A stretch of DNA of 64,000 nt. It comes from Pectinatus sottacetonis. GTDB lineage: Bacteria > Bacillota > Negativicutes > Selenomonadales > Selenomonadaceae. The notes beneath the pieces were generated by a model. It had not been told where the DNA came from. It ran no database searches and worked only from the letters and a program-made list of their open reading frames with translations. Position 1 is the first letter of the stretch. Each line of letters starts with the position of its first letter. The translations under genes were made by a program, and so were the position numbers. The stretch is taken from NCBI RefSeq assembly GCF_015732155.1, contig NZ_WIQK01000001.1, positions 2,490,001 to 2,554,000 of the forward strand, in the 5' to 3' direction. Positions 1 to 64,000 of the stretch are shown piece after piece.

Positions 1-845
1 TGGTTGGTACAGGCTGCGCCGCTGAATCCCTTGTAAATAGGAGTGTGTTTATAGTTTAATACGACTTCATTAAGATTGAGGGTTTTATCTTTATCAATAG
101 CGCCTATACCGGCAAGACGACTTATGCCAAGCTTATTGGCGTAAGCAACATCACCATTTTTTAAGATGTGATATACAGCAAAAGGAGTCGCATCAAGTAT
201 AGCTTCCTGTGCCTGAAGCGACATTTTTTGTTTTAAGTGAATCTCCATAGCTGTTTTCATTGACATGAGAAGTGAAATAGTTGCATCTTGGGGCAGCTTG
301 TCATAGTCCCTGCTTAAAATGGTTATAATATATCCGGTTTCACCGCAGACAGATACAGGAGCAGCTCCTGAGTCACAGTCGTGATGGGCCTTTAGCCATA
401 TTTCTGGCCCAAAAGCCCAGAATAAACTTTTGTATTTGGCAGCTATATTGGCGCTGAAGGTGCCTACATTTTCAAGTTTGAGACTTACGCCCTCAATTTT
501 TTTTGAAAGCAAGCGATTATAAGGGGAGGAATAATTTTTTAGAACAGTACATTCACTATCTAGCAGCAGTAAACATAGATCATATTCCTGAAGAAAATCT
601 TTAATACCATCAGTAAAATCCTGCATATATTCTATGGCGGCACGATGGCGTTTTTGTAATAATTTTAAAGAATCTTTATCAAGGCTTTTTAAATCATTGA
701 ATTTTTTAATTGATATGTTAAGTTCCCGACTTTTTTTCCACGATTCAGCAATCCACGGATGAACATTAGGATCAATTATTCCTGTTTCTGTAAACATATT
801 ATAATAAGTCGCTAATTTATTTCTATTGCGATTTTGTCTAATCAT
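1..845 (-). CDS. N-terminal part of a probable sigma-54-dependent (AcoR-type) transcriptional activator, cut by the window edge
   Basis: The frame is open from an ATG at 845 down to base 1, giving about 281 residues with no stop, so the gene continues off the left edge. The start reads MIRQNRNRNKLATYYNMF, followed by HPWIAESWKKSRE, which resembles the opening of Fis-family, sigma-54-dependent activators such as AcoR. A GAF-like sensory region follows (LLLLDSECTVLKNY, then an HHDCDSGAAPVSV stretch) and then a PAS-like segment. The AAA+ and Fis helix-turn-helix domains would lie outside the window, so the assignment rests on the sensor half only. It could also be another GAF/PAS regulator. The only good Shine-Dalgarno is separated from the ATG by an inverted repeat. 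Confidence 0.6.
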   Translation of the reverse strand, partial: MIRQNRNRNKLATYYNMFTETGIIDPNVHPWIAESWKKSRELNISIKKFNDLKSLDKDSLKLLQKRHRAAIEYMQDFTDGIKDFLQEYDLCLLLLDSECTVLKNYSSPYNRLLSKKIEGVSLKLENVGTFSANIAAKYKSLFWAFGPEIWLKAHHDCDSGAAPVSVCGETGYIITILSRDYDKLPQDATISLLMSMKTAMEIHLKQKMSLQAQEAILDATPFAVYHILKNGDVAYANKLGISRLAGIGAIDKDKTLNLNEVVLNYKHTPIYKGFSGAACTN

Positions 846-852
846 TAGTATT

Positions 853-878
853 TTTGCGCTGTATATATTTAGCGCAAA
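853..878 (-). promoter_or_regulatory. Inverted repeat between Shine-Dalgarno and start of the left-edge regulator
   Basis: TTTGCGCT (853-860) and AGCGCAAA (871-878) form a perfect 8-bp inverted repeat with a 10-nt loop. It sits between a GAGGTG ribosome-binding site (883-888 complement) and the ATG at 845. As RNA it would bring the two closer; as DNA it could be an operator. Its role is inferred. Confidence 0.4.
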
Positions 879-1121
879 TGTACACCTCAATTCTATATTT
901 TTGTAAAGTTAAAACTAATATGTTATATTGTATCAAGCATTATGAAAAGTATCAATCTATATTTACAAAAAAAGGTAATTTTATCATAATAAAAAATATT
1001 TAGTTTGATTTTAAAGTATATCAGCATATATAAAATATTTATTGAGATGCTTAAAATCATCCTGAAATAAGTATCTATTTATGCTATAATAAAAAAAATA
1101 GAACAAAAAGGAATGGTGCCG

Positions 1122-1451
1122 ATGTCACGATACTCCAAACGTATCAGTGAAAAAATTGAAAGGACTAAAAAATCTGCTGATCCCCCTGTAAAAAAACCAG
1201 GCCGTGATATTGTATTAATAATACTTATATGCATTAATTTTATTTTTTTACTTATTGGTTGGCCGCAGTTGGCAGTTGTTGATAGAGCTATATATATATT
1301 ACTTGAAGGAGCTTTATTGTCAATTTATGCACAGCGGCACGCAAAAATCAGTGATGCTGCTATTGATAAGGTAAAATATTTAAGCTTCATTTTTATGGGG
1401 TTAGCACTTTTATTGTTTATATATAGTTGCTATGTACGTTATATTAAGTAA
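1122..1451 (+). CDS. Small two-helix membrane protein, function unknown
   Basis: This codes for about 109 residues. An ATG lies earlier at 1113, but it directly abuts the AAGGA ribosome-binding site (1108-1112). The ATG at 1122 has a 9-nt spacing and is chosen. The N-terminal 30 residues are basic and charged (RYSKRISEKIERTKKS). Two hydrophobic segments follow, around residues 30-50 (IVLIILICINFIFLLIGW) and 84-103 (LSFIFMGLALLLFIYSCY), separated by a short polar region. A TATAAT box at 1085-1090 could drive it. It stands alone between two minus-strand genes. I do not recognise the family. Confidence 0.6.
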   Translation: MSRYSKRISEKIERTKKSADPPVKKPGRDIVLIILICINFIFLLIGWPQLAVVDRAIYILLEGALLSIYAQRHAKISDAAIDKVKYLSFIFMGLALLLFIYSCYVRYIK

Positions 1452-1557
1452 TTTTATAGAGGATATAAAGGAATATTTTATTTGTAATAGGCAGTATTTC
1501 GTTTTTATGAAGCTGGTGTTTGATAGACGTTAGTTCATTATGGGGTGTTAATAAAAA

Positions 1558-1591
1558 ACTAAGCAGCTATTCTAGTGGATAGCTGCTTAGT
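1558..1591. terminator. Bidirectional terminator overlapping the dnaX stop codon
   Basis: A perfect 13-bp stem (1558-1570 with 1579-1591) and 8-nt loop are flanked by A-rich and T-rich runs on both sides, so it can work in either direction. The dnaX TAA (1587-1589) is inside the stem. Confidence 0.85.
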
Positions 1592-3377
1592 CTTTATTTT
1601 TTTCATCAATAATATTATTGCCAAAAATATTGACAGCAGCCTGCAGGCGTTTTTTTTCTTCAGCGTTTAAAGTATTACCAGTTTCGTTTAGTGGCGAGGG
1701 TATTACTTTTTTCTTTTCAGCAGGAGCTGTTGTTTTGGGAACAGATGGAATAACGCTGCTATCCATCATACAAACAAGCTTGATATTTTTACCGGTTTTA
1801 GCAAATAATATTTTTTCAATTAAACTGCTATAGTCAGCACGTTCTGTACGTGCTTTTAAGAAAGGAGCTTTAAATGATAAAATAAGCTGATTGTTTTCTA
1901 TACTCTGCGGCTGTGCCTTTTCGATGCAGGCTAATGTGGGAATTTTATGTTGTACTCTGAGTTCATTAATTACCATCTGCCATATAGATGCTGTATCAGC
2001 AGATGGTGTATTGTCAATACTATTGGCAACTGGCGGGGCAGCATTAGTAGTAATTGGTTTTTCAGTAAATTGAGGTTTCTTTTTGGGAAGAGGCGGAGAT
2101 ATAACAAGGGTTTTATTTGCTGCTGTATTAGTTGCCGGTATATTGATTTTAGGTATTGGCAATACAGCTGAGGAAGACATAGTGTTGATCAAATTTTCTA
2201 AATGTGATATTTTTTTTTCTAAACGAGCAATTTTTACATCAGTATTTTTACTAGAAGATTGGCAAATTTCTTTAGACAGAGAAGTTTCGGCTGAACAGCA
2301 TAATTTCATCAAAGCTATTTCTACAGTAACTCTTGGCTGCGGAGACCATCTGGTTTGAACAAGGGCATCATAAATGGTCTCTATCATTTTTGTCAGTTGT
2401 TCATGGGAAAAGCAGGCAGCCTGTTTTTTTATAATATCAATTTTTTCGTGATATCTATCGAGCAGTAAACTACCAGTTGCTTTGTAAATCATTAAAGAAC
2501 GCCAATGCAGGGCTAATTCACTCAACAATTGACTAATAGCTTTGCCTGTAGATAGTATTTCATCAATAATCTGTAATATAATTTGTGTGTTATTGGCAAT
2601 AATGGCATCAGTAATCTGCCAGACAGCTTTATGACCGACAATTCCTAAAATGTTACATACTTTCCTGGTTGTAAGTATTTCATCAGATAAAGCGGTACAT
2701 TGATCTAATAAACTTAATGCGTCACGCATTCCACCATCGGCATGTACTGCTATAATATCGAGGGCTTCATCTTCAACTTCTATTTTAAGCGCAGCTGTTA
2801 TCTTCTGCAGTTGCTTTTTTATGTCAGTTTTTGTTATGCGTTTAAAATCATAACGTTGACAACGTGATTGGATTGTGGCAGGCACTTTATGAACTTCAGT
2901 AGTTGCCAAAATAAACACAACATTTGGAGGTGGTTCCTCCAGAGTTTTAAGCAAGGCATTAAAAGCCTCAGCTGTAAGCATATGCACTTCATCAATTATG
3001 TAAACTTTATATTTACCATCGACTGGAGCAAATTTAACTGTTTCCCGGAGATCCCGTATTTCATCAATTCCACGATTAGAAGCGGCATCAATTTCATAGA
3101 CATCCATAAAAGTGTTATTGTTTATTTTTTGGCAGTTTTTACATTTATTACAGGGAATATCAGTCGGGCCTTGTTCACAATTTAATGCCTTGGCCATAAT
3201 TTTAGCTGTGCTAGTCTTTCCTGTTCCCCGTGGACCGGAAAATAAATAAGCATGACCTATTTTGCCGCTTTTTATTGCCTGTGACAGAGTATGACTAATA
3301 TGATCCTGGCCCACCAGATCAGCAAAATTTTGAGGACGCCATTTGCGATATAGTGCTACATAAGATATAATAATCAC
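1587..3377 (-). CDS. dnaX: DNA polymerase III subunit gamma/tau
   Basis: This is the clamp-loader ATPase that places the beta clamp on primed DNA and holds the replicative polymerase together. It has about 596 residues. The AAA+ module holds a Walker A (GPRGTGKTS, near 48-56), four zinc cysteines in NCEQ...CNKCKNC (near 67-82), the DEVHML Walker B (near 130) and sensor 1 (LATTE). A variable proline/alanine-rich tail follows residue 400. The start is odd. The in-frame GTG at 3377 overlaps the end of the only Shine-Dalgarno (GAGGG), while an ATA at 3368 aligns with the usual M(S/A)YVALYRKWRP start and has a 9-nt spacing. The SRP RNA gene lies immediately upstream. In many Firmicutes recR and a YbaB/EbfC gene sit next to dnaX; neither is here. 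Confidence 0.95.
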   Translation of the reverse strand: MIIISYVALYRKWRPQNFADLVGQDHISHTLSQAIKSGKIGHAYLFSGPRGTGKTSTAKIMAKALNCEQGPTDIPCNKCKNCQKINNNTFMDVYEIDAASNRGIDEIRDLRETVKFAPVDGKYKVYIIDEVHMLTAEAFNALLKTLEEPPPNVVFILATTEVHKVPATIQSRCQRYDFKRITKTDIKKQLQKITAALKIEVEDEALDIIAVHADGGMRDALSLLDQCTALSDEILTTRKVCNILGIVGHKAVWQITDAIIANNTQIILQIIDEILSTGKAISQLLSELALHWRSLMIYKATGSLLLDRYHEKIDIIKKQAACFSHEQLTKMIETIYDALVQTRWSPQPRVTVEIALMKLCCSAETSLSKEICQSSSKNTDVKIARLEKKISHLENLINTMSSSAVLPIPKINIPATNTAANKTLVISPPLPKKKPQFTEKPITTNAAPPVANSIDNTPSADTASIWQMVINELRVQHKIPTLACIEKAQPQSIENNQLILSFKAPFLKARTERADYSSLIEKILFAKTGKNIKLVCMMDSSVIPSVPKTTAPAEKKKVIPSPLNETGNTLNAEEKKRLQAAVNIFGNNIIDEKNKD

Positions 3378-3411
3378 CCTCTATTATAATTTAACTAATA
3401 AAATAAAAAAA

Positions 3412-3556
3412 CAGCTTCTCAGTCCAGATTACGATGCTCAGGCACTCTCACGGCACATGAAGGAGATCACTTACCGCTGCTTCCTTCCGGACCTGACGGG
3501 ATTCATGAATCTTCATTGCGTGAGACCCAAGCACCGCAGTCTCGCCTGAGAAACTG
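3412..3556 (-). ncRNA. ffs: Signal recognition particle RNA (4.5S-like)
   Basis: On the minus strand the RNA carries the hallmark Ffh-binding domain: GTCCGGAAGGAAGCAGCG, holding the GGAA tetraloop and the asymmetric loop. The ends pair (CAGTTTCTCAG with CTGAGAAGCTG) and a T-run follows for termination. The transcript is about 145 nt, longer than E. coli 4.5S (114 nt) but without room for the full Alu domain of the Bacillus scRNA (about 270 nt). It works with Ffh and FtsY in co-translational membrane targeting. It lies directly upstream of dnaX, on the same strand. Confidence 0.93.
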
Positions 3557-3569
3557 CTTTTGCTTAATT

Positions 3570-3598
3570 ATTTTATCATAAGTTATGTTTAGTTGCAA
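3570..3598 (-). promoter_or_regulatory. Promoter of the SRP RNA gene
   Basis: On the minus strand TTGCAA (3593-3598) and TAAAAT (3570-3575) are separated by 17 bp. This puts a start about 10-15 nt before the mature 5' end. Confidence 0.6.
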
Positions 3599-3642
3599 GA
3601 CTAAGTTTATATTGGCAATCATAATAGTCTTGATAAAATTAG

Positions 3643-4932
3643 TTATTCATATTTTTTTATTGTAGTTTCTAAAGCATCTAGCATATTAGCAATATTTTTT
3701 TCAGTAATTACAAGGGGGGGCTGAAAAGCGAGGACATTTCTCGATATGCCATTTTTCCCAATAACGAAGCCCCTGTCCTTCATTTCTTCTGATATTATAT
3801 CAAGCTTAGCAGCGGCAGGAATTTTACCTTTAGTAACCAATTCTGCACCGACCATAAGGCCGATACCGCGTACATCACCTATTAGTGGATGACGGCTTTG
3901 AATATCTTTTAAACCATTTTTTAGTTGACGGCCCCGTTCCTGGGCATTATTTAATAGATCATGTTTTTTTATATAATCTAAAACAGCGATACCCGCAGCT
4001 GTCGATACCGGATTACCGCCCAAGGTGGATGCACTTGGTTTGACATAGGCATCAGCAATTTCTGCTGTAGCGATAAAGGCACTTATGGGAACACCATTAC
4101 CCAGTGCTTTAGCCATTGTCATTATATCAGGCACGACATCAAAGTTTTCAATAGCAAACATTTTACCAGTACGGGCAAAGCCACTTTGAACCTCATCGAT
4201 AATTAATAAAATATGATGTCTGTTGAGTATTTCTTTTATTCGTTTAAAATAATTTTTAGGTGGTACAATTATGCCGGCATTGCCTTGTATAGGTTCTGCA
4301 ATGAAAGCAGCAACTTTATTTGCGGTAGAGTAGTTAATAATATCTTCAAGCATATTAGCACATTCGATATCACATTCAGGATAATGTTTTTTTAAAGGGC
4401 AGCGGTAGCAGTCGGGATTAGGCGCAAAATGTATACCGCCTACAGGATGCGGATCGGTACGCCACATGCTTATGCCGGTCAAACTCATCGTAAGTTTTGT
4501 GCGTCCGTGCAATCCATGCCGCAAGGCAATATATTCATTGTTTTTGGTGTATAATTCTGCCAGTAATAAAGCTCCTTCATTGGCTTCTGTACCAGTGGAG
4601 CAGAAAAATGATTTCTGGAGTGTTCCAGGGGTTACTTGGGCTAATTTTTCAGCAAGGTTAACAAAATTTTCTGTAAGATATATATTGCATACATGTTGCA
4701 GCTCATTTACCTGCTGACAGACAGCTGCGGTTATTTCAGGATTACAATGACCACAATTCATTACGGAAACACCGGCAAAGAAATCGGTATATTTTTTCCC
4801 TGTATTATCAAAAAGATACTGCATAGTTCCCTTTACAAATTGAGGTGGATTTTTATAAAAATGTCCTAGACAAGGCATTATATATTTTTGCTTTTTCTTT
4901 AAAATATTCTGTGGCCCGATATATTCTTTCAT
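3643..4932 (-). CDS. Class III pyridoxal-phosphate aminotransferase (AGXT2 / 4-aminobutyrate transaminase type)
   Basis: This 429-residue enzyme should transfer an amino group from an omega-amino or alpha-amino donor to a 2-oxo acid using PLP. Seen in the protein: the STGTEANE phosphate-binding stretch (near 112), the [13 protein letters not shown] motif holding the cofactor-ring aspartate (near 244), and the Schiff-base lysine in MAKALGNG (near 272). A cysteine-rich insert ([19 protein letters not shown], near 175-193) is typical of the alanine-glyoxylate aminotransferase 2-like branch. The start has a good AAGGAAAT ribosome-binding site. It stands alone, so the substrate cannot be read from context. 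Acetylornithine or GABA aminotransferase are alternatives. Confidence 0.85.
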
Positions 4933-5102
4933 TGGATTTCCTTTCTATGGGACATATAAATTAATAAATACATACTGGTTATAAGGGATGTTGGATAAAA
5001 ATTTTGTGTTCTTTATATAATAAAAGAAATATACTGTCTATATTTAGGAGCATATAAACAGTATACTATAAGCTTTATAATAAAATTTTACCGCAAAAAA
5101 GT

Positions 5103-7025
5103 TTATTTGGTGGAATCATATCTATAAACACCATTGCCAATTTTACGTGGCGCATTTATTTCTATTTCCTTCAGCAGGTCTTTTTTATTATATTTAGTAA
5201 GATTATCTATAGCACGACGATATATATGGACTAAACGACCAGTATATTCTGGTGTGTAATCCTGTGCTTCAATACAAAATGAGGCAGCATTATTTAATTT
5301 ATCAATATATGGCAGCAAACATAAATCATGGGCAAATAAAATATAGTTTCTGTCATACTGAGTACGTCTTATGGAGTGAATTTCAGAGGCGGTGTCTATA
5401 AAAGCATAATGTTTATTAAATGCTTCTGGAGCTGTTAGCTGGTTTTTACCCGTTTCTTCAGCAATAAAATCAAAATCGCAAATCATTGCTTCGATTGCTC
5501 CGTGAACAATTATTTCGATGGGAAGAGGACTGTTTTCTAGTAGAGAATTAACTTGAGCATAAGAAAGTTCCAATGATGCAGTTCCCATAACAGCACCTTC
5601 TTTTTGCAATAAAGAGGCTGCTTTGCTATTGAAGATGCTAAATGATACACCGCACCTAACAGGTAGGTTTGTTGTTTGGGCGAGTGCCAAAGTGCCCATA
5701 TTATGTACGAGAATACCATCGGGGTTAATATCTGTTAAACTGGCGAATAACTGTTCCATTTCTTTTAGTTCACGTGTTTTAGTTATGCGCGGAGTAGAGA
5801 TAACTAGCTGGCAATTTGCCTTTTGCGTAAGTTCACGGGCTTTTTTTATATCTTCAATAGTCCATGGTGTAAGAGGGCGGTATACATCGCCGCCAGCATA
5901 TATAATATCAGCTTTGCCGGCACAAGCTTCCTTCACATGGTCAAGTGTAGCGCATCTTACTGCAAGAAGCGGTATATTGTTATTAACTGTTTGTGGAAAA
6001 ACGGCTTTTGTAGTAAAAGCGCTTTCTTTTATAGCGTTACTAAAAAAACGCGGTTCATGTTTGCCTGATAAACCAATGTCAGCATAGGTCGGTTTACCTA
6101 AGGCAAAACAGGTAGAATATCCACGGACTTTTTTTATTTCCAGATTATGCCAGTCATTTTGGTTAATGCTGTATCCGGCAGGATCATGTATATATTTATC
6201 TATTGCCCGGCGATATATTCCCACTATTTGGCTTATAAATTCGGCATCACGCATGCGGCCTTCTATTTTGAAAGAATAAACACCTGATTGAATTAATTGT
6301 GGAAGGGCACGATACATACACATATCTTTTAATGCTAGTTTATAGGAAAATTTTTTAGCAACCATCTTGTCATTATTATCGATATCTTTTTCTTCAGCAA
6401 ATTTATACTGCCAGCGGCACGGTTTCATACAACGGCCGCGATTGCTGCTGTTGCCGAATACAACGCCAGAGTGGAAGCATTGTCCTCCTTCAGCAATACA
6501 CATATCACCATGTATGAAGTACTCTAGTTCAATAGCACTTTTTTCTTTTAATAAACGTATTTCATTAAGACTCATTTCACGGCTGGCAACAACGCGGCTG
6601 ATACCATATTGTTTAAATTTGTCAATCATTAAAGAATTATGTGTATTCATCATTATTGATGAATGTAAATTTAGATCTAGTCCTAATTCCCTTATAAGTT
6701 CTATCACGGCAAAATCCTGAACAATAAGTGCATCAGGACGAATGTCGTCATTGAGCAATTTCAAATACTCTGTGAGGGCAGGAATTTCTTCTTCACTTAT
6801 GAGGTTGTTTAATGTCAAGTATACTTTGACATCATGGGAATGAACATACTTTACAGCTTTTTTTAATGTATTGTTGTCAAAATTAAAATCATTACGGAAC
6901 ATCCGCATATTAAAAGCTTTTCCGCCTAGATAAACAGCATCTGCGCCAGCATTTACTGCTGCTTGTAATGTATCCCATTTGCCAACAGGAGCTAAAAGTT
7001 CAATAGATTTTTTATTAAGTAACAT
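5103..7025 (-). CDS. Peptidase U32 family protein with C-terminal extension
   Basis: This protein has 640 residues. The N-terminal half has the U32 TIM-barrel-like opening (ELLAPVGKWDTLQAAVNAGA) and the U32 signature EYFIHGDMCIA...CFHSG...GRCMKPCRW (near 165-205), whose cysteines may bind an iron-sulfur cluster. The C-terminal part is the longer domain seen in two-domain U32 proteins. Known relatives include the collagenase-like PrtC, and TrhP and RlhA, which hydroxylate tRNA and 23S rRNA pyrimidines. An RNA-modifying role is therefore at least as likely as proteolysis. It is a single-gene unit with an AAGGATGG ribosome-binding site. Confidence 0.85.
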   Translation of the reverse strand: MLLNKKSIELLAPVGKWDTLQAAVNAGADAVYLGGKAFNMRMFRNDFNFDNNTLKKAVKYVHSHDVKVYLTLNNLISEEEIPALTEYLKLLNDDIRPDALIVQDFAVIELIRELGLDLNLHSSIMMNTHNSLMIDKFKQYGISRVVASREMSLNEIRLLKEKSAIELEYFIHGDMCIAEGGQCFHSGVVFGNSSNRGRCMKPCRWQYKFAEEKDIDNNDKMVAKKFSYKLALKDMCMYRALPQLIQSGVYSFKIEGRMRDAEFISQIVGIYRRAIDKYIHDPAGYSINQNDWHNLEIKKVRGYSTCFALGKPTYADIGLSGKHEPRFFSNAIKESAFTTKAVFPQTVNNNIPLLAVRCATLDHVKEACAGKADIIYAGGDVYRPLTPWTIEDIKKARELTQKANCQLVISTPRITKTRELKEMEQLFASLTDINPDGILVHNMGTLALAQTTNLPVRCGVSFSIFNSKAASLLQKEGAVMGTASLELSYAQVNSLLENSPLPIEIIVHGAIEAMICDFDFIAEETGKNQLTAPEAFNKHYAFIDTASEIHSIRRTQYDRNYILFAHDLCLLPYIDKLNNAASFCIEAQDYTPEYTGRLVHIYRRAIDNLTKYNKKDLLKEIEINAPRKIGNGVYRYDSTK

Positions 7026-7241
7026 AAAATAGTAGATACCATCCTTATAAAAGATTGTTTATCTTTCAAAAATACCTTCAGCTGAGAAGTAAATGAAAGA
7101 TAATATTATTTCATAAAAAACTATCTTTACATTATAACACTAAATGTCAATTATATTAAAAGTTAGTTTAATATAACATTATATAGCAATTATACAATAT
7201 TATAATTAAAATTACATATGATTTTATCAAGTTTATATAAA

Positions 7242-8456
7242 TTATTCATATCGCAGTGCATCTATAGGGTTTAATTTAGCTGCTTTACGGGCGGGATATA
7301 TACCGAAAAATAGACCAATGCCGACTGAGAAGAAAAATGATAATAAAATAGGCCCAACCGTTATGACTGTGGCAAATCCACCAAATTTTGATATGGCAGC
7401 GGCAGTACCACAGCCAAGCACGATGCCGATTAGTCCACCTATTACGCTCACTATTATTGATTCGATTAAAAACTGCAGCATTATATCGTTGAATGTTGCA
7501 CCTAACGCCTTGCGTATTCCTATTTCACGCGTGCGTTCTGTTACGGAAACTATCATTATATTCATGATTCCTATACCGCCTACCAATAGAGAAATAGCAG
7601 CAATACTTCCCAGGAGCAGTGTTATCATAGTTGTAGTATTATTCATTGTTTCCATAATACTTGTAAGATTTCTTACTTGAAAATCATCATTGACGGGATT
7701 TTTTATATGATGACGCTGCCGCAATAATGTTTCTATTTGCTGCTGTACCATATCAATTTTGTCTGCAGAAGAAACTTGTATGTCGATTATTCTTATACTG
7801 GTTACAGCCATTAATCTTTCCATGGCTGTTGTCACTGGAATCAGTACGCAGTCATCCTGATCTTGGCCTATAGTGGATTGTCCCTTACTCTCCAGGACTC
7901 CGATTACTTTATAAGGATCGTTATTGATACGAATATTTTTACCAACAGGATTATCACTGCCAAACAAATTAGTGGCTACTGTTGTGCCTATTACAGCGAT
8001 ACGTGAGCGTGTATTAAGATCATTTTTAGTGATAAAAGAACCGCTTTTCACAGTAAGTGAACGTATTGACATATATGCGGGAGTAATACCATAGACGACA
8101 GTATTCCAATTTTGCCGGCCATTTATAATTTGATAAGATCTTTGTACCATAGGAGTAAGGAAATCAATGTTCTTGATTCTTTTTTTTATAGCACTGGCAT
8201 CATCAAGCTTTAAATTTTCACCACTTCCGGCAGCTTGTCTAACGCCATTAACCCGGGGGGCACCGGCCGTAACAATCAGCATATTACTACCAAGGCTAGC
8301 TATGGAGTCCTGTATTTGTTTTTTTATGCCCATACCGATGGAAACCATTGTTATAACAGCACTTACGCCAATAATTATTCCGAGCATAGTAAGGATAGAA
8401 CGCAGTTTATTTACTGTCAGGCTTTTAAGAGCAATTATTACACTTTCTTTAAACAA
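7242..8456 (-). CDS. MacB-type ABC transporter permease (no ATPase domain)
   Basis: This 404-residue membrane protein has a first helix (near 17-40), a large extracytoplasmic MacB_PCD domain, and three C-terminal helices of the FtsX fold (near 275-300, 330-355, 365-390) with the conserved [15 protein letters not shown] loop. MacB-type permeases are mechanotransmitters that push substrates through an adaptor and TolC. It starts at a TTG preceded by AGGAGG. It lies 200 bp downstream of the adaptor gene, on the same strand. The partner ATPase that normally sits beside such a permease is absent from the window, so it must be encoded elsewhere or be lost. Confidence 0.85.
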
Positions 8457-8657
8457 TAGTTATCTTTTCCTCCTGGTAGTTTATATATGAAAAATTTATA
8501 ACTAGTGTAGTGGAACATTGGTAAATATCATTTTATAAAATTTTTTATAATAATTCCATAAAAAATAAAATAACCTTGGCTATAAGAAAATTAATACAGT
8601 ATATAAAGTTAATAAAACATAATACTAAAAATAATCATGCCATTATACTAGTATATT

Positions 8658-9773
8658 TTAAAAGGGACCATTATGGTGTGAAGATGTGTTGGTTACTGCC
8701 TTTTTAGCAGTATATTGTAATGAGATTTTATCACCGGCAATAAGTCCACTGGTAATCTCAACATAATCATCACTGTAAATACCAGTCTGTATATATTTAT
8801 TTTGTGTAGTACCGTTTTTATTTACAAGAATAACATAGGAACCTTTGCTATCGGTTTTCAAGGCAGAAAGAGGTATGGCAAGTACGTTATTTTTATTGGC
8901 TGTAGTTATTTCTACCCGGGCAGTCATGGAGGGCTTTAATAGTCCCTGAGGATCATTAACAGCCAAGGTAACATAGTAATATATTACTGAAGAAGATGAT
9001 GAGGAGGATGAACTGGAGGAAGTATCCCAGGTATTATTAGTATCGGTTTGAGAGATTTTAGCTACTCTACCAGTAAATTTTTTATCTGTATAAGCGTCAA
9101 CGGTAAATACAGCTGATTGACCTAACTGTATTTTTCCGATGTCTGTTTCATCAACTTTAGCCAATATTTGTTTTTTTGATAAATCGGCAATGCGCATTAT
9201 AATTGTTGGATTGCTTGTACCCTGTACAGCCATTGTACCAGGAGTCTTAGGTTCACCAACGACTACACCGTTTATGGGAGTTGTAATTACAGTTTCATCC
9301 AAATCGGATTTTGTGACTTCCATATCACTTTTAGCCGTAGCATATTTATACTGGGCATCTTCTAAATCTTCTTTTGATTTGGCACCAATTGAATATAAAT
9401 ATTTTGTACGATTATATTTGGACAGAGTATTATTTACGGTTTCCTGGGCTTTTATGAGTTCGTTTTCTAAATCTTTGCCATCTAAGACAGCAACAGTCTG
9501 TCCTTTTTTTACATTATCATTTTCTTTTACTAAAACGTTTTTAATTCGTGCAGTTATTTTAGAACTTATTTCCACCGATTCTAAAGGTTTTATTGTTCCT
9601 GTAGCAGATACTGTGGATTGCAGATTCATCTTTTTTACAGTGTAAAGTTCACCTGATGTTTTCGGTTTTTGCGCTGCATGGTGTATCTGCCAATATTTAT
9701 AGCTGCCAAAACATAAAATTATCAATAATAAAATACATGCAGCAACGGTTTTTTTAGTTAAATATTTTTTCAT
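8658..9773 (-). CDS. Periplasmic adaptor (membrane fusion protein) of a tripartite efflux system
   Basis: This 371-residue protein has an N-terminal membrane anchor (AACILLLIILCFGSYKYW, near 11-28). Next come a split biotinyl-lipoyl domain (VEISSKITARIKNVLVKEND and VITTPINGVVVGEP), a coiled-coil hairpin between them (near 105-160), then beta-barrel and membrane-proximal domains. It belongs to the MacA/HlyD group that links an inner-membrane transporter to TolC. Its ATG overlaps the stop of the upstream tolC-like gene (ATGA), indicating translational coupling. Oddity: a run of eleven serines near 253-263 interrupts a beta-barrel strand region. Confidence 0.87.
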   Translation of the reverse strand: MKKYLTKKTVAACILLLIILCFGSYKYWQIHHAAQKPKTSGELYTVKKMNLQSTVSATGTIKPLESVEISSKITARIKNVLVKENDNVKKGQTVAVLDGKDLENELIKAQETVNNTLSKYNRTKYLYSIGAKSKEDLEDAQYKYATAKSDMEVTKSDLDETVITTPINGVVVGEPKTPGTMAVQGTSNPTIIMRIADLSKKQILAKVDETDIGKIQLGQSAVFTVDAYTDKKFTGRVAKISQTDTNNTWDTSSSSSSSSSSSVIYYYVTLAVNDPQGLLKPSMTARVEITTANKNNVLAIPLSALKTDSKGSYVILVNKNGTTQNKYIQTGIYSDDYVEITSGLIAGDKISLQYTAKKAVTNTSSHHNGPF

Positions 9774-11059
9774 TCATTGTCCTCCACACTTATACCCATA
9801 GCGTTTTTTAATTGTGCTTTGTCACGAGCATAATCATATTGTGCACTTATTTGATTAAGTCTGGCAGTTGATAAGGCAAGTTGTGCATCAATGATATCCA
9901 ATATTATTCCGGCGCCAACACGGTATTTTTCCTGTGCGATAAATAGGTCTTCTTCTGCCTGATCTATAGCTGTCTGTGTTGAATTGAATCTTTTCTTTGC
10001 TTCGTTCATATTCAGATATGCCTGACGAACTTCTAAGTCAATGTCATCAGCTTTTTCCTGCAATGCGAGCTGTTTTTGTTCAAGAACAGACTGCGCTGAA
10101 TTTATACTTGATTTAGTAAGACCGTTGTCAAAAACATCCCAACTTGCAGCAATGCCGACTGTGTAATCATGATCTCGTTCTGTCGGAGTGGGTTGATTAG
10201 TCCAGTCAGTGCTTATAGAAGCATTTACTGTTGGTTTGTAATCAGTTTTTGCTAATTCAATATTTTTCTGTGCAATATTGCAGTCTATTTTTGCCTGTTC
10301 TAGATCCTTACGATGTTTGGCAGCATAAAGCAGGCAGTAGGAAAGTGGTTTTATGAAAGCTCTGTATTTGAAAGTGTCTGTAAGATAAAGTGGTTCATCA
10401 CGATTGAGTTTTATAATATTCTTGAAAGTTATAACATTTATATCATAAGTATTTTTAGCCTTTATCAAAGTCTGCTTTGCATTCGATAAAGCCACTTGCG
10501 AACGTAATAAATCAGATTTTGGAATGCTGCCGGCACTATACAATTCCTGTACGTTTTTTAAATGTTGTGTATAGTTATTTACAGATTCTTTATCTACATT
10601 TATATCTTGATCGGCTTCTAAAATATCATAATATGCTTTAATTGTATTATATGCTATGTTTTCTGCTGTACGCTGAGTATTTAGGCTGCTTTGTAATAAG
10701 GTTTGTTCTTGTATGTTGACATTAAGATTGTTTTTACCGGCCGAATAAAGTGGATAATTCAATGATAAGCTGTTAGTATTGTCACGTTCAAACTGCTTTT
10801 TTATGCCATCGGTGATTCCGTCAGATATAGAAAAATTGCTACCTAATGAGATGGTAAGTCTTTTTTTGGCTTTTGCCCCGGCAAGATTATATTTGGCAGT
10901 ATCTTCTTTCTTTGCGGCAATTTGGATTTCCAGATTGTTTTGCAGAGCCATTTGGACAGATTCGTCTAGCGAAAGACGAGCGCAAAAACCTGATGATGTG
11001 GGAAATAATGATAAAATAAATGCGAGAGGGAATAGTTCTTTTAAGATTTTTTTATTCAT
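9770..11059 (-). CDS. TolC-family outer membrane efflux protein
   Basis: This 429-residue protein has a signal peptide (hydrophobic core PLAFILSLFPTSS, probable cleavage near residue 27) and two OEP repeats. Each has a heptad-rich helix pair with conserved motifs: LSLDESVQMALQNN at the start of the mature protein, and LYSAGSIPKSDLLRSQVAL and YRVGAGIILDIIDAQLAL at equivalent places in the repeats. TolC homologues form trimeric outer-membrane channels. The gene therefore implies a diderm cell envelope, unusual in Firmicutes but normal in Negativicutes. It is the first gene of the efflux operon. Confidence 0.9.
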   Translation of the reverse strand: MNKKILKELFPLAFILSLFPTSSGFCARLSLDESVQMALQNNLEIQIAAKKEDTAKYNLAGAKAKKRLTISLGSNFSISDGITDGIKKQFERDNTNSLSLNYPLYSAGKNNLNVNIQEQTLLQSSLNTQRTAENIAYNTIKAYYDILEADQDINVDKESVNNYTQHLKNVQELYSAGSIPKSDLLRSQVALSNAKQTLIKAKNTYDINVITFKNIIKLNRDEPLYLTDTFKYRAFIKPLSYCLLYAAKHRKDLEQAKIDCNIAQKNIELAKTDYKPTVNASISTDWTNQPTPTERDHDYTVGIAASWDVFDNGLTKSSINSAQSVLEQKQLALQEKADDIDLEVRQAYLNMNEAKKRFNSTQTAIDQAEEDLFIAQEKYRVGAGIILDIIDAQLALSTARLNQISAQYDYARDKAQLKNAMGISVEDNE

Positions 11060-11254
11060 AACCGTGCCTTTCTTGAGTAATATAAAACCTTTTATTTGCT
11101 TATAATAGTAAATTTTGCTTACAACATATTATTATATATTATTTTTAATAAAAATAATATGCTGTGGTTTACGCTGAGTATTTTTATTATTTAATATTTG
11201 AAGAAAGTTTGCACAAAAATCTTTTCATATTTGACATTAATATTTTTTTTATAC

Positions 11255-11284
11255 TTGACGTATATAATATTGATAAACTAAAAT
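11255..11284 (+). promoter_or_regulatory. Probable serA promoter
   Basis: TTGACG (11255-11260) and TAAAAT (11279-11284) are 18 bp apart, about 43 bp before the serA start. They lie in the intergenic region shared with the divergent efflux operon. I saw no riboswitch or T-box in this region. Confidence 0.45.
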
Positions 11285-11326
11285 AGATATATATTTATAC
11301 ATATAAAAGGGAGATTGGAAATTATA

Positions 11327-12910
11327 ATGAAAGTTTTAGTTGCTGATGGCGTATCAAAAAAAGCTGTCGATATTTTAGACAAAGAGTTTGACGTGGTTGT
11401 CAAAGAAAAATTACCAGCAGAAGAATTACTCAGTATAATAGCAGAATTTGATGGGATAATCGTACGCAGTGCATCTAAAATAACAAAGAAAGTTATAGAT
11501 AAGGCTGAAAAACTTAAAGTTATTGGCAGAGCAGGAGTTGGTACTGATAATATAGATATTTCCGCGGCAACTGATCGGGGAATTATTGTTTTAAATGCTC
11601 CAGAAGGGAATACAATTGCGGCTACTGAACATACAATGGCAATGATGCTTTCTATGAGCCGAATGATACCTATTGCTAATGAAACAGTGCAAAAGGGTGA
11701 ATGGAATCGTAAAAAATATGTTGGTGTGGAATTACGGGGAAAAACACTGGGTGTTATAGGTTTGGGCCGTATCGGATCTGGCGTTGCTAAAAGAGCAATG
11801 TCTTTTGATATGAAAATAATAGCATATGATCCATACTTGAATGAAGATCGGGCGCATGCACTTGGTGTAACGATCGGTTCACTTGATGATGTAATAAAAA
11901 ATGCAGATTTTATTACAGTACATATGCCCCTTACCCCCCAAACTAAAAATATGCTGAATAAAGATAATATATGCAAAATGAAAAAAGGGGTAAGACTTAT
12001 AAACTGCGCTCGCGGTGGTATAATAAATGAACAGGATCTTGCCGATGCCGTAAAGGCAGGGCAGGTTGCTGGTGCAGCTATTGATGTATTTACAAGTGAA
12101 CCTTTAGCAGCAGATAACCCGCTACGCAATATTCCTAACATAGTTTTGACGCCGCATCTTGGAGCATCTACAGTGGAAGCACAGATAGGTGTTGCCATTG
12201 ATGCATCCCACGGAGTAGCTGCTGCATTAAAAGGGGAACCTGTTTCTACTGCTGTGAATATGGCGCCTGTATCTGCTGAAACAATGGGAAAAATTCGTCC
12301 ATATCTTACTTTGGCAGAAAGATTAGGATGTACGGCACAGTCACTTTCAGATGGGCCAATACAAAGCTTGACGATTCGCTATAATGGTAATATTGCAGAT
12401 ATAGATACAAAAATGATTTCCATAGCAGTTATCAAGGGTATGCTTAATCCTATACTGCAGACAGCTGTTAATTATGTAAATGCCCCTTCAATAGCTAAAC
12501 AGCGTAATATTAAAATAGAAGAAATAAAAAATAAGGATGTTAAAAATTTTGCCAATTTGATAACTGTTACAGTAAGAACACCAGAAGGAGAACAATCTGT
12601 ACAGGGAACTCTTTTTGGTACAGATGGACGCATTGTTACAATAAATCAGCATCGTGTTGATGTTGATCCTCATGCCCGTATTCTTATTTGTCCTCATATC
12701 AATCGTCCGGGAATGATTGGTCAGGTCGGTTCAGTCTTGGGGAAATATAATGTAAATATTTCAGGAATGCAGGTAGGAAAAACGGCAATTGCAGGTACAA
12801 GTATGATGGTACTTACTATTGATAATGACATTACACAGAATATTATTGATGAAGTATTAAAAATAGATGGCATTTTTGATGCTAAACTGGTAAATTTTTA
12901 TACTGTGTGA
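11327..12910 (+). CDS. serA: D-3-phosphoglycerate dehydrogenase
   Basis: This enzyme makes 3-phosphohydroxypyruvate from 3-phosphoglycerate with NAD+, the first step of serine synthesis. From the ATG at 11327 the protein has about 527 residues, matching the long SerA form. Seen in the protein: the Rossmann motif GVIGLGRIGSGVA (near 145), the catalytic Arg in INCARGGI (near 233), and the HLGAST histidine (near 283). An intervening ASB domain follows, then a C-terminal ACT domain (ILICPHINRPGMIGQVGSVL), which suggests serine feedback. A TTG at 11315 is in frame but lies within the ribosome-binding region. It is monocistronic. The next gene downstream is lost in the mobile island. Confidence 0.95.
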   Translation: MKVLVADGVSKKAVDILDKEFDVVVKEKLPAEELLSIIAEFDGIIVRSASKITKKVIDKAEKLKVIGRAGVGTDNIDISAATDRGIIVLNAPEGNTIAATEHTMAMMLSMSRMIPIANETVQKGEWNRKKYVGVELRGKTLGVIGLGRIGSGVAKRAMSFDMKIIAYDPYLNEDRAHALGVTIGSLDDVIKNADFITVHMPLTPQTKNMLNKDNICKMKKGVRLINCARGGIINEQDLADAVKAGQVAGAAIDVFTSEPLAADNPLRNIPNIVLTPHLGASTVEAQIGVAIDASHGVAAALKGEPVSTAVNMAPVSAETMGKIRPYLTLAERLGCTAQSLSDGPIQSLTIRYNGNIADIDTKMISIAVIKGMLNPILQTAVNYVNAPSIAKQRNIKIEEIKNKDVKNFANLITVTVRTPEGEQSVQGTLFGTDGRIVTINQHRVDVDPHARILICPHINRPGMIGQVGSVLGKYNVNISGMQVGKTAIAGTSMMVLTIDNDITQNIIDEVLKIDGIFDAKLVNFYTV

Positions 12911-13102
12911 GATAAGATATATTTTATATAGAATATAGTAGCTGCTTTAGTTTCACTAGGAAAATTAAAGTCGGTGTGTAGAATGATCAAAATATGTGAA
13001 GTGGACGAAATCCTGCTTACCAATGTTTCGTGTTTAACTGTCCACGAATAGAAACTGGTGGGAGTTTATCTGTCATAAAATGAGAAAATAATTACTACTA
13101 AT

Positions 13103-13140
13103 AATACCGCTGATCTTGTAATATTATACAGGAACAGCGG
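13103..13140. repeat. Inverted repeat downstream of serA
   Basis: ACCGCTG and CAGCGGC arms flank an AT-rich loop of about 22 nt. It could be a weak terminator or the end of the degraded element that begins here. Between the serA stop and this point I see no gene. Confidence 0.3.
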
Positions 13141-13143
13141 CAT

Positions 13144-13432
13144 TTATACTATATTAATGATATCAATTTCTTCTGATATCAATTTTACATTTTCACCGAG
13201 TTTAAAGCAACGGTGAAGTGTTGATAATTTTAATTTAAGTGGAGAACGCCTCGGATGAGTCGGTTTATTGTCCTATTTTTTCTTGGAGCCTGTTTTAGGT
13301 GGCAGTCTTTTTGCTGCAATCCACATATATAAGGCTCGCCTAAGGGGTACCCTAAAATTTGAACAACTTTAGTTACTGATTTATTTTGACTATATAGATT
13401 GAGGGCTCTGTTTTTCTGTCCTAATACATTTT
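13144..13432 (-). pseudogene. IS3-type transposase OrfA remnant
   Basis: Reading the minus strand gives RALNLYSQNKSVTKVVQILGYP. After one frameshift it continues RALYMWIAAKRLPPKTG, a TAG stop, then the lysine-rich SPLKLKLSTLHRCFKLGENV and ISEEI. This is the double helix-turn-helix layout of IS3-family OrfA proteins. The frame is broken by a shift and an internal stop, and no OrfB (DDE domain) is present, so the element is dead. It marks the left part of the mobile island after serA. Confidence 0.6.
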
Positions 13433-13492
13433 TTATGCTTCCACGGAAAATGAATAGAACTCGGTCTCATAACCAAACATTTCGCATCTAAT

Positions 13493-13520
13493 AAAAAGCC
13501 GTCCAAATGGACGGCTTTTT
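13493..13520. terminator. Bidirectional rho-independent terminator
   Basis: A perfect 13-bp stem (AAAAAGCCGTCCA with TGGACGGCTTTTT) with a 2-nt loop and T-runs on both strands. No intact gene ends next to it, so it is probably left over from a lost gene. Confidence 0.75.
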
Positions 13521-13639
13521 GTGCTTGCTAAGAAATAGAGAATGTTGTGCCAACACTGGAAGAAAAAATAAACGTATTCAAGAGGCAATCTAGCAGCTTG
13601 AAAATCCGAATAAAATTCTATTGAATCGAAAAGCATGGA

Positions 13640-14190
13640 GGAACACAGAATGTGAGCACACCGTCTTATTGAGCACGGAGGCATTCTGGAAAGTGTTTTT
13701 TGAATTCATATTTATGCCAAGTGAGCGCGTTAAAAGGTATGTGCGCTTCTTTCGGCAGCTCTATATTCAAAGCAACAACATGGGGCATCTGGATAGCGCA
13801 CTTATACACCCTTACGGGTGCCGTGCGCTATGCGAGGCCGTTGCGCCCTCCAAACCTCTTGCGTGCCTCACGGCAAGGCTCATCCTTGACGGACGTTCCT
13901 TTCCCTGAGGCGTAAACCGCCGCCACCCAGAGAAAGGTAAGCATGGCAACCTGCCATAGAGAGACCCGTGGCCGTAAATGGAATTTTCATCTTGCACGGA
14001 ACCGCGCCGTACGGCATCCGCGAGGATGCACAGCCGCCCCGGAAAGGGACGTTCGCAAAATGGACGTGAGGTCCGTTTTTGCCCAGGGGATTGGGGGCAG
14101 GTGCCCTCAATAAGAGTCATTCGGGTACCTGAATGAATTGCTTGTCCGTTTTGTGCGAATGCGGTATTGTGATCGTAAATACTATATTGC
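13640..14190. other. GC-rich remnant of an integrative element, no intact gene
   Basis: The base composition switches abruptly here to clearly GC-rich, most strongly at 13,800-14,150, against an AT-rich genome. Open frames exist on both strands, but none has a convincing start, ribosome-binding site or recognisable product. I read it as non-coding or decayed DNA from an integrative conjugative element of another host. The composition matches the TnpW/recombinase stretch 1.6 kb downstream, suggesting one element split by the HxlR/hydrolase insertion. Confidence 0.5.
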
Positions 14191-14315
14191 AACTTGATAA
14201 AATACCTTCAATTGTAAATGTAGTTCTAGGAAAAAACATATTTCAGTTGCTGAGCATAACGGAATAAATATTCCTGTAGAAATGACAACCTGCAAGCTAT
14301 TATAGCACATACAAA

Positions 14316-14666
14316 TTACAGCGCGTATTGTTTTCCCCATTTCCCCAACTCAAAGAAAACTGGCAAAAGGGCATTGCCGGTTTCTGTCAGAGAATATTCA
14401 ACATGTGGTGGAATTTCATTATATTGTATACGTGAAACAATTCCCTTTTGCTCCAATTCTCTTAGGGTCGAAGTTAACATGGTATTTGTAATTGTTGGAA
14501 TCGACTTTTTTAATTTACCAAATCGCATGTGGTTATTTTTTAGCAGGTAAAAAATAATACGAGAAGTCCATTTACCTTGCAAAATTTCTAATGACTGCAA
14601 TACAGGACATTTGGGGTCGCCTTGATAGTGTTTCAGGCTGTTTATAAAATTTTGGTATTCAGACAT
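14316..14666 (-). CDS. HxlR-family winged-helix transcriptional regulator
   Basis: This 116-residue protein has the HxlR layout. An early cysteine (KCPVLQSLEILQGKW, Cys near 20) is followed by a winged helix with recognition segment IPTITNTMLTSTLRELEQKG (near 55-74) and a wing ending HVEYSLTETG. Such proteins often sense electrophiles or oxidants through that cysteine and control the divergent neighbour. It is transcribed away from an esterase-like hydrolase. A perfect inverted repeat lies over the hydrolase promoter, so it probably represses that gene. Base composition is AT-rich, unlike the GC-rich debris on either side. Confidence 0.9.
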   Translation of the reverse strand: MSEYQNFINSLKHYQGDPKCPVLQSLEILQGKWTSRIIFYLLKNNHMRFGKLKKSIPTITNTMLTSTLRELEQKGIVSRIQYNEIPPHVEYSLTETGNALLPVFFELGKWGKQYAL

Positions 14667-14725
14667 ATTTCAAAAGCACTCCTTTCGGTATGAATTTCCG
14701 TACATAGTTAGAATATTTTACGTAC

Positions 14726-14768
14726 TTGACTCTGATTTTATATATAGTATAATCAATATACTATATAT
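14726..14768 (+). promoter_or_regulatory. Promoter with palindromic operator for the hydrolase gene
   Basis: TTGACT (14726-14731) and TATAAT (14748-14753) are 16 bp apart. A perfect 11-bp inverted repeat, ATATATAGTAT (14740-14750) and ATACTATATAT (14758-14768) with a 7-bp centre, covers the -10 box. A repressor bound there would block transcription; the HxlR protein is the obvious candidate. Confidence 0.6.
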
Positions 14769-14801
14769 AATCAATAGTAAATTGAAAATGGAGGTACATT
14801 T

Positions 14802-15695
14802 ATGCTTGTTGAAAAAAGATTGCTTTGGGAAAACAATGACAAAATAAATTATGTGGCTTATCTGATGGACAACTCCCCCGATATTGAAAACGAAAGAAAG
14901 CATCCCGCAATCATCATTTGTGGTGGAGGAGGATTTGTACGAATAACAGACAAAGAAAAGGAACCCGTTGCACTATTCTTTTTGAATCATGGATTTCAGG
15001 CTTTTGTCTTAAACTACACCACAAAAAAAATTGGAGACAGCACTTACCCTAACCCGGAATATGATTTAGCAAAAATGATAGTTACTGTTCGGGAACATGC
15101 TGTTGAATGGAACATTGATATCAGCAAAATAGCTATTGCAGGCTTTTCGGCAGGAGGTTCGATTTGTGCTTCTTTGGCAACTCAATGGAACGAAAAATTT
15201 TTATATAAAAAGTTGGAGGTGTCTTCGGAAATGTTAAAGCCTAATGCGGCAATATTAGCATATCCATTACTTGATTTCGAATATCAAAAGAAAAAGATTG
15301 TAGAAGATGAAAATTGCAATAGTTTTCTTGAATTTGCAAAAATGAAAAAAGGCGATTTTCTAAGCATGGCTATGGACGCAGCTATTGGAGTACAGGCAAC
15401 AGAAAAACAGTTAAAAGAAGGCAGTCCTATTAATCATATTACCCCCAATATGCCGCCAGTTTTTATATGGGGTACTGCTAATGACGGTATGGTTTACGTA
15501 GGTCAAATATTGAAATTTGCGGAAAAATTGAGCGGCAATAATATTCCATATGAATTGCATGTCTTTGAAAGTGGGTATCATGGGTTATCATTAGCAAATC
15601 ACAATACAACTAATAGTCATGAAAAAATAAATACAGATGTTTCAGTTTGGACAACCTTAGCTGTGAATTTTTTAAATAGACATTTTTTATTGTAA
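14802..15695 (+). CDS. Alpha/beta hydrolase (esterase/lipase-like, Aes/BD-FAE type)
   Basis: This 297-residue, probably cytoplasmic protein (no signal peptide) has the nucleophile elbow GFSAGG (Ser near 120), an oxyanion-hole stretch ICGGGGF (near 46) in place of the usual HGGG, an acid in WGTANDGMV (near 228) and a histidine in GYHGLS (near 259). This is the hormone-sensitive-lipase-like/carboxylesterase pattern; the substrate is unknown. A strong GGAGG precedes the start. Its pairing with a divergent HxlR regulator suggests induction by a reactive or toxic ester or aldehyde. It sits as cargo inside the mobile island. Confidence 0.85.
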   Translation: MLVEKRLLWENNDKINYVAYLMDNSPDIENERKHPAIIICGGGGFVRITDKEKEPVALFFLNHGFQAFVLNYTTKKIGDSTYPNPEYDLAKMIVTVREHAVEWNIDISKIAIAGFSAGGSICASLATQWNEKFLYKKLEVSSEMLKPNAAILAYPLLDFEYQKKKIVEDENCNSFLEFAKMKKGDFLSMAMDAAIGVQATEKQLKEGSPINHITPNMPPVFIWGTANDGMVYVGQILKFAEKLSGNNIPYELHVFESGYHGLSLANHNTTNSHEKINTDVSVWTTLAVNFLNRHFLL

Positions 15696-15783
15696 CTGTC
15701 AGTATAATTTTAATAACGCTATCGGCTGATGGAGGAGCCGCCATTTCACCGTGACGGCTTGGCATATGCGAACAGGAGGCAAC

Positions 15784-16048
15784 ATGGAGCATACCAGCAA
15801 CCCCGCAGTCAGCACTGCCCGCCGAACGATTGGCGGGACTACATACATCGTCAACGCTTATTTCAAGCAGGATACCGCCGAAACGGTGGTATCCACCCAT
15901 GGCGCGGGTGATCGACCTTGCTTTGCAGGCGGCCCTGGGCCTCTTTTGGCCCAATTTTTTCGCCCGACCCGTTCACAGCGCCGCCCATCCGCAGTATAAT
16001 GAAGCCACACAAACTTCCTTTATGGATAGACTGACGGAAAAGAGGTAA
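15784..16048 (+). pseudogene. Frameshifted TnpW-like transposon protein
   Basis: An ATG with a strong AGGAGG begins MEHTSNPAVSTARRTIGGTTY and continues IVNAYFKQDTAETVV. This is the pattern of the small TnpW-type proteins encoded just before the large serine recombinase of Tn4451/Tn1549-like elements. Near 15,900 the expected continuation (MARVIDLALQ) is in another frame, so the gene is broken. That second frame ends at 16,048, two bases before the recombinase ATG. Base composition is GC-rich. The TnpW name is from memory of the family; the broken state is visible in the sequence. Confidence 0.5.
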
Positions 16049-16050
16049 CG

Positions 16051-16308
16051 ATGCAAAAGGCAGTTCAAAACAAGAACGCGCTGTATTGCCGCCTTTCGGT
16101 GGACGATAACTGCAACGGTGAAAGCGACAGCATCCAGAACCAGCGCCTGATCCTGCAAAAGTACGCCAAAGACCACGGTTTTCTTGATACCGTGGTGTTC
16201 ACGGACGATGGCGTCAGCGGCACAACATTCCAGCGCAAGGGCTTCCAGCAAATGATCGACGGCATACAGGCGGGGAAAATTAATACGGTGATCGTCAAGG
16301 ATTTGTGA
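16051..16308 (+). pseudogene. Large serine recombinase, N-terminal catalytic fragment
   Basis: These 85 residues match the start of a Tn4451 TnpX-like serine recombinase. They run ALYCRLSVDDNCNGESDSIQ with the catalytic serine, then a KYAKDHGF segment, FTDDGVSGTTFQRKGFQ and INTVIVKDL. Intact proteins continue with SR.GR and several hundred more residues. Here the frame stops right after KDL. The following sequence reads as part of a MarR-family regulator in the overlapping frame, so a deletion or recombination joined two unrelated genes at about 16,305. It cannot be functional. Confidence 0.75.
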
Positions 16309-16537
16309 AAATGAGGGGATAAATCCAATTGATTTATCAATTATGCTGAAGGTAGATAAATCAACAACAGCAAAAGCAATTCAAAAGATGGAAGATAAGG
16401 GACTGATCGAGAGGAAGCGGGATAATATCGATAAGAGAATGTGGCGGTTATATCCTAAGCCAGAAGTATTGGATTTATATTCATTAATCATTGGGGAAGA
16501 AAATGAAAATATATTATTATATTGTACCAACTTTTAA
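16304..16537 (+). pseudogene. MarR-family regulator fragment
   Basis: The frame from about 16,304 reads CENEGINPIDLSIMLKVDKS and then TTAKAIQKMEDKGLIERKRD, followed by DKRMWRLYPK. This is the recognition helix and wing of a MarR-type winged helix. The N-terminal third is missing, replaced by the recombinase fragment. The C-terminal dimerisation helix is cut at about 16,530 where an IS200/IS605-like end begins. Both ends are broken. Confidence 0.65.
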
Positions 16538-16588
16538 CTTTTTGTGGCGAGAATTTCCCAACTTCTAAAATAGTGGGATGAATCGCCA
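16530..16588. mobile_element. IS200/IS605-type right-end-like hairpin
   Basis: The stretch TTTAACTTTTTGTGGCGAG is followed by a short hairpin region (CCCAACTTCTAAAATAGTGGG). It resembles a second copy at 21,981-22,040 (TTTAACTTTTGTAACTAGAA, then CTCCACTTCTAAAGTGGTGGGG). Such hairpins occur at the right ends of IS200/IS605 elements next to tnpB. No tnpB is present. Confidence 0.4.
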
Positions 16589-16700
16589 GGGTTTTAGTAT
16601 TGCAAGTATAATTTTTTCATGCTATGATATTATCAGTCGAAATGATTGGATAATTTTTATAATGAGAGAATTACAGCATAATTAGCATTCAGTTTTTCTG

Positions 16701-16829
16701 ATGTATTACCATCTCGTTTTGGTTGTAAAATATCGTCGCAAGGTAATTAATAATGATATTTCTGAGAGACTTAGAGGAATAAAGGAAGAGATTGTATATG
16801 ATAATGATGAGGAGAAATGTAATTATTAG
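16701..16829 (+). pseudogene. IS200-type transposase TnpA, N-terminal remnant
   Basis: The 42 codons from the ATG at 16,701 read MYYHLVLVVKYRRKVI followed by SERLRGIKEEI. This matches the beginning of the IS200/IS605 Y1 transposase TnpA, normally about 130-150 residues. The HUH histidine pair and the catalytic tyrosine are missing. The end of this remnant overlaps the first codons of kptA in another frame, so the kptA leader is built on transposon debris. Confidence 0.6.
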
Positions 16830-17388
16830 TTTAAAAGATATAAGTGTCTTTTTAAGTCTAGTTCTGCGGCATAAACCGCAGGCTGCCGGAATTACAGTGG
16901 ACGAACACGGTTGGGCCGATGTAGCGGAATTGATCAATGGTGTAAATAACACCGGCAAATACCATTTAGATGAAAATATCCTGCAAAAAATCGTGCAGAC
17001 CGACAGCAAGCAGCGCTATAGCTACAGCAGCGACAAAAGAAAGATTCGAGCAAATCAAGGCCATTCTATTCTTATAGATGTAGAACTGAAACCTAGAGTC
17101 CCACCTTCTGTACTATATCATGGGACCGGAGAAAAATATGCAGCAGCGATTGACCAGCAGGGATTGCTGCCCAAGAGTCGGCTATATGTGCATCTATCAC
17201 TGGATACAAAAACGGCAAATGTTGTTGGTGCAAGACACGGCAGTCCTGTCATCTACATGATTGACACGAAACGTATGCTGCAGGATGGTTTTGTGTTTTT
17301 TGAATCAGCAAATCATGTATGGCTTATCAAATCAGTGCCAACACGCTATTTACAGAAATTGAATAATGATTCGTCAACGTCTATCTAA
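16798..17388 (+). CDS. kptA: RNA 2'-phosphotransferase (Tpt1/KptA family)
   Basis: KptA removes a 2'-phosphate from RNA using NAD+, yielding ADP-ribose 1'',2''-cyclic phosphate. In eukaryotes this ends tRNA splicing; the bacterial role is unclear. The protein has about 196 residues. The N-terminal winged-helix lobe contains LSLVLRHKP with the conserved Arg-His and the HGWADV segment. The C-terminal ADP-ribosyltransferase lobe has LYHGTG (near 108), VHLSLD (near 141), and ARHGSPVIY (near 154). All the family's key blocks are present, so it should be active. The ATG at 16,798 is 7 nt after AGGAAGAG; a TTG at 16,792 is too close to it. It lies inside the mobile island, and its stop overlaps the next frame by 23 nt. 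Confidence 0.88.
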   Translation: MIMMRRNVIISLKDISVFLSLVLRHKPQAAGITVDEHGWADVAELINGVNNTGKYHLDENILQKIVQTDSKQRYSYSSDKRKIRANQGHSILIDVELKPRVPPSVLYHGTGEKYAAAIDQQGLLPKSRLYVHLSLDTKTANVVGARHGSPVIYMIDTKRMLQDGFVFFESANHVWLIKSVPTRYLQKLNNDSSTSI

Positions 17389-17695
17389 TATTGATAGGCG
17401 TTTTTATAATAAAGATATTGTTGACTATCAAAAATCAATAAATGTTGCGATAGATGATTTTATGAACAGCAATATTCAGATACCAAATACTAGTTTAGCA
17501 AGAAAAGATATCTATCGTCGTTTACTTTTTGCGCAAAAAAACTTATTAGGCAATTTAAAAAACTACGTGTATTATAGAGTAAAGTTTATTGAAACACAAA
17601 ATATTGACTATCAAGGCGATTCAATATTTTATTTTGAACAAGCAAAAGCAAATGCTAATACTGCATCTTCCTGTATTGATGAATTTAAAGATTAG
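17366..17695 (+). CDS. Unknown 109-residue protein between kptA and a zinc-ribbon protein
   Basis: The protein is helical and polar, with basic patches (RQRLSNIDRRFYNKD, KDIYRRLLFAQKN) and an acidic end (SSCIDEFKD). It has no signal peptide or membrane segment, and I do not recognise it. The ATG has no ribosome-binding site and lies inside the end of kptA, so it is either translated by coupling or is the 3' part of a longer gene cut when kptA arrived. Fourteen bases separate it from the next gene. The two look like an older, AT-rich pair distinct from kptA. Confidence 0.45.
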   Translation: MIRQRLSNIDRRFYNKDIVDYQKSINVAIDDFMNSNIQIPNTSLARKDIYRRLLFAQKNLLGNLKNYVYYRVKFIETQNIDYQGDSIFYFEQAKANANTASSCIDEFKD

Positions 17696-17709
17696 GAGGG
17701 AACAAATAC

Positions 17710-18396
17710 ATGAAATGTCCGCGTTGTGGAAAAGAAGTAACAGGTTCTATGTATTGCTTGAATTGCGGTTTACGAATTAGAAGTTATGATGAAGCCGTTA
17801 AACTAGAAAGACAAATTCAGTATGAAAGAGATAACAAATCTAGTATAAGTAGACCTAGTTTAAATAAATCTCATCTCGACAAATTTAGTTTAAGTAAACA
17901 TCGCCCTATAATCGCTATTTTAATAGCATCTGCAATTATTATTGTTATGCTTATTCCGTATATATTTAAAAGTACGCCTCAGCCATCTGCAATTCCTACA
18001 GCTGCTCAGCAGGAAAATATTCAGAAGCAGCAAGAAATAAAACAGCAGCAAAATGAACAGGCTAAAGCTGAAGCTGCTATTTATAAAAATAAACTTATTT
18101 CTTCTATTGATGCTGTTAATAATTTATTTGTTAACGGAAATTATTACTCTCCTGTTTATGCCGGAATAAGTTTTAAAAATGGCACTTTAATATTAAAAGT
18201 TAATAATCGTTGGGATTATTTGCCTGCTAATGCTAAAAAAGGTTTTGTTAAAGCTGCTTTTGTGTCTTTCTTCACTGCTGCTAAATCTCGTAAATTAGAT
18301 ATTGACTCCTCCACATTTCATTTATCTGTTGTCAGTACATTGTCTGGTGACGAAGTTGCAAGCTGGGGGCCTATTATGGGAACCAGTATAGAATAA
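17710..18396 (+). CDS. Zinc-ribbon protein with one membrane helix and an extracytoplasmic domain
   Basis: This 228-residue protein opens with a zinc ribbon, CPRCGKEV...YCLNCGLRI (four cysteines, residues 3-20). A basic linker, one transmembrane helix (AILIASAIIIVMLIPYIF, near 69-86) and a glutamine-rich coiled segment (IQKQQEIKQQQNEQAKAEAA, near 108-127) follow. The last 100 residues form a small soluble domain ending WGPIMGTSIE. Zinc-ribbon plus single-helix proteins are often annotated as DUF-containing membrane sensors; the function is unknown. A good AGGAGGG lies upstream. It is cotranscribed with the 109-residue frame. Confidence 0.7.
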   Translation: MKCPRCGKEVTGSMYCLNCGLRIRSYDEAVKLERQIQYERDNKSSISRPSLNKSHLDKFSLSKHRPIIAILIASAIIIVMLIPYIFKSTPQPSAIPTAAQQENIQKQQEIKQQQNEQAKAEAAIYKNKLISSIDAVNNLFVNGNYYSPVYAGISFKNGTLILKVNNRWDYLPANAKKGFVKAAFVSFFTAAKSRKLDIDSSTFHLSVVSTLSGDEVASWGPIMGTSIE

Positions 18397-18510
18397 AAAA
18401 TCCGCCCGGTGTTGCATCGCCGGACGGCGTGGGACGTGATAAACATAATGTGTACGATGTTATTACATCACAGCCCTTTTAAAATTTAAATTGAAAGGAC
18501 TGTATTTTTT

Positions 18511-19885
18511 TATGCAAAAAGCAGTTATTTATGCCAGATACAGCAGCGAAAGACAAAACGAGCAATCTATTGAGGGACAGCTACATGAGTGTCAGGAATT
18601 TGCTAAATCTCGCGATATTATGATCATCAGGAATTAGATTGTGTAATTGTCTATAAGACAGATCGTTTTGCCCGTAATCGTTATGACAGTGCCGTTTATA
18701 AGGCACGTTTGAAAAAATGGTATAAAAATATTTTATGCTAAGGAAAATATACCTGACGGACCAGAAGGGATTATTTTAGAATCTATGCTTGAAGGCTTTG
18801 CAGAGTATTATTCTGCCGAATTATCACAGAAAGTGAAGCGTGGCATAAAAGAAAATGTCCGCAAAGGTTTATCTTTCGGTGGCACTTGCCCTTATGGCTA
18901 TAAAATAGTTAATAAAAAATACACAATCAATGAGATACAACGCCCATGTGTTATTAAAATATTTCAAGATTATGCTGCCGGCAAGCGGTTGACTGACATT
19001 ATCGCTGATCTCAATACTGCTCCTGATTATGCAGGTAAAGGCAGCATATGGAATAAGTGTTCGCTGCATCATATGTTTGCCAATAAAAAATATATAGGGA
19101 TATATAATGCTATAATGCGCAAGGATTGAGCATTTTTGATGCGATTCCGCCAATTGTTCAGGCAAAGTTGTTTATAAGGTGCAGCAACGGCAACTGTTAA
19201 ATAAGCATCATCCTGGAACAGGTAAGGCAAAAGTTAATTATTTGTTGTCTGGTAAAATCTTTTGTGGCCTTTGTGATAGTTATATGAATGGGCATAGTGG
19301 TACTAGTAAAACCGGCAAGATATATTATCATTATCATTGCAGAAATAAAGATTGCCGACGAATGCTGCGCAAAGATTATATTGAAAAGTTAGTAGTCGAT
19401 GCAACTACTCAGTATATATTAATTCCTAATAATTTTAATGAAATAGCTAAGCGGTGTATAGCTATTTACAAGGAAGAACAACAGGTTGAAGATAAAACAA
19501 ATAGTTTTGAGCAACAGTTTGCTGCCGTTAAATATAAGATAGATAATGTTATGAAAGCAATAGAAGCAGGTATTATGACCGATACTACAAAGTCACGATT
19601 GACACAGCTTGAAAATGATAAGCAAAATATTGTAAAAGAAATGAAAACCAGCAGATCAATAATAATCTGCCGGAATTATCCGAAGAACATATCATATATA
19701 TGCTAACTTATTTTATAAGCACCGCGCTGATACTAATTTTTACGATAAAATTATTGATGGGTTTATTCATAAAGTTTACGTGTATGATAATTCTATATGT
19801 GTAATATACAATCTCATTGATTCTAGCAAAGATATCACTAAAGCCGATATTGACGCGCTTTATATGAGTTTGTATATTGACTTGA
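18511..19885 (+). pseudogene. Degraded large serine recombinase abutting the tmRNA gene
   Basis: An ATG after AAAGGA begins MQKAVIYARYSSERQNEQSI, the catalytic start of a serine recombinase with its active-site serine. The sequence then lacks a segment and shifts frame near 18,630. It resumes as VIVYKTDRFARNRYDSAVYK, shifts again near 18,730 (LESMLEGFAEYYSAELSQ), breaks near 19,128, and continues with the zinc ribbon CGLCDSYM...CRNKDC. A further break lies near 19,660. The last coherent segment (IIDGFIHKVYVYDNSICVIY) runs to the very 3' end of ssrA, read antisense. At least three frameshifts or deletions make it inactive. It is probably the integrase that brought this island to the tmRNA site. 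Confidence 0.8.
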
Positions 19886-19886
19886 C

Positions 19887-20240
19887 TGGTGGAGACGAGG
19901 AGAATCGAACTCCTGTCCGAAAACATTGCTGCACAAGTTTCTCCGAGCGCATTATGTGTTTATTTATCAGATAATAAAGCTACACAAACAAACCTTCATT
20001 ATCCTATCTCGATAAAATTTCCCAATATTCTCCGAGAATTGAATACAAGGTATCCCACTATTGTCCTCTTTTTGCTTCACGTGGGAAAAGAAACAAAAGA
20101 GGTTAGCATTAAGCTGCTAAAGCGTAATTATCGTTAGCTTTTATATTTAAATAAAAGTAGATTCACCTTACTAACGGGTTGATGACCCCCCGGCTCGCTT
20201 CTCGTACAACATCTGTTCCCGTCGAAACCATTACGTCCCC
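19887..20240 (-). ncRNA. ssrA: Transfer-messenger RNA
   Basis: tmRNA rescues stalled ribosomes and tags the unfinished protein for proteolysis. On the minus strand the 5' end reads GGGGACGTAATGGTTTCGAC and the 3' end has the T-arm-like TCGATTCTCC, CGTCTCC and an encoded CCA. GGGGACG pairs with CGTCTCC to close the acceptor stem. The tag frame at 20,109-20,138 encodes ANDNYALAA followed by TAA; its resume codon is GCT. The length is about 354 nt. The degraded recombinase starts within two bases of its 3' end, which is the usual side for integration at ssrA. Confidence 0.97.
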
Positions 20241-20265
20241 CTTACTGTATTACTACAACTAAAAT

Positions 20266-20294
20266 AGTATAACATGCTTTTGAGTATCAGTCAA
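20266..20294 (-). promoter_or_regulatory. tmRNA promoter
   Basis: On the minus strand TTGACT (20,289-20,294) and TATACT (20,266-20,271) are separated by 17 bp. The start would lie about 20 nt before the mature 5' end, leaving a leader for RNase P. Confidence 0.8.
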
Positions 20295-20704
20295 ATTTGC
20301 TAAGGTTTTATTTAAAATAAAATATAGAAAAAAATTATACTAGAATATATAAACAATATATAAATTTTATATAAAAATTGATTTAATCTAAAATATTTGA
20401 ATTTTTTATTATTGGATGCTATAATTATTTTATTTAGTATGAATCACAAATTTAATTTGATAAGTTTAAAATTATTAAATAATATATTATATAACATTTA
20501 ATAATATGCTATATAATATATATTATTATGATTAAATGTTGAAAATTGTGCTAATATATAATATAATCTTTTTCATTGCTGTAGTTATTTTTGTAGGAAA
20601 AGTGTATATAGTATAGAAAAAAGAAAAAATTTAAAAAATCATATTTATTAAGTAGTGTATTTTATGATACAATAAATACGATTCTATTTTTTGGGGGAAT
20701 TATA
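20295..20704. other. AT-rich intergenic region, no gene seen
   Basis: This extremely AT-rich region lies between the divergent tmRNA and dhaL-like genes. It contains many short TA-rich repeats and possible -10 boxes (for example GATACAAT near 20,665), which probably include the dhaL promoter. I see no coding frame or stable hairpin. Confidence 0.5.
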
Positions 20705-21322
20705 TTGACAAGATTAAAAGATGCTGTTGATCATATTGCAAAGGCCGTCATTAAACAGCGTGATTTATTGGACAGATTGGATTCTATTGGCGATAGTGAT
20801 CATGGCACGAATATGGCACGGGGATTTAATGCTGCAATAGAGGCCTTGGATGCTTTAGAGGACGATAGCACAAAAAATGTACTTCATACGATTGGAACAG
20901 CTTTTTCGGAAAATATTGGTGGAGCATCTGGCCCTTTATATGCAACAGCTTTTTTACGTGCTGCATCTGTTTGTGATAAGGATACCACATTCAATATAGA
21001 AAATGTTGAGAAACTCTTAGGAGCAGCTATAGAAGGAATAAAGAAACGCGGACATTCTGATGTGGGTGAAAAAACTATGCTTGATGTGCTGGTTCCTGTA
21101 TATAGATGTTTTACACCAGAACAGGCAAAAGATAAAACCTTATATCAATGTATAGAAGCTGCAGTAAAAGCGGCTAAAAAAGGCATTGACTATACAAAAA
21201 CTATTCCAGCAACAAAGGGACGTGCATCATATATTGGTGAACGTAGTGTGGGACATGAAGATCCTGGTGGGATGTCCTCATTGATAATGGTACGTGAATT
21301 ATTTAATTTCTTAAAATACTGA
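20705..21322 (+). CDS. dhaL: DhaL-type dihydroxyacetone kinase ADP-binding (DAK2) protein
   Basis: This 205-residue protein is the DAK2 nucleotide-binding half of dihydroxyacetone kinase. It keeps the magnesium-binding cluster GDSDHGTNMARGF (near 27-39), a GGASGPLYATAF phosphate loop (near 78-89), GEKTMLDVLVP (near 123) and the RASYIGERSVGHEDPG tail (near 176-191). In PTS-dependent systems DhaL holds ADP and works with DhaK and DhaM, but no dhaK or dhaM is in the window. Either the partners lie elsewhere or it phosphorylates another small substrate. It starts at a TTG behind GGGGGAA. A strong terminator follows. Confidence 0.8.
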   Translation: MTRLKDAVDHIAKAVIKQRDLLDRLDSIGDSDHGTNMARGFNAAIEALDALEDDSTKNVLHTIGTAFSENIGGASGPLYATAFLRAASVCDKDTTFNIENVEKLLGAAIEGIKKRGHSDVGEKTMLDVLVPVYRCFTPEQAKDKTLYQCIEAAVKAAKKGIDYTKTIPATKGRASYIGERSVGHEDPGGMSSLIMVRELFNFLKY

Positions 21323-21323
21323 T

Positions 21324-21361
21324 AATATTTACTATATCTATTTATAGATATAGTAAATATT
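21324..21361 (+). terminator. Hairpin after dhaL
   Basis: A perfect 17-bp inverted repeat with a TTTA loop begins right after the dhaL stop codon. It is AT-rich and followed by a short T run. Confidence 0.65.
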
Positions 21362-21502
21362 ATTTCTGAAAATTGTTAATAATTAATTATTTACTATTGA
21401 AAAAATTGATAATTATTGCTATAATAATATTAGAAAGTACAGATGATATTGATAATTATAATTGTACTTTCTCAGCCATTGTAAATGTGTTATAATAGGG
21501 AC

Positions 21503-21720
21503 GGAATATTATTTATAACATATTTGATAAAATGGTAGTGATCCTTCCGCTTCTAGGTGGCATATAGTGGTGGACGAATGATGACAGGACCGCGGGGCAT
21601 GCAAATTTAACTTGCTGATGGTTTAGTTTCTTATTAAGCAGTTATATTTCTACTTAAAATACTGTATAGGTTAAATAGTGGAAATGTGTCACCATTGGGA
21701 TCATAAAATATTATATGACA
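21503..21720 (+). ncRNA. Candidate structured non-coding RNA, possibly 6S RNA
   Basis: A TATAAT box at 21,491-21,496 precedes an island of mixed-composition, non-coding sequence. The ends pair: AATGGT (21,531-21,536) with ACCATT (21,691-21,696), and TTCCGCT (21,545-21,551) with AGTGGAA (21,677-21,683). These leave an internal loop between the helices and a large open centre. The interior holds ACCGCGGGGCATGC and ACTTAAAATACTG, which recall blocks of 6S RNA. That layout (closing stem, central bubble, about 200 nt) fits 6S, but I cannot confirm the family. No frame on either strand looks coding. Confidence 0.35.
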
Positions 21721-21980
21721 GGGAGTGAGAGAATATAAAAAAATTATATTTATTTATCTCATGGCAAGTTCACTGAAGTGTAATGGTTTTGGAATTACCA
21801 AAGATTATTATATAAAAGAGACACTATAATGTGGATTCTGTTTATGAGATAACAGTCTTTTATATAATGCGCATTATAAATTATGATTTTAGGTTGAATA
21901 ACGAAGTTTTTTATCTTTATAAGTGTGGAATGGAATATACCTTATAGGGTTTATCCAATTTTAACAAAAAGTTGTTTCAT

Positions 21981-22040
21981 ATTTAACTTTTGTAACTAGA
22001 ATTCTCCACTTCTAAAGTGGTGGGGTGAGTATGTCACTTT
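21981..22040. mobile_element. IS200/IS605-type right-end-like hairpin, second copy
   Basis: TTTAACTTTTGTAACTAGAA is followed by the hairpin CTCCACTTCTAAAGTGGTGGGG. It parallels the copy at 16,530-16,588 in order, spacing and several bases. No transposase gene is nearby. The 260 bases before it (21,720-21,980) hold no gene I can recognise. Confidence 0.4.
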
Positions 22041-22170
22041 ATAATTAATGATAATGAAAAGCGCATTAATGTTATAGTCGACTATGTTGTTTTATAAAGT
22101 ATGTATTATCTCGCGAATAATATGTACAGACAAAAAAATGAAGAGGGAATTAGTATTGAATTATAATTAG

Positions 22171-22202
22171 AGCAGCTTGTATTTTATTACAAGCTGCTTT
22201 TT
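22171..22202 (+). terminator. Rho-independent terminator
   Basis: AGCAGCTTGTA and TACAAGCTGCT form an 11-bp stem followed by TTTTT. It has no intact gene in front of it. The 120 bases before it read almost as an open frame (INDNEKRINVIVDYVVL, then one stop), perhaps a gene remnant. Confidence 0.7.
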
Positions 22203-22260
22203 ATGTATCATTAGCAAAATATAATGTAGTGATAAGGATAGTAAATATTTAAAGGTTTCA

Positions 22261-22307
22261 AAATAGTATAGCGTACTGATTTTTAAAATCAGTACGCTAT
22301 ACTATTT
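22261..22307. terminator. Long perfect hairpin downstream of mdh
   Basis: A perfect 23-bp inverted repeat (22,261-22,283 with 22,285-22,307) with a single-base centre ends 8 bases before the mdh stop. It is flanked by A/T runs and would stop transcription from either side. Confidence 0.85.
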
Positions 22308-22315
22308 AAAAATTA

Positions 22316-23248
22316 TTATTTTAAAGCTTCTTTTAACTTAGCATTTGTATCTTTTGCACTGTCAACACTTTTCTGGAACATTTCTTTTTCTTTAGCATCA
22401 AGTGGAAGTTCAAGGATTTTTTCAATACCGTTTTTACCAAGAACTACAGGAACACCAGCACAAACATCTTTTTCGCCATATTCTCCATCTAATAAAGCAA
22501 TGCAGGATAATGTTTTACCAGTGTTTTTAGCAATTGCTTCAGCCATAGTAGCAGCTGTAGTACCAGGAGCATACCATGCAGAAGTACCGAGCAGTTTAGT
22601 CAAAGTGCCACCGCCTACCTGAGTAGCATGTTCTATTTCAGTTAATTTATCTGCGGAAAGATATTCACTGACAGGAACACCTTTGTAAGTAGCCATGCGT
22701 GTAAGAGGAACCATTAAATCTCCATGTGCACCGATTACCATAGCATCAATATCACCCACAGGGCAGCCAATTGCTTGTGCTAAGTAATATTCAAAACGGC
22801 TTCCATCTAAAAGACCGCTCATACCTATTACACGTTCACGTGGTAATCCACTATCTTTTAATGCAAGATATGTAAGGGTATCAACAGGATTAGAAATAAT
22901 GAGGAATGTAGCATTAGGTGAGTGCTTTAAGGCTTCATCCATAACAGACTTTACGATTTTGGAATTTACACCAATAAGATCAGTACGACTCATACCTGGT
23001 TTACGAGGCATACCCGAAGTTATAATTACAATATCAGAATTTTCAGTCTTAGAATAATCATTTGTAATACCAGTAATTTTTGTATCAATATGCATCATGT
23101 TAACAGTCTGCATCATGTCCATTGCTTTACCTTCAGCAACGCCATCTTTAATATCAAGCAATACTACTTCATCAGCGAAATTTTTTAAAGCTAGGACATT
23201 TGCAGCGGTAGCGCCTACGTTACCAGCACCAATTACAGAAATTTTCAT
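22316..23248 (-). CDS. mdh: Malate dehydrogenase (LDH-like type)
   Basis: This 310-residue NAD-dependent 2-hydroxyacid dehydrogenase interconverts malate and oxaloacetate. It has the Rossmann start ISVIGAGNVGAT (residues 3-14) and the aspartate selecting NAD (VVLLDI, near 33). The substrate loop reads TSGMPRKPGMSR: the arginine at this position (PRKPG) marks malate specificity, where lactate dehydrogenases have glutamine. The catalytic histidine is in IGAHGD (near 175) and the substrate arginine in MSRTDL. It is a single-gene unit with a strong terminator. In Negativicutes it would serve the reductive branch to fumarate, succinate and propionate. Confidence 0.92.
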   Translation of the reverse strand: MKISVIGAGNVGATAANVLALKNFADEVVLLDIKDGVAEGKAMDMMQTVNMMHIDTKITGITNDYSKTENSDIVIITSGMPRKPGMSRTDLIGVNSKIVKSVMDEALKHSPNATFLIISNPVDTLTYLALKDSGLPRERVIGMSGLLDGSRFEYYLAQAIGCPVGDIDAMVIGAHGDLMVPLTRMATYKGVPVSEYLSADKLTEIEHATQVGGGTLTKLLGTSAWYAPGTTAATMAEAIAKNTGKTLSCIALLDGEYGEKDVCAGVPVVLGKNGIEKILELPLDAKEKEMFQKSVDSAKDTNAKLKEALK

Positions 23249-23468
23249 ATTGAGAATCCTCCTTAAAATTTTAGATCTTAAAAGCCCTCTTTATTAAAAG
23301 TATAATACAATAGCACTTATAAGTAAAGCGTTTGTCTATTGAATAATAAAAATAATATATACCAAATGTATACATGTATGGCAATAATAAAAAGATTTAT
23401 ATTTTTTATATAAAAAATGGTGTAATATATATTTATATAGGAAATTTATTTTCAGAGGTGGATATCTT

Positions 23469-24503
23469 GTGAAATTTAATGGGTGGGATAAAATTTTTTT
23501 ACACACTGAAGATGGTAAAGAGGTTAAAGCGTCTGCGCCGATTATTATATCGGCCAGCAGAGCTACTGATATACCTGCATTTCATTATGATTGGTTCATA
23601 AATCGATTGCAGAAGGGATACGTTAAATGGCTGAATCCGTTTAACCAGAAAATTCAGTATGTATCTTTTGCCAAAACCAGAGTAATTGTATTTTGGAGTA
23701 AAAATCCAAATAATATAATAAGGTATTTACCTATTATTGATAATATGGGAATAAATTATTATTTTACATATACTCTAAATGATTATGAAATAGAAGATTT
23801 GGAACCCAATCTGCCTTCGTTGGGAAAAAGAATAGAAACATTTTTAAAGTTGTCAGTTTTACTTGGTAAAGAAAAAGTTATTTGGCGTTTTGATCCATTA
23901 ATATTAACGCAGACTATAGATGCAGGCAGATTACTGCAGAAAATTAAACATGTGGGTGATAAAATATATAAATATACTACTAAGCTTATAATCAGTTTTG
24001 CTGATATAAATAATTATAAAAAAGTTCAGAGAAATCTGCAAAAATATGGTGTTGGATATAAAGAATTTGATAGTGCCAGTATGAATAAACTTGCTAAAGG
24101 ATTGCAATTACTAAATAAGAAATGGAAACTTTCACTGGCAACATGTGGCGAAGAAATAGATTTGAAAAAATATGGTATTGAAAAAAATAAATGCATAGAT
24201 GATAAATTAATGGTTAAACTTTTTGCTGATGATAAAATATTGATGGACTTTTTGGGGTATTCAAATTATCAGATGAATTTATTTTCTTCGGAACCAGTAT
24301 ATAATAATAAAATTCAATTAAAAGATAGTGGACAGCGCAGCAGCTGCGGCTGTATTGCTAGCAAGGATATAGGACAATATAATACCTGTATGCATTTGTG
24401 TAAGTATTGTTATGCCAATTCATCTCCAGAAACCGTAATAAAAAATTTTCGCCGGCTGGACAAAAATGGTGAGGCTGTTTTATCAGAGAAGAAAATTCTC
24501 TAA
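23469..24503 (+). CDS. DUF1848 family protein with C-terminal cysteine cluster
   Basis: This 344-residue protein starts at a GTG behind AGAGGTGG. The opening IIISASRATDIPAFH (near 25-39), IVFWSKNP (near 77) and the WRFDPL motif (near 138) are typical of DUF1848. The C-terminus carries SSCGC...YNTCMHLCKYCYANSS, with five or more cysteines that look like an iron-sulfur site. The CxxCxYCYA pattern recalls radical-SAM clusters and spore photoproduct lyase relatives, but here it is at the end of the chain. The function is unknown. It is monocistronic, between mdh and mscL. Confidence 0.8.
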   Translation: MKFNGWDKIFLHTEDGKEVKASAPIIISASRATDIPAFHYDWFINRLQKGYVKWLNPFNQKIQYVSFAKTRVIVFWSKNPNNIIRYLPIIDNMGINYYFTYTLNDYEIEDLEPNLPSLGKRIETFLKLSVLLGKEKVIWRFDPLILTQTIDAGRLLQKIKHVGDKIYKYTTKLIISFADINNYKKVQRNLQKYGVGYKEFDSASMNKLAKGLQLLNKKWKLSLATCGEEIDLKKYGIEKNKCIDDKLMVKLFADDKILMDFLGYSNYQMNLFSSEPVYNNKIQLKDSGQRSSCGCIASKDIGQYNTCMHLCKYCYANSSPETVIKNFRRLDKNGEAVLSEKKIL

Positions 24504-24609
24504 ACTCACTTATAGTTAATTGTATGGAATTTGCTTTACATTAAAAAAATTGATATATTATAAAATATCTTGGTTAAATTTTAAAATACTGTAACTTAGG
24601 AGAATTTTT

Positions 24610-25053
24610 ATGAAAAAATTTATTGCTGAATTTAAAAGTTTTGCTATGCGGGGCAATGTAATAGATTTAGCTGTGGGGGTTATTGTTGGTTCAGCATTTG
24701 GCAAAATAGTGAGTTCGCTGGTAACTAACATAATTATGCCGCCAATAGGACTTTTGCTGGGCGGAGTAAAATTTTCCAGTTTCTTTATTAATCTCGGCGA
24801 TAAACATGTGACGACACTTGAAGAAGCACAGGCGGCTAATGTACCGGTTATTGCCTATGGTGCTTTTTTGGATACTGTTATAGAGTTTTTTATAATATCT
24901 TTAGCCGTATTTGTTGTGGTTAAACAGGTTAACAAATTAAAACCAAAATCTGAATCATTGCCAAAACCGCGGTTATGTCCCTATTGCAAACAACCGATTG
25001 CCGATAATGCAGTACGCTGCCCACACTGTACATCTATGCTTACAGAAAAATAA
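24610..25053 (+). CDS. mscL: Large-conductance mechanosensitive channel with C-terminal zinc ribbon
   Basis: MscL is a homopentameric inner-membrane valve that opens on osmotic downshock. The protein has 147 residues. The N-terminal helix [20 protein letters not shown] leads into TM1 with the hydrophobic gate. The periplasmic loop and TM2 ([19 protein letters not shown]) follow. The last 25 residues form a zinc ribbon, [19 protein letters not shown] (four cysteines), which E. coli MscL (136 residues) lacks. It would hang in the cytoplasm where the bundle normally sits. The ribosome-binding site is TAGGAG. It is a single-gene unit. Confidence 0.93.
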
Positions 25054-25278
25054 ATTACTATGATAATTAAAAGACATGCCATTGCTTTATATTTCAGTGG
25101 TAATGCGACAGGGGAGGTCTGTCAAATCTTCAGAATTTATAGGATAAGTATGAACTAAAAATGATTGGTTATTAGCCTTAGTATATAATGTTCCTACAAT
25201 AATATATATATCCATAAGTATTCCTCATTAAATAAAGATAATGGATATATTTAGCTAGTGTTATTTTTATAAGTAGTA
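25054..25278. other. Intergenic region, no gene seen
   Basis: AT-rich sequence after mscL. A small hairpin (GACAGGGGAGGTCTGTC, near 25,107-25,125) may be the mscL terminator. Otherwise I see nothing. Confidence 0.4.
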
Positions 25279-25315
25279 AAAAAACTAACCACCCAGTTTA
25301 GATGGTTAGTTTTTT
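25279..25315. terminator. Bidirectional terminator between mscL and ahpC
   Basis: A perfect 13-bp stem (AAAAAACTAACCA with TGGTTAGTTTTTT) and 11-nt loop, with A/T runs at both ends, serving the convergent genes. Confidence 0.85.
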
Positions 25316-25354
25316 CATTTTATAGGGTTATAGGTTAAAAATTTCGTTTGATAA

Positions 25355-25918
25355 TTATAAAGCACCAACTAGGTTAATACCAGGTTTCAGTGTCTTAGAA
25401 CCGGGGTGCCATTTTGCAGGGCAAACTTCTCCATTATGTTCAGCTACAAATTGGCAGGCTTCCACTTTACGCAAGAGTTCATCAGCATTTCTACCGACGC
25501 TGCCAGCAATAACTTCGTAGCTAACTATTTTCCCTTCAGGGTTAATTATAAATGAACCCCGATCAGCGACACCTGAATCATTAATTAATACATCGAAATC
25601 TCGGGCAATTTTACCTGTCGGATCACCAAGCATGGGAAATTTTACTTTTTTTATTCTGTCAGAGGCATCGTGCCAGGCTTTATGAACAAAATGAGTATCG
25701 CAGGAAACGGAATAAACTTCGCAGTTGATTTTTTTGAATTCATCATATAAATTGGCTAAATCTTCCAATTCTGTTGGACAAACAAAGGAAAAATCGGCTG
25801 GATAGAAAAAAAAGACAGACCATTTACCTAAGATATCTTTTTTAGTAAATGTTTTAAATGTATCATCAATATATGCTTCGCTGGAAAAATCATTTATTTC
25901 CTTGTTTATTAGTGACAT
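25355..25918 (-). CDS. ahpC: 2-Cys peroxiredoxin (alkyl hydroperoxide reductase C)
   Basis: AhpC reduces hydrogen peroxide and organic hydroperoxides. From the ATG at 25,918 (9 nt after GGAG) it has 187 residues, the usual AhpC length; an earlier in-frame start would add ten unlikely residues. The peroxidatic cysteine is in FSFVCPTE (near 46) and the resolving cysteine in NGEVCPAKW (near 165), the AhpC/Prx1 pattern. No ahpF is next to it, so the reductase partner is elsewhere or a thioredoxin. A Fur-family palindrome lies upstream, pointing to peroxide- or iron-dependent control. Confidence 0.94.
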   Translation of the reverse strand: MSLINKEINDFSSEAYIDDTFKTFTKKDILGKWSVFFFYPADFSFVCPTELEDLANLYDEFKKINCEVYSVSCDTHFVHKAWHDASDRIKKVKFPMLGDPTGKIARDFDVLINDSGVADRGSFIINPEGKIVSYEVIAGSVGRNADELLRKVEACQFVAEHNGEVCPAKWHPGSKTLKPGINLVGAL

Positions 25919-25949
25919 GATAACAATCTCCTTAGTAAATAACATTTTA

Positions 25950-25978
25950 TTGTAAATGATAACTATTATCGTTTACAA
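25950..25978 (-). promoter_or_regulatory. Fur/PerR-type operator over the ahpC promoter
   Basis: A near-perfect 29-bp palindrome (TTGTAAATGATAA and TTATCGTTTACAA arms in outline) contains a 7-1-7 box, TGATAAC-T-ATTATCG, typical of Fur-family regulators such as PerR. On the minus strand TTGTAA and TACAAT, 18 bp apart, serve as -35 and -10 boxes, and the palindrome spans the region between them. Confidence 0.7.
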
Positions 25979-26034
25979 CTAGTACTATAACAGATAATAT
26001 AAATCTTTGCAAGTCCTATATAATATTTTACCTA

Positions 26035-26083
26035 AAAAAAACACTTTGCTAATTATTTATTTTAATTAGCAAAGTGTTTTTTT
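26035..26083. terminator. Terminator at the end of the scpB operon
   Basis: A perfect 21-bp inverted repeat with a 7-nt loop (26,035-26,055 with 26,063-26,083), bounded by an A run and a T run. It closes the long minus-strand operon and can also act in the other direction. Confidence 0.9.
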
Positions 26084-26097
26084 AGTATGTTTCAAAT

Positions 26098-26616
26098 TTA
26101 AATTGGTAAAGTAGGCAAGTCATCAAGACTGGATAAACCGAAACATTTTAGAAAATTATTAGTGGTACCATATATTATAGGTCGGCCGACCACTTTTTTT
26201 CGTCCTATTTCTTGAATAAGATCGCGTTCCAATAATTTATTTATAATACTATCGGCGCGAACACCGCGAATGTTTTCGATTTCTTGTTTAGTTATAGGTT
26301 GCTTAAAGGCAATAATGGAAAGTGTTTCCAGTGCAGGAACAGACAATTTTTTATCAGTTATTTCTGTAAGCTTTTCCAAATATGGAGAAACTTCGGGGAT
26401 AGTACATATTTGATAGCAATTATTTACTTTTTTTATCATAAGACCGCTGCCGGTCTGTTTCATGTCTTCCTGTAAGCTGGCTATTAACGAATCGATACTT
26501 TCTTTGTCAATTTTTAAAATACCGCTTATTTGTTCATTGGACAATGGGTCACCACTCACAAAGAGCATAGCTTCAAGCGGTGCCTTAAATTTGTCATAAA
26601 ACATTTTCTTCATCAT
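26098..26616 (-). CDS. scpB: Segregation and condensation protein B
   Basis: ScpB pairs with ScpA and the SMC ATPase to form condensin, which organises and separates chromosomes. The 172-residue protein has two winged-helix domains: ALEAMLFVSGDPLSNEQISG near the start, and TLSIIAFKQPITKQEIENIRG (near 108-128), followed by LIQEIGRKKVVGRPIIYGTT, the best conserved block. Three in-frame ATGs lie at the start; the one at 26,604 is 12 nt after the GAGG site, while the first directly abuts it. The gene overlaps the end of scpA, so the two are translationally coupled. Confidence 0.92.
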   Translation of the reverse strand: MMKKMFYDKFKAPLEAMLFVSGDPLSNEQISGILKIDKESIDSLIASLQEDMKQTGSGLMIKKVNNCYQICTIPEVSPYLEKLTEITDKKLSVPALETLSIIAFKQPITKQEIENIRGVRADSIINKLLERDLIQEIGRKKVVGRPIIYGTTNNFLKCFGLSSLDDLPTLPI

Positions 26617-27334
26617 TCCTCAAAAAAATATATATAGGGGAGAAAGAATAGTTTTGTTTTATAGTTATTCTTTTTAATTTTATTAATTCCAGAAGTGCGA
26701 GAAAAGCTGTAACCATTTCAGATTTACTATCAAGCTGCGTAAAAGCATCAGTAAATAAGATGCTTTTACTAATTTTTTTTTGTAATAAGGATAGTATAAA
26801 CAACATCTTATCTTGCACACTGAACTTATCCCTGGATACTTTTTGTATGGTTTTTTGTGATAACTGGCCTTCTAATACATTTTGAAAAGCGGTCCACAAA
26901 AGCTGTATATCTAATTCTTGCGGGGGAAGGTGCTGTATGGGTGGTAATATGGACGCACGGTAAAAAATATGTCCCTGTGTAGTAGCCATTTCATCGAGAA
27001 CACTGCTTATCTCTTTAAATTGCCGATATTCTAATAAACGTTCGACTAGTTCCTGACGAGGATCTTCATTTAATTCGTCATTTTCAACAGTATTACTTTT
27101 TTCTGGCAGCAAAATACGTGACTTTATTTGTAAAAGTGTAGCGGCCATTATTAAAAATTCACTGGCAATTTCAATATTAAAACTGCGAAACTGTTTTAAA
27201 TAAGTAAGATATTGTTCTGTTAAAATGGCAATGGGAATATCATAAATATTAATTTTATTTTTTTCAATTAAATGCAATAGTAAATCTAAGGGCCCTTCAA
27301 AGGTTTTTAGATGTACTTTATATTCCTGAGACAT
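26594..27334 (-). CDS. scpA: Segregation and condensation protein A (kleisin)
   Basis: ScpA is the kleisin that bridges the heads of an SMC dimer and binds ScpB. The 246-residue protein begins YKVHLKTFEGPLDLLLHLIEK, the kleisin N-terminal signature. It has the conserved KSRILLP stretch (near 92) and a C-terminal winged helix with FLALLELIKLKRI (near 212-224). It overlaps scpB at its 3' end. The upstream M50 protease gene is 14 nt away, so all belong to one operon. Confidence 0.93.
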   Translation of the reverse strand: MSQEYKVHLKTFEGPLDLLLHLIEKNKINIYDIPIAILTEQYLTYLKQFRSFNIEIASEFLIMAATLLQIKSRILLPEKSNTVENDELNEDPRQELVERLLEYRQFKEISSVLDEMATTQGHIFYRASILPPIQHLPPQELDIQLLWTAFQNVLEGQLSQKTIQKVSRDKFSVQDKMLFILSLLQKKISKSILFTDAFTQLDSKSEMVTAFLALLELIKLKRITIKQNYSFSPIYIFLRNDEENVL

Positions 27335-27348
27335 TGATTTTCCTTATG

Positions 27349-27984
27349 TTATATACTAATCAACAGCATAATCATTATTCTTATAGCATTTATTATTGGT
27401 ATAGTAAAAAAGCCTAAAACATTTCCAAGAATGGATGTATTGGCAAGCAGGATAAAAATAATGAATACTGCCAGGCTATAGCGTTCAATCTGTATATACT
27501 GTCTAGCTAAATTATAAGGTAGTATATTCATCAATATTCTAGAGCCGTCGAGTGGTGGTATGGGAATCATATTGAATACCGCAAAGTTAACATTATAAAT
27601 TATTATCATAAATAAAACTTGGTATAGCCAGTTGGGCATATAATTAAATTTGTAAAAAAAGGCACATAAAATACCCGCAATGACGGCAGTAATAATATTA
27701 GAAGCAGGGCCTGCTAATGAAACTAAAATTTCATCACGCCGCATGTCACGAAAATTGCGTGGATTTATCATTACTGGTTTTGCCCAACCAAAGCGAAAGA
27801 AGAATAGAGCTATTAACCCCCATGGATCAATGTGGCTCAACGGGTTAAGCGTTAGCCGTCCTTGAAGGCGGGGGGTAAAATCGCCGCAATATGTTGCTAC
27901 TCTGGCATGTGCATATTCATGAATAGTAAGTGCAATAATGAGACCCGGAATCCCAAAAATCATTTCAGGGCCAAAACCAAACAT
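27349..27984 (-). CDS. Site-2 protease family (M50) membrane metalloprotease
   Basis: This 211-residue protein has about six hydrophobic segments. The zinc motif HEYAH is within ALTIHEYAHARVATYCGD (near 20-37), and the second metal-site motif NMIPIPPLDGSRIL (near 137-150) has the aspartate ligand in a hydrophobic helix. These are the marks of the short Rip/YwhC-like S2P branch without a PDZ domain. Such enzymes cut membrane-embedded substrates; which one is unknown. The gene sits directly before scpA, a common Firmicutes arrangement. Confidence 0.9.
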   Translation of the reverse strand: MFGFGPEMIFGIPGLIIALTIHEYAHARVATYCGDFTPRLQGRLTLNPLSHIDPWGLIALFFFRFGWAKPVMINPRNFRDMRRDEILVSLAGPASNIITAVIAGILCAFFYKFNYMPNWLYQVLFMIIIYNVNFAVFNMIPIPPLDGSRILMNILPYNLARQYIQIERYSLAVFIIFILLANTSILGNVLGFFTIPIINAIRIMIMLLISI

Positions 27985-28003
27985 AAGGACCTCCTACTGC
28001 TGA

Positions 28004-28552
28004 TTACTCAGCGTGTTTTATTTTGTCGACCAGTAAAATAGCCGATATTGATTTAGCATCTATTATCTCACCATTATATATCATTTTAACTGCTTTTGAC
28101 AAAGGAATTTTTACTAAATTAATAAACTCGTCTTCATCAGGATGCATTTTTCCTGCAGTTAATTTTTCTGCCAGATAAATATGAATATACTCATTGGAAA
28201 AACCTACGGTAGTAGCTAGAATAAGTAATTTAGTGTATTTTTCTGCCTTATAACCTGTTTCTTCACTTAATTCCCGTTTAGCACAATCCAATGGATTTTC
28301 ACCGTTTAAGTCCAGTTTTCCAGCAGGAATTTCTAAAGTTACCTGCTGCACAGGGTAGCGATATTGCCGTACCATTATAATATCTCCGGATGCAGTATAA
28401 GGAATAATAGCCGATGCTCCTGGGTGTTTTATCCATTCCCGGTAAGCTGTACTGCCGTTTGGAAGTTCTACGGTGTCTTTTTTTACATGAAGCAGATTGC
28501 CGGTAAAAACAGCAGTAGAAGAAATTTTCTTTTCTATTAGGTCTTCATACAT
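28004..28552 (-). CDS. Nudix hydrolase, ADP-ribose pyrophosphatase type
   Basis: This 182-residue enzyme is expected to cut ADP-ribose to AMP and ribose 5-phosphate. The Nudix box is visible as GENPLDCAKRELSEETGY (near 88-105, with REL.EE.G). The flanking MVRQYRYPVQQVTLEIPAG stretch, with the E..AG motif, marks the NudF/ADPRase group. The ATG at 28,552 has GGAG 9 nt upstream; a TTG 15 bases earlier lies inside that site. It follows recN closely in the operon. Confidence 0.88.
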   Translation of the reverse strand: MYEDLIEKKISSTAVFTGNLLHVKKDTVELPNGSTAYREWIKHPGASAIIPYTASGDIIMVRQYRYPVQQVTLEIPAGKLDLNGENPLDCAKRELSEETGYKAEKYTKLLILATTVGFSNEYIHIYLAEKLTAGKMHPDEDEFINLVKIPLSKAVKMIYNGEIIDAKSISAILLVDKIKHAE

Positions 28553-28580
28553 ATATACCAACTCCAATTATAAATTTTTG

Positions 28581-30275
28581 TCAGGACTTCAGCCTGCCCT
28601 TTTTTATTTTTGCATTATTGAGCATTTCCATAGCATTATCAAGTGATGCAGATGTAATGTCGCTGCCTGAAGCCATGCGGGCAATTTCATTAAGCTGTTC
28701 GCCGGAAGAAAGTTTTTTGATTTTAGTTATTGTATGGGTTTTTTCGGTGTATTTATTAATATAAAAATGCACATCAGCCATACAGGCTATCTGCGGTAGA
28801 TGGGTGATGCATAAGACTTGTTTGAAGGAAGCTATACGTGCTATGCGTTCAGCGACCATCTGTGCTGTTTTACCACCGATTCCAGTATCAATTTCATCAA
28901 ATACCATTACTTCTATGTCATCGTTGACCGCTGTGACAGTTTTTATAGCAAGAGCTATACGCGATAATTCACCGCCTGAAACAACTTTCTGTAAGGGTTT
29001 TACTGTTTCACCAAGGTTAGCACAGAACATTATCTGTGCCGTTTCAGTTCCTGAGGACATATATTCGTGTATATCATTTATTTTTATGATGAATTGTGCA
29101 TCGGGCATTCCTAGTGCAGTAAGCTGTTCTTTTATAGCAGCAGCAAGATTTTCAGCTGTTGTTTTGCGAGCTTTTTTCAGACGGGCTGCAGCAGTTTGCA
29201 GTAATTCTTCTTTTTGTGCTAACTCTCTTTGTAAATCGTTTATTATAATATCATAATTTTCTATTTGATCAAGTTCATGCTTGACTTTTTGTTGGTAATT
29301 TAAAACATCTTCAATGTTGGGCCCGTATTTACGGCATAAACGTTCAATGTCATCACTACGATGCAATAGTGAATTGAGTTCAGCAGGATTGTAATCAATA
29401 TTTTCAATATAATCACGGATATCATATGAGGATTCCTGTAATTGAATGCAAATATCATCAATGACTTTTTTTGTATTATCAAAATGCTTGTCATACTTTG
29501 TTAATGCGGCAAGATTTTTTTGTACTATGGATAATGAGCTCATGATAGTAGATTCATTTGTATTGTTTGATAACAAGTCATAAGTGGCTTGTACTAGATC
29601 AGCTATTTTTTCGTGGTTGGAAAGTTTTTTTATTTTTTTCTCAAGTTCAATGTCTTCATCTGGTTTTATAGCAATCGATTCTATTTCATTATTCTGCCAT
29701 TGCAGCATGTCAAGCCGGTCATTATAACTTTTAGATGATGCTTGTTTTTGGGTTAGAATATTTTTTATTTTATTATATTCATGATAGGCAGAACAATATT
29801 TTTGAAAATACTGTTTAAAATTAGGAATAGAATGATCTACGATATCAAGTTGAGCCTCTGGTCTGAGCAGAGACTGATTTTCATTCTGCCCATGAATATC
29901 AATTAAAAGTTCGCTTAGGGTTTTTAATATTGATAAAGTAATTTGACAACCATTTACTTGGATGATATTTTTTCCGTTTTTATTAATTTGCCGGACTATT
30001 ATAATTTCATTGGATTCATCGAGAATGGCATTTTTTTCTAAAAAATGGTGTATAATATCTTTTTTTATACTGAATACAGCTTCAATACGTAAATAGTTAT
30101 CGCCGTTTCGTATAGAATCAGTATTGGATCTCTGCCCCATTAAAAGACTTAAAGCACCCAGCAGAAGAGATTTACCGGCGCCTGTTTCTCCAGTAATAAT
30201 ATTAAGTCCATTATCAAAATTTATTTGAATATGTTTAATAAGAGCAAGATTCCATACAGTTAAAGTTTTTAGCAT
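28581..30275 (-). CDS. recN: DNA repair protein RecN
   Basis: RecN is an SMC-like ATPase recruited to double-strand breaks. The 564-residue protein has Walker A GETGAGKSLLLGA (near 29-41), an IDIHGQNENQSLL motif after it, long coiled-coil arms (near 155-360), the ABC signature VVSGGELSRIALAIK (near 432-446) and Walker B VMVFDEIDTGIGG (near 457-469). The length matches the family (about 550-570). The argR-recN order is conserved in Firmicutes. No SOS operator was noted in front of it. Confidence 0.95.
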   Translation of the reverse strand: MLKTLTVWNLALIKHIQINFDNGLNIITGETGAGKSLLLGALSLLMGQRSNTDSIRNGDNYLRIEAVFSIKKDIIHHFLEKNAILDESNEIIIVRQINKNGKNIIQVNGCQITLSILKTLSELLIDIHGQNENQSLLRPEAQLDIVDHSIPNFKQYFQKYCSAYHEYNKIKNILTQKQASSKSYNDRLDMLQWQNNEIESIAIKPDEDIELEKKIKKLSNHEKIADLVQATYDLLSNNTNESTIMSSLSIVQKNLAALTKYDKHFDNTKKVIDDICIQLQESSYDIRDYIENIDYNPAELNSLLHRSDDIERLCRKYGPNIEDVLNYQQKVKHELDQIENYDIIINDLQRELAQKEELLQTAAARLKKARKTTAENLAAAIKEQLTALGMPDAQFIIKINDIHEYMSSGTETAQIMFCANLGETVKPLQKVVSGGELSRIALAIKTVTAVNDDIEVMVFDEIDTGIGGKTAQMVAERIARIASFKQVLCITHLPQIACMADVHFYINKYTEKTHTITKIKKLSSGEQLNEIARMASGSDITSASLDNAMEMLNNAKIKKGRLKS

Positions 30276-30307
30276 ATAGAAGATCCCTCTTTAATAGACA
30301 TTGTTAT

Positions 30308-30760
30308 TTACGGCATAAATTTTTCCAGTTTTTTAACAATTTTTTCTACGGCAGAAATAGGTTTTATTACTACCAATATATTATCATCGCCAGCAACTGT
30401 ACCAATTATTTCCGGCCATTTAGCATAATCGAGTGTTGAAGCCACAGCATTTGCTGTTCCGGGAAGTGTCTTTACTACAATAATGTTTTCACTAAAAGCT
30501 ATATTTATGACACTATCATGGAAAACACGTTCCATGCGGTTTTTAGAAAAAAAGAATTTTTTATCAGAGGGACATGCATATCTATAACGTCCGTCATCAG
30601 TAGGAATTTTTATCAACATCATTTCTTTGATATCACGTGATACAGTCGCCTGCGTTACTAAGATATGATGATTGCGCAGTGCTTCTGCTAAATCTTCCTG
30701 TGTTTCAATTATGGAATTTTCGATGATACTTTTAATTTTTTCATGTCGTAATGATTTCAT
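30308..30760 (-). CDS. argR: Arginine repressor
   Basis: ArgR binds ARG boxes with arginine as corepressor and works as a hexamer. The 150-residue protein has the N-terminal winged helix (RHEKIKSIIENSIIETQEDL, then the TQATVSRDIKEM recognition helix near 38-49) and the C-terminal arginine-binding/oligomerisation domain with the GTVAGDDNILVVIK block (near 120-133). No arginine biosynthesis gene is in the window; ArgR acts on distant operons. It sits just upstream of recN, as in other Firmicutes. Confidence 0.95.
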   Translation of the reverse strand: MKSLRHEKIKSIIENSIIETQEDLAEALRNHHILVTQATVSRDIKEMMLIKIPTDDGRYRYACPSDKKFFFSKNRMERVFHDSVINIAFSENIIVVKTLPGTANAVASTLDYAKWPEIIGTVAGDDNILVVIKPISAVEKIVKKLEKFMP

Positions 30761-30766
30761 GTTACG

Positions 30767-31324
30767 TCACCCCTGTTTTTCTATCCAGCATAATGCTGGA
30801 GCATTTGTATGATTATGCAGACAATACCAGCCAACTGTAAAAATATGATTATCGAAAGTCCTTGTATGTTCAAATAACTGCTTGTATTCTTTCGCACCTG
30901 CGTTATGTCCTGGATACATTAAGATGGAAATAACGCCGTTTGGGGCTAATAAATTTTTAATACAGTCAACAGTATTTATAGTAGTTGTAGCATCCGTAGT
31001 TATAGAATGAGAACCGCTGGGCAAATAGCCAAGGTTGAATGTCGCAGCATTGATAAAAGTATTATTAATGTATTTTTTTATATTTATATGAGAATCACAT
31101 ATATAGTTTATGCGATTCTCATATTCTTTTGTTTTAGCTATGGTGTTTTCGATAGCTGTATGCTGAATGTCAAAGGCATAAATATGGGCAAAAGGAGCAT
31201 TTTGAGCTAAAAATAATGTGTCATTACCATTACCGCAGGTAGCATCGATTATTACACTGGCATTTTTCACTGTTTTTTGTAAAAGTAAATGGCTGACTTG
31301 AATGGAATTACTTACTGTCTGCAT
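30767..31324 (-). CDS. Class I SAM-dependent methyltransferase, YtqB/rRNA-methylase-like
   Basis: The protein has 185 residues. The SAM site is visible: VIIDATCGNGNDTLFLA (near 24-40), YAFDIQ as the acidic motif II (near 49), and NLGYLPSGSH (near 97-106), the N-x-GYLP pattern typical of the YtqB family. YtqB of Bacillus is known as a tRNA wobble-uridine methyltransferase (MnmM), so a tRNA-modifying role is plausible. The gene overlaps the end of nadK by 17 nt and precedes argR by 6 nt, in one operon. Confidence 0.85.
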   Translation of the reverse strand: MQTVSNSIQVSHLLLQKTVKNASVIIDATCGNGNDTLFLAQNAPFAHIYAFDIQHTAIENTIAKTKEYENRINYICDSHINIKKYINNTFINAATFNLGYLPSGSHSITTDATTTINTVDCIKNLLAPNGVISILMYPGHNAGAKEYKQLFEHTRTFDNHIFTVGWYCLHNHTNAPALCWIEKQG

Positions 31325-32177
31325 TTGAATTACTCCAGACTAATTTATTTAATAAAATTTTATAATAATTTTTATCATCAAATTTTATTATTTTAGCAAA
31401 AAAAGGAGCTTTGCAAATTAATACTTGTTCATCCTGATCAATAGGGTAGACATCCTGCCCATCAAAAGTAAGAATTACTTTTTGGCTGGTATCTTTTATT
31501 TTTATATTTATTTTTTCAGTTTCATTTATTATCATTGGTCGTACATAAAAAGTATGAGGACATATTGGTGTGACCAAAAGAACTTTTACTTTAGGATTTA
31601 TTATGGGGCCGCCTGCAGATAAGGAGTATGCGGTTGAGCCGGTGGCTGTTGAAACTATAAGGCCATCGGCTCGATAATCTGCTACTTTATAAGCATCCAG
31701 CTCTAATTCAAGTCCGACCATGCGGGCAACTCCAGCACTAGTTAAGACTACATCATTGACAGCATAACCAGCCAAAGTAATCTTGCCTCTCTTTTTTATG
31801 TATCCGGCAAGCATTAGGCGTTGTTCAATATTATATTTACCACATAATATTTTTGTTAATTTGTTTTCCAGTTCGCTTGTTTCTATATCAGCTAAAAACC
31901 CTAGATTTCCTATGTTGATGCCACAGACAGGAATATTATGTGGTGCGAGTAATCGGCATATCCCCAGTAAGGTTCCGTCTCCCCCAATACTTATTCCCAG
32001 GTCCAAATCAGCTTCTAAAATATTTTCCATGCCAAAATTTTCATAATGAAATTTTTTAGCCATATCCATAGGAAGAATAATTTTAGCAGCTTTTTTATGT
32101 GAAAAAAATGTCATAACTTTATCTAAAATGACTTTACTGTCTTTTTTTTTATAGTTGGGAAATATTCCTATTTTCAT
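31308..32177 (-). CDS. nadK: NAD kinase
   Basis: NadK makes NADP+ from NAD+ and ATP (or polyphosphate). The 289-residue protein has the GGDGTLLG motif (near 70-77), the second conserved block YAVNDVVLTS with its Asn-Asp pair (near 138), and STATGSTAYSLSAGGPI (near 175-191). All residues needed for NAD binding and the catalytic aspartate are there. It lies between tlyA and the methyltransferase gene, the standard Firmicutes order. Confidence 0.95.
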   Translation of the reverse strand: MKIGIFPNYKKKDSKVILDKVMTFFSHKKAAKIILPMDMAKKFHYENFGMENILEADLDLGISIGGDGTLLGICRLLAPHNIPVCGINIGNLGFLADIETSELENKLTKILCGKYNIEQRLMLAGYIKKRGKITLAGYAVNDVVLTSAGVARMVGLELELDAYKVADYRADGLIVSTATGSTAYSLSAGGPIINPKVKVLLVTPICPHTFYVRPMIINETEKINIKIKDTSQKVILTFDGQDVYPIDQDEQVLICKAPFFAKIIKFDDKNYYKILLNKLVWSNSNADSK

Positions 32178-32238
32178 ATATGTTCCTCAATGTTATATCA
32201 TTTTTAAAACTATATTTGGATAGTATAATGACCACACA

Positions 32239-33060
32239 TTATTGCTGCTTTTTATCCAAAGCAGTATGTGCTTCTTCAACAACCAAATTTATAACTGTAT
32301 CGGGCAGGGATGAATTTTTTTCAGGGGGACTATTTTTTAAGTAAATCAAATATTCAATGTTACCTTCCGGACCTTTCACAGGGGAAAAAGTTAAATCGGC
32401 AATAGTAAAATTGATTTCATTCACAAAATCGGCAATACGCCGTATTACAGCCTTATGAATAGCAGGATCTTTTATAACGCCTTTTTTCCCAACATGTTCC
32501 CTGCCAGCTTCAAACTGAGGTTTTATAAGAGCAACTATTTCTCCAGCACTGTTTAATAATGTTTTAGCAACAGGAAGTACTTTTTCCAGAGAAATAAAGG
32601 CAACGTCAATGGAAATAAAGTCAGTATATTCCCCCAGATCTTCTGGAGTGACATAACGAATATTTGTTCTTTCCATATTGATGACTCTTTTATCTGTGCG
32701 TAATGCCCAGGCCAGTTGTCCGTAACCAACGTCAATAGCAAAAACTTTTTTGGCACCATTTTTCAAGGCGCAGTCTGTAAAACCACCGGTAGAAGCACCT
32801 ATATCTATACATACTTTATTCTGTAAAACAAGTGCAAAGCTTTCAACTGCCTTGGCTAATTTTAATCCACCCCGGCTGACATAGCCAATACTATCACCTA
32901 AAATGCGAATAGGTAAAGCAGGATCTATAAGTGTACCTGCTTTATCAATTTTTTGATCATTTACCAAAACAAGTCCAGCCATAATTGTTGTTTTGGCACG
33001 TTCACGGCTAACAGCTAGGCCTTTTTCTACTAATACAACATCCAATCGTTGTTTCTTCAT
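32239..33060 (-). CDS. tlyA: TlyA-type rRNA 2'-O-methyltransferase / hemolysin-like
   Basis: This 273-residue protein has an N-terminal S4 RNA-binding domain (KQRLDVVLVEKGLAVSRERA, residues 3-22) and an FtsJ-like methyltransferase domain with VCIDIGASTGGFTDCALKNGA (near 83-103), FAIDVGYGQL, and the catalytic lysine region ALIKPQFEAG (near 180). Mycobacterial TlyA methylates 16S and 23S rRNA; the name hemolysin is historical. It follows dxs in the xse-isp-dxs operon. Confidence 0.93.
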   Translation of the reverse strand: MKKQRLDVVLVEKGLAVSRERAKTTIMAGLVLVNDQKIDKAGTLIDPALPIRILGDSIGYVSRGGLKLAKAVESFALVLQNKVCIDIGASTGGFTDCALKNGAKKVFAIDVGYGQLAWALRTDKRVINMERTNIRYVTPEDLGEYTDFISIDVAFISLEKVLPVAKTLLNSAGEIVALIKPQFEAGREHVGKKGVIKDPAIHKAVIRRIADFVNEINFTIADLTFSPVKGPEGNIEYLIYLKNSPPEKNSSLPDTVINLVVEEAHTALDKKQQ

Positions 33061-33185
33061 TTTTACTCCAGTTATTTTAATTAAGTATATTTATTTTACA
33101 AAGTTGTCGCAAAATTGTCTGCTATTAGAACAATAAGCAGTGTTATTCTTTATTGTTTTAAATATATGCGTCAGCTCGGTAAAAT

Positions 33186-35057
33186 TTATTTATAAAGATT
33201 TTTAATAGTGCTTGCTATTCCGGCTGCAGTCAGATTATTATCGGATAATAATTCACTGCGCGAGCCCTGTGGAATGAATTTATCAGGAATTCCCATACAG
33301 GTTACATTATTGAAGGGGATACTTTTTATGGCTAAAAATTCCAATATAGCGGAACCAAATCCACCTGCCAATGCATTTTCTTCTATAGTAATTATATGTT
33401 TTTTATTTTTTACCGCTGATTCTATTAAATTTTCGTCGAGTGGTTTGATGAAACGTGCATTTAACACACTGCAGTTTATTTTATCGGTCGCTAATATTCT
33501 GGCTGCTGCAACTGCAGGATATACCATGCTTCCTACAGCAATTATCAAATTTTCTCCATCAGCTTTTATCAATTCACCTTTACCTATGGCAAGACTGGCT
33601 ATGGGGTTATTTAATGGGCAGCCTTGTGCTTGACCACGAGGATAGCGCAGAACGACAGGTTTATTATAATCGCAGGCGAAAACTAATAGACTACGCAGTT
33701 CATTTTCATCTTTAGGCGCAGCTATTGTAATATTAGGAATGTGTCTTAAAAAGGAAAAATCAAATACACCGTGATGCGTGGGACCGTCTTCTCCTACGAT
33801 TCCGGCGCGGTCAAGACAGATCACAACGGGAAGGTTTTGCAGGCAGATATCATGCACTATTTGGTCATAACCACGCTGGGCAAAAGTGGAATAGAGAGCT
33901 ACTACAGGTTTTTTGCCGGCGGCAGCTAATCCTGCCGCCATAGTTAAAGCATGTTCTTCTGCTATGCCAACATCAAAAAAACGATCAGGATATTTTTGGG
34001 CAAATGGAGTCAGCCCTGTACCACCGGGCATGGCAGCTGTAATGGCAACAATATCTTTATTTTTAGCTGCTAAATGCAATAAGGTATCACTAAATATCTG
34101 TGTATAAGTTGGAATAACAGATGCTTTTTTTAATAATTGCCCTGTTTCTATATTAAAAGGACCTACTCCATGAAATTTTGCTGGTTCTTTTTCAGCGGGC
34201 AGGTACCCTTTTCCTTTTTTAGTAATTATATGCAGCAGCACAGGTCCGTTCATATTTTTTATTCTTTGTAGTACATTTATTAAACTGGAAAGGTTATTGC
34301 CATCTATGGGACCTATATAAGATAATCCTAATTCTTCAAATAAACTGCCAGCAATAAAAGCCTTCTTAACACTGTCTTTTAATAATTCAGCTGTTTTATA
34401 TACAGTATGGCCTACTTTGGGCAGACGGGATAATAAACGACCTATGTCTTTTTTTGCTCTGGTATATTCTGGTGCCGTACGAATCTGGGAAAGATATGAA
34501 GATAAGGCACCTACATTTTTAGATATAGACATTTCATTATCATTTAATATAATAAGCATATTTTTTTTCAATGCACCGGTATTGTTCAAGGCTTCAAATG
34601 ATTCACCACCTGTTAAAGCACCATCACCTATTACAGAAATCACATTATAAGAAGCATTGTCTATATCTCTGGCAGCAGCCATGCCCAATGCGGCAGAGAT
34701 AGAGGTACTGGCATGCCCGACACCAAAGGCATCATATTTACTTTCAGCACGCTTGGGAAAGCCCGTTATACCGTCCTTTTTTCGTAATGTAGAAAATTTA
34801 TCTTTTCGGCCTGATAAAATTTTATGAGCATAAGCTTGATGGCCTACATCCCATATAAGCTTATCATCAGGAAAATTAAATACACGATAAAGGGCAATAG
34901 TTAGCTCTACAGCACCTAAGCTAGAAGCTAGATGTCCACCGTTTTTAGCAACGGTCTTTATTATGATACTGCGAATCTCGGAAGCTAGTTGTAATAGCTG
35001 ATTTGGTAATAATAATTTTAAATCAGCAGGATAATCGAGATTTTCTAAAATAGCCAC
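33186..35057 (-). CDS. dxs: 1-deoxy-D-xylulose-5-phosphate synthase
   Basis: DXS condenses pyruvate and glyceraldehyde 3-phosphate, the first step of the MEP isoprenoid route, using thiamine diphosphate. The 623-residue protein has the GHQAYAHKIL histidine (near 73), GHASTSISAALGMA (near 114), the TPP-binding GDGALTGGE...NDNEMSISKNVG (near 144-182) and the pyrimidine-site DVGIAEEHALTMAAGLA (near 362). It is coupled with ispA just upstream (16-nt gap). Confidence 0.96.
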   Translation of the reverse strand: MAILENLDYPADLKLLLPNQLLQLASEIRSIIIKTVAKNGGHLASSLGAVELTIALYRVFNFPDDKLIWDVGHQAYAHKILSGRKDKFSTLRKKDGITGFPKRAESKYDAFGVGHASTSISAALGMAAARDIDNASYNVISVIGDGALTGGESFEALNNTGALKKNMLIILNDNEMSISKNVGALSSYLSQIRTAPEYTRAKKDIGRLLSRLPKVGHTVYKTAELLKDSVKKAFIAGSLFEELGLSYIGPIDGNNLSSLINVLQRIKNMNGPVLLHIITKKGKGYLPAEKEPAKFHGVGPFNIETGQLLKKASVIPTYTQIFSDTLLHLAAKNKDIVAITAAMPGGTGLTPFAQKYPDRFFDVGIAEEHALTMAAGLAAAGKKPVVALYSTFAQRGYDQIVHDICLQNLPVVICLDRAGIVGEDGPTHHGVFDFSFLRHIPNITIAAPKDENELRSLLVFACDYNKPVVLRYPRGQAQGCPLNNPIASLAIGKGELIKADGENLIIAVGSMVYPAVAAARILATDKINCSVLNARFIKPLDENLIESAVKNKKHIITIEENALAGGFGSAILEFLAIKSIPFNNVTCMGIPDKFIPQGSRSELLSDNNLTAAGIASTIKNLYK

Positions 35058-35073
35058 AAGTACACACCTCCCT

Positions 35074-35949
35074 TTAATTTTGTCTGGTTAAGAGTTGTTT
35101 AGCTAATGTCCTTAGTACATCGGCCTTACTATCAAAACTTTTTAGTGCTTCCACAGCTTTATCAACTGCTGATTGAGCAGCTTTCTGGGCTTTTTGAAGT
35201 GATAATAAAGAAACATAGGTTGATTTGTGGTTCTTTTCATCGCTGCCAACTGGTTTGCCAATTTTTGTGTTATCACCTATAACATCAAGAATATCATCAG
35301 TTATTTGAAAAGCCAGGCCAAATTCCATGGCATAATTCGTCAGAGATGCGAGTTGTTCTTCTGTTGCTTCAGCTAAAATAGCACCTATGCGTATGGCGGC
35401 ACAAAACAAAGCACCTGTTTTAGCAGAATGAAGCTGGCGCAATTCATTAAGGGTAATTGTAGTATTTTCTGACATAAGATCAATTACTTGACCGCCTACC
35501 ATACCGTCAGGACCTGCTGCATAACTGAGTTCCTTAATAACTCTAACTAAAAGAGTTGATTTTATATCAGGAGTTGCCGCAATAATATTAAAAGATGCCG
35601 TTAAAAGAGCATCACCAGCAAGAATGGCCATTGCTTCACCGTAAACTTTATGGTTAGTCAGCTTACCGCGACGATAATCGTCATTATCCATTGCCGGCAG
35701 GTCATCATGTATGAGGGAATAGGTATGAATGAATTCTACAGAACATGCTATGCGAATAAATTTTTCACCATCGATACCAATAGCATCTGCTGCAGCCATT
35801 AGCATTACAGGGCGCAGTCTTTTTCCTCCGGCAGAAAGACTATAATTCATAGATTCAGCCAGCCGGTGATTCAATGCTTTATTTTCTGGATATAATTCAG
35901 GCAGCAGCTCATTAACTAAATTAATTTTATGCATGATATAGCTATTCAT
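35074..35949 (-). CDS. ispA: Farnesyl diphosphate synthase / polyprenyl synthetase
   Basis: This enzyme elongates DMAPP with IPP to farnesyl (or geranyl) diphosphate. The 291-residue protein has the first aspartate-rich motif in SLIHDDLPAMDNDDYRRG (near 77-94) and the second in FQITDDILDVIGD (near 221-233). A GGKRLRP pocket lies near 37-43, and conserved CAAIRIGAI near 184. It overlaps xseB by 8 nt and precedes dxs. Chain-length choice cannot be read with certainty. Confidence 0.94.
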   Translation of the reverse strand: MNSYIMHKINLVNELLPELYPENKALNHRLAESMNYSLSAGGKRLRPVMLMAAADAIGIDGEKFIRIACSVEFIHTYSLIHDDLPAMDNDDYRRGKLTNHKVYGEAMAILAGDALLTASFNIIAATPDIKSTLLVRVIKELSYAAGPDGMVGGQVIDLMSENTTITLNELRQLHSAKTGALFCAAIRIGAILAEATEEQLASLTNYAMEFGLAFQITDDILDVIGDNTKIGKPVGSDEKNHKSTYVSLLSLQKAQKAAQSAVDKAVEALKSFDSKADVLRTLAKQLLTRQN

Positions 35950-36193
35950 TTTTTGTATTTCCTTTCAGTTCAATAGATAGAGGAATCTGTGTTCCTGTAG
36001 AATCTATTTCCGACAAGTCGCAAACAGTTTTATCTGCCCTGCCTAATTCACTGCGGCAGAAATTAATGAGGTTAATGCCTTCTTTGTATTCTTTTAATAT
36101 AGTGTCTAGAGGCATATCTCCTTGCTCCAGATCTTTTACGATGTTTTCTAATTTGTTTATAGAAGATTCAAATGATTGTTTTTTTCTTGGCAT
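35942..36193 (-). CDS. xseB: Exodeoxyribonuclease VII small subunit
   Basis: This 83-residue helical protein has the family core SFESSINKLENIVKDLEQGD and PLDTILKEYKEGINLINFC. It binds XseA in multiple copies to form the single-strand exonuclease VII. Six bases separate it from xseA; its end overlaps ispA. Confidence 0.94.
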   Translation of the reverse strand: MPRKKQSFESSINKLENIVKDLEQGDMPLDTILKEYKEGINLINFCRSELGRADKTVCDLSEIDSTGTQIPLSIELKGNTKNE

Positions 36194-36199
36194 ATATAC

Positions 36200-37402
36200 T
36201 TACATACCCTCCGTTATATCATCGACAATGGCCGAAATTTTACCGTCAGATAAGATAATTTTCACTTTGTCATTTTTTTCTAGTTGTTTTACATTTTTTA
36301 TAATATTAGTATTTTTATAGAGTATGCTGTAGCCGCGTTTTAACGCAGCTATAGGATCTAATAAAAAAATTTTTTCTCTTAATATATCTAGTATATTTTT
36401 TTTGTCAGTTAAGTGTTTAGAAATTAGGTTATTAAATTGAATGATATTTTTATCAAGTTGCTGCCGTTTATCATCAAATAGACTATTTGGATCTCTAAAA
36501 ATAATATGGTTAACGTATTTATTCAGCGATTCATGGTGACTAGATAATAATTTGTTTGTGATACTGCATAGATTGGAGTGTAATAGCATAATTTTCTGCA
36601 ATAGTTCAGAACGGGATGAAACACATAATTCTGCAGCTTGAGAAGGAGTCGCAGCTCGCAGGTCACTAACAAAATCAGTTAAAGTATAATCAGTTTCATG
36701 ACCAACAGCCGAAACTACAGGAATATCGGAAGAAAATATAGCTCTTACGACGCGTTCATCATTGAAAGACCAAAGATCTTCTATAGAACCGCCACCACGC
36801 CCTATTATGATCACGTCACATAAATCACTGTGAGTATTAAAGAAATTTAATGCATTGACAATTTGTTCTGCTGATGCGGTTCCCTGGACTGATACCGGAA
36901 AAAGTAGTAACTTAACCGTAGGGTCACGATGTGAAGCCACAGTAAAGATATCATGTAATACAGCCCCTGTTTTAGAAGTTATAATACCGATACATTTTAC
37001 ATGAAGTGGTAAAGTTTTTTTATTCTCATCATCAAACAGGCCCTCCTGGGTTAATTTTTGCTTGAGCTGTTCATAGTAGAGATTAAGTTCACCTATTCCA
37101 TCGGGAATAATCTGCGATATATATAGTTGGTATACACCATCTTTTTCATAAACACTAATACTGCCGCACGCTATTATTTTCATCCCGTTTTCGGGCTTGA
37201 AACGAAGTTTTTGCGCAAAACGGTGAAAAACTACACACTTTATGGAAGTTGTATTGTCTTTTAATGTTAAATAGCAGTGCCCGGAAGAATGAAGTTTGAA
37301 GTTAGAAATTTCACCGCGAATCATAACTTTACTCAATTTATGATCGGAAGAAATTAAATTATTTATATATTTATTTATTTCGCTGACATTATAAACAGGC
37401 AT
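36200..37402 (-). CDS. xseA: Exodeoxyribonuclease VII large subunit
   Basis: The catalytic subunit of exonuclease VII degrades single-stranded DNA from both ends. The 400-residue protein has an N-terminal OB-fold (VSEINKYINNLISSDHKLSK, KVMIRGEISNFK), the catalytic domain with IGIITSKTGAVLHDI (near 137-151), IIIGRGGGSIEDLWSFNDE (near 198-216), and VVSAVGHETDYTLTDFVSD (near 230-248). A coiled-coil region and the C-terminal RGYSILYKN block follow. A terminator-like hairpin separates it from nusB. Confidence 0.95.
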   Translation of the reverse strand: MPVYNVSEINKYINNLISSDHKLSKVMIRGEISNFKLHSSGHCYLTLKDNTTSIKCVVFHRFAQKLRFKPENGMKIIACGSISVYEKDGVYQLYISQIIPDGIGELNLYYEQLKQKLTQEGLFDDENKKTLPLHVKCIGIITSKTGAVLHDIFTVASHRDPTVKLLLFPVSVQGTASAEQIVNALNFFNTHSDLCDVIIIGRGGGSIEDLWSFNDERVVRAIFSSDIPVVSAVGHETDYTLTDFVSDLRAATPSQAAELCVSSRSELLQKIMLLHSNLCSITNKLLSSHHESLNKYVNHIIFRDPNSLFDDKRQQLDKNIIQFNNLISKHLTDKKNILDILREKIFLLDPIAALKRGYSILYKNTNIIKNVKQLEKNDKVKIILSDGKISAIVDDITEGM

Positions 37403-37424
37403 TAGTTATATCCTCTTGAAGAAA

Positions 37425-37448
37425 AAAGCCGGGCTAAAGCCCGACTTT
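37425..37448 (-). terminator. Hairpin between nusB and xseA
   Basis: On the minus strand AAAGTCGGGCT pairs with AGCCCGGCTTT (one G-U) with a 2-nt loop and a TTTTTTC tail. It starts just after the nusB stop, so it ends or attenuates the asp23-nusB transcript before xseA. Confidence 0.75.
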
Positions 37449-37450
37449 GG

Positions 37451-37855
37451 TTATTTTTTGACAATTGAACCTAAAACACCATTAATAAAACGACTTGAAT
37501 CATCTGTCCCGAATTCTTTTGCTAATTCAACAGCTTCATTTATTATTATTTTGGGAGTTAAATCTTTTTCGCCAAATTCCAGTTCATAAACAGCAATTCG
37601 TAAAATATTTCTGTCTACTGCTGGCATTCTGTCAATGTGCCAGTCCCCGGAAACGGAGCTTATTCTTTTATCGATATAAAGATGGTTATCAATGACGCCA
37701 TTGATTATTTTATGCATATATACTGAATCAGTTTCTTTTAATTTTTTGGTAATTTCCAAAACAGCATTAATAGCACGTTCCCTATCAAGAATGTTATTTA
37801 AATCCAATTGAAACAAAGTTTGTAGAGCTGCATAGCGAGCCCCTCTACGACTCAT
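37451..37855 (-). CDS. nusB: Transcription antitermination factor NusB
   Basis: NusB binds boxA RNA with NusE (S10) and prevents premature termination of rRNA operons. The 134-residue all-helical protein reads SRRGARYAALQTLFQLDLNN at the start and IINEAVELAKEFGTDDSSRFINGVL at the end (split by the family's conserved FG..SS.FING motif). The length fits. It is preceded by the DUF2273 gene and followed by a hairpin. Confidence 0.94.
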   Translation of the reverse strand: MSRRGARYAALQTLFQLDLNNILDRERAINAVLEITKKLKETDSVYMHKIINGVIDNHLYIDKRISSVSGDWHIDRMPAVDRNILRIAVYELEFGEKDLTPKIIINEAVELAKEFGTDDSSRFINGVLGSIVKK

Positions 37856-37873
37856 AAATGAAAAACGCTCCTT

Positions 37874-38134
37874 TTATCGACGAAATATTGGCGGAATTAA
37901 TTTTTGTATGTAATCCAAAATTGTTTCCGCAATTTCAGATAAATCGTCATCATTATCTATTTTATTACCAATGAACAAACCTACACCGGCAAAAAACAAA
38001 ACAAATATTGTTTTAAAAAAACCAAAGACAAGAATGGACAGACTGATAATAAAACCTGCACTAAATCCTGTAATACAGCCGCGATGGTCATGCCATAAAA
38101 TTTCTATATATTTTTTCCAGGAAAAATTTTCCAT
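37874..38134 (-). CDS. DUF2273 small membrane protein
   Basis: This 86-residue protein has a hydrophobic core with two segments (CITGFSAGFIISLSILVFGF and TIFVLFFAGVGLFIGNKID, near 20-58) and a C-terminal amphipathic part. DUF2273 proteins are regularly encoded with Asp23 and AmaP in Gram-positives, in the alkaline-shock/envelope-stress cluster. The function is unknown. It is 182 nt from amaP with a hairpin between them, and 18 nt from nusB. Confidence 0.85.
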   Translation of the reverse strand: MENFSWKKYIEILWHDHRGCITGFSAGFIISLSILVFGFFKTIFVLFFAGVGLFIGNKIDNDDDLSEIAETILDYIQKLIPPIFRR

Positions 38135-38262
38135 AATCTACTCCATGACAAATTCTATAAAATAAGGTCTTTTTACTTTTATGCCTGCTGATGTTTGAAT
38201 AAAATTTTCTTATTACTAGTATAGACAATATAAAAACATTCTATGTCAGCTAAGAAAATATT

Positions 38263-38303
38263 GATGATTTATTTTAGTACCTATGGTGGCAAAATAAATC
38301 ATC
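38263..38303. terminator. Hairpin downstream of amaP
   Basis: GATGATTTATTTT and AAAATAAATCATC form a perfect 13-bp stem with a 15-nt loop. It lacks a strong T tail, so it may be a partial terminator or a transcript-stabilising structure in the asp23-nusB unit. Confidence 0.5.
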
Positions 38304-38316
38304 TTATTCAGTAAGC

Positions 38317-38886
38317 TTAAACTACACGCTTTTTTTTAATACTGGCATTAGAAATACTGTTGACTGTTATATCTATAGAAACATCACTTAGTCCCATATA
38401 AATAGACAATTCATGCTTAATATTTTTTTGTATTTCATTGGCAATATTTACAGCATCACACGCTTGTCCAATAATTAATTTTATTTTCAAATAGGTGATC
38501 AATTCATCGTGGCCAACTTTTTTTATAAATCTTGTTTTTATTTTTGCCTCACGGACACCAGAAATATTGTAACATAATTTGCTGGAAAGTTCTAATATGG
38601 CATTACGGGAAATTTTTACATCGCCTTGTTCACCATGAACAATAATTCCTTCGCTGCCCAGTTCCTTTTCTTTTTTTGTAGAAAAGCAATTTCCCATTAA
38701 CTCAATGCTTATCAAAAAGATAAAAATAGCTGCAACAACAGTTTCAACATGATTTGTTAAAAACAACAAATTATTCCATACATCATTTATAGAAATAATT
38801 CCCGAACAAAGAACTATAATACCTAAAGATAATAATGCAAAGAATAATGTATAGAAAAATAATAAAAATCTATTAATAATCCCCAT
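38317..38886 (-). CDS. amaP: Alkaline shock response membrane anchor protein AmaP
   Basis: This 189-residue protein has two N-terminal membrane helices (FLLFFYTLFFALLSLGIIVL near 7-26 and VETVVAAIFIFLISIELMG near 48-66) and an Asp23-like C-terminal domain (IVHGEQGDVKISRNAILELS near 86-105). In Staphylococcus AmaP anchors Asp23 at the membrane. It follows asp23 by 15 nt, so the two are probably made together. Confidence 0.88.
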   Translation of the reverse strand: MGIINRFLLFFYTLFFALLSLGIIVLCSGIISINDVWNNLLFLTNHVETVVAAIFIFLISIELMGNCFSTKKEKELGSEGIIVHGEQGDVKISRNAILELSSKLCYNISGVREAKIKTRFIKKVGHDELITYLKIKLIIGQACDAVNIANEIQKNIKHELSIYMGLSDVSIDITVNSISNASIKKKRVV

Positions 38887-38901
38887 TAGAAATCCTCTTT
38901 C

Positions 38902-39306
38902 TTAGCGGACACGAACTACTTCTTCTTCCCTTGATTCTTCTGGAGGAAATCCTACTCCCTGAACATGGATATTGACTTCTACTACCCGTAATCCGGTCAT
39001 AGTTTCAATTTCCTTTTTTACATTTTCCTGTACTAACAATGCAATATCGGGGATACGGACACCATATTTAACAATAAGATATAAATCAATAGCTGCTTCC
39101 TGTTCACCTACTTCGACCTTAACGCCTTTAGAAAAGTTCTTTCTTCCCAGCATTTCAGCAATACCACCAACTAAGCCGCCGCTCATACCGGCAATACCAT
39201 CCACTTCTGTTGCAGCCAGACCCGCAATAATACTAACAACTTCATCAGCAATGCGAATAGAACCAAGTCCGGAGGACTTATCTTTTTTATCTACAGTAGT
39301 ATCCAT
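38902..39306 (-). CDS. Asp23/Gls24 family envelope stress protein
   Basis: This 134-residue soluble protein has the Asp23 core: GSIRIADEVVSIIAGLAATE, VDGIAGMSGG, then VEVGEQEAAIDLYLIVKYG and VKKEIETMTGLRVVEVNIHV. Asp23 proteins gather at the membrane via AmaP and respond to cell-wall or alkaline stress. It is the first gene of the asp23-amaP-DUF2273-nusB unit and lies downstream of thrS. Confidence 0.93.
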   Translation of the reverse strand: MDTTVDKKDKSSGLGSIRIADEVVSIIAGLAATEVDGIAGMSGGLVGGIAEMLGRKNFSKGVKVEVGEQEAAIDLYLIVKYGVRIPDIALLVQENVKKEIETMTGLRVVEVNIHVQGVGFPPEESREEEVVRVR

Positions 39307-39411
39307 GATATATCTCCTTTAATTTTACAGTATTTTCTATTATTATATCAAAGATTGCATGAATATACAATCTTTGATATAATGCGGAAATATTGCATTA
39401 TTAATATAAAT

Positions 39412-41322
39412 TTATGCTTTTTCTTGTATTTGTTTTTGCAGCATGCTGATGAAATCATCAACAGCCATTACTTTTATCTTTTTTTCTGCATGTTTTCTAA
39501 CTGATACAGTTTTTTCTGTCATTTCTTTATCACCGACAACTAAGATATAAGGAATTTTTTTCACTTGACATTCACGCATTTTGTAGCCAACTTTTTCATT
39601 ACGGTCATCAACTTCAACACGCAGGCCAAGATCAAACATTTTTTTCTTTAGTGCATAAGCATAATCAGCATTACTATCGGTGACAGGAAGTATTTTTACC
39701 TGAATAGGAGCAAGCCAAACCGGAAAAGCTCCGGCATAATGTTCAATAAGGATACCAATAAACCGTTCTATGCTGCCATAAACAACACGGTGAACCATAA
39801 CAGGACGGTGTTTTTTGCCATCTTCACCTGTATAGGTAAGGTCAAATTTTTCTGGCATAAGCATATCAAGCTGAATTGTCCCACACTGCCAAGTGCGACC
39901 GAGGGAATCTGTTAAATGAAAGTCTATTTTAGGTCCGTAAAAAGCACCATCACCTTCATTTACTACATATTTTAGTCCACGGTGTTCCAACGCATTACGC
40001 AAGGCATTAGTAGCCTTTTCCCATACTTCATCAGTTCCCATTGAGTTATCAGGACGGGTACTGAGTTCAGCATGGTAGGAGAGTCCAAAAGTCTTATAGA
40101 CCTCATCAAATAAATCGATTATATGCTGAATTTCTTCTTCGACCTGTGATGGAAGCATAAAAATGTGAGCATCATCCTGGGTGAAATTACGTACGCGCAT
40201 AAGTCCATGCAAGGCACCTGATAATTCATGTCTGTGAACAAGCCCGAGTTCTGCTGTTCTTAAAGGCAATTCGCGGTAGCTATGTGGTGAAGTTTTATAT
40301 ACCAGCATGCCACCAGGACAATTCATCGGTTTTATAGCATAATCTTCATTATCAATTTTAGTAAAGTACATATTTTCTTTGTAATGATCCCAATGCCCAG
40401 ATTGTTCCCATAAATGACGGTTTAAAATCATAGGGGTTTTTATTTCCTGGTAGCCATAGCGACGATGTACAGAACGCCAATAATTTATAAGTTCGTTTCG
40501 AATTATCATACCATTGGGATGGAAAAATGGAAAACCAGGACCTTCTTCATGCATGCTGAAAATGTCAAGTTCTCTACCTAATTTGCGGTGATCGCGTCTG
40601 GCAGCTTCTTCGAGCATTTTAAGATAAGCATCTAAATCGGATTTCTTTTCAAATGCAGTGCCGTATATACGCTGGAGCATTTTGTTCTTTGCATCACCGC
40701 GCCAATATGCACCGGTAACATTCTGGAGTTTTATAGCTTTTATTTTTCCAGTGGAAACGAGATGTGGTCCGGCACATAAATCAGTGAATTCCCCTTGTGT
40801 ATACAGAGTAATAAGTGAGTCCTGTGGTAAATCATTGATAAGTTCTACCTTGTAGGTTTCACCTTTTTCTGTAAACATTTTTATGGCACTGCTTCTGCTT
40901 ACTTCACTTCTTACAATTGGTAGATTTTCTTTGACAATTTTTTCCATTTCATTTTGAATTTGATCAAGGTCAGACTGGCCTAATTGTTTTTTCATATCTA
41001 TGTCATAGTAAAATCCGTTATCTATAGCAGGTCCTATAGCCAGCTGTACATTTTTTTCACCGTAAATCCTTTTAATAGCTTGGGCAAGAACATGTGAAGC
41101 GCTGTGATGAAAAGTCCAGCGACCTTCTTTATCAGCAAATGTCATGAAGTCAACACTACAATTAGTATTAAGAGGAGTCATAAGATCGGAATTAACACCA
41201 TTTATTTTTACAGATAAAATTTTTTTGGCTAAACTATTGCTTAGTGTTTTTGCAAAATCAAGTGCTGTTGTTCCTTCCTTTATTTCACGAATGTTACCAT
41301 CCTTTAATTTTATAGTTATCAT
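39412..41322 (-). CDS. thrS: Threonyl-tRNA synthetase
   Basis: ThrS charges tRNA-Thr with threonine and edits mischarged serine. From the ATG at 41,322 (behind AGGAGG) it has 636 residues; a longer in-frame opening would run into the T-box terminator. Domains: N-terminal TGS (MITIKLKDGNIREIKEGTTA), the editing domain with HHSASHVLA and DLCAGPH, then the class II catalytic core with MNCPGGM (near 333), RVRNFTQDDAHIF (near 375) and a final anticodon-binding domain (ILPVTDSNADYAYALKKKM). It is controlled by the T-box leader. Confidence 0.97.
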   Translation of the reverse strand: MITIKLKDGNIREIKEGTTALDFAKTLSNSLAKKILSVKINGVNSDLMTPLNTNCSVDFMTFADKEGRWTFHHSASHVLAQAIKRIYGEKNVQLAIGPAIDNGFYYDIDMKKQLGQSDLDQIQNEMEKIVKENLPIVRSEVSRSSAIKMFTEKGETYKVELINDLPQDSLITLYTQGEFTDLCAGPHLVSTGKIKAIKLQNVTGAYWRGDAKNKMLQRIYGTAFEKKSDLDAYLKMLEEAARRDHRKLGRELDIFSMHEEGPGFPFFHPNGMIIRNELINYWRSVHRRYGYQEIKTPMILNRHLWEQSGHWDHYKENMYFTKIDNEDYAIKPMNCPGGMLVYKTSPHSYRELPLRTAELGLVHRHELSGALHGLMRVRNFTQDDAHIFMLPSQVEEEIQHIIDLFDEVYKTFGLSYHAELSTRPDNSMGTDEVWEKATNALRNALEHRGLKYVVNEGDGAFYGPKIDFHLTDSLGRTWQCGTIQLDMLMPEKFDLTYTGEDGKKHRPVMVHRVVYGSIERFIGILIEHYAGAFPVWLAPIQVKILPVTDSNADYAYALKKKMFDLGLRVEVDDRNEKVGYKMRECQVKKIPYILVVGDKEMTEKTVSVRKHAEKKIKVMAVDDFISMLQKQIQEKA

Positions 41323-41334
41323 TAAAATACCTCC

Positions 41335-41600
41335 TGTTTTTTTGGAAAAAATAAAAGCCCCGTCTTGCATGAAATAATTCATACAAGGACGAGACTTGAT
41401 ATACTCGCGGTTCCACCTTGATTGCCATCATATAATGACCACTTAACATTTTTTAACGATAATGAATCGGCATATCTTACTAAAATTTCTGATATACAGT
41501 TTAAAAGGGGTAACCGTAGAAATTATTTTAAAGTGTTCACAGCATACACACTTCTCTCTGAAAAAAATTCCTTGCGGTCATATCTTTTGCATCACTTTTA
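41335..41600 (-). promoter_or_regulatory. T-box riboswitch leader of thrS
   Basis: The minus-strand leader carries the T-box sequence AAGGTGGAACCGCG (41,406-41,419), which pairs with the uncharged tRNA acceptor end. Just downstream is a rho-independent terminator: GTCTCGTCCTTG... pairs with ...CAAGACGGGGC near 41,353-41,395, followed by TTTTATTTTTT. Uncharged tRNA-Thr would favour the antiterminator. The 5' part folds as Stem I (GACCGCAAGG... opposite ACGGTTACC). I did not fix the specifier codon. Confidence 0.9.
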
Positions 41601-41605
41601 TAGTA

Positions 41606-41633
41606 ATTATAACATCAAACTTTTTTGTGTCAA
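41606..41633 (-). promoter_or_regulatory. Promoter of the thrS leader
   Basis: On the minus strand a consensus TTGACA (41,628-41,633) and TATAAT (41,606-41,611) are separated by 16 bp, giving a transcript start about 270 nt before the thrS ATG. The promoter lies directly past the asd stop codon. Confidence 0.85.
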
Positions 41634-41640
41634 GATTAAA

Positions 41641-42675
41641 TTATTTTATCATATTGTTTTTTACCATATATTCAGCTATTTGCAATGCATTTAAAGCAGC
41701 ACCTTTTCTAATTTGATCACCTACTACCCATAAATTGAGCCCATTCTCAATAGAAAAATCTTTTCTTATGCGTCCAACATAGACATCATTTTTTCCAGAT
41801 GTCATAAGCGGCATAGGATATTTCATATCAGCAGGATTATCTTGAACTGTTACGCCAGGAAAATTTGCCAACAAATTTTTGGCAGTTTCTACGCTCAGCT
41901 CATCAGTAAATTCGATATTTACTGACTCAGCGTGGCTCCTATATACAGGAACACGTACAGTGGTTGCTGTTATACCTATTGAATCATCATTTAGAATTTT
42001 ATGGGTTTCGTTTATCATTTTCATTTCTTCTTTTGTATAAAGATTATCTTTAAATATATCAATTTGAGGTATTAAATTAAAAGCAATCTGATAATGTTTA
42101 GGCATAGAGGCACCCGGCAATATTTGGGGAATAATTGTTTTCCCTGCGGCTATATCATTGACCTGCTGTTCGAGTTCAGCCATGGCTTCTTTACCACCGC
42201 CGGAAACAGCCTGGTAAGTTGATACGACTATGCGCTTAATTTTAACTTTATCATAAAGTGGTTTTAAAGCCATTACCATTATTATTGTCGAACAATTGGG
42301 ATTAGCAATGATACCTTTATGGGTTTTGATAAATTCGGGATTTACTTCGGGAATAATAAGTGGGACTTCAGTGTCCATACGGAAAGCACTAGAATTATCA
42401 ATAACAACGGCTCCAGCCTTAACGGCTGCCGGAGCAAAAGTTTTACTGGCTGAACCACCGGCAAATAAAGCAATCTGTATATTTTTAAAAGAATCATTTG
42501 TTGTTTCTTCCACAATATATTTTTTATTCATAAAAGTAATTTCTTTGCCAGCAGAACGCTTAGAAGCTAATAGTTTTAGTTTAGCAAAAGGAAAATTTCG
42601 TTCTTCTATTAAATTAAGGAATTCCTGTCCCACAGCACCAGTGGCACCTAAAATAGCTACATTGTATTTGTTCAT
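41641..42675 (-). CDS. asd: Aspartate-semialdehyde dehydrogenase
   Basis: Asd reduces aspartyl phosphate to aspartate semialdehyde, shared by lysine/diaminopimelate, threonine and methionine synthesis. The 344-residue protein has the NADP motif VAILGATGAVGQEF (near 6-19), the catalytic cysteine in NPNCSTIIM (near 126), and VVSTYQAVSGGGKEAM (near 152-167) plus a histidine in RVPVYRSHAE (near 241-250). It follows dapB by 18 nt, a two-gene lysine/DAP unit. Confidence 0.95.
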   Translation of the reverse strand: MNKYNVAILGATGAVGQEFLNLIEERNFPFAKLKLLASKRSAGKEITFMNKKYIVEETTNDSFKNIQIALFAGGSASKTFAPAAVKAGAVVIDNSSAFRMDTEVPLIIPEVNPEFIKTHKGIIANPNCSTIIMVMALKPLYDKVKIKRIVVSTYQAVSGGGKEAMAELEQQVNDIAAGKTIIPQILPGASMPKHYQIAFNLIPQIDIFKDNLYTKEEMKMINETHKILNDDSIGITATTVRVPVYRSHAESVNIEFTDELSVETAKNLLANFPGVTVQDNPADMKYPMPLMTSGKNDVYVGRIRKDFSIENGLNLWVVGDQIRKGAALNALQIAEYMVKNNMIK

Positions 42676-42693
42676 CGGGTTACTCCTTTATAA

Positions 42694-43482
42694 TTACAAT
42701 ATTTTATCTAGATTCCTTACTAAACCTTTTAAGTGCATTACTTTTTTACAAGCTAGCATGACCCCAGGCATAAAAGAACTGCGGTCTATGGAGTCGTGGC
42801 GTATGGTCAAAGTCTGTCCTAATCCACCAAAAATAACTTCTTGATGAGCAACATAGCCGGGAAGGCGTACACTATGGATTGGAATACCATTTATCTGGGC
42901 CCCGCGAGCGCCTGGGAGTTTTTCTTTTTCCTGGGGAGCTCCCTGCTTCATCGGCTTACGCACTTCACTTATCATTTCAGCTGTTGTTATGGCTGTTCCG
43001 GATGGTGCATCAAGCTTATGATCATGGTGAAGTTCGATAATTTCAACATTTGACATATACTTTGCGGCTTTTTTTGCCATCATCATCATCAAAACGGCAC
43101 CAATAGCAAAATTGGCGGCTATAAAAGCTGGTGTATCGTTTTCCAAGGCTAATTTGTTTAATTTGTCTTTTTCTGCATCAGATAATCCGGTAGTACCTAT
43201 TACCGGCCGAACGTGATTTTTCAAGGCTGTACAGGCATTGGCAAATACGGTATCCGGTCTGGTGAAATCTACCATGACATCAGGCCTTACTGAATCAATA
43301 GTATTTTGTAAATTGTTGCTGACTAACAGTCCTGTTTTAGCAGTTCCTGTTAAATCGCCTATATCTATACCACCCTTTATATCTATGGCACCGACTAATT
43401 CTAATTCTACATCGTTGATAACTGAGCTAAGTACCGTACGGCCCATTTTACCGCAGGCGCCATTTACTATGACTTTGATCAA
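42694..43482 (-). CDS. dapB: 4-hydroxy-tetrahydrodipicolinate reductase
   Basis: DapB works in the diaminopimelate/lysine route. The 262-residue protein has the dinucleotide motif VNGACGKMGRTV (near 6-17), FTRPDTV (near 74), and the catalytic ELHHDHKLDAPSGTA (near 150-164) with the His-His and Lys. It starts at a TTG behind GGGAGG, 350 bases after a distant promoter. dapF is in the same window but in another operon. Confidence 0.95.
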   Translation of the reverse strand: MIKVIVNGACGKMGRTVLSSVINDVELELVGAIDIKGGIDIGDLTGTAKTGLLVSNNLQNTIDSVRPDVMVDFTRPDTVFANACTALKNHVRPVIGTTGLSDAEKDKLNKLALENDTPAFIAANFAIGAVLMMMMAKKAAKYMSNVEIIELHHDHKLDAPSGTAITTAEMISEVRKPMKQGAPQEKEKLPGARGAQINGIPIHSVRLPGYVAHQEVIFGGLGQTLTIRHDSIDRSSFMPGVMLACKKVMHLKGLVRNLDKIL

Positions 43483-43847
43483 AATAATATCCTCCCTACA
43501 AAATTTTATCTGTCAACTGTTATGCAAATCATAAATGTAATGACTAGCTGATAGATAAGACTATATTTAACAATATATGTAAATTTATCATGTTTACATA
43601 ATAATATATTCTATTTTTTCATCACCAATACTGTTAATATAGCAATGAGTTTTTACTGCATAGAAAATCACTTATCTTCTTCATATTCTTCGGCCATCTT
43701 ATGTTTATAGTATATTTTCTATCAGGATTTTAATGAAATATCCCAGTGCTATAAAAAGCTGGAATGAATCATCTTTTTAGTTAAATATAGGCTTTGCTTT
43801 ATTATACTAAAAATGTAAATAAAATCAATAGCTGCTGGTATAATGTA
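43483..43847 (-). other. Long untranslated leader region upstream of dapB
   Basis: A promoter-like pair (TTGATT and TATAAT, 16 bp apart on the minus strand, near 43,803-43,830) would give a leader of about 320 nt. I see no canonical lysine riboswitch and no intact gene. A nine-codon ATG frame (MAEEYEEDK) near 43,685-43,703 lacks a ribosome-binding site. The region is AT-rich. Confidence 0.4.
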
Positions 43848-44534
43848 TTAATTTTTATTACTAATGTTTTTTTTATTTATAAGCCAAATACCTCCATAGA
43901 TAATAATTGTAATGACTATAATAATAGTAAGACGTTTTAAGTTTTGCTGATATGTAAAAATATCATGTCCTATCATTACTTCTAGAATTGTAGCAGGAAT
44001 TTTGCCAAGGAAACTTGCTAAAGAGTAATCTTTTAAACTGATTCTGCTTATTGCTCCTAGGGCAGTTAATAAGCCAGAAGGAAAATATGGCAAAGACCTG
44101 AAGATAAACATGACTTTAAAACCATTTTTACCGCTAAAATCATCTATCTTAGTCAGCTTAGAACTTTTCTTTATCAGTTTTTCGGCCGAAGGACGGAGAA
44201 TAGTACGCATGAGCCAGAACCCAATTATTACACCGATTGTTTCGGCCAACCAAGAAATTATAATCCCTATAACAGGACCAAATAATAAACCATTGGCTGT
44301 TATAGCAAAGATAGATGGAAGACCAACTATATTCACAAGCAAAACTAACATAAAACCAAAAAAAATAGCCAGTGTTCCAAATGAATTAATATAGGCGGTT
44401 ATTTCTTTCATGTCACCGCTGATAAGGACATGAAAGAAATTGCTGTAAAATGTAGGATCAGCAATTTGTATGCCACCTATTAAAATAAGTAATAACAGAT
44501 ATCCGGCAATTTTTACTTTTTTTTCTGATTTCAA
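43848..44534 (-). CDS. TVP38/TMEM64 (DedA/SNARE-associated) family membrane protein
   Basis: This 228-residue inner-membrane protein has five or six hydrophobic segments. The SNARE-associated domain holds GLPSIFAITANGLLFGPVIG (near 67-86), FWLMRTILRPSAEKL, and the FRSLPYFPSGLLTALGAISR signature (near 145-164). DedA-superfamily proteins are implicated in lipid flipping and proton-coupled membrane upkeep. A strong hydrophobic start and a polar, lysine-rich tail (INKKNISNKN) are seen. It is monocistronic. Confidence 0.88.
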   Translation of the reverse strand: MKSEKKVKIAGYLLLLILIGGIQIADPTFYSNFFHVLISGDMKEITAYINSFGTLAIFFGFMLVLLVNIVGLPSIFAITANGLLFGPVIGIIISWLAETIGVIIGFWLMRTILRPSAEKLIKKSSKLTKIDDFSGKNGFKVMFIFRSLPYFPSGLLTALGAISRISLKDYSLASFLGKIPATILEVMIGHDIFTYQQNLKRLTIIIVITIIIYGGIWLINKKNISNKN

Positions 44535-44681
44535 GATAATGCTCCCTTAAATTAAATTAAACACCGCTTTATTCTATCACAAAACATTGAGTATGACATA
44601 TATTTTTAGCAAATATTTTAGTATTTTATAATTATATGATATAATAAATATGAAATAATATATAGAAAGGACAATAAAAAT

Positions 44682-45410
44682 ATGTCTAATCCTGTTATGC
44701 GTATATTAAAGAAGGAATCTGACTCAATAACTTTTGGTGAAACAGCAACTTTATCCGGTTCTATAAAAAAAAGCATTGGTCTTATTGCACTAACAATAGC
44801 AGCAGCCGTTATGGCAGCGCGTTTTTTTGCCAATACTGATTTAGCAGTCATGGGAATGGGAATCGGGTTTATTGGTGGTTTTATTTTGGCAATGGTAACA
44901 TGTTTTAAACCGGTTATAGCTGAATATACAGCGCCTGGTTATGCTGTGTTTGAAGGTATGGCTCTTGGTATTATTTCATATCAGTTTGAGCAGCTGTATT
45001 TTGGTATATCCGCTATTGCGGTTGGTATTACATTTACCATAATGATATTAATGCTTGTATTTTGGCGTACTGGCATTATAAAAGTGACAGATCGGTTGCG
45101 TTCTGCCATTATAAGTATGACAGTAGCGGTTGCTATATTTTACATTATAAATCTTGTAGTTTCCTTTTTCGGTGTTAATTTATTACCCAATACAGGGATA
45201 TTAGGAATCGGTATATCATTTATAATTGCTGGAATTGCTTCATTAAATCTGCTTATTGATTTTGATAATATAGAAAGATCAGTAGCGCAGGGACTGCCTA
45301 AATATATGGAATACTTCACAGCCTTTGGTTTGTTGGTGACATTAGTGTGGCTTTACGTTGAAATACTTCGCTTAACAGCAATGATATTGTCGATGTTTAA
45401 TGATAACTAA
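44682..45410 (+). CDS. Bax inhibitor-1/YccA-family membrane protein
   Basis: This 242-residue protein has about seven membrane helices and no signal peptide. It opens with MSNPVMRILKKESDSITFGE, a charged cytoplasmic region, then helices from residue 30. The C-terminal LLIDFDNIERSVAQGLPKYM is the BI-1/YbhL-type segment with conserved aspartates (near 196-215), followed by the last helix. Bacterial BI-1 relatives act as pH-sensitive calcium leak channels (BsYetJ). The ribosome-binding site is AAAGGA. It is a single-gene unit with a strong terminator. Confidence 0.87.
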   Translation: MSNPVMRILKKESDSITFGETATLSGSIKKSIGLIALTIAAAVMAARFFANTDLAVMGMGIGFIGGFILAMVTCFKPVIAEYTAPGYAVFEGMALGIISYQFEQLYFGISAIAVGITFTIMILMLVFWRTGIIKVTDRLRSAIISMTVAVAIFYIINLVVSFFGVNLLPNTGILGIGISFIIAGIASLNLLIDFDNIERSVAQGLPKYMEYFTAFGLLVTLVWLYVEILRLTAMILSMFNDN

Positions 45411-45490
45411 TGTAATATAATATTATAAATAATTGCGAGAACATAATAATTTATAAAAATTATTTCAAATAAAATAGTGAAAAATATAAA

Positions 45491-45522
45491 AAAACTGGCA
45501 GGAAATATTTCCTGTCAGTTTT
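45491..45522 (+). terminator. Terminator after the BI-1 gene
   Basis: AAAACTGGCAGGAAA and TTTCCTGTCAGTTTT (one G-U) form a 15-bp stem with a 2-nt loop, followed by TTTTATTT. Confidence 0.88.
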
Positions 45523-45654
45523 TTTTATTTACAGGAAATTTACTAAACCTTAATTCATTAGGACAGATAATAATATATCATTGTTTTAGTTAGTTACTTA
45601 GCAGTTGAATATCATATTTTAAAAGTGTGTAGATTTTTTAAAGGAGTTTGTAAA

Positions 45655-46689
45655 TTGTCTGAAATTATTTTAGAAAATATTACTAAAGCATATGATTCAA
45701 AAACAAATGTTGTTGAAAAATTAAATCTTACGATACCTGACAAAGGGTTTACTGTTCTTGTCGGTCCGTCAGGCTGTGGAAAATCAACAATACTACGAAT
45801 GATAGCTGGTTTGGAGCCAATTACTGCGGGCAGACTTTACTTCGACAAAAAAGTAATGAATAATATTTCACCACAGAAAAGAAATATTGCTATGGTTTTT
45901 CAAAATTATGCATTATATCCCACGATGACTGTTAAGGAAAATATTGAATTTGGTCTTATAAACCGTAAAGTAGAAAAAGCAGAGAGAACAATACGGATAA
46001 AGGAAGTGGCTGAAACTGTGGGTTTGGGAGATTTTTTGCGGCGGTATCCCAGCGAGTTATCTGGAGGACAAAGACAGAGAGTGGCTGTAGCCCGTGCTAT
46101 GGTAAAAAAACCAGATGTGTTTTTGATGGATGAGCCATTATCCAACTTGGATGCACGATTACGCAACCAAATGCGCACAGAACTTATTGATCTGCATAAT
46201 AAGCTAGATGCGACCTTTATTTATGTTACGCATGACCAGGTTGAGGCGATGTCCATGGCCTCAAAAATAGTGCTTATTAATAATGGTGTTATCCAGCAGG
46301 AGTCTTCACCTGAGAATATTTATAGCCAGCCTAAAAATATTTTTACGGCACAATTTATTGGTGTACCGGCAATGAATATATTAAACTGTGACTCATTTTC
46401 TGGGGATAGAGTTTTTCCTCAAGATGCGAGTTATATGGGATTCAGACCGTCAAAGGTAAAGTTGGAAAAAAATCAAAAAGGCGATTTATGTTTTCATGGC
46501 ACTATTGTTACACATGAATATTTTGGCAGTGAAATTGTTTATAGATTAAAGACAAATCAGGGAGTTATAGCTTTTAAAACGTTTTTAACGCAAATCATAC
46601 CGATGAATAAGGAGGTTAGCATATATGTCGAAGAATCAGACTGCCACTTTTTTGACAGAGAAAAAAACCGCATCAATAATTGTGGCTGA
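45655..46689 (+). CDS. ABC transporter ATP-binding protein (UgpC/MsmX type)
   Basis: This ATPase energises the sugar- or glycerophosphate-type importer encoded next. From the TTG at 45,655 (8 nt after AAGGAG) it has 344 residues. Walker A GPSGCGKST (near 38), Q-loop VFQNYALYP (near 82), LSGGQRQRVAVARAM (near 134), Walker B VFLMDEPLSNLDA (near 154) and THDQ (near 192) are all present. A C-terminal MalK/UgpC-like OB domain follows. Its end overlaps the first permease gene by 65 nt, indicating tight coupling. Confidence 0.92.
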   Translation: MSEIILENITKAYDSKTNVVEKLNLTIPDKGFTVLVGPSGCGKSTILRMIAGLEPITAGRLYFDKKVMNNISPQKRNIAMVFQNYALYPTMTVKENIEFGLINRKVEKAERTIRIKEVAETVGLGDFLRRYPSELSGGQRQRVAVARAMVKKPDVFLMDEPLSNLDARLRNQMRTELIDLHNKLDATFIYVTHDQVEAMSMASKIVLINNGVIQQESSPENIYSQPKNIFTAQFIGVPAMNILNCDSFSGDRVFPQDASYMGFRPSKVKLEKNQKGDLCFHGTIVTHEYFGSEIVYRLKTNQGVIAFKTFLTQIIPMNKEVSIYVEESDCHFFDREKNRINNCG

Positions 46690-47563
46690 TGAGTTCACGT
46701 TTATGAAAATAAAGCCATATTTATTTATTGCTCCAGCACTACTTGTATTTATTATATTTAATATATATCCTTTATTTTCTATGATAAATTTATCATTTTA
46801 TAGGTGGAATCTTATATCACCTAATGTGATTTTTGCAGGATTAGGCAACTATCTGAGTTTGTTTGCTGATCCGGTATTTTACAAGGTGTTGAAGAATACC
46901 GGAATATATACTGTATGCACTGTAGGATTTTCCATACTTTTCGCGATGCTGCTGGCTGTTTATTTAAATAATAAAAGTAAGGTAAGCATTTTTTTACAAA
47001 GTATCATTTTTTTGCCATATGTTGTTTCACTAGCCTCGGTAGCTTTTTTATGGATGTGGATGATGAATAGTGATTTGGGATTGCTGAATTATATATTTTC
47101 CTTTGTAGGAATTGATAAGATAGATTGGCTGGGGAATCCTCATATTGCCATGTTTTCGCTGTCATTAATATCAATCTGGAAAACAGTAGGATATAATACG
47201 TTGATAATCCTGGCAGCAATGCAGGTTATCCCACCATATTTGTACGAAGCAGCAGCGCTTGATAATGCTTCTGTTTATAAAACATTTACTAAAATAACTT
47301 TTCCTATGATATCACCCACACTGTTTTTTTTAGTAATCGTTGATATTATTGCATCTTTTAAGGTGTTTGAAACGATCCAGATTATTACGCGCGGCGGTCC
47401 GCAGAATGCGACAAATACGCTTGTTTATTATATTTATGAGCAGGGATTCCACTTTTATAAAATAGGTGAAGCTTCTACTATTGCTGTCGTGCTACTCGTA
47501 ATAATAGGGTTGTTTACTATACTCTACTTCAAGTCACTTGCCAATAAAATACATTATTGCTGA
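46625..47563 (+). CDS. ABC transporter permease (UgpA-like)
   Basis: This 312-residue inner-membrane protein has six helices. The first follows YLFIAPALLVFIIFNIYPLF (near 32-51), and the EAA loop reads YEAAALDNASVYKTFTKITFPMISPT (split: EAAALDNAS...FTKITFP, near 208-228). The ATG at 46,625 has AAGGAGG at 8 nt and starts inside the 3' end of the ATPase gene. It pairs with the following permease as in the UgpAE/MalFG class. The substrate is unknown from this protein alone. Confidence 0.9.
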   Translation: MSKNQTATFLTEKKTASIIVADEFTFMKIKPYLFIAPALLVFIIFNIYPLFSMINLSFYRWNLISPNVIFAGLGNYLSLFADPVFYKVLKNTGIYTVCTVGFSILFAMLLAVYLNNKSKVSIFLQSIIFLPYVVSLASVAFLWMWMMNSDLGLLNYIFSFVGIDKIDWLGNPHIAMFSLSLISIWKTVGYNTLIILAAMQVIPPYLYEAAALDNASVYKTFTKITFPMISPTLFFLVIVDIIASFKVFETIQIITRGGPQNATNTLVYYIYEQGFHFYKIGEASTIAVVLLVIIGLFTILYFKSLANKIHYC

Positions 47564-47577
47564 GTAGGAGAATTTAT

Positions 47578-48405
47578 ATGACGATAAAATTGATATCAGT
47601 CCGTTTATTACGTTGCATAGTGAATATAATATTATTTTTGATTTTCTTTTTTCCGTTTTACTGGCTTTTTATAACTTCTTTTAAAACACTGGGTGCTACG
47701 ATGGTTTTTCCGCCTAAATTATTTCCAGATACATTCCTTTTCCAGAATTATGTTGATGCTTTTAAGGCTATTCCTTTTCTACAGTTTATTGAAAATTCAT
47801 TAGTAGTTACAGTGACCATTCTTATTCTTCAGATGCTTACTATTGTACCGGCTGCATATGGTTTTGCCCGATATAATTTTAAAGGTCGTAGTTTTTTCTT
47901 TGGAATGACAATGCTTACAATGATGATTCCTGTGCAGCTGACGTTTTTGCCTGTTTTTATCATGTTTAGTAATTGGGGGATGATAAATTCTTATTGGTCA
48001 CTTATTCTGCCATTTGCTTCTAATGCCTTTGGTATATTCATGCTGAGACAAACTTTTAAGCAGGTACCACATGAATTGATAGAGGCAGCGAAATTGGATG
48101 GAGCCAGTGAATACAGGATACTTACAAAGATTTTTCTGCCGCTTGCCCGACCAACTTTGATAACCATAGGAATGCTTACATTCATTGATGTTTGGAATGA
48201 CTACTTCTGGCCTTTGGTTATGACAACAAACGATGCTGTAAGGACGCTTCCTGTAGGAATAGCAGCTCTACGGCAGGTGGAATCGGGGATTCATTATAAT
48301 ATATTAATGGCAGGTAATGTTATGCTGATATTACCAATAATAATTGTTTTTATTTTAGCACAGAAGCAAATAATCAGAGCATTTACATACTTTGGCAGTA
48401 AATAA
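47578..48405 (+). CDS. ABC transporter permease (UgpE-like)
   Basis: From the ATG at 47,578 (7 nt after AGGAG) the protein has 275 residues and six helices. The first is IVNIILFLIFFFPFYWLFIT and the EAA loop reads LIEAAKLDGASEYRILTKIF followed by LPLARP (near 171-196). A TTG 21 bases earlier is in frame but lies inside the end of the first permease gene. It completes the heterodimeric membrane part of the importer. Confidence 0.9.
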   Translation: MTIKLISVRLLRCIVNIILFLIFFFPFYWLFITSFKTLGATMVFPPKLFPDTFLFQNYVDAFKAIPFLQFIENSLVVTVTILILQMLTIVPAAYGFARYNFKGRSFFFGMTMLTMMIPVQLTFLPVFIMFSNWGMINSYWSLILPFASNAFGIFMLRQTFKQVPHELIEAAKLDGASEYRILTKIFLPLARPTLITIGMLTFIDVWNDYFWPLVMTTNDAVRTLPVGIAALRQVESGIHYNILMAGNVMLILPIIIVFILAQKQIIRAFTYFGSK

Positions 48406-48419
48406 AGGGAGAGGTTAAA

Positions 48420-49703
48420 ATGAATTTAAAAAAGATAGCAGCCGTAACAATGGCAATGGTTTCGCTTGCCGCTTTTACCGGCTGTGGTTTTAGCACAACT
48501 GTAGGCAGTGGAAAGAATGGTGAGGTTCAGTTAAAATATTGGTATGCATGGCAGGATAAAATTGCCGAAAATAACAAGGAACGTGTCAAAGAATTCAATG
48601 ATACAGTGGGAAAAGAAAAACATATACATGTTACAGCTGAATATCAAGGAACATATGATGATTTGCAAAATAAACTTCAAGCAGCTTTTGCGGCAAAAAA
48701 TGCACCGGCAGTGGCGGTTATTGAAATTTCTAGTATGGGAAGATTTGCCAAAGCCAATATGCTTGTACCGCTTGATAAATGGTTCAGCAAGGAAGATCTT
48801 GCCGATTTTTATCCCGGATTAATGGGAAACTCATATATTGATGAAAAATGTTATGGTATTCCTTATCTGCGTTCAACTCCTATTTTATATTATAATAAGA
48901 CATTATTTAAAAAAGCAGGTATAGATCCTGATCACGGACCAGCAACATGGCAAGAACTAGCTGAAGATGCCAAAAAATTGGCAGATATCGGTGTTATTGG
49001 TTATGGTTTTGAAACTGATCCGTGGCATATAGAAGCAATGCTGGGTTGTACAGGAGCAACTGTACTTAGTAAAGATGAAAAATCTGTTACATTTAACAGC
49101 AGTGCAGCTATGAAATTATATAATTTTTATCGTGATGGTGAACAGCATAATAACTTTAAATATTATAATGGCGATAACGCATCCGACAATGTAAATACAG
49201 CATTTTTTAATCAACAATTGGCTATGCACATTGATTCTACTTCTGATATTTCAAATGATTTAGCTATTTCTAAGCAAAATGGTTTTGAAATTGGAACAGC
49301 TTTTATTCCCAAAAATACAGTTAATTCTGTACCGACTGGTGGTTGTAACTTGGTGATGACAAATACGCTTGATGAGAAACAAAAAGAAGCAGCAGCAGAA
49401 TTTATAAAATTTATGACCAGCCCGAAAGAAGCTGTAAAATCCCATATAAAAACAGGCTATCTGCCAACACGTAAAAGTATTGCAAATGACCCACAGATAG
49501 TGGAATTATATAAAAAGCATCCCCAATATAAAACGGCTGTGGATCAGCTAAAATATGGACATAGAAGAGCATTTAATCCTCATTATACAGAAATGTTAAA
49601 AATTTACACTAATACCCTTGATAAAATATTCACCAGCAATGTAAATATTAAAGAAACAATTGATTCTATAGTGGCTAAGTGTAATGCTATTTTAAACCAG
49701 TGA
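48420..49703 (+). CDS. Extracellular substrate-binding lipoprotein (UgpB-like)
   Basis: This 427-residue protein has a lipoprotein signal peptide: KKIAAVTMAMVSLAAFTGC with the lipid-anchoring cysteine near 22. The mature part is a family-1 periplasmic binding protein: YWYAWQD, the AAFAAKNAPAVAVIE stretch, PYLRSTPILYYNKTLFKKAG (near 143-162), and a GFETDPW ligand-region segment. It resembles glycerol-3-phosphate/sugar-binding proteins. It follows ugpE by 14 nt. The next gene is a phosphodiesterase, favouring a phosphodiester or sugar phosphate ligand. Confidence 0.9.
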   Translation: MNLKKIAAVTMAMVSLAAFTGCGFSTTVGSGKNGEVQLKYWYAWQDKIAENNKERVKEFNDTVGKEKHIHVTAEYQGTYDDLQNKLQAAFAAKNAPAVAVIEISSMGRFAKANMLVPLDKWFSKEDLADFYPGLMGNSYIDEKCYGIPYLRSTPILYYNKTLFKKAGIDPDHGPATWQELAEDAKKLADIGVIGYGFETDPWHIEAMLGCTGATVLSKDEKSVTFNSSAAMKLYNFYRDGEQHNNFKYYNGDNASDNVNTAFFNQQLAMHIDSTSDISNDLAISKQNGFEIGTAFIPKNTVNSVPTGGCNLVMTNTLDEKQKEAAAEFIKFMTSPKEAVKSHIKTGYLPTRKSIANDPQIVELYKKHPQYKTAVDQLKYGHRRAFNPHYTEMLKIYTNTLDKIFTSNVNIKETIDSIVAKCNAILNQ

Positions 49704-49729
49704 TTCGTATATAAGAATAAGAGGATAAA

Positions 49730-50971
49730 ATGAAAAACAAATTAGCATTGATCTGCATTGACTCATTTTTTACATCTGATATGAAATATAGCAATAACTT
49801 AAATAATTTTCAGGAGATATTCGCTGATAGTGTTATTTGTCCCGATATCCGTTGCGTATATCCAACACTGACTTATCCCTGTCATGCATCAGTAATAAGC
49901 GGCTGTTATCCAGAAAAGACGGGAATTACCCACAATGAAAAATTAGATCCATTTTCTGATAATAAGTTTTGGAATTGGTATTATAAAGATATAAAGGTTC
50001 CCACAATGCTTGATTATCTGCGGCAGAAAAAAAAGACCACAGCATTGATAATGTGGCCGGTTAGTGCAGGAGCACCAGCTGATTACTGCATTCCTGAAAT
50101 ATGGAGTCCAGATAGATATGAAAAAGATCCTATGGAAAAATACTGTAGTAAAAATATAAAAGAGATATATAATGAATTTAAATATATCAGGAATTGGAAA
50201 CTATATCCCGAACAGGATCTCTTTGCAACAGCAGCTGCGGCAAAAATTGTGACTGAATATACGCCTGACTTTTTGGCAGTGCATATAACGACATTGGATC
50301 ATTATCGTCATGTTTACGGCACTCATGCAAAGGAGGTTAATCTTGCCCTTAAATTTCATAATGAGTGGCTGGGCATACTTCTGGAAGCTTATAAAAAAGC
50401 AGGTATCTATGAAGAAACAACGTTTGTATTAATTGGGGATCATGGACAAATGCCGGTCAACCATGATATTTGTCTTAATTATTTATTTAAAGAAAGCGGA
50501 CTCATTAAACTTGATGATAATGGTCGTATAGAAAAATGGTCAGCTTATGCTCAGTCCTGCGGTATTAGTGCACATATATTTATCAAGGATGAAACTGTCA
50601 AGGACAAGATTTATAATATATTAAAATATGTTAAAAACCTTGGATATATAAATGAAATAATGAATCCAGATGAATATAAAAAAGAACATTTGACAGGAAA
50701 TTTTGCATTCGTTGTTGAAGCAGCTGATTTTTATGCTTTTAGTAATCGAACTGATAAACTGGTGCTGGAATGTAACAGTGATGATTACAAATCATCTTTA
50801 TCAACACATGGGCATTTGCCGGAACGAGGCGAAAAGCCATGTTTCATTATTCATAACAGTACATTGCCTAGAAATATTATAGAAGGCGTGGCTCAGGTAG
50901 ATGAAGCTCCTACAATGCTTAAAATAATGGGAATAGATATGAATACAGCTCAAGGACATGCTATATTTTAA
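49730..50971 (+). CDS. Type I phosphodiesterase / nucleotide pyrophosphatase family enzyme
   Basis: This 413-residue protein of the alkaline-phosphatase superfamily has metal-binding LICIDSF (Asp near 10), the nucleophilic threonine in YPTLTYPCHASVISG (near 44-58), HITTLDHYRHVYG (near 181-193), LIGDHGQM (near 231-238) and STHGHLP (near 351-357). The set matches type I phosphodiesterases such as NPP. No signal peptide is visible, so it acts in the cytoplasm. It is the last gene of the importer operon and likely cuts an imported glycerophosphodiester, phosphonate-like or nucleotide-sugar substrate. Its stop codon is part of a long palindrome. Confidence 0.88.
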   Translation: MKNKLALICIDSFFTSDMKYSNNLNNFQEIFADSVICPDIRCVYPTLTYPCHASVISGCYPEKTGITHNEKLDPFSDNKFWNWYYKDIKVPTMLDYLRQKKKTTALIMWPVSAGAPADYCIPEIWSPDRYEKDPMEKYCSKNIKEIYNEFKYIRNWKLYPEQDLFATAAAAKIVTEYTPDFLAVHITTLDHYRHVYGTHAKEVNLALKFHNEWLGILLEAYKKAGIYEETTFVLIGDHGQMPVNHDICLNYLFKESGLIKLDDNGRIEKWSAYAQSCGISAHIFIKDETVKDKIYNILKYVKNLGYINEIMNPDEYKKEHLTGNFAFVVEAADFYAFSNRTDKLVLECNSDDYKSSLSTHGHLPERGEKPCFIIHNSTLPRNIIEGVAQVDEAPTMLKIMGIDMNTAQGHAIF

Positions 50972-51032
50972 CATTTGAATAAAAAATTGCCCATAATTAC
51001 GATTATGGGCAATTTTTTATTCAAATGTTAAA
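50967..51032. terminator. Perfect 31-bp bidirectional terminator between convergent genes
   Basis: Arms 50,967-50,997 and 51,002-51,032 are perfectly complementary with a TACG loop. The left arm contains the phosphodiesterase stop and the right arm contains the last codons and stop of fmt. A-rich and T-rich blocks flank the GC core for both directions. Confidence 0.95.
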
Positions 51033-51949
51033 GGCAGAGTGAGTTTATGTCCATTAATATAATCCCTGGCACTCATCCTTTTTTTATTAGGTGCCTGTAA
51101 TTCTAAAATTTCTATAGAACCCGTTTCAGCAGCAACAAGAAAACCGTGTTTAGTTATTCTGACTATTTCTCCCGGATGAAGAAAATTTTCTTCAGATAAG
51201 GCCGTCTGCCATATTTTAATTTTTTTACCTTCCAATATACTATAAGCAACTGGCCACGAATTAAGACCACGTACCTGATTATGGATAGATAAAGCAGATT
51301 TTTTCCATTCAATACGACAGGTTGTATCATTCAGTAGTGGAGAATAAGTAGATAATGCATCATCCTGTGCTTTTCTTTGGACTGTACCAGTTTCAATCTG
51401 TTTTATTGTTCTATCCAGAAGAGCTGCTCCCATAATCATAAGTTTATCATGCAAAACTTCTGTAGTCATGTCATCGGTAATTTGTATACTATCATTTAAG
51501 ATTATGTCACCGGTATCAAGGCCGGCGTCCATATACATAGTAGTTACGCCGGTTTCTTTCTCACCGCGGATAATTGCCCAGTGAATAGGAGCGGCACCTC
51601 TGTAACGAGGCAGTAGTGAAGCATGGACATTGATACATCCTTTAGGTGGAATATCAAGTATAGCTTGCGATAAAATCTGACCAAAAGCTACGACAATAAT
51701 TATATCTGGTTTTAAATCCGCTAGTTTTTTTACAAAAGAAAATTCTTTTATTTTTACTGGTTGTAAAACAGGAATATTATGTTCCAAGGCAAATGTCTTT
51801 ACTGGAGAAGGGGTTAGTTTTTGTCCACGGCCTCTTTTTTTGTCAGGTTGTGTTATTACTGTGACAACATTGCATATTTCGCATAATTTTGCCAAACAGG
51901 GAACAGCAAAATCTGGTGTTCCCATAAAAATAGCTCTAAATTTAGGCAT
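51017..51949 (-). CDS. fmt: Methionyl-tRNA formyltransferase
   Basis: Fmt formylates initiator Met-tRNA with 10-formyl-tetrahydrofolate. The 310-residue protein begins FRAIFMGTPDFAVPCL and has NVHASLLPRYRGAAPIHWAI (near 108-127) with the catalytic Asn and His, then GVTTMYMDAGLDTGDI (near 133-148) with the catalytic Asp. The C-terminal OB-like domain closes with LQAPNKKRMSA. It overlaps def by 8 nt. Its last four codons and stop are in the shared terminator palindrome. Confidence 0.96.
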   Translation of the reverse strand: MPKFRAIFMGTPDFAVPCLAKLCEICNVVTVITQPDKKRGRGQKLTPSPVKTFALEHNIPVLQPVKIKEFSFVKKLADLKPDIIIVVAFGQILSQAILDIPPKGCINVHASLLPRYRGAAPIHWAIIRGEKETGVTTMYMDAGLDTGDIILNDSIQITDDMTTEVLHDKLMIMGAALLDRTIKQIETGTVQRKAQDDALSTYSPLLNDTTCRIEWKKSALSIHNQVRGLNSWPVAYSILEGKKIKIWQTALSEENFLHPGEIVRITKHGFLVAAETGSIEILELQAPNKKRMSARDYINGHKLTLPLTFE

Positions 51950-52412
51950 TTTTATCTCCCTCTTTAACTAGGGAAAGTGCCTTATCCACAAATAATATGC
52001 CATCTAAATGGTCAATTTCATGCTGTAGGCAACGAGAGAGTAGATCTCCCTTAGCTGTTATGCGCTGCTGTTTGCCACGACGATTGAGAAATTTTACTGA
52101 TACATCAGCAAAACGCTCAACCTGACCGCTCATTCCGGGGACACTCAAACAACCTTCTATACCTGTCATACTGCCGCTTTTACGGACAATTTCAGGATTG
52201 ATCAATTCGATTAATCCATTACCTATATCAATAACGATAACTTTTTGGGAAATTCCTACTTGTGGAGCGGCTAATCCTACTCCATCAGCATCATACATTG
52301 TTTGAGCCATATTATCAAGCAGCCTTCTTATAGTGCTGTCAATTTTTTCCACTGTTTCAGCTTTTTGTTTCAATACGGGCGAGCCAATTTTTTTTATTTC
52401 TAGTGCTGACAT
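51942..52412 (-). CDS. def: Peptide deformylase
   Basis: Def removes the formyl group from new proteins. The 156-residue metalloenzyme has all three motifs: GVGLAAPQVG (near 45-54), EGCLS (near 88-92, metal Cys) and QHEIDHLDG (near 130-138, His-Glu-Ile-Asp-His). The def-fmt pair is downstream of priA, the usual Firmicutes order. Confidence 0.96.
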   Translation of the reverse strand: MSALEIKKIGSPVLKQKAETVEKIDSTIRRLLDNMAQTMYDADGVGLAAPQVGISQKVIVIDIGNGLIELINPEIVRKSGSMTGIEGCLSVPGMSGQVERFADVSVKFLNRRGKQQRITAKGDLLSRCLQHEIDHLDGILFVDKALSLVKEGDKNA

Positions 52413-52475
52413 ATTTAATTATCATCTCCATATATTTCTCTAATAATTCTATCATTGTACGGGAAAAAACACAAA

Positions 52476-54884
52476 TCACATTGTATTTAACGGATTTATA
52501 TCTATTTTAACTTCTTTATCAGTATCCAGGTTGAGCTTGCGTAGAAATAAACATACCTCGATCTGGTCAGTAGTTTTTATCAGCAGATTAAATCGGTATA
52601 TTCCACGAAAATTAGCTATTACTGACGGCGCTGGCCCGATTATTTGATAGTTATTACTATCGGTAAAGTTTTCTTTAAACAGATTTCGTATTTTATCGGC
52701 TTTTTTTAATGCCATTATTTCTTGCTCATTTTGAATAGTTAATTTTATAAGTTTTGCAAAAGGCGGATAAAATAATTCTCGGCGGAGTTTCAATTCGTGA
52801 TTATAAAACTCATCATAATTTTGTTTGATTCCTGCTAAAACTGCATAATGATCAGGATTATAACTTTGAACTATTACATGACCCTTGAATTTTCCCCGTC
52901 CTGCCCTGCCGGCTGTCTGAGTAATGAGGCCGAAGCACCTTTCTGGTGCACGAAAATCCGGCATATTAAGGCTGGCATCAGCACTTATTATACCGACTGC
53001 TGTAACATTAGGAATATCATGTCCTTTAGCTACCATTTGGGTACCGAGTAAAATATCGTAATTACCTGTTTTAAAAGCAGTAAGTATTTTTTGCTGCGCC
53101 ATTTTTTTGCCAGTGGTATCACGGTCAAGCCGAATCACGCGGGCATCAGGAAAAGTTTCTTTCAATTCTTGTTCTAGTTTTTCAGTACCAGAGCCAAAAT
53201 ACTTTATATAATGGCTTTGGCACGAAGGACAGACATCCGGTACGTTCATTCTTATATCACAATGGTGGCATTGTAGATAATTACCCCGATGATAGACCAG
53301 TGGCAGACCGCATTGGGGACATTTTATCACTAAGCCGCAGGAGCGGCACATCACAAAAGTTGAATATCCTCTCCGGTTTAGCATAATAATAATCTGTTGC
53401 TTTTGCGTTAATGTATTTTCAATGAGTGCGGCAAGTGGTCGGGATAAAATATGGTGGTTTCCCAGTTTTAATTCTTCCCTCATATCAATACATTTTATTT
53501 GAGGCAGCGGCCGGTTATCTATTCTATGCGGCATAGTCAAAAGGGTGTATTTCCCTTTTATAGCGTTAAAATAACTTTCTATAGATGGAGTAGCACTGCC
53601 TAAAATTAAAACAGCATTATAAAGCTGCGACATTTTTTCGGCAATATCACGAGTGTGGTATCGGGGTGATTCATCTTGTTTGTATGAAGCATCATGTTCT
53701 TCATCCATCACGATAAGTCCCAAATCAGCAAATGGAGCAAAAATAGCCGAACGGGCGCCGATTATGACTCGAGCATTGTTTGTCCGAATACGGGTGAAAG
53801 CATCATTGCGTTCACTGATTGTAAGCCGGCTGTGGATCACGACTACTTCATCGGCAAAATATTTTTTCAAAGAAAAGACCAGTTGTCCAGTCAGTACTAT
53901 TTCTGGTACGAGAATTAAGGCCTGTCTATTTTTTGATAGGACACTACGAGCCGTTTCAATATAAATCTGAGTTTTTCCGCTGCCAGTAACACCATGTAAT
54001 AAAAAAGTTTTAGCAGTACTTTGGCTGATGAATGGATTTATAGTATTCATAACAGCCTGTTGTTCTGTAGTTAGATTTATTTTTTTATCATCGCGCGCGA
54101 TAATATGGCAATAACTGTTGCGAAAAATCTGTTTTTTTATTAAAAGTATATAATTATCAGTTAGTAGTGCTTTTATAATGTTACGGGAAAAATTATTATT
54201 GTAAAGTTCATTGATATTATGCAGTTTGCCATCTGATAAGAACTCTAAAGCTTCCTTTTGCTTTCTTTTTCGGGAAATTTTTTTTAAAAGTTCTGGAGTG
54301 ACAATATTTTTATTTATCTGTATATAATTTTCATATATTTTTTTAGTTCTGTTTTTATAAGAATAGTCATAGATTACTGAACCATTTTCTAGTAAGGATT
54401 TCATAGAAATAGCTATATCTCTGTCGGAAAAAGAAGTTTGTATCTGTTTGAGATCACTGCCAGGATGAGAACTTATAAAATCATATATTAGCTTTTCCTG
54501 TCCGGACAGCAGTTTTTTGACAGGAACAGTCTTATATATACGGCGTAGTTTTATGCTATTTTTGCCAGGAATAAATAGGCGCAACGCTTCACCGAATGAA
54601 CAAAGATAAAAGTCAGCTATAAATTGAGCAGTTTGGAGGATCTTGTTTGTAAAATATGGTTCTGTGTCAATTACATCGGCAATTTCTTTCAAAGGCTGGT
54701 TCGATGGTTTTTGATCTATTGAATAAATATTAACAACAAATCCCTCTATCTTTCTCGGACCAAATGGGACAACAACCCGGCATCCTTTTTGGACAAATTT
54801 AAATTGGGTGGGAATTATATACGTAAAACTTTTTGCAATAGTTTTTACCGGGATATTTATAAAAATATCGGCTGCTTTTTTCAT
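52476..54884 (-). CDS. priA: Primosomal protein N' (replication restart helicase PriA)
   Basis: PriA recognises stalled forks and reloads the replicative helicase. The 802-residue protein has an N-terminal 3'-binding domain (INIPVKTIAKSFTYIIPTQF), a Walker A in LLHGVTGSGKTQIY (near 291), the DEEHD box (near 393), GSATPS (near 425) and helicase motifs V/VI (LLGTQMVAKGHD, TAGRAGRGKF). Between them is the eight-cysteine double zinc site: CRSCGLVIKCPQCGLP and CHHCDIRMNVPDVCPSC. The length is typical. It precedes def. Confidence 0.97.
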   Translation of the reverse strand: MKKAADIFINIPVKTIAKSFTYIIPTQFKFVQKGCRVVVPFGPRKIEGFVVNIYSIDQKPSNQPLKEIADVIDTEPYFTNKILQTAQFIADFYLCSFGEALRLFIPGKNSIKLRRIYKTVPVKKLLSGQEKLIYDFISSHPGSDLKQIQTSFSDRDIAISMKSLLENGSVIYDYSYKNRTKKIYENYIQINKNIVTPELLKKISRKRKQKEALEFLSDGKLHNINELYNNNFSRNIIKALLTDNYILLIKKQIFRNSYCHIIARDDKKINLTTEQQAVMNTINPFISQSTAKTFLLHGVTGSGKTQIYIETARSVLSKNRQALILVPEIVLTGQLVFSLKKYFADEVVVIHSRLTISERNDAFTRIRTNNARVIIGARSAIFAPFADLGLIVMDEEHDASYKQDESPRYHTRDIAEKMSQLYNAVLILGSATPSIESYFNAIKGKYTLLTMPHRIDNRPLPQIKCIDMREELKLGNHHILSRPLAALIENTLTQKQQIIIMLNRRGYSTFVMCRSCGLVIKCPQCGLPLVYHRGNYLQCHHCDIRMNVPDVCPSCQSHYIKYFGSGTEKLEQELKETFPDARVIRLDRDTTGKKMAQQKILTAFKTGNYDILLGTQMVAKGHDIPNVTAVGIISADASLNMPDFRAPERCFGLITQTAGRAGRGKFKGHVIVQSYNPDHYAVLAGIKQNYDEFYNHELKLRRELFYPPFAKLIKLTIQNEQEIMALKKADKIRNLFKENFTDSNNYQIIGPAPSVIANFRGIYRFNLLIKTTDQIEVCLFLRKLNLDTDKEVKIDINPLNTM

Positions 54885-54956
54885 ATTTTAAATCACCATT
54901 ATAATTATAACATAATCATATTCTTATTGCAGAAACAAGATTTATTAAGGATAATA

Positions 54957-54998
54957 AAAATACTCCTTAACAAAAAAATTATTGTCAAGGAGTATTTT
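54957..54998. terminator. Terminator downstream of metK
   Basis: AAAATACTCCTTAAC pairs with GTCAAGGAGTATTTT with one mismatch around an A/T loop. Flanking T runs on both strands let it stop metK transcripts 17 bases after the stop codon. Confidence 0.85.
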
Positions 54999-55014
54999 AT
55001 GGAAATTTATCTGA

Positions 55015-56205
55015 TTACAGGCCGGCGGCAGTTTTTAATATAGCTGCCTTGTCAGTATGTTCCCAGGGAAGATCTATATCGGTGCGGCCAAAATGACCGT
55101 AAGCGGCTGTTTGGGCATATATAGGACGACGCAGATCGAGCATCTTTATTATTCCGGCTGGACGCAGATCAAAATTATCATTTATAATTTGAGAAATTTT
55201 TTCTTCTGAAATTTTAGCTGTATTAAAGGTGTCAACCATAATAGATACCGGATAGGCCACGCCAATAGCATAAGCCAGCTGTATTTCACATTTATCTGCT
55301 AAGCCTGCAGCTACAACATTTTTAGCTACATAACGAGCAGCATAAGCAGCAGAACGGTCGACTTTTGTTGGATCTTTTCCCGAAAAAGCCCCGCCGCCGT
55401 GACGGGCCATGCCACCGTATGTATCAACAATTATTTTACGTCCGGTAAGTCCACAGTCACCCTGCGGTCCGCCAATGACAAATTTACCAGTAGGATTTAT
55501 AAAATATTTAGTAGTTTCATCTATCATATCAATAGGTACAATAGGATTAATTACCTTTGCCTTTATGTCTTTTTCTATGGTTTCCAGAGAAACCTCAGGA
55601 CCATGCTGTGTTGAAACTACAATGGCTTCTATATGCACGGGACGACCGTTTTCATAAGCAACAGTTACCTGGGTTTTACCGTCAGGACGCAAATATTTTA
55701 ATTCCCCGGTTTTACGAACTTCTGCCAGACGGCGTGATAAACGATGAGCCATAGCTATAGGAAATGGCATATATTCTGGTGTTTCATTAGTTGCATAACC
55801 AAACATCATGCCCTGATCACCAGCACCGATAGCATCTTCAGCCTCCATTTTTCCTTCTTTTGCTTCAAGGGCTTCATTTACGCCCATCGCGATATCGGGA
55901 GATTGTTCATCAATAGAAACTGATATACCACAGGTTGATGCATCAAAGCCATATTTAGCTCGTGTATAACCAATTTCTTTTATTTTGCTGCGAACTATTT
56001 TAGGAATATCTACATAACATTTAGTGGATATTTCTCCAGCTACATGAACTTGGCCTGTGGTAATAAGAGTTTCACAGGCAACGCGTCCCTGGGGATCCTG
56101 TTCTAAAATTGCATCTAAAATACTATCAGAAATCTGATCAGCAATTTTATCAGGATGACCTTCTGTAACTGATTCTGATGTGAATAGTATACGTTTTTGA
56201 GCCAT
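55015..56205 (-). CDS. metK: S-adenosylmethionine synthase
   Basis: MetK makes S-adenosylmethionine from methionine and ATP. The 396-residue protein has [16 protein letters not shown] (near 11-26), the [12 protein letters not shown] hexapeptide region (near 117-128), the loop [20 protein letters not shown] (near 255-274) and [13 protein letters not shown]. The length is normal. It is preceded by a SAM-I riboswitch with a terminator, so it is turned off when its product is abundant. Confidence 0.98.
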
Positions 56206-56229
56206 TTTCTTCCTCCAAAATAAAAAATT

Positions 56230-56395
56230 TGATACAATAAAAAAATAAAAGCTCTCAATGAAAGAGAGCTTTTAAATGCCTACTCTCATCTCATAGGTAA
56301 AACCTAAAGGAATTAGCACCGTTTGATAAAATCAATGGTTGCCGCAGTTTCATGGGGCCTGTCCCTCCACTGCTCTTGATGAGTTTCTATTCTTT
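56230..56395 (-). promoter_or_regulatory. SAM-I (S-box) riboswitch upstream of metK
   Basis: On the minus strand the aptamer (about 56,284-56,387) reads CTCATCAAGAGCAGTGGAGG, GACAGGCCC, ATGAAACTGCGGCAACC, GGTGCTAATTCC, and closes with GATGAGAG. These are the conserved S-box blocks with P1 formed by CTCATC and GATGAG. A terminator hairpin (AAAAGCTCTC with GAGAGCTTTT, near 56,247-56,273) with a TTTTTT tail follows. SAM binding would favour termination before metK. Confidence 0.97.
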
Positions 56396-56431
56396 TTTCT
56401 TGCTATATAATACTCTCTTTGATAATAAATG

Positions 56432-57634
56432 TCAACTGTTTTCCATTACTTGGATTTTATCAAGGATAATACCAGCAAGTGTTGTTTTTTTCATTAATGG
56501 TATGTCTTCTACGGATTTATTTTTGGTAATTATCTTTACTATATTTGTATCAGAGTTGAATCCGGCATTACTTTTACTTACATCATTGGCAATGATCATA
56601 TCAAGGTTTTTACGTTTTAATTTTTCTTGAGCGTATTCTATAAGATTCTGTGTTTCGGCAGCAAACCCTACAAGAATTTGTCCAGGATTTTTCTTGTTTC
56701 CTAAATTTAATAAAATATCAGGATTTTTTACAAGATTGATAGTAAAATTATTAGCAGCTTTTTTTATTTTTTGTTCAGCAACCTTTGATACACAATAATC
56801 AGCGACAGCAGCAGCCATAATAATAATATCACTGTCAGTAAATTTTTCTTCAACATATTGCTGCATTTGTTTTGCTGTTTCTATTTTTATAAGTTCAATA
56901 GAAGAAGAAACAGTTAGTGATGTTTGTCCAGAAATCAGAGTAACTTTTGCTCCCCGCCTAGCAGCTTCTTCGGCCAGTGCATAGCCCATTTTTCCACTAG
57001 AACGATTACCTATATATCTGACTGGATCTATTGGTTCACGTGTTCCTCCAGCAGTAATCAGAATATTTTTACCAATTAAATCTTTTTTCTGTCCTAAAAA
57101 TTTTTCAATTATTTCTATTATATCAGCTGGGTCGGGAAAACGCCCTATGCCGGCGTTGCCACATGCTAAATGGCCAGTGGTTGCCGGGATAATATTATAA
57201 TGGGCAATATCCTGTAGTAGTTTCAGATTATGCTGGAAAATAGGATTATTATACATATTCGTGTTCATTGCCGGAGCTAAAAAAATGGGAGCAGTAGATG
57301 CCATGAGTGTAGTAGAAAGCATATCATCAGCAATTCCTGAAGCAATTTTGCCAACAATGTTTGCTGTAGCTGGAGCAATTAATATAAGATCTGCCTTTTT
57401 AGCTAAAGCAATATGTTCAACATTCCATGTATGCACTTTTTCCCACATGGAAAAACTGACCGGATTTCCCGTTATTTCCTGAAATGTCAAGGGCGTAACA
57501 AATTTAGTTGCTGCATCAGTCATAATAACATCGACATGTGCGCCTTTTTTTCTCAGACTGCTTGCCACTTCAACTGCTTTATAAGCTGCAATACCACCGC
57601 AGACTCCTAATAATATATTTTTCCCTTTTAACAT
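56432..57634 (-). CDS. coaBC: Bifunctional phosphopantothenoylcysteine decarboxylase/phosphopantothenate-cysteine ligase
   Basis: CoaBC carries out two steps of coenzyme A synthesis. The 400-residue protein has the N-terminal flavoprotein domain: LLGVCGGIAAYKAVE (near 8-22), PAMNTNMYNNP (near 122-132), and the catalytic cysteine in LACGNAGIGRFPDP (near 156-169). The C-terminal ligase domain has ITAGGTREPIDPVRYIGNRS (near 194-213) and the IANDVS motif. The start overlaps the rpoZ stop by one base, so the genes are coupled. Confidence 0.96.
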   Translation of the reverse strand: MLKGKNILLGVCGGIAAYKAVEVASSLRKKGAHVDVIMTDAATKFVTPLTFQEITGNPVSFSMWEKVHTWNVEHIALAKKADLILIAPATANIVGKIASGIADDMLSTTLMASTAPIFLAPAMNTNMYNNPIFQHNLKLLQDIAHYNIIPATTGHLACGNAGIGRFPDPADIIEIIEKFLGQKKDLIGKNILITAGGTREPIDPVRYIGNRSSGKMGYALAEEAARRGAKVTLISGQTSLTVSSSIELIKIETAKQMQQYVEEKFTDSDIIIMAAAVADYCVSKVAEQKIKKAANNFTINLVKNPDILLNLGNKKNPGQILVGFAAETQNLIEYAQEKLKRKNLDMIIANDVSKSNAGFNSDTNIVKIITKNKSVEDIPLMKKTTLAGIILDKIQVMENS

Positions 57635-57852
57635 TATTTTATCCCATTTTTTACGCGTTGATATGTTATTTTGTTTTCAGCTACTTCTTCTAAAGCATTT
57701 GTGACATTTTTAGTTGATGTTTTTTCCGCTTTTACTTTTGCCCCATCCAAAAGTTGACGAGCACGTTTAGATGCTAGAACAACAAGAGTATATTTACTAT
57801 CAACTTTTGGCATCAATTCATCCATTGACGGATTTACTATATCCATATTCAT
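57634..57852 (-). CDS. rpoZ: RNA polymerase omega subunit
   Basis: This 72-residue subunit helps RNA polymerase assembly. It carries [20 protein letters not shown] and the conserved [19 protein letters not shown] block (near 22-40). Overlaps: 4 nt with gmk at its start and 1 nt with coaBC at its end. This gmk-rpoZ-coaBC order is standard in Firmicutes. Confidence 0.94.
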
Positions 57853-58463
57853 ATCTCCTCATTTTTTACTCTGTCAAGAATTTTTAAATTGTTATTTGTT
57901 TTACAATGTTCAGCAGTTATTATAGCATTTATTTGTTCTACCGCATGATTAATATTTCTATTTATAACAATATAATCATAACGTTTTCCCAACTCTATTT
58001 CACCAACAGCTGCCCCAAAGCGTCTTTCGATAACTGCTTTTGTTTCTGTACCTCGTCCGCAAATTCTTCGTTTCAATTCCTTTAAGGAAGGAGGCAGAAG
58101 AAATATAAACACGCCATGTGATATTTTTCGCATGACAGACAATGCACCTTGAGTATCTATTTCCAGCAAGACATCTATGCCTTTTATGCGCAGGTCATTT
58201 ATTTTATCAAGTGGCGTGCCATAATAGTTTCCATAAACATTAGCCCATTCTAAAAGCTTGTTTTCTTTGATCATTTTCTCAAAATCACTTTTGCTTGTAA
58301 ACCAATATTCACGGCCATTTTTTTCATTGGGTCTGGGGTTTCGCGTAGTAGCTGAAATTGAATAAAAAACATTTTTATTTTTCATTAATAATTTTTTGCA
58401 GACAGTACCTTTACCCGTACCGGAAGGACCTGAAATAATGATTAAATTTCCTTTTTTGGACAT
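57849..58463 (-). CDS. gmk: Guanylate kinase
   Basis: Gmk phosphorylates GMP to GDP. The 204-residue protein has the P-loop [16 protein letters not shown] (near 9-24), the GMP-site [17 protein letters not shown] (near 37-53), and the lid/[10 protein letters not shown] segment (near 97-106) with FLLPPSL. The length is normal. It lies one base from remA and overlaps rpoZ. Confidence 0.96.
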
Positions 58464-58464
58464 A

Positions 58465-58737
58465 TTATTTATCTTTATCCTTTACTATTTCAACATTATC
58501 ATCAATTATACGATTAGCTACTGTTTCAGGTTGAATAGCAGATAAAATTACATGATCACTATCAACAATTATTACGGCGCGTGTACGTCTTCCATAGGTA
58601 GCATCAATCAGCATCCCTTTTTCACGTGCCTCTTGAATAATCCGTTTGATAGGTGCAGATTCCGGACTGACAATAGCAATTACTCTGTTTGCAGAAACGA
58701 TATTGCCAAAGCCAATATTAATTAATTTAATACTCAT
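58465..58737 (-). CDS. remA: Extracellular matrix/biofilm regulator RemA (DUF370)
   Basis: This 90-residue protein has the RemA pattern [20 protein letters not shown] (near 6-25), [15 protein letters not shown] (near 27-41) and [20 protein letters not shown] (near 45-64), which forms the DNA-binding ring in Bacillus RemA. In this lineage the targets are unknown. It is between yicC and gmk, a conserved arrangement. Confidence 0.92.
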
Positions 58738-58852
58738 AAAAGCCAGCCTTTCCTATGATTTAATTTTCCTGCAGGTGAATTCACTAAAATATCCGTAGTG
58801 TTCACTTCTATAGCGGTCTTTTACGAATTTGCAGGTGTTTTATAATCATATA

Positions 58853-59803
58853 TTATTCAATATTTTGTATTTGTTCACGGATTTTTTCAATTTCACCTTT
58901 TACATCGACAACAAGCTGTCCGGCCTTAGCAGAATTTGCTTTTGAGGCAATAGTATTAATTTCCCGATTCATTTCCTGGACAATAAAATCTAATTTTCGG
59001 CCAATATTGCCGCCATTTTGAATAGTCTCTTTAAACTGGGTTAGATGGCTTTTTAATCGGGTAGTTTCTTCTGTGTAATTTGTTTTTTCAGCATAAATAG
59101 CTGTTTCTTGAATAATGCGTGTCTGATCTATGGAGTTAGCAGTAAGATATTCACCTAGTGCAGCTACCAAATTCTGCCTGTATTTTTCAACTATTGCTGG
59201 TGCTAATTCACATAGCTGATCAGTTTTTTTGTAAATTATTTCAACGCGGTATAGTATATCTTTACAAAGGTTTTTGCCTTCATTTAATTTCATTTTAATA
59301 AATAGTTCTAGCGCAGTATCAAATGTTTTTGTAAAGTCACTTTGAAGATCTTTTATGTTAGGAAATTTATCTTCTTTTACTAATATACCAGGATAAGCCG
59401 AAAACTTTATCAGTTCGGAAAAAGACAGGCTGTCAGGAATGATATTTTTGTCCGGTTTATTTATTGCAGTGGATAATTCCTTTAATGCATTATAATAAGC
59501 AAGTGCAAGATCTTTATCAATCAATAAAGAATTACTGTCACCGGTATTATCAGTAAAATTGATATAAATATCAATTTTACCACGTAAAGAATATTTATTT
59601 AAATGATCATTGATTATAGTTTCTAGAGAACGAAGCCCCAGTGGTAAATGAGAAGAAACATCCTTATAGCGGTTGTTGACTGATTTTATCTCAATACTTA
59701 TTTTATAATTTTCTTTTTCGCAGACAGCTGTTCCAAAGCCCGTCATACTGCGTATATCCAAGTTTTCTGTTTTTAAATTATTCACTATAATATATACCTT
59801 CAA
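58853..59803 (-). CDS. yicC: YicC family endoribonuclease-like protein
   Basis: The protein has up to 316 residues. Core signatures: SMTGFGTA near the start, VNNRYKDVSSHLP, YRQNLVAALGEYL (near 210-222), and the C-terminal DUF1732 block RKLDFIVQEMNREINTIASK (near 270-289). YicC of E. coli cleaves RNA and affects small-RNA decay. The true start is uncertain: the ATG at 59,803 overlaps the end of dapF, while a GTG at 59,785 has better spacing from AAGG. Shorter forms begin near RSMTGFG. Confidence 0.9.
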   Translation of the reverse strand: MKVYIIVNNLKTENLDIRSMTGFGTAVCEKENYKISIEIKSVNNRYKDVSSHLPLGLRSLETIINDHLNKYSLRGKIDIYINFTDNTGDSNSLLIDKDLALAYYNALKELSTAINKPDKNIIPDSLSFSELIKFSAYPGILVKEDKFPNIKDLQSDFTKTFDTALELFIKMKLNEGKNLCKDILYRVEIIYKKTDQLCELAPAIVEKYRQNLVAALGEYLTANSIDQTRIIQETAIYAEKTNYTEETTRLKSHLTQFKETIQNGGNIGRKLDFIVQEMNREINTIASKANSAKAGQLVVDVKGEIEKIREQIQNIE

Positions 59804-60656
59804 ATACTTTTTTTGCTGGACCTGTCATATAAATGCTGCCATCAGTTTCATTCCATTCGATAGATAAAGTTCCCCCGTCTAAATTAACCGCTGCTGTTTT
59901 TTCGCAGAGATTATTTAATACAGCGGCAGTCAAAGTTGCACAGGCACCTGTACCGCATGCAAGGGTGATACCTGCACCACGTTCCCATACACGCATACGG
60001 AGTGTTGAACGATTTATGACTTCGACAAATTCAACATTAGTCTTATTAGGGAAAATTTTATATTTTTCTATAACAGGACCCCATTTTTTTATATCTACAT
60101 CAGCGATATTATCAACGAAAACAACACAATGAGGATTTCCCATAGATACACATGTGATTTTAAATTGTTTATTATCAACAGTTATTGATTCAGAAATAAT
60201 ATGGTTATCGGAAAAACCTGACACAGGAATTTCATTGGCCTTTAAAATAGGTTTACCCATGTTTACTTTTACTAAGTTTTCTTTTGAATCACAGGAAATT
60301 AACTGGGGTTTTATAATCCCGGCTTTAGTTTCCACTGTTATTGATGATTTATCTGTCAACCCACATTCATATACATGACGGGCAAAACAGCGTATTCCAT
60401 TACCACACATTTCAGCTTCAGAGCTATCAGAGTTAAATATCTGCATACGAAAATCACATTTTTGCGATGGCAGAATAAAAATCACACCATCAGCACCAAC
60501 ACCAAAACTCCGGTTACAGATTGCTGAAACTTGTTGCTGAATAGATATTATATCTTTTGTCAATCCATTAACAAGAACAAAATCATTACCGCATCCCTGC
60601 CATTTAGTAAAGTTAAATTGCATATTAGACCCTCCTGACCTTATAGTCATACACAA
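59778..60656 (-). CDS. dapF: Diaminopimelate epimerase
   Basis: DapF converts LL- to meso-diaminopimelate for lysine and peptidoglycan. It carries the two catalytic cysteines: EMCGNGIRCFAR (near 83-94) and LACGTGACAT (near 231-240). QFNFTKWQGCGNDFVLVN opens the domain proper. The annotated 292-residue frame begins MCMTIRSGGSN, but the ATG about 12 residues in (MQFNFTKW), preceded by GGAGGG, is the better start. It follows the hisD-like gene. Confidence 0.95.
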   Translation of the reverse strand: MCMTIRSGGSNMQFNFTKWQGCGNDFVLVNGLTKDIISIQQQVSAICNRSFGVGADGVIFILPSQKCDFRMQIFNSDSSEAEMCGNGIRCFARHVYECGLTDKSSITVETKAGIIKPQLISCDSKENLVKVNMGKPILKANEIPVSGFSDNHIISESITVDNKQFKITCVSMGNPHCVVFVDNIADVDIKKWGPVIEKYKIFPNKTNVEFVEVINRSTLRMRVWERGAGITLACGTGACATLTAAVLNNLCEKTAAVNLDGGTLSIEWNETDGSIYMTGPAKKVFEGIYYSE

Positions 60657-60742
60657 TAATTGTAATATCTATTTTAATTTAATGCAACATATATGTTTTT
60701 AACAAGTTATTTTATTATTACATATTGTGAAATACAAAAAAC

Positions 60743-62011
60743 TTATTTATCATTAAGTCTTACTGACACAGATTTTTTATGTGCCATAAGACCTTCTACT
60801 TCTGCTAAATGCATACAGGCATTAGAAAGATTTCTACAGCCTGTTTTAGTTATATGCTGATAAAATAATGTTCTTATAAATGTACCTACATATACACCAT
60901 TAGAATATCTGGCAGTACGCATCGTGGGCAATGTATGATTTGTCCCGGAGCAATAATCACCAAAAGCTACAGGTGTATATTCTCCGATAAACAGTGATCC
61001 ATAGTTAACTAATTTTTTACTTAGCTCAATACTATCTGCTGTCTGTACTTCCAAATGTTCAGGAGCCATTTCATTGGCAATGTTCACCATTTCGTTTTTA
61101 TCATCAGCAAGAATTATTATGCCATTGTCCTGCCATGATTTATAAGCAGTTTTTCCTGTAGACAAGTCTTTTACAAAACTTTCTAGTTTTTCTTGTACTT
61201 TCTGAGCATAATTTGAATCCGTGGTTATTAATGTAGCTCTGGCACTGGGATCATGTTCACTTTGGGCCAGTAAATCTATTGCTGTGTATTCAGGGTTAGT
61301 GGTTCCATCGGCAATAATAAGCACCTCACTTGGACCAGCAAGACTATCTATACCTACTTCTCCCAATACTTGTCGTTTGGCTTCGGTTACAAATTTATTG
61401 CCAGGTCCTACGATCATATCTACCGGGCGTATAGTTTTTGTGCCATAAGTCAATGCGGCAACAGCCTGCGCTCCGCCAACACAATAAATTTCATCCACAC
61501 CGCCTATGTCCATGGACACTAATACAGCAGGATGAATTGTTCCGTATTTTCCTGTTGCTGGACTTACAGCAACTATTCTTTTTACTCCGGCAATTTTAGC
61601 AGGAATTGATAACATTAGTGCTGTACTAGGAAGGGGATATCTGCCTCCAGGGACGTAGGCTCCACATGATTTTACTGGAATGAGTTTGTGCCCTAAAGTA
61701 ACACCAGCAATTTTGCTGGGAGTTTTTAGTTCTTGCAGACAGTCCATTTGTTTTTGCGCATAAAATGAAATTTGCTCGGCAGCAAATTTTAATTGTTTTA
61801 TGGTTTCAGGTGTTACTTGGTCATAGGCTCTTTTTATCTGTTCTTTTGTAATTTTTAAAGACGGAAGGTCTATTTTATCAAATTTTTTACTTAATTCTTT
61901 TAAAACAGAATCACCATTTTGTCGTACGTTTTTTATTATGCTGGCAACACTGGTGGTTAACTCTGCACTGCGTCCATATGTTTTTTGTTCAGCTTGTTTT
62001 ATAATTTTCAA
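60743..62011 (-). CDS. hisD: Histidinol dehydrogenase family enzyme (stand-alone)
   Basis: The 422-residue NAD- and zinc-dependent dehydrogenase fold is clear: YVPGGRYPLPSTALM (near 119-133), the GPGNKFVTEAKRQV stretch (near 202), GPSEVLIIAD (near 226), the catalytic pair MAPEHLE (near 323) and the metal-site GTNHTLPT (near 362). The C-terminal HKKSV supplies the last histidine ligand. No other his gene is near. The RTARYSNGVYVG stretch after the NHTLPT motif resembles paralogues acting on other alcohols (such as the sulfopropanediol dehydrogenase branch), so a histidine-pathway role is not certain. Confidence 0.85.
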   Translation of the reverse strand: MKIIKQAEQKTYGRSAELTTSVASIIKNVRQNGDSVLKELSKKFDKIDLPSLKITKEQIKRAYDQVTPETIKQLKFAAEQISFYAQKQMDCLQELKTPSKIAGVTLGHKLIPVKSCGAYVPGGRYPLPSTALMLSIPAKIAGVKRIVAVSPATGKYGTIHPAVLVSMDIGGVDEIYCVGGAQAVAALTYGTKTIRPVDMIVGPGNKFVTEAKRQVLGEVGIDSLAGPSEVLIIADGTTNPEYTAIDLLAQSEHDPSARATLITTDSNYAQKVQEKLESFVKDLSTGKTAYKSWQDNGIIILADDKNEMVNIANEMAPEHLEVQTADSIELSKKLVNYGSLFIGEYTPVAFGDYCSGTNHTLPTMRTARYSNGVYVGTFIRTLFYQHITKTGCRNLSNACMHLAEVEGLMAHKKSVSVRLNDK

Positions 62012-62110
62012 TTTTTCTCATCCTTTTTTATTTTAATTAGGTAAATTAAGAAATTATTATTGCTATTTTATCGTTTATTGTAGATTAATGCAAGACTACA
62101 TCAGCATTAT

Positions 62111-62139
62111 TTGACCATATTTTACTAAAATGCTATACT
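62111..62139 (+). promoter_or_regulatory. Promoter of rqcH
   Basis: TTGACC (62,111-62,116) and TATACT (62,134-62,139) are 17 bp apart, about 70 bp before the start codon. Confidence 0.7.
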
Positions 62140-62209
62140 CAATCTACTATTATTCATCTATAGTTTACTGATATTATTTTATATTTTTTAAGAAATGAGG
62201 CATAATTTT

Positions 62210-63961
62210 ATGGGAATTGATGGTTTTTCTCTTTATGCAGTTATATACGAACTTAATAATTTATTGAGCGGAGGACGTATCGATAAAATTAGTCAGCCAC
62301 GCAGATCAGATGTATATATATCTGTGCGACTACCGGGTGTAACACATATTTTACATATTTCTATAGATCCACGTATTGCTTCTATGACTATTGTAAATAA
62401 ATCACCGGAAAATCCACCTGAACCACCTGCTTTTTGTATGCTTTTACGAAAACAGCTTGAAGGTGGGCGGATTGCCAAAATTTATCAGGTGGGATTGGAT
62501 CGAATTGCAGTTATAGAAGTGGACAGTTTAGGAACTGGCGGATTGTTAGTAACAAAGAAAATTTATGTGGAATTAATGGGAAAGTATAGTAACATTATAC
62601 TTACTCAAAATAATATTATAATAGATTCATTACGTCGTGTGGGAACAAATAGTAGCCGTGTCCGTACTGTTTTACCGCAGCAGGAATATTTTACTCCGCC
62701 GAAGCAAAATAGCATTAATGTCCTCACTGATATAAATCAGTTTATTACCCTGATAAAAGAAAATACTGCGGAAAAATTATATAAAGCTGTTTTAAATGCA
62801 GGAGACGGTTTTGGTCCAGTGACAGTAAAAGAATTATTATTTTTGGCAGGACTTCCCCTTGATATCACAGTAGAAAAACTTGATGATAATGATTATTTAT
62901 CATTATCCAAGGCTATAGAGGAAATTGTTAAGATTTATTATGACAAGGATTTTGTCCCGACACTAATAACAAATGACAATAATAAAATCATTGCCATGGC
63001 AGCATTCCCTTTAGATGGTTTTTCTCCATATATCAGCCAGAAATTTGTAACAATGAGTCAAATGCTGGAAAATGCGCATAAATTAGTTGATGATTATGTT
63101 TCCCCAATGAAAGAGCAATTAAAAAAAATAGCAGCCAATGAGCTTAATAAGCAAAGTGGTAAAGAAAAAAAACTGCTGAAGGAATGGCATCATTCGCAAA
63201 ATGCAGCTGATGAAAAAATAAAAGCGGACAATATTATGACTTATCAGTATGAGTTTAAAGATCATGCTGATAATGAAATTATTGTTCCTGACATATATGA
63301 TACAGACAGTGGGCTGATAAAGATACCAATGGATCGAAAATTGACCGTATTACAAAATATGCAAAAGTACTATCATAAATATGACAAATTACGACGGGCC
63401 CAAAAAATATTAGCTAAACAGCTTGACGAATGTAAAAAGAATATGGAATATCTTGCTACAATAGAAGCTGCGCTTGTTTCTTCAGATGGTATTGCAGAAT
63501 TGACTGACATAAAAAATGAATTGATTAAGGGCGGCTATATGAGAGCAGAAAAACGTAAAAAAATGTCAGTGCAGCCTTCCAAGCCCTTTGAATTTTTATT
63601 AAACAGCGGTATAACAATATTAATTGGCAAAAATAATTTTCAAAACGATAAACTAACTTTAAAAACAGCCCAACCGGATGATATGTGGTTTCACACCAAA
63701 GATATACCCGGTTCGCATGTTATCGTAAAAACCGAAGGTACCGTCCCGGATATTGCAACAATAAAAGAAGCAGCGCTGTTGGCAGCTTATTTTTCTAAGG
63801 GAAGAATCTCTTCTAAGGTGCCGGTAGATTATACATACTGCCGATTTGTAAAAAAACCGTCTGGAGCTAAACCGGGATTTGTTATTTTTACTAATAATAA
63901 AACAATATATGTAACACCTGACAAAGAGAAAATAAATTCTTTTTTGAGAAATAAAATTTAA
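62210..63961 (+). CDS. rqcH: Ribosome quality-control protein RqcH (NEMF/Rqc2 homologue, FbpA family)
   Basis: RqcH binds split large ribosomal subunits with stuck peptidyl-tRNA and adds a C-terminal alanine tail that marks the peptide for decay. From the ATG at 62,210 (10 nt after GAGG) the protein has 583 residues; an ATG 15 bases upstream is in frame but abuts the site. NFACT-N starts GIDGFSLYAVIYELNNLLSG and includes SRVRTVLPQQEY. A coiled-coil middle (near 285-430) follows, then the C-terminal NFACT-R domain with DMWFHTKDIPGSHVIVK (near 495-511). Older annotation as a fibronectin-binding protein is historical. Confidence 0.94.
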   Translation: MGIDGFSLYAVIYELNNLLSGGRIDKISQPRRSDVYISVRLPGVTHILHISIDPRIASMTIVNKSPENPPEPPAFCMLLRKQLEGGRIAKIYQVGLDRIAVIEVDSLGTGGLLVTKKIYVELMGKYSNIILTQNNIIIDSLRRVGTNSSRVRTVLPQQEYFTPPKQNSINVLTDINQFITLIKENTAEKLYKAVLNAGDGFGPVTVKELLFLAGLPLDITVEKLDDNDYLSLSKAIEEIVKIYYDKDFVPTLITNDNNKIIAMAAFPLDGFSPYISQKFVTMSQMLENAHKLVDDYVSPMKEQLKKIAANELNKQSGKEKKLLKEWHHSQNAADEKIKADNIMTYQYEFKDHADNEIIVPDIYDTDSGLIKIPMDRKLTVLQNMQKYYHKYDKLRRAQKILAKQLDECKKNMEYLATIEAALVSSDGIAELTDIKNELIKGGYMRAEKRKKMSVQPSKPFEFLLNSGITILIGKNNFQNDKLTLKTAQPDDMWFHTKDIPGSHVIVKTEGTVPDIATIKEAALLAAYFSKGRISSKVPVDYTYCRFVKKPSGAKPGFVIFTNNKTIYVTPDKEKINSFLRNKI

Positions 63962-64000
63962 CGAAAATAAAAAACGAAAATAAATTGTATATTACTTATA

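Follow-up and report, generated by a model that had tools for sequence, protein, structure and literature searches.

A candidate large structured RNA shared within the Selenomonadaceae, encoded between dhaL and mdh of Pectinatus sottacetonis

The region between dhaL and mdh

We analyzed a stretch of 64,000 nucleotides (referred to here as the window) from Pectinatus sottacetonis, whose genus belongs to the family Selenomonadaceae and the class Negativicutes. In this window, dhaL ends at position 21322 and mdh, encoded on the minus strand, ends at 22316; NCBIfam models identify the two genes as DhaL (TIGR02365) and malate dehydrogenase (NF004863 and TIGR01763). The intervening ~1 kb holds no open reading frame of at least 60 amino acids, in agreement with the initial annotation, which had described the region as devoid of coding frames. 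No Rfam family matches the gap at gathering score and none matches it meaningfully at E 10, and the fallback offered by that annotation, an unassigned RNA, proved to be correct. There is a putative RNA gene between dhaL and mdh, with limits other than those first proposed (Table 1).

The initial annotation had placed a structured RNA resembling 6S RNA at 21503-21720, behind a TATAAT box. The box is present at 21491-21496 and the ends of the segment can indeed pair (GUGAUCC with GGAUCAU), but the segment alone is folded no better than its dinucleotide shuffles (z -0.65, with 43 of 200 shuffles equally good), and the gene begins about 70 nt earlier and stops about 480 nt later. The whole stretch 21432-22202 folds better than shuffles (z -3.13, none of 20 as good). 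Its promoter consists of a TTGAAA box at 21397-21402 and a conserved -10 box at 21420-21425, 71 nt upstream of the TATAAT at 21491, and the same promoter type is found at the equivalent position in genomes G003, G001, G004, G010, and G038.

Table 1. Features of the RNA gene in the window
Feature	Position	Strand	Basis
Promoter, TTGAAA, 17 nt, TATAAT	21397..21425	+	11 of 12 consensus matches; start expected at about 21432
Large structured RNA gene (putative), ~770 nt	21432..22202	+	Fold of the whole stretch; 3' domain matched by models R1 and R2 and by the Pectinatus-free HMM
5' hairpin, AGAAAGUACA with UGUACUUUCU	21432..21472	+	z -3.73
Species-specific expansion: hairpin 21481-21538, then a long arm closed by 21540-21546 with 21697-21703	21481..21703	+	Mostly gapped against G003, G001, and G004
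Core arm: 21767-21773 with 21831-21837, inside it 21778-21781 with 21821-21824	21767..21837	+	Pairs by eye
3' hairpin, 11 pairs, loop CUCGCGA with palindrome UCGCGA (22111-22116)	22099..22127	+	Covaries over four Pectinatus sequences
Conserved single-stranded stretch GACAA...GAAGAGGGA	22129..22148	+	Among the most conserved columns of alignments A5 and A9
Ultrashort frame TTG AAT TAT AAT TAG (MNYN, four codons), stop at terminator stem	22156..22170	+	Counterpart frame in 52 of 53 homologs
Intrinsic terminator	22169..22202	+	Only terminator-like site in 21300-22330; z -7.09

At the position of the 5' hairpin, hairpins of differing letters are found in G003, G001, and G004, as judged by eye and from folds. 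The core arm is the counterpart of helices 11 and 12 of alignment A8, which covary there; against it, the 77-nt stretch folded alone favors another structure. A Shine-Dalgarno-like purine block lies at 22142-22148, within the conserved single-stranded stretch.

Conservation within the gene is lowest in the segment first annotated, most of which the MAFFT alignment treats as inserted into the window sequence. An alternative reading makes 21503-21720 a small RNA or mobile insert in its own right, about 220 nt long, nested in the larger gene and transcribed from a promoter at 21491. Consistent with such an insert, the segment is mostly missing from the other Pectinatus genomes (a blastn search of 21470-21740 against four other genomes of the genus gave nothing convincing, best E 0.029), 37 nt of it recur at 84% identity (E 3.3e-4) elsewhere in the genome, where they lie downstream of a parB gene and again follow a TATAAT, and the hairpin 21481-21538, which encloses the TATAAT of 21491-21496, has 14 pairs and a z of -3.06. 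However, the 218 nt fold at chance level, the part in common is only about 37 nt long, and the pattern is no commoner in relatives than a reversed control. We therefore regard a separate insert as unlikely, and take the segment as an expansion of the larger gene.

Two further features of the expansions are recorded here. A two-helix module (GUGAUYC, UUCCGC, GUGGRAA, and GGAUYAU, with GUUAAAUAGUGGRAAUGUGU; helices by eye) occurs at window positions 21540-21703 and again downstream of a parB/noc gene of the same genome (G000:C1, ~1243905-1243975; L052, minus strand, ~1975-1920), both copies preceded at a distance of ~160-175 nt by a TATAAT. The sequence ACTAGAATTCTCCACTTCTAAAGTGGTGGGGTGAG, at about 21998-22030, falls in another expansion of the RNA gene specific to the species and resembles the right end of an IS200/IS605 element.

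Homologs in Pectinatus and other genera

In P. frisingensis (G003) and P. brassicae (G001), the order dhaL-RNA-mdh is maintained; in a further Pectinatus genome (G004) the RNA follows dhaL and faces speD, and in another (G002) its 3' end lies at a contig edge, with neighbors of the same kind. Local alignment of the four full-length Pectinatus RNAs gave scores above those of all 200 shuffles for all six pairs. A stretch of like layout follows dhaL in two genomes of genus g7, which we take to be Megamonas; plain similarity between Pectinatus and g7 is at or little above chance: in eight pairwise comparisons, between 3 and 116 of 200 shuffles scored equally well.

A covariance model of the 3' domains of four Pectinatus RNAs, the window among them (R1), matched 45 of the 189 genomes of the family at E 0.5, the weakest of these matches being partly due to chance. 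The best matches outside Pectinatus had E values of 6.6e-8 (G018) and 1.6e-6 (G026). The g7 loci were not lifted over noise by R1 (E 0.015 and 0.051, against chance matches at 0.012 and 0.014). Among the matches listed, the better loci that we read have a common order of parts over 500-700 nt: promoter, 5' domain, GAAAGGATGTG block, core arms, 3' hairpin, GACAA...AATA, purine block, and terminator.

A second model (R2), built from 21 sequences of ten genera, was run across 380 genomes of the class and matched 117 of them at E 0.02. At E 1e-6 or better it found 56 genomes, all from the window's own family and representing 15 genera; ten of these are the genera of the model, and the other five (g4, g8, g14, g22, and g30) are absent from it. 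Many of the 189 genomes of the family sample are without the RNA at this level, e.g., in g21 and g12. The locus in G046 (L215) matched R2 at E 9.2e-20. Loci L214, L218, and L219 were set aside as chance (R1, 1.2e-3 to 5.2e-3; partial match to R2, 1.6e-4 to 1.2e-3). Outside the family, the best match had E 2.0e-5, and the two that we inspected (G374 and G341) were ends of coding genes followed by a terminator; we claim no homolog there. A further model, R3, did not recognize Pectinatus or g7.

Both R1 and R2 include the window sequence; a check free of circularity comes from HMMs that exclude the genus tested. When Pectinatus was left out, an HMM of the 3' domain located four of the five Pectinatus loci, all at the correct place (L123, E 1e-11; L128, 1e-10; L125, 2.9e-6; the window at 22094-22155, 5.5e-4), and missed that of P. 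brassicae (L124, E 0.14), which carries an insertion. An HMM built without g7 recovered both g7 loci (2.9e-5 and 0.0096), and one built without either genus reached 0.0052 for G010, with G038 absent from its matches at E 10.

In total, we analyzed 53 loci from 18 genera of the one family, made up of 35 loci (window included) and 18 added ones, with two copies from genome G226. The majority have the common promoter type, core, and terminator with differing neighbors, and the promoter was recognized by pattern in 31 of the 34 homologs of the first set and in 14 of the 18 added. These features suggest, with somewhat better than even confidence on our part, a free-standing gene for a large structured Selenomonadaceae RNA of ~0.5-0.8 kb, equipped with a promoter of the sigma-70 type and a terminator of its own.

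Two variants of the gene stand out. The two copies in G226 (C1:226498 and C21:17048) are very similar, lie on different contigs, and have similar upstream flanks, reflecting duplication or mixed strains, and no other searched genome has a second match below 1e-6. In the g8 genomes (L288-L291 and L294), the RNA is shorter on its 5' side.

Covariation and the 3' end of the RNA

RNAalifold applied to 32 sequences of all genera (three near-duplicates, G222, G224, and G050, having been removed) recovered nothing beyond the terminator and four 3' hairpin pairs, and covariation was therefore counted on closer sets. Alignment A8 comprises 15 of the 53 homologs, from two genera, with a mean column identity of 74%. 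RNAalifold predicts 105 pairs for it, of which 34 are changed on both sides, compared with 21.3 in shuffles (none of 500 as good); helix 1, which accounts for 4 of the 105, belongs to the promoter part of the alignment and is to be disregarded. Cells changed on both sides number 115 versus 42.8 in shuffles (again none of 500), and 96.0% of the paired cells can pair versus 90.0% in shuffles and 36-43% with the partners slid. For the 3' domain (hairpin plus terminator) compared over four Pectinatus species, both partners have changed in 8 of 26 pairs, a result that 1 of 500 shuffles equaled. Compensatory changes in relatives, which the initial annotation had suggested as a check, are thus found, for the larger gene. 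The genome of P. brassicae (G001) was excluded from A5 and A9 because of its insertion.

At the 3' hairpin, the apical loop together with its closing pair holds a perfect 6-nt palindrome in 43 of the 53 sequences, from 14 of the 18 genera, whereas a random 10-nt window of these RNAs contains such a palindrome in 9.7% of cases. The palindromes are CUCGAG, CUUAAG, UCGCGA, and, once, CACGUG, i.e., the letters change between lineages and the self-complementarity is retained. By this test the palindrome is missing from the other 10 sequences, including four of the five g8 genomes and the window, where the loop letters do hold UCGCGA but a pair forms across the hexamer in the fold of lowest energy. 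A general excess of palindromes was seen in some genomes only, and the 3' hairpin loop alone stands. According to the part of PMC12286853 that we consulted, lineage-switching symmetric palindromes have been argued to be kissing loops in L9.3 of OLE and L21a of GOLLD. By analogy, two copies of the RNA might join via the self-complementary hexamer of the 3' hairpin loop, as copies of OLE and GOLLD do; we consider dimerization through this hexamer plausible, although somewhat short of an even case.

Next to the start of the terminator stem, 52 of the 53 sequences carry a frame of 4-8 codons that begins with ATG, TTG, or GTG and has a stop ending at most 9 nt from the terminator stem. Summed as genus means, this amounts to 17.5 of 18, versus 4.0 expected from shuffled linkers; an ATG with exactly five codons is found in 42 of 53 (11.8 of 18, versus 0.4 expected). 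The null distribution was generated by single-letter shuffles of the linker, 400 for each sequence. All three stop codons occur, with TAA and TGA both found in genus g3, and the peptides are mostly dissimilar (MVINK, MNIHK, MVYTV, MSITT, MFVAI, MNYC, and others). The purine block 5' of the frame is among the most conserved columns of A9; in g16 it lies about 12 nt before the ATG, farther than usual. All five g8 genomes retain the five-codon frame, the frame of the window is atypical in its TTG start and four codons, and G020 has none. A second frame, GTG nnn nnn TAT TGA behind GAAAGGATGTG, was by eye not kept in several genera and was taken as structure.

Given that the length and place of the frame are kept and the peptide is not, it would be the visit of the ribosome, rather than the peptide, that is selected. 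A ribosome would start at the mini-frame, read about five codons, and halt with its leading edge on the terminator stem. We judge such a visit, ending against the stem, to be an evenly balanced proposition. The alternative that the gene is a small mRNA with a pentapeptide as its product accounts for the conserved start, length, and stop, but the peptide sequence is not conserved and six hundred structured bases would be superfluous for that function, making this alternative quite improbable.

Mode of action and relation to known RNAs

The neighbors of the RNA vary: dhaL paired with mdh, with speD, or with another gene; yqeB paired with a radical SAM gene; selD; and others. In several g16 and g10 loci the RNA is flanked on one side by yqeB, which is divergent, and on the other by a radical SAM gene (TIGR04100 or TIGR04038 kind), which is convergent; the RNA of G018 lies beside selD, and those of G027 and G051 lie between other genes. 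Given these several settings and the lack of a conserved downstream gene, the RNA most likely acts in trans, as far as can be predicted from gene order.

This bears on the idea of a cis-acting leader or attenuator, in which the mini-frame would control read-through of the terminator. A short frame directly 5' of a terminator is the layout of an attenuator, and in G142 the next gene (245 amino acids; L249, 4216-4953) lies on the same strand, 74 nt past the RNA. Against it, the gene that follows the RNA is convergent: mdh in the window, in G003, and in G001, speD in G004, and likewise in seven of nine further loci (L244 being ambiguous). No downstream gene is conserved, so that we give attenuation only a slim chance. 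Slimmer still is the chance that the RNA is a 3' untranslated region or processed part of the dhaL mRNA: it does follow dhaL in four of five Pectinatus genomes and in the two g7 genomes, but it has its own conserved promoter, and among the 24 loci listed from other genera most have a long frame within about 200 nt after dhaL, the RNA lying elsewhere.

Like the RNA predicted at this locus, 6S RNA is a structured RNA with a closing stem that is transcribed on its own. The reading of the locus as 6S RNA, binding RNA polymerase in stationary phase, as the TATAAT box, paired ends, and interior loop of the segment had suggested, can be dismissed with near certainty, since the 6S model (RF00013), whose use the initial annotation had advised, has no match in the whole window at gathering score or in 21323-22320 at E 10, its sole match in the genome at E 10 or better lies elsewhere and above the cut-off of 46.4 bits (C1:1824124-1824306, ~183 nt, 59.1 bits), and the homologs, at 500-800 nt, are built differently.

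Other identities were likewise rejected. The best match to RNase P RNA (RF00011) lies elsewhere, at C1:2182857-2183195 (E 1.2e-16; 63.1 bits, below the cut-off of 97), and the genome's copies of tmRNA and SRP RNA lie elsewhere in the window. A terminus or dif site was sought with a 28-base dif consensus, which had no match in the window. As side observations, RNase P RNA reaches ~58-63 bits with the type B model, under the same cut-off, in this and five other genomes, in which it is probably of type A or of an unusual form. Two serine recombinase fragments (18785-19706; weak CcrA and XisF matches) adjoin the 3' end of the tmRNA gene (19887-20240, minus strand), probably the remnant of an element inserted at that gene, and in P. 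brassicae a THF riboswitch and the tmRNA gene lie upstream of the corresponding dhaL (L124, 355-454 and 3343-3695).

Overall, this is probably a new, large RNA, predicted to be dimeric and to be visited by ribosomes at its 3' end. Our working picture, which we offer tentatively, is that of a dimeric RNA scaffold that would be tethered to ribosomes or have its 3' end guarded by them. More speculative again is the notion of an RNA class that forms a kissing-loop dimer, whose 3' frame of fixed length and free sequence would park a ribosome at the terminator stem, and which would bridge or count ribosomes. To our knowledge, bacterial RNA classes of more than 500 nt are few and their roles mostly open. 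The RNA described here would add a chromosomal gene that is spread over many genera of a family with members from the rumen, the gut, and breweries; of the genomes searched, just one has a second strong copy. Two questions can be tested now: whether RNA dimers can be predicted from loop palindromes that switch with lineage, and why a frame with a constant length and free sequence persists at the end of a structured RNA.

The dual-function regulatory RNAs RNAIII and SgrS are also structured RNAs that hold a frame; the frame here differs in having about five codons and no conserved peptide and in lying at the terminator. OLE, ROOL, and GOLLD have Rfam models, and these gave no match to the window stretch at E 10, to six tight loci at E 5, or to seven loci of other genera at E 1. 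Structured RNA leaders from Negativicutes, the ldh2 and gltD motifs, are described in the part of PMC8632094 consulted; these lead the ldh2 and gltD genes, whereas the RNA of this locus has no fixed downstream gene. In the portions of the literature searched, including PMC8632094, PMC8040213, PMC11109978, and PMC6429828, we found no large Selenomonadaceae RNA, and novelty is claimed within this scope only.

ROOL and GOLLD, both large and ornate, assemble into homo-oligomers by means of kissing loops (PMC12286853, as far as consulted). The RNA of this locus differs from them in that its homolog from G137 had no match in phage or plasmid records and the window stretch had none in phages; one exact pattern had no match in IMG/VR. 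It resembles them in being a large ornate RNA with a kissing-loop candidate, the oligomer here being predicted from sequence, and it has the large size and many covarying helices of such homo-oligomeric RNAs (34/105 pairs over 15 sequences). OLE RNA, of ~600 nt (PMC9723947, consulted in part), is likewise a large, trans-acting, richly structured RNA of Bacillota, with symmetric loop palindromes that switch between lineages (same part of PMC12286853). According to the part of PMC11332333 consulted, OLE is missing from the class Negativicutes, to which Pectinatus belongs; if our reading is true, a ribosome-bridging or ribosome-counting RNA dimer would be present in a class reported to lack OLE.
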